Assembly (NCBI GenBank): GCA_030698575.1
Contig: JAUYMQ010000146.1
Location: forward strand, 1 to 13,012
From: Deltaproteobacteria bacterium
GTDB taxonomy: Bacteria; JAUYMQ01
DNA: 13,012 nucleotides
Direction of reading: 5' to 3'
Under the pieces are notes generated by a model. The model did not search any database, was not told the origin of the DNA, and saw only the letters and a program-made list of their open reading frames with translations. Made by a program: the position numbers and the translations under genes. Below are positions 1 to 13,012 of this stretch, piece after piece; position 1 is the first letter of the stretch, and the number at the start of each line of letters is the position of its first letter.

Positions 1-669
1 GTCCCGGGTCGAGAAGCCCCCCGTCGCCATCGTCGTGAACGCATGACAGACGGCCTCAAACCAGTCGAGCCCGGCGAACCGTAGCAGCAGGGTCTCCAGA
101 GTCGTCAATCCGACATAGATGTACCAGAGCCGGCGCGCCGTCGCGGCCACGCGGGGCCGTACCTTGTCGGACATGGGCCCGGAGATCTCCGCCCTGAAGA
201 GCTGCATGCCGCCGATCCCCAGCAGCGGGAGGATCGCGATGCTGAAGACGATGATCCCCATCCCTCCCAGCCACTGGGTGAAGGCCCGCCAGAAGAGCAG
301 CGTGCGCGGCTCCGCTTCGATGTGCGTCAGAACGGTGGAGCCCGTCGTCGTGAAGCCCGATGCTGCTTCGAAGAAGGCGTCGACGGGGCCGAGGGATCCG
401 GCCAGCACGTAGGGGAGCGCGCCGAAGATCGAGCAGAGCAGCCAGGCGCACCCGACGACGAAGAACCCGTCGCGCGGGCGGATCTGGTTGTCTTCGGGTT
501 GCATCGAGAAGGCGAGGATCATGCCGGCGAGAAGCGTGAAGCACGCGGCGGCCACGTAGGGGCCCGCGGTCTCGCCGAAGACGACCGCCACCCCCACCGG
601 AAGGAGCTGGAAGATTCCGACGAGGATCAGCAACCCGCCCAGCAGGCGCAGGTCGAGCTTCATGTTCAT
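1..669 (-). CDS. trkH: TrkH family K+ uptake channel subunit, N-terminal part (cut by window edge)
   Basis: This is the membrane channel subunit of a Trk/Ktr-type potassium uptake system, a superfamily with four pseudo-repeats each carrying a pore loop. I translated the minus strand from the ATG at 669 and obtained 223 open codons running off the window start. Visible features are a first hydrophobic helix (about residues 8-31), further helices at about 36-55 and 68-90, and the first selectivity-filter loop ASGFTTTGST (103-112). After these come the conserved segment TQWLGGMGIIVFSIAILPL (131-149) and a second filter-like loop, FTTMATGGFST (211-221). Roughly the last half of the usual ~480 residues lies outside the window. 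It starts 9 bases after the trkA stop, so the two are almost certainly cotranscribed. The start could instead be the ATG at 663 (MKLDLRLL); no strong Shine-Dalgarno sequence decides between them. Confidence 0.95.
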   Translation of the reverse strand, partial: MNMKLDLRLLGGLLILVGIFQLLPVGVAVVFGETAGPYVAAACFTLLAGMILAFSMQPEDNQIRPRDGFFVVGCAWLLCSIFGALPYVLAGSLGPVDAFFEAASGFTTTGSTVLTHIEAEPRTLLFWRAFTQWLGGMGIIVFSIAILPLLGIGGMQLFRAEISGPMSDKVRPRVAATARRLWYIYVGLTTLETLLLRFAGLDWFEAVCHAFTTMATGGFSTRD

Positions 670-678
670 GGGCGCAGC

Positions 679-2028
679 TCAGGGGGAGAGATAGGCGTCC
701 AGGCGGGGGGCGTTCTCCGTCGTCGTGATCAGAACGACCTGGTCGCCCGTCTGAATGGTTTCCTCACCGCGGGGAATCATCAACGCGTCGCCACGGCGAA
801 TTGCCGCGACGATCACCCCGCGCGGAAGGCCGATCTTTGCCAGATTGCCCGACGTGAGCCGGCTCCCTTCCACGGCCTCGGCCTCCAGGATCTCGACTTT
901 GTCCTCGAGCAGCGCCGCGACCGAGCGAACAATGCCGCGGCGGATGTGCTGCAGGGTGAGCCCGACCGCCAGGAGCCGCGGACTGATGACCGCGTCGATG
1001 CCGAGCTCGCCGATGAGGACCGCCAGGGCCGGGTTGTCGACCAGCGCGAAAGCGCGTCGCGCGCCGAGCCGCTTCGCGAGCAGCCCGGAGACGAGGTTCT
1101 CCTCGTGATCGGGCGTCAGCGCCACGAAGGTGGCCACGCGCTCGATCTCCTCCTGCTCGAGTAGCGCCTGGTCCGTCACCCGCCCGTGTATCACCAGCGC
1201 CCGGTCCAGCGTCTCCGCCGCCAGGCGCGCAAGCTCGGCGTTCTCCTCAATGAGGATCAGCTTCGAATCCACGTTCTCGAGTCGCCGCGCCACCTCCAGC
1301 CCGATTCGCCCCGCACCTGCCACCATGATGTGCTGCTTCTTGTCCGGAAGAGCGCCGACCAGCGCCAGAACGCTGTCCAGCTCTTCGCGGGCGATGGCGA
1401 AGTACACCAGATCGCCCACGCGGATCTCTTCCTGCCCGTGGGGAACGATCCACTCGGTGCCGCGATTGATGGCCGTGACCAGCGTCGGCGTGTCCGGGAA
1501 CATGAGCTTGATATGGGAAAGGAGAAGTCCCGCGAAATCGGAACTGGGGAGGATCCGGAACCCCGCCACAAGAAGGCGCCCATCCATGAAGGTCACGACG
1601 TCGAGGGCGCCCGGCACGTCCAGCAACGAAAGAATGCGATCGACGGCCGCCGCGGCCGGGTTCACGCAGAAATGCTTCCCGGGATAGGCCTCCGTCATCC
1701 GCGCGAAGCTCTCGGCATGTTCCTGCTCCCGCACCCGCACCACGACCCGGGGGACGTTGAAGACCGCCGTTCCGAGCATGCCCACGACCATGTTGTACTC
1801 ATCCGAGTCAGTCGTGGCCATGAGCAGATCGGCCTTCTCCACGCCGGCCCGCCTCAGAACGGAGGCGAGGGCGCCGTTCCCTTCGATGATCTGCGCGTCC
1901 AGCGTGTCGCTCATGTCGCGCGCGGTCGCCGAATTGCGCTCGACCACAGAGACATCGTGGCCGTCGCTCGCGAGCTTGCCGGCCAGAGTGGATCCGACCA
2001 GCCCGCCGCCCACGATGATGATGTTCAT
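679..2028 (-). CDS. trkA: Trk system potassium uptake regulatory protein TrkA
   Basis: TrkA is the cytoplasmic NAD(H)/nucleotide-binding subunit that gates TrkH. The 449-residue product has the usual length (E. coli TrkA is about 458) and a tandem layout: RCK_N (1-~120), RCK_C (~145-225), second RCK_N (~232-350), second RCK_C (~370-445). The glycine-rich nucleotide-binding turns GGGLVG (7-12) and GAGRIG (238-243) are both intact, and each is followed by an acidic residue at the end of beta-2 (VVERN and LIEEN). I chose the ATG at 2028 because MNIIIVGGGLVG is the classical TrkA N-terminus. A start 17 codons upstream is open, but it would translate a strong hairpin and add a proline/glycine-rich, non-conserved leader. 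An AGGGAG sequence sits 11 bases before the ATG. trkH follows after 9 bases, which supports a trkAH operon. Confidence 0.96.
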   Translation of the reverse strand: MNIIIVGGGLVGSTLAGKLASDGHDVSVVERNSATARDMSDTLDAQIIEGNGALASVLRRAGVEKADLLMATTDSDEYNMVVGMLGTAVFNVPRVVVRVREQEHAESFARMTEAYPGKHFCVNPAAAAVDRILSLLDVPGALDVVTFMDGRLLVAGFRILPSSDFAGLLLSHIKLMFPDTPTLVTAINRGTEWIVPHGQEEIRVGDLVYFAIAREELDSVLALVGALPDKKQHIMVAGAGRIGLEVARRLENVDSKLILIEENAELARLAAETLDRALVIHGRVTDQALLEQEEIERVATFVALTPDHEENLVSGLLAKRLGARRAFALVDNPALAVLIGELGIDAVISPRLLAVGLTLQHIRRGIVRSVAALLEDKVEILEAEAVEGSRLTSGNLAKIGLPRGVIVAAIRRGDALMIPRGEETIQTGDQVVLITTTENAPRLDAYLSP

Positions 2029-2039
2029 CTTCAAAGGAA

Positions 2040-2076
2040 CTCCCTGGCCCCCCGCGTCCGGGTTCGCCGGGGGCCA
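2040..2076 (-). promoter_or_regulatory. Hairpin and Shine-Dalgarno-like site in the trkA leader
   Basis: In the 106-base gap before trkA, TGGCCCCC (2045-2052) and GGGGGCCA (2069-2076) are exact inverted repeats. Three more pairs form inside after a single mismatch (2054-2056 with 2065-2067), leaving an 8-base loop. In the trkA mRNA the stem ends at the A of the AGGGAG ribosome-binding-like site (2040-2045). No T-run follows it, so it is not a normal intrinsic terminator. It may influence translation or protect the 5' end of a processed trkAH transcript; that role is inference. Confidence 0.4.
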
Positions 2077-2134
2077 CATAGTGCCATCGGCGGGGGGCGG
2101 AAGAAAAGCAAGAAGTGTCTGCCGCTCCGGTTAG

Positions 2135-5100
2135 CTATCGCCCGGAGAGCCCCGCCCCGCCGCGAAGGGCCGTGTAGAGCCGCTCCGGCTCCGGAAGCGG
2201 CGGCCACGCCATGACCGCGAGCGCGTCGTCGACGTATTCGGGGCGGCGCATGCCGGTGAGAACGCAGGCGACGCCTCCGGTGCTGGCGAGAGCCCAGATC
2301 GCCTTCCGCGAAAGCGTTTCGGTTCGGCGCTCGGGGGGGATGAGCGGATCGATCGCCTCTTCCACCGCGCGCGCGGCATCGCGGGATCGCGTGGCGGCGA
2401 CCTCTGTCGTGGCGGCCAGAAGCGCTTCGAGCGACGGGAGGTAGCGCTCGCGCCAGCCGCGCCAGGTCTCCCCGGCGGCGCCCTCCAAGCCCTGATCGAG
2501 GACCATGATCAGCTGGCGAATCGTCGGAACGATGGCGTGCGCCTGGTACTGCTGCCACTGATCGAGTCCGCGGATCTGCGGAAGGATGCTTCGCATCTGA
2601 TCGGCCCAGCGGAAGAGTTGATCGGGCCGCGGGGCGTCCTTGCCCAGATCGATGGCCGGTGCGAGGGTCCGGCGAAACTCTTCCTCCAGCAGTCCTGTCG
2701 CGCGGCAGGCGGCCTCGAAGTCTGGAGCACGCTCCGGCGCGTCCTCGGTCGCGAACACGGCGGCGAGCCGCAACATGCTCTCGGGGCCCATCGCGTTCAG
2801 CGGGCGGTTCACAAGAACGCCGAGCCCGGCATCCGCCGCCGCCTCGAGCACCGTCCGCTGCCCGTCCTCACCCTCCTTGCGCAACAGCACGGGGTTCGAC
2901 TCGAGGAGATTCATGGGAAGCTGCACGATGCGGCAGTGGTGATCCTCTCCACCCGCTCTTCGGGCCGCATCGAGAATGCGCCCGAGGGAAACGCTTTCGA
3001 TCTCCCCCGCGGGGCCGGCCAGCGTGTTCGACGACACGCCGTACCATCGGATTCTCCCCGCCTTCACCTCATCCTCGAGCGCCGCGAAGGCGGCCTCGAT
3101 GCGGCGGTAGAAGGCTTCGCGCACGTCCTCCGGCAACCCGCGGAACTCCTTCTTCGCATCGGAAAGGAAGTACTCCGGGTTGTGAAGAAGACAAACGTCG
3201 AGGGTTTCGATCCCCAGCCGCCCCAGCGAGCGAGTGAGTTGATCGCGAATGAACTCGGGATGAATGCAATGCCAGACACCGTCGGCGTACTTGACCATTT
3301 CGGGGTAGGGTCGCCCTTCCAGTTCCCGCGCCTCCGCCTGCGCGAGGTTGCCGCCCTGCACGTAGCCGATCTTCGAGACGACCACCACGCCCTCGCGGCG
3401 GACCGTTCCCCTGGCCGCAAGATCGGAGAGCACCTCGCCCACGAGCCGCTCGCTCGCACCGTCGGTGTAGTTCGTCGAAGTATCGATGAGGTTGCATCCC
3501 CGCCGGAGCGCATGCACGAGCGCCTCGCGGTGAGCCGGCGTGTCGTCGTCCACGCGGTAGCCGCCGAACCCCACGCGGCTCACCCGGAGCCCGGTGGTTC
3601 CGAAATCGGCATACCCCCGCAGATCGGCATCGGGGTACCGCGCGGCCGCCGCGCGTGTCACCTCCGGCACGGCGTGGCCCGCAAGGGCCTTGCCGACACG
3701 AACCGCCGCGCCCTTCCGCCCTGCTTCCGCCGATCCGGCAAGCGCGGCGCTCACCGCGGCGGGCTCGGTCACGGGGGCCTCGCAGGCGAAGTTCCGGCAG
3801 ACGTAAAGCGCCGGACGCCCGCCCTGCAGCGTCTTTCCGCGAAGCAACGCCCGCGATGATTCTCCCGCGTCGAGATCCTTCCAGGCGGTGATGCGATTTG
3901 GCAGGTAGGGGCGCGCAGCTTCGGCGCGCAGCGCCTCCAGCGCGGCGTCGCCGGTTGCGCCGACGAAGGCCAGCTCGACGGGTCCATCGAGGAGCAGATC
4001 GACCACGGCGAGGCTCGCGCAGAAGGCGCGGGGAAAGCGCCCGATCAGTTTTCCGTGAGCCGCCAGCGCCCGCTCTGCCGACGCGCGAAGCTCCGGCCGA
4101 TCGAAGTGAAAGGAGAGTCGCGCCAGCGCCGCGGCGGCCGCCGCGTTCGGCGAGGGAGTTGCGCCGTCCATCGCCTCACGCCGGCGGAGGATGAGTTTCT
4201 CGTGGTGGACGCCGGTCGCGAAGAAGCCCCCCGACTCGGGATCCTCGAACTCGGCCAGCACTCGCCCCGCGAGATCCTCCGCCGCGTCCAGATAGCGATC
4301 GCCGCCGCCCGCCTCGTAGAGATCAATGAGCGCGCCCGTGAGGTAGGCATAGTCTTCGAGCACGCCGTCGAGGTGCGCCTTGCCTTCCCGACAGGTCCTC
4401 AGCAGCCGTCCCTCCGGCCCGAGGAGCGTCCCGAGGATGAAGTCGGCGGCGCGTCGCGCCCCCTCGAGGTAGCGGGGCTCGCCCAGCACCCAGGCGCCGA
4501 AGGCCATGGCGCCGATCATGAGTCCGTTCCAGGCGGTGAGGATCTTGTCGTCGAGCCCGGGCGCCACGCGCGCGGCCCGGGCCCGGTAGAGTTTTTCACG
4601 CGCGGCCGCGATTGATGCCTCGAGTTCGGCCAGCGGAATGCCGAGCGTTCGCGCGACTTCCTCGAGCGGGAGAGGCGCGTTCGGGATGCTCTTCCCCTCC
4701 CAGTTCCCTGCCGGCGTGATGTCGAACCAGGCGCAAAGCCGGCGTCCCTCCTCGGGGCCCAGCGCGGCCTCGACCTCGGCCGGCGTCCAGACGAAGAACT
4801 TCCCCTCCTCGCCCTCCGAGTCCGCGTCGGTGCTCGAGTAGAAGCCCCCCTCGGGCGATGTCATCTCGCGCAGGACATAGTCGAACACGTCGGTGGCCAC
4901 GCGGCGGAAGAGCGCATCGCCCGTCGCCTGCCACGCCTCCAGGTACACCCGGGCCAGCAGGGCGTTGTCGTAGAGCATCTTTTCGAAGTGGGGAACCAGC
5001 CACCGCTCGTCCGTCGCGTAGCGGGCGAAACCGCCGCCAACATGATCGTAAATCCCTCCCCGCGCCATCGCGTCGAGGGTCTTTGACACCATGCGGATCG

Positions 5101-5800
5101 CGTTTTCGTCCCCCGTGCGGCGGTGGTGGCGGAGCAGCAGCGAGAGCGAGGACGACGGCGGAAACTTGGGCGCGCCGCCAAACCCACCGTGCTCCGGATC
5201 AAAGGTCTGTGCGAGCTGCGCCGCGGCCTCCGATATTTCGTTCGCGCCGACCGGAAGCGGCGGCGCGGCGCGGGTCTGCGCGGCGAGATTGGCGGTCAGT
5301 TCGGCGGCCTGCTTGCGCAGGCGCTCCGGCCGGCTCCGCCACAGCTCGGCAATGCGGGTGAGAAGCGTGGGAAAGCCCGGGCGGCCATGGGCGTCGACGG
5401 GCGGGAAGTAGGTGCCGGCGAAGAACGGCTCCTGTTCGGGCGTGAGAAAGACGGTCATCGGCCAGCCGCCCTGCCCCGAGTTCATGGCCTGGGTGGCCGC
5501 CATGTAGATGTCATCGAGATCGGGCCGCTCCTCGCGGTCGACCTTCACGCAGACGAAGTGTTCGTTCATGAGCGCGGCGATGCGCTCGTCCTCGAAGCAC
5601 TCGCGCTCCATCACATGGCACCAGTGACAGGCGCTGTACCCGATCGAAAGAAGGATCGGCCGCTTCTCCTCGGCGGACCGCCGCAGGGCATCCTCGCCCC
5701 AGGGATACCAGTCCACCGGGTTGTGGGCGTGCTGAAGCAGGTAGGGGCTCGTTTCGTGGATGAGCCGGTTGGGCTTTCGTCCTGAAGTCTTTTCGCTCAT
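2135..5800 (-). CDS. Fusion: DUF255/SSP411 (YyaL) thioredoxin-like protein joined to aldo/keto reductase
   Basis: One open frame of 1221 residues encodes two families. Residues ~10-690 are a full-length DUF255/SSP411 (YyaL, SPATA20) protein. It starts with a thioredoxin-like domain (~10-172) containing SACHWCHVM with CHWC at 58-61, continues with an (alpha/alpha)-barrel like six-hairpin glycosidases or epimerases ([17 protein letters not shown] at 416-432), and ends with the family's terminal [15 protein letters not shown] (667-680). A ~40-residue Ala/Gly-rich linker follows. Residues ~731-1221 are an NAD(P)H-dependent aldo/keto reductase whose tetrad is intact: Asp773, Tyr778 ([11 protein letters not shown]), Lys810 (VVSKIGY) and His873 (LLHNPEYF), with [14 protein letters not shown] near the C-terminus. 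I chose the ATG at 5800 because AAAGG precedes it by 4 bases and the longer upstream frame overlaps the dehydratase gene. It lies 34 bases behind the dehydratase. The substrate is unknown; YyaL-family biochemistry is poorly defined. Confidence 0.9.
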
Positions 5801-5834
5801 CTTGCCTTTCGCCGCGGCGTGGCCCCCTCTTTCC

Positions 5835-6170
5835 TCAAGCGGAGCCGAAAGCCTCGTCGCATTTTGCGGCCAGGATGAAATCGCTCTCTGTAAGGCCGTC
5901 GATCTTGTGCGTCCAGATGTCGACGCGCACCTTTCCCCAGGTGAGGACGATGTCGGGGTGGTGCCCCTGCTGCTCCGCAATGCCGCCGATCTTGTTCACG
6001 TAGTCCAGCGCGGTGACGAAATCCTTGAAGCTGTAAGCGCGTGTGATGTGATGCCCCTTGACCGCCTCCCAGCCCTCCACCTCGGCCAGCAGATTGGTGA
6101 TCGCCTTCCCTTCGAGCGGAGGAACGCCTCCCTTGCAGGGAACGCACTCTTTCTTCGCAAGCCCGGACAT
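5835..6170 (-). CDS. 4a-hydroxytetrahydrobiopterin dehydratase (pterin-4a-carbinolamine dehydratase, PCD/PhhB-like)
   Basis: This family dehydrates 4a-hydroxytetrahydropterin, normally to recycle the pterin cofactor used by aromatic amino-acid hydroxylases. The 111-residue protein has the standard length. It shows the conserved Cys-x-x-Cys-Lys N-terminus followed by PPL (C9, C12), GHHPDI (69-74) with the active-site histidine pair, the third histidine in [13 protein letters not shown] (86-98, H88), and a typical LAAKCD end. The start at 6170 is fixed by a perfect AAGGAGG (6176-6182) five bases upstream. It is the first gene of the minus-strand block, with the fusion gene 34 bases downstream. 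No phenylalanine hydroxylase is visible within the window, so it may serve an unlinked hydroxylase or another pterin role; relatives without a hydroxylase are known. Its partner cannot be deduced here. Confidence 0.95.
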
Positions 6171-6195
6171 GACTGCCTCCTTCCGTGCCGATGTG

Positions 6196-6214
6196 GCGGG
6201 CCGAGGCGGCCCGC
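6196..6214 (-). promoter_or_regulatory. Hairpin in the dehydratase mRNA leader
   Basis: GCGGGCCG (6196-6203) and CGGCCCGC (6207-6214) form a perfect 8-base-pair stem with a 3-base loop. It lies between the candidate promoter and the AAGGAGG site, with its near edge 26 bases upstream of the ATG. No T-run follows on the minus strand, so it does not look like a terminator. Its role is unknown. Confidence 0.4.
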
Positions 6215-6223
6215 GCTCCTAAA

Positions 6224-6251
6224 GACATACCAAAAAATGCCGCCGCATGAA
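6224..6251 (-). promoter_or_regulatory. Candidate promoter for the dehydratase-fusion block
   Basis: On the minus strand, TTCATG (6251-6246) and TATGTC (6229-6224) are 16 bases apart. The -10 hexamer is immediately preceded by TGG, which matches the extended -10 form. The AT-rich run between them (ATTTTTT) stands out from the GC-rich surroundings. The -35 match is poor, so this is only a plausible site. Confidence 0.3.
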
Positions 6252-6298
6252 CCGTTCGACTGGGACTGGCTCCGTCTGTCATTGCGAACCGCCGCCGC

Positions 6299-6437
6299 CG
6301 CATGTCATTGCGAGGAGCGAAGTGACGAAGCAATCCCCCCGCTTGTGGCGCCGCCCTGGGGATTGCTTCGTCGGGCTCTCTCAAGGTGATCTCGGCCCGC
6401 GCTTCGCACGGGACCTCGGGGCTCGCAATGACATGCG
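6299..6437. repeat. Imperfect palindromic dispersed repeat (REP/MITE-like)
   Basis: The ends are a perfect 16-base inverted repeat, CGCATGTCATTGCGAG (6299-6314) against CTCGCAATGACATGCG (6422-6437). A second, inner 15-base perfect inverted repeat is nested inside: GACGAAGCAATCCCC (6324-6338) against GGGGATTGCTTCGTC (6358-6372), with a 19-base loop. The right half has a longer spacer between its two arms (49 bases against 9), so one side has gained sequence or drifted. The motif 'cattgcgaggagcgaag' resembles a non-coding repeat that I recall being scattered in many bacterial genomes, including deltaproteobacteria. A lone half copy sits at 6277-6287. No transposase is present, so movement, if any, would need one encoded elsewhere. 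The element ends 8 bases before the -35 box of the ABC operon. Confidence 0.75.
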
Positions 6438-6445
6438 CGCGAGGG

Positions 6446-6474
6446 TTGACACCGCGGGGCCTCGTCCGTAAGAT
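6446..6474 (+). promoter_or_regulatory. Sigma70-like promoter of the ABC operon
   Basis: TTGACA (6446-6451), a perfect -35 consensus, is followed after exactly 17 bases by TAAGAT (6469-6474), a 4-of-6 match to TATAAT that keeps the key first T, second A and last T. Transcription would start near 6481, giving a leader of about 65 bases before the ATPase ATG at 6547. It is the best promoter I can see in the window. Confidence 0.6.
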
Positions 6475-6485
6475 CGCGCTCTCTC

Positions 6486-6503
6486 GGGGAGCATTCGCTC
6501 CCC
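6486..6503 (+). promoter_or_regulatory. Hairpin at the 5' end of the ABC operon leader
   Basis: GGGGAGC (6486-6492) and GCTCCCC (6497-6503) form a perfect 7-base-pair stem with the loop ATTC. It would begin about five bases after the predicted transcription start. This position suits a 5'-end stabilising structure, but no function is shown. It is followed by GC-rich sequence, not a T-run, so it is not an attenuator of the usual type. Confidence 0.4.
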
Positions 6504-6546
6504 CGCGGCGCGACGCCGCAAGGACCCACTGGGTCGTGACTGGCAG

Positions 6547-7472
<926 letters not shown>

Positions 7473-7476
<4 letters not shown>

Positions 7477-8240
7477 ACGGCTTCCTGGCGGTGTACCGGC
7501 GCGAACTGGCTTCCTACTTCCAGTCGGCGATCTTCTACGTCGTGGCCTTCGTGTTCCTGGGAATCTTCGGCTATCTCTTCTTCGCCTCGGTGCTGGCCTA
7601 CGGCTACTTCTCCTTCCAGGCGCAGGATCCCATGATGGCCTCACAGCTGAACGGGACCGAGATGGTCCTGACCCCGCTCTTCCACGACACGAGCGTCGTG
7701 ATGCTGCTAGTGATGCCACTTCTCACCATGCGCGCCTTCGCCGAGGAACGGAAGACCGGCACGCTGGAGCTCCTGTTCACCTATCCTCTTCGCGATCTCG
7801 AGACCCTTCTCGGAAAGCTGGCGGCCGTCCTCACCGTCTTTGGAATCGTGCTCGCGGGAACCCTCCCCTGCGTAGCGTTTCTTTCCAGCCTCACGCCGAT
7901 CGATCCGGGCGTCATCGCCTCGAGCTACACGGGGCTCTTCCTCCTCGGAAGCGCGTTCCTCTGCCTGGGCATTTTCGTCTCGTCGCTCACCGAGAACCAG
8001 ATCGTCGCAGCCGTCGTCTCCTTCGGCGCGCTGCTCGCCTTCTGGCTCATCGGGGTCGTCGAGCAATTCTCCGGCGGCGGCGGAGGCGGACCGCTCTCAT
8101 ACCTTTCAATCCTGGAGCACTTCGACGCCTTCACGCGCGGTGTTGTCGACACGCGCGACGTGGCCTTCTACCTGCTCTTCTGCGCATTCTTCCTCTTCGG
8201 CACGCTGCGCGTGCTCGAATCGATGCGCTGGCGGGGTTAA
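7473..8240 (+). CDS. ABC-2 type permease subunit (GldF-like)
   Basis: This is the membrane subunit of the ABC system. It has 255 residues with about six hydrophobic helices near 20-40, 70-86, 115-137, 152-170, 176-196 and 230-247. RAFAEERKTGTLELLFTYPL (87-106) is the characteristic cytoplasmic coupling segment of ABC-2 permeases next to GldA-like ATPases. A long loop follows the first helix, and a run of six glycines (201-206) precedes the last part. The start at 7473 is chosen because GGGAGG (7463-7468) lies four bases upstream and the ATGA overlap with the ATPase gene suggests translational coupling. The longer upstream frame adds an arginine-rich, non-hydrophobic leader and is unlikely. 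The substrate is not known; families of this type are annotated for gliding motility in Bacteroidetes but occur widely in non-gliding bacteria. Confidence 0.94.
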
Positions 8241-8243
8241 GCG

Positions 8244-9677
8244 ATGCCCTTCGGCCGATCTCGCCGCGTCCGGACCGGATCTCAGACCGCGCTGGCCATG
8301 CTGGCCTTCGCGACCGTGCTCGTTTTCGCCGGCCTCTTCGTGGCCCGCTTTCCCGAACGCATCGATCTGACGGACGTGGGCGCGCAGAGCCTCTCGGAAG
8401 AGACGCGGAAGGTGCTCGCCTCCCTCGAGACCGACGTTCACGCCATCGCCTTCCCGTCGCGGGAGGGAGGCGGGCCGGAAGCCCTGCGCGATCTTCTCGA
8501 GAACTGCCGCGTGGCCTCACGGCGCTTCACCTACGAGATGGTCGATGCCGAGCGGAACCTCTCGCTAGCGAAGCAGTACGAGGTCCGGAGCCTCGACACG
8601 ACCGTGCTCGTTGCCGGGGGAAAGAGCCACAACGTGACCGAAGCCACCGAGCAGGCGCTCACAAACGGCCTGCGGGAGCTGCTTCTCGACCGGGAGCGCA
8701 AGGTCTACTTCACCGCGGGTCACGGCGAGCATCCGCTGGAAGGAACCACCAATGAAGCCTACAGCGGGGTTCGGGGCGACATCCAGGGCGCCAACTTCCC
8801 CGTGGAGCCGTTGACGCTCATCACTGCCGAGAAGATCCCGGACGACGCGGCGGCGATCATCATCGGCGGACCCAGGAAGCCCTTCATGGAGCCGGAGATC
8901 GAGCTACTGCGCGCGTACGTGCTCGGCGGCGGCGCGCTCATCGTTCTGCTCGATCCGGAGAACGACGCGGGGCTCCGGGAGCTGCTGAAGGAATGGGGTG
9001 TGGGACTCGACGACGATCTCATCGTGGACAAGTTTTCGCGGATGTTCGGTGGCGACTACACCACGCCGGTCGTGATGGAGTACAACGCCGACAGCTTCAT
9101 GGCGGGCTTCAACGTCGCAACCTTCTTTCCTGAGGCCCGATCGATCGAGCCCCTGTCGCCCGCGCCCCCGGGAATTACCGTCACGCGCCTCGCCTCGACG
9201 TCCCAGGCTGCGTGGGGCGAAAGAGGAACGTCGGAGATCAAGGAGGGCGTGGTCGAGTTCCAGGCCGAAACCGACATCCCGGGCCCCGTTCCGGTGGCGG
9301 TTCTGTCGGAGCTGCCGCCTCGCGATGTGCCCGCGCAGGTCCCGGCGGAGGGATCGTCTCAGGAGAACGAGGGCGATGGGAACGGTGAAGCGGAAGGAGC
9401 GGCGCGCGGAAGGGTGATCGTCTTCGGCGACAGCGACTTCATCGCCGACGCCTATCTCGGCCTCTCGGGCAACGCCGACTTCTTCCTGAACACGCTGGAG
9501 TACCTCGCGCGAGAGGCGAACCCCGTTCTCATCGAGCGCCGCCAGCGCGAGGGCGCGCCGCTCTTCATGACCGCCGGGCAGGGCCAGGCCCTGACTCTGG
9601 TGAGCTTCGCGCTCAGCCCGGGGCTGGTTCTGCTGGGCGGCCTGATGGTGTGGCGTAGCCGGCGGAAGAATCGATGA
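8244..9677 (+). CDS. GldG-like ABC transporter auxiliary protein
   Basis: This is a membrane-anchored partner of the ABC core, in the family of GldG-type 'ABC transport system auxiliary' proteins. The 477 residues start with a basic stretch and one helix (~15-35), followed by the family's IDLTDVGAQSLSEETRKVL segment (40-58). The large extracytoplasmic part includes FTAGHGEHPL (156-165), IIIGGPRKPF (205-214) and FGDSDFIADAYL (394-405) with the conserved FFLNTLEYL (413-421). A second helix (~449-470) lies near the C-terminus, before a basic tail (RSRRKNR). Residues ~362-388 are an acidic, Gly/Glu-rich insert that looks like a flexible loop. The gene starts 3 bases after the permease stop and overlaps the next gene by ATGA. 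Its biochemical role is unknown; the fold is often compared with ThuA/class I amidotransferase-like domains. Confidence 0.9.
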   Translation: MPFGRSRRVRTGSQTALAMLAFATVLVFAGLFVARFPERIDLTDVGAQSLSEETRKVLASLETDVHAIAFPSREGGGPEALRDLLENCRVASRRFTYEMVDAERNLSLAKQYEVRSLDTTVLVAGGKSHNVTEATEQALTNGLRELLLDRERKVYFTAGHGEHPLEGTTNEAYSGVRGDIQGANFPVEPLTLITAEKIPDDAAAIIIGGPRKPFMEPEIELLRAYVLGGGALIVLLDPENDAGLRELLKEWGVGLDDDLIVDKFSRMFGGDYTTPVVMEYNADSFMAGFNVATFFPEARSIEPLSPAPPGITVTRLASTSQAAWGERGTSEIKEGVVEFQAETDIPGPVPVAVLSELPPRDVPAQVPAEGSSQENEGDGNGEAEGAARGRVIVFGDSDFIADAYLGLSGNADFFLNTLEYLAREANPVLIERRQREGAPLFMTAGQGQALTLVSFALSPGLVLLGGLMVWRSRRKNR

Positions 9678-11113
9678 GCCGCCGCGGCGCTCTGGCCTAC
9701 CTGATTCTCGCCCTCCTCCTGGGGGGCGCGTACCTGCTCTCGACACGCAATCAGGAACAGAACGCCGAGCAAGCGGCTCACGCCAGGCGGGTCTTCGACA
9801 TCGAAAAGGGCTCCGTGAGCGGGCTCGCGCTGCGCCGCGCGGGCCACCCTGAAATCCGCATCGAGCGGGCCGCCGGGGGCGCGCCGGAAGCCGGGGGCAA
9901 TCTGGCCGGAGCAGCCGCGTGGCGCATCGTCGCGCCGATGCAGGTGGCGGCCGATCCCGAAGCGGTCGGCGTGGTCATCGACGCGGCCCTCGCCGCCGAA
10001 AAGCTCCGAACCCTCGAGGGCGGCGATCTCGATCCCTCGGAGTACGGCCTCGAGAAGCCCTCTCTCCGCCTTTCGCTCCTGGCCCGCGACGCCTCGCACG
10101 CCATGGAGTTCGGGGGCGAGAACATCACCGGCGACGCCCGCTACGCCAGGGTTCCGGGCGCCCCCGGCATCTTCCTGGTTGCGGCAGCGACCTACAACCA
10201 GGCGGACCTGGGGCTGGATGGACTGCGCGACCGGCGCCTCATGCCACTGGATCGATCGGCCATCGAGCGCATCAGCGTCCAGTGGAACGACGCCCGGGTG
10301 ATCCTCCATCGAGAGAACGGGGAATGGCGGTTCGCGAAGCGAGCCCGCCCCGTGAGCGATACCGCGGTGGATGGTCTCATCGCGACGGTGAGCGAGACGA
10401 ACGTCGATCGATTCGTGACCGACGAGGCGGTGGAGCCGGACGACTACCGGCTCGGAAAGCCCGACGCGATAGTGACCTTCGAGGGCGCGGGGAAATCGTG
10501 GGAGGCGCGATTCAAAGGCCCGCCCGGGGACGCGGAAGAGCCCGCCGTCCTCGCGGCGCGATCGACCGCTCCGGGCATCGTCGCGCTCCCCGCCACCTAC
10601 CTCGACCGCCTGCCGCGTTCGGCGGCAGCCCTCGAGGATCAGACCCTGCTTCGCGCCGACGCCGCCACGGTGTACGCGATCACCCTGCAGGCGGGCGAGA
10701 AGAAGGTGCGTTTCGAAAAGGAGGGTAATGCGTGGAAACAAATGGACGCGCCACCCGCTGACAGGGAACGCAAGACGCCGCCCGACGCCCCCGTGCTCCT
10801 GGCGCTTCTGGGCGAGCTGCGGCACGACGGCGCCCCCCCGCGCGGGAACGAGATCAACTTCGACGCCGAGCTGTCGCTCCTGCTCGAAGGAGAGAGCGGC
10901 GAGCCCGTTCTCGATCTCCGGGTTGGTCCCGCCAACGAGGAACACGGCGAGCACACCGGACGCCTGACAGACGCCGCCGGCGAGCGTGACATCCTGCTCA
11001 CGCCCTTTACCCTGGAGAATCTCCAGGACACGATTCGCGAACTGGCGCCCGGTCTCCTCGCGCCCCCCGCAATTGACAGCGTTCCCGAGCCGGCGGAAGC
11101 CGGCGCACCCTGA
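9674..11113 (+). CDS. DUF4340 domain protein, membrane-anchored
   Basis: This is an uncharacterised protein that regularly accompanies GldG-like genes. The 479 residues start with a single hydrophobic anchor (~6-23) after MSRRG, so the rest is probably outside the inner membrane. Repeated units are visible: [13 protein letters not shown] (123-135) and [13 protein letters not shown] (257-269) share the 'YxLxKP' pattern. Each is followed by a strand-rich stretch ending in a hydrophobic '[10 protein letters not shown]' or '[10 protein letters not shown]' segment and an [10 protein letters not shown]-type motif (184-193). This is the pattern of DUF4340. The C-terminus is Pro/Ala-rich. Its ATG overlaps the GldG-like stop codon (ATGA), which ties it to the ABC operon and points to action in the same complex. 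I see no catalytic motif. Confidence 0.87.
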
Positions 11114-11157
11114 TCACCGGCCCTTCACTCGCAAACCGCAAGGAGGCTCGACACGCC

Positions 11158-11604
11158 ATGCGCGCCGTCGTCCAGCGCGTCCGCCGCGCCTCGGTCTCGG
11201 TCGGCGACGATGAGATCGCCGCCATCGGCGCCGGCCTGCTCATCCTTGTCGGCGTGGCGCGCGGCGATACGATCGACGAGGCCGCCCGCATGGCCCGCCG
11301 CTGCGCGGAGCTGCGACTCTTCGCCGATGAGGAAGGCAAACTGAACCGATCGTTGCTGGACGTTTCCGGAGAGGCGCTCGTGGTGAGCCAGTTCACGCTG
11401 CTGGGCGACACGCGGAAGGGGCGCCGCCCCAACTTCATGGACGCCGCGCCGCCGGCCGAAGCCGAGCCTCTGGTCGAGGCCTTCGCCGTCGCCCTCCGGC
11501 AGATCGGCGCGCCGACGAAGATCGGGCGCTTCGGCGCCATGATGGATGTCGCACTGGTCAACGACGGCCCCGTCACGCTCCTCATGGAAAGCCGGAAAGT
11601 CTGA
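11158..11604 (+). CDS. dtd: D-aminoacyl-tRNA deacylase (D-Tyr-tRNA deacylase)
   Basis: DTD removes D-amino acids and glycine wrongly attached to tRNA, acting as a homodimer in the cytoplasm. The 148-residue product has the family length and starts with the near-invariant [25 protein letters not shown] (77-93) carries the SQFTL motif of the active site. [19 protein letters not shown] (123-141) carries the cross-subunit Gly-Pro motif, here GPVT at 137-140. AAGGAGG lies 11 bases upstream (11140-11146), somewhat far, but the conserved N-terminus fixes the start. It follows the DUF4340 gene after 44 bases on the same strand and is probably the last gene of the transcript. It shows no functional link to the transporter. 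Confidence 0.97.
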
Positions 11605-11632
11605 ACGTAATCGCTTGAACTGGAAGGTATTT

Positions 11633-12775
11633 TCAGGAAGCCGGGACGACGCCAGCTGCCCCGGCGGCGAGGGCCCCGGCGCAGACGGCGCGGGCGCGCT
11701 TCCAGTCGATGCCCGGCAGAAGCGGCTCGAACGCCGTGCCCCCCGGGGGCAGATGGCTTCGGAGGCTCGCGATGCGCGAGTTTGTGCCGGGATGGGTCGA
11801 AAGGTACGTGAGCATCCCGGGCGGGGCGTCCGACTCTTCCTTCTGGAGCAGTTCGAAGAAACCGATCATGCCCCGAGGATCGATCCCCGCTCCCTCCATC
11901 ATGCGAAACCCCGCCATGTCGGCCTCGGCCTCGTGCTCCCGGCTGTAACGCAGAAAGCCCAGCATCATCGCGTTCTGCAATCCGAAGGTGAGCGCCTCGC
12001 CCCCCTCCCCCGTCGCCGCGGCGATCAGAACACTCGACGAGGCATGCTCGAGAAAGATCCGCATAATGTGGCGCCGCGCCACGTGCTGCATCTCGTGCGC
12101 CAGAACGCCGGCCAGCGCCTCGGGGCTATCGGTGCGATCGAGCAGCCCCTGGTAGATCACGATGATCCCGCCGGGCCCCGCCACGGCGTTCACGACCGGC
12201 TCGTTCACGACGAAAACATGAAAGTGGTGACCGCCCTCCGGGATGACCCGCGCGAGCTTCACAACGATGGCCTCGATCGGCGCCATGCGCGCGGAATCGT
12301 CGCAGCGCTTCCCCGCCGGCGCGAGCGCCTCGCGGGACGAGCCGGCGAGCTGCTCCTCCCAGCTGATCGGAATGCGCGGCGCAAGAAAGGAGGCGAGCGC
12401 GGGAATGACCCAGAAGTGAGCGATGAGCGCGCAGGCGAGGATCGCGCCCAGTATGATCAGCGAGACGGTTCCCCATCCGAGGCGGCGCGACGCATCACGA
12501 TGCCGGGCCGAGAGGTCCGGCGCAAACTGGCGGAGAGTGGAGAGGAAAGCGGGATCGCGGATGAGCAGGATCTCGGGAAACTCCCCTCCGCGCTCGAGGC
12601 GGACGGGATCGCCGGCCTGGAAACCCGGCTGCAGCCGGACCTCGCTGTAAGCCCACCAGCTCGCAGCACCGCCTTCGGGCGCGAACTGGAAACCGACCTG
12701 GCTGAGGCGCACCCGCACGGGCGTGCGGGCGGCCGTGCGGCCGTCGAGATAGTGGGCCTCCCAGTCTGTCCGCAT
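11633..12775 (-). CDS. M48 family zinc metalloprotease with N-terminal DUF7092-like region
   Basis: This is a membrane-associated zinc protease of the M48 family (relatives include HtpX, Ste24 and BepA/YfgC). The 380 residues begin with a beta-rich region (WEAHYLDGRTAARTPVRVRL, 5-24) resembling the DUF7092 domain. One long hydrophobic segment follows (~100-134). The protease domain includes the NAVAGPGGIIVIYQGLL stretch (196-212), the zinc motif HEMQH (227-231), and REHEAEAD (279-286), in which Glu282 is the expected third ligand. A THPGTNSRI segment (327-335) is typical of periplasmic M48 enzymes. The ATG at 12775 is favoured because homology begins right there and GAAGAG lies just upstream. 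The much longer frame back to 13009 overlaps the DUF898 gene in a wrong frame. It follows DUF898 after 40 bases and converges with dtd, 28 bases apart. Confidence 0.93.
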   Translation of the reverse strand: MRTDWEAHYLDGRTAARTPVRVRLSQVGFQFAPEGGAASWWAYSEVRLQPGFQAGDPVRLERGGEFPEILLIRDPAFLSTLRQFAPDLSARHRDASRRLGWGTVSLIILGAILACALIAHFWVIPALASFLAPRIPISWEEQLAGSSREALAPAGKRCDDSARMAPIEAIVVKLARVIPEGGHHFHVFVVNEPVVNAVAGPGGIIVIYQGLLDRTDSPEALAGVLAHEMQHVARRHIMRIFLEHASSSVLIAAATGEGGEALTFGLQNAMMLGFLRYSREHEAEADMAGFRMMEGAGIDPRGMIGFFELLQKEESDAPPGMLTYLSTHPGTNSRIASLRSHLPPGGTAFEPLLPGIDWKRARAVCAGALAAGAAGVVPAS

Positions 12776-12815
12776 GGCCTCTTCGCCGGCCCCGGCCGCT
12801 CCGCGCCCGCGGGCC

Positions 12816-13012
12816 TCAGGTCCAGCCGAGATCGAGGTCGAAGAACCCGGCCAGCTCGTCGCCCGTCGCGGAAGCCGACTGCGCCTCCTGCTGGATGCGC
12901 GCGAGATCCAGCGGTCCGTTGATTGACAGGCGATCCGCGTGGAACCGCGCGTTCCGGACCTGCACCCAGGAATAAGCAAGGCCCAGGGTGACGAGCAGCA
13001 AGAGTGCATTGA
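12816..13012 (-). CDS. DUF898 (YjgN) family membrane protein, C-terminal fragment (cut by window edge)
   Basis: Only the last 64 residues are inside the window, in the frame that enters at the right edge and stops at 12816. They comprise the end of a hydrophobic helix (ALLLLVTLGLAYSWVQVRNAR), a polar stretch with NGPLDL, and the ending SATGDELAGFFDLDLGWT. This SATG-E-x-A-FFD-x-D-x-G ending is what I associate with DUF898/YjgN multi-pass membrane proteins, which often sit just upstream of an M48 protease gene, as here (40-base gap). Function is unknown. There is no evidence for an internal start; the methionine codon near 12999 is inside the protein. Confidence 0.7.
   Translation of the reverse strand, partial: NALLLLVTLGLAYSWVQVRNARFHADRLSINGPLDLARIQQEAQSASATGDELAGFFDLDLGWT

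Follow-up and report, generated by a model that had tools for sequence, protein, structure and literature searches.

The window, by which we mean the whole 13,012-nucleotide stretch of DNA analyzed, carries at positions 2135–5800 of its minus strand a single uninterrupted frame of 1221 codons plus stop, in which a protein of the DUF255/SSP411 (YyaL) family is joined to an aldo/keto reductase (AKR). Translation confirmed the extent of the frame given in a preliminary description, which had named no strand. The features of the gene are:

2135..5800, minus strand: fused gene, DUF255/SSP411 (YyaL) followed by AKR; single open frame, with the in-frame fusion seen in 69 loci
5285..5770, minus strand: thioredoxin-like N-terminal domain, PF03190, residues 11–172; matches to 3ira and 7tkv
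5618..5629, minus strand: CHWC, residues 58–61, thioredoxin-type site; Cys58 and Cys61 invariant, and kept in free-standing DUF255 proteins
3887..5254, minus strand: DUF255 (alpha/alpha) barrel, approximately residues 183–638; structural matches to 2fv0, 5x32, and 4v1r, and conserved residues
3782..3799, minus strand: C-terminal CRNFAC motif, residues 668–673; Cys668 and Cys673 conserved in fused and separate DUF255 proteins
3617..3757, minus strand: junction, residues 682–728; defined by linker comparison and by a motif found at the N-termini of free-standing AKRs
2765..3616, minus strand: AKR (beta/alpha)8 barrel, first part, residues 729–1012; PF00248, catalytic tetrad, and WHC-[IL]-H at 843–847
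2342..2719, minus strand: helical insertion between AKR strands 7 and 8, approximately residues 1028–1153; from the AlphaFold2 model of the AKR half and alignment gaps
2159..2314, minus strand: C-terminal part of the AKR, strand 8 and the GMRxPxYVxDxL segment; structural alignment to AKRs up to approximately residue 1214

The matches to both Pfam families lie above their gathering cut-offs, with 254 bits against 27 for PF03190 (residues 11–172, E 7.5e-76) and 81.4 bits against 24 for PF00248 (residues 743–1001, E 7.7e-23). A Shine-Dalgarno-like AAAGG stands immediately 5′ of the ATG, and GC content at codon position 3 is high across both halves, as is the pattern for coding DNA, the exception being the linker, where position 1 exceeds position 3. 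The conserved block of the DUF255 barrel begins GGxxDHxGGGFxRYxxD, and the GMRxPxYVxDxL segment of the AKR occupies the usual position for binding of the cofactor phosphate. The upstream neighbor, 34 bases away (window 5835–6170), encodes a pterin-4a-carbinolamine dehydratase, and the trkA-trkH K+ uptake genes lie approximately 55 bases downstream (window 1–2079); these genes and the fused gene share one strand and possibly form an operon peculiar to the source genome. Positions 6547–11113 of the window hold an ABC transporter cluster (an ATPase, an ABC-2 permease, an ABC_transp_aux protein, and a DUF4340 protein) resembling gliding-type GldA/F/G sets. Elsewhere, the source genome encodes a second, free-standing DUF255 protein (47% identity), and no further full-length relative of the fused AKR was found in it.

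A genome scan using the AKR half alone as query returned 80 loci, in 69 of which the AKR is preceded, in one stop-free frame, by a DUF255 half. Relatives with a stop codon and a separate start at the linker were sought, and those of the AKR half proved to be overwhelmingly fused. Two loci initially scored as not fused (L035 and L057) have a frame break within the DUF255 half and an unbroken junction, and two more (L086 and L047) are truncated by contig ends. Fused genes occur in Methylomirabilota, Nitrospirota, Gemmatimonadota, Myxococcota, SZAS-1, and MAG_50, as well as in the source lineage, whose sampled relatives are all related to it at domain level only; four of the records are at chromosome level (FP929003.1, CP092081.1, CP070722.1, and OY282373.1), Nitrospira defluvii being among the organisms. 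Full-length matches across several phyla are ∼49–65% identical to the window protein, with both sites intact. In phylum-wide samples, matches spanning both halves were found in 36 of 148 Nitrospirota genomes and 20 of 95 Methylomirabilota genomes, and in a broad sample of 386 genomes only in the source genome and one other (G568). The fusion is present in dozens of species of the nitrite-oxidizing genus Nitrospira, and in N. defluvii the fused protein is the sole match, so it must do there whatever DUF255 does.

Although the source assembly comprises 653 contigs, the joining of two genes by an assembly or sequencing error, such as a missing base at the linker, can be set aside, since the same open in-frame junction recurs in 69 independently assembled loci, the four chromosome-level records among them. 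The fusion is thus natural, old, and conserved, and is spread over at least five lineages by inheritance or transfer. A literature search for DUF255 together with aldo-keto reductase found no paper, and the fusion was nowhere mentioned; the DUF255-AKR protein is a real, conserved architecture of known parts that is undescribed in the literature searched.

A tree built from 75 DUF255 sequences places all the fused ones in one clade with a support of 100, which indicates one fusion event. The second part of the junction corresponds to the N-terminal extension carried by free-standing members of this AKR subfamily: the motif AT-x-EGT-x-x-YA-x-R, present in most members and degenerate in the window protein, is found at the N-termini of the free-standing AKRs L085, L092, L105, and L106, implying that two whole genes were joined. 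Only four unfused sequences, all from Methylomirabilota, fall inside the fused clade, and in one of these (L128) the contig ends inside the gene. The other three (L125, L126, and L127) are DUF255-only proteins nested among fused ones; in L125 and L126 the protein ends in a stub of the junction (...GGKR). Each of the three is followed by the gene that comes after the AKR in L104, a fused relative; the L104 and L125 copies are 88% identical. These three exceptions are true later losses of the AKR, and a replacement AKR was sought in the three genomes and not found. The gene directly following the DUF255 or DUF255-AKR gene in these four Methylomirabilota genomes encodes a ferredoxin-like (4Fe-4S) protein of approximately 270 residues (L125:7382-8203 and L104:9155-9976, and likewise in L126 and L127). 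Three free-standing AKRs from acidobacteria, together with L107, group among the fused sequences in the AKR tree with varying support, and their genomes encode DUF255 elsewhere; judged from these sequences, separation of the AKR from the fusion, i.e. a change in the opposite direction, may also have occurred.

Residue conservation supports the proposal in the preliminary description that both halves are functional rather than decayed. In the alignment, Cys58, Cys61, Cys668, and Cys673 are invariant in all 46 rows that have the DUF255 half. The CHWC site is at the residues first proposed, and the C-terminal CxxxxC-type motif is present as described, except that it had been placed at 669–673, one residue late at its start. 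The AKR tetrad was correctly assigned as Asp773, Tyr778, Lys810, and His873, and is invariant in 54 of 54 rows, as are Trp843, His844, Cys845, and His847; Cys845 is equally invariant in the free-standing AKRs of the subfamily. The window protein also keeps the residues that are conserved in fused and separate DUF255 proteins, among them Asp252, Arg260, Tyr261, Asp264, Trp267, His271, Glu273, and Lys274. With these residues intact in both halves, a pseudogene is ruled out, and both halves look functional from their sequences. Fused and free members of the AKR subfamily share two near-invariant motifs, WHC-[IL]-H-P-x-F and LLHNPEY.

An AlphaFold2 model of residues 25–1221, built with 54 sequences, has a pLDDT of 87.7 and a pTM of 0.81. 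Because a pTM closer to the larger half’s share (∼0.55) would be expected if the halves had no defined arrangement, the model suggests that the two halves pack in a defined way. Residues 1–637 of the model match 7tkv (Z 44.1, 594 residues aligned, rmsd 2.8, 37% identity), and the barrel matches the GH88 unsaturated glucuronyl hydrolase 2fv0 (Z 28.5), D-mannose isomerase 5x32 (Z 28.2), and GH76 4v1r (Z 28.2), as well as GH88 1vd5 (Z ∼28), bearing out the earlier reading of DUF255 as a thioredoxin domain combined with an (alpha/alpha) barrel of the sugar epimerase and glycosidase type. Weak Pfam matches of fused relatives (nine members scanned), to GH88, GlcNAc 2-epimerase, and C5-epimerase, agree with this likeness. 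The AKR half of the full model matches known AKRs with Z ∼30; modeled alone (pLDDT 89.6, pTM 0.86), it has the same structural neighbors and aligns as a (beta/alpha)8 barrel to 7utf_B over 293 residues (Z 31.1). The insertion of approximately 125 residues between its strands 7 and 8 is modeled as mostly helical. Among Methylomirabilis-type, acidobacterial, and myxococcal members, several lack this insertion (e.g. L104, L103, L108, and L109), so it is dispensable for the fusion and presumably also for catalysis.

DUF255 matches are present in 176 of the 386 sampled genomes (∼45%), and most DUF255 genomes have no AKR of the fused subfamily. With fusions excluded, DUF255 was found in 12 of the 15 sampled genomes that encode a free AKR of this subfamily, compared with 162 of the 369 that lack the AKR (Fisher p ∼0.007, not corrected for phylogeny), a modest co-occurrence beyond the fusion itself. 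Adjacency of separate DUF255 and AKR genes in relatives, which the preliminary description had put forward as a check, was never seen where contigs were comparable, the two genes lying on different contigs wherever both positions are listed. No neighboring gene recurs across phyla around the fused gene, and the neighborhood gives no hint of a substrate. The view of the fusion as a ‘Rosetta stone’ clue is fair in itself, but the functional link it implies is weakened by the AKR losses, the unlinked separate genes, and the many AKR-less genomes with DUF255. Among the Methylomirabilota genomes (G294–G353), most of those with DUF255 as a separate gene also encode a shorter AKR paralog (∼370–430 residues, 34–42% identical over the first 300 residues).

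A coevolution study describes SSP411/YyaL as unstudied in bacteria and merely as a proposed redox protein in eukaryotes, and reports DUF255 and SelO (PF02696) as phyletic alternatives that are negatively coupled (PMC6822775). This alternation was not reproduced in our sample, where SelO was counted in 15 of the 176 DUF255-bearing genomes and in 15 of the other 210, and the source genome carries both. SelO is present in two (G033 and G639) of the three sampled genomes with AKR and without DUF255, too few to judge.

We tentatively favor, at somewhat less than even probability, a two-active-site enzyme in which the barrel and the AKR share a single carbonyl or sugar-like substrate, the AKR serving as an auxiliary and the thioredoxin site having a regulatory or redox-supporting role. 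The DUF255 barrel, with the fold of N-acylglucosamine 2-epimerase, mannose isomerase, and glucuronyl hydrolase, would bind an aldose-like or carbonyl compound and convert it. With NAD(P)H as cofactor, the AKR domain would reduce (or oxidize) the linked carbonyl, and the CHWC site and C-terminal cysteines would maintain the barrel in its reduced form or act on it as a redox switch. Fusion may then bring co-expression, a fixed 1:1 ratio, and proximity. Catalysis by the barrel is predicted from its fold likeness. The AKR resembles bacterial and plant AKRs acting on sugars and carbonyls, in keeping with such an enzyme, although similarity of AKR fold does not indicate the substrate. A few members have dropped the AKR and kept DUF255, and for this reason the AKR probably performs an auxiliary step, e.g. 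removal of a reactive carbonyl product, outside DUF255’s own chemistry. Deletion of the AKR in three Methylomirabilota genomes without replacement, the unlinked separate genes, and the lack of a shared neighborhood argue against coupling of the two sites.

The same AKR losses, together with the unlinked partner genes and the modest co-occurrence, are consistent with a rather unlikely alternative in which neighboring genes were joined by chance and the fusion was kept since its products work independently. Its persistence across several phyla and dozens of Nitrospira species, with both sites intact at the identities given above, and the defined packing suggested by the pTM argue for more than this. 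We also consider it improbable that the fusion serves chiefly as a redox relay or switch, in which the thioredoxin-like site of DUF255 would control the AKR, or stay reduced near it, the AKR being a stress-defense carbonyl reductase and the barrel only binding a ligand. Conservation of CHWC and CxxxxC throughout, the invariant Cys845 in WHC-[IL]-H of the AKR subfamily, and the location of the Leptospirillum yyaL gene near the thioredoxin reductase gene trxB (PMC7084401) point toward such a role. However, Cys845 is no feature of the fusion, being invariant in free-standing AKRs too, and the conserved charged pocket motif of the barrel argues for more than binding. Moreover, AKRs transfer hydride, not thiol electrons.

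A stronger form of the two-active-site proposal, which we regard as doubtful, is that the fusion reveals the pathway of SSP411/YyaL, the AKR subfamily directly handling an aldose or carbonyl intermediate of DUF255, possibly channeled between facing sites. The DUF255 family occurs in animals as well as bacteria, and if such handling were true, its function would become testable for a family found in ∼45% of the sampled bacterial genomes and in animals. A natural fusion to a mechanistically understood enzyme class provides a concrete handle on this neglected family, and the presence of fused, separate, and secondarily reduced forms within one phylum permits their comparison.

The AKR half belongs to the AKR superfamily by its PF00248 score, Asp-Tyr-Lys-His tetrad, and (beta/alpha)8 barrel. 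Its nearest solved relatives are 7utf, AKR11C1 (1ynp), YghZ/AKR14A1, and the L-galactose dehydrogenases, with which it shares the fold, the tetrad, and the C-terminal cofactor segment, but at only ∼17–27% identity. In contrast to these AKRs, it has the N-terminal extension, the WHC-[IL]-H motif, the helical insertion before strand 8, and the fusion to DUF255. Its subfamily matched no described AKR enzyme family above cut-off, and no NCBIfam equivalog scored above its cut-off (YdjG methylglyoxal reductase, 33.7 bits versus 550). A Kv-beta-like K+ channel regulator (AKR6), a reading prompted by the adjoining trkA/trkH genes and a weak match to TIGR01293, was rejected: TIGR01293 scores 25.7 bits against a cut-off of 365.4, and neither the trk genes nor any other neighbor was found to recur in the various fused lineages.

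The barrels of N-acylglucosamine 2-epimerase, mannose isomerase, and GH88 share their fold with the DUF255 barrel (Z ∼28) at 11–16% identity, the likeness being one of fold; in contrast to these barrels, that of DUF255 is preceded by a thioredoxin domain. For the N-terminal 690 residues the reference is the DUF255/Thioredox_DsbH/SSP411 family (YyaL, SPATA20; PF03190), represented by Brucella Bab1_2064 (7tkv), which likewise has the thioredoxin domain, the (alpha/alpha) barrel, and the C-terminal CxxxxC. The PF03190 score, the CxxC site, the full-length fold, and the C-terminal cysteine pair place the fused protein in this family. Termination after the DUF255 region is the usual architecture of the family, not a defining domain feature; whereas 7tkv and most members stop after the CxxxxC region, the fused protein continues with a whole AKR, which marks out the fused clade within the family.
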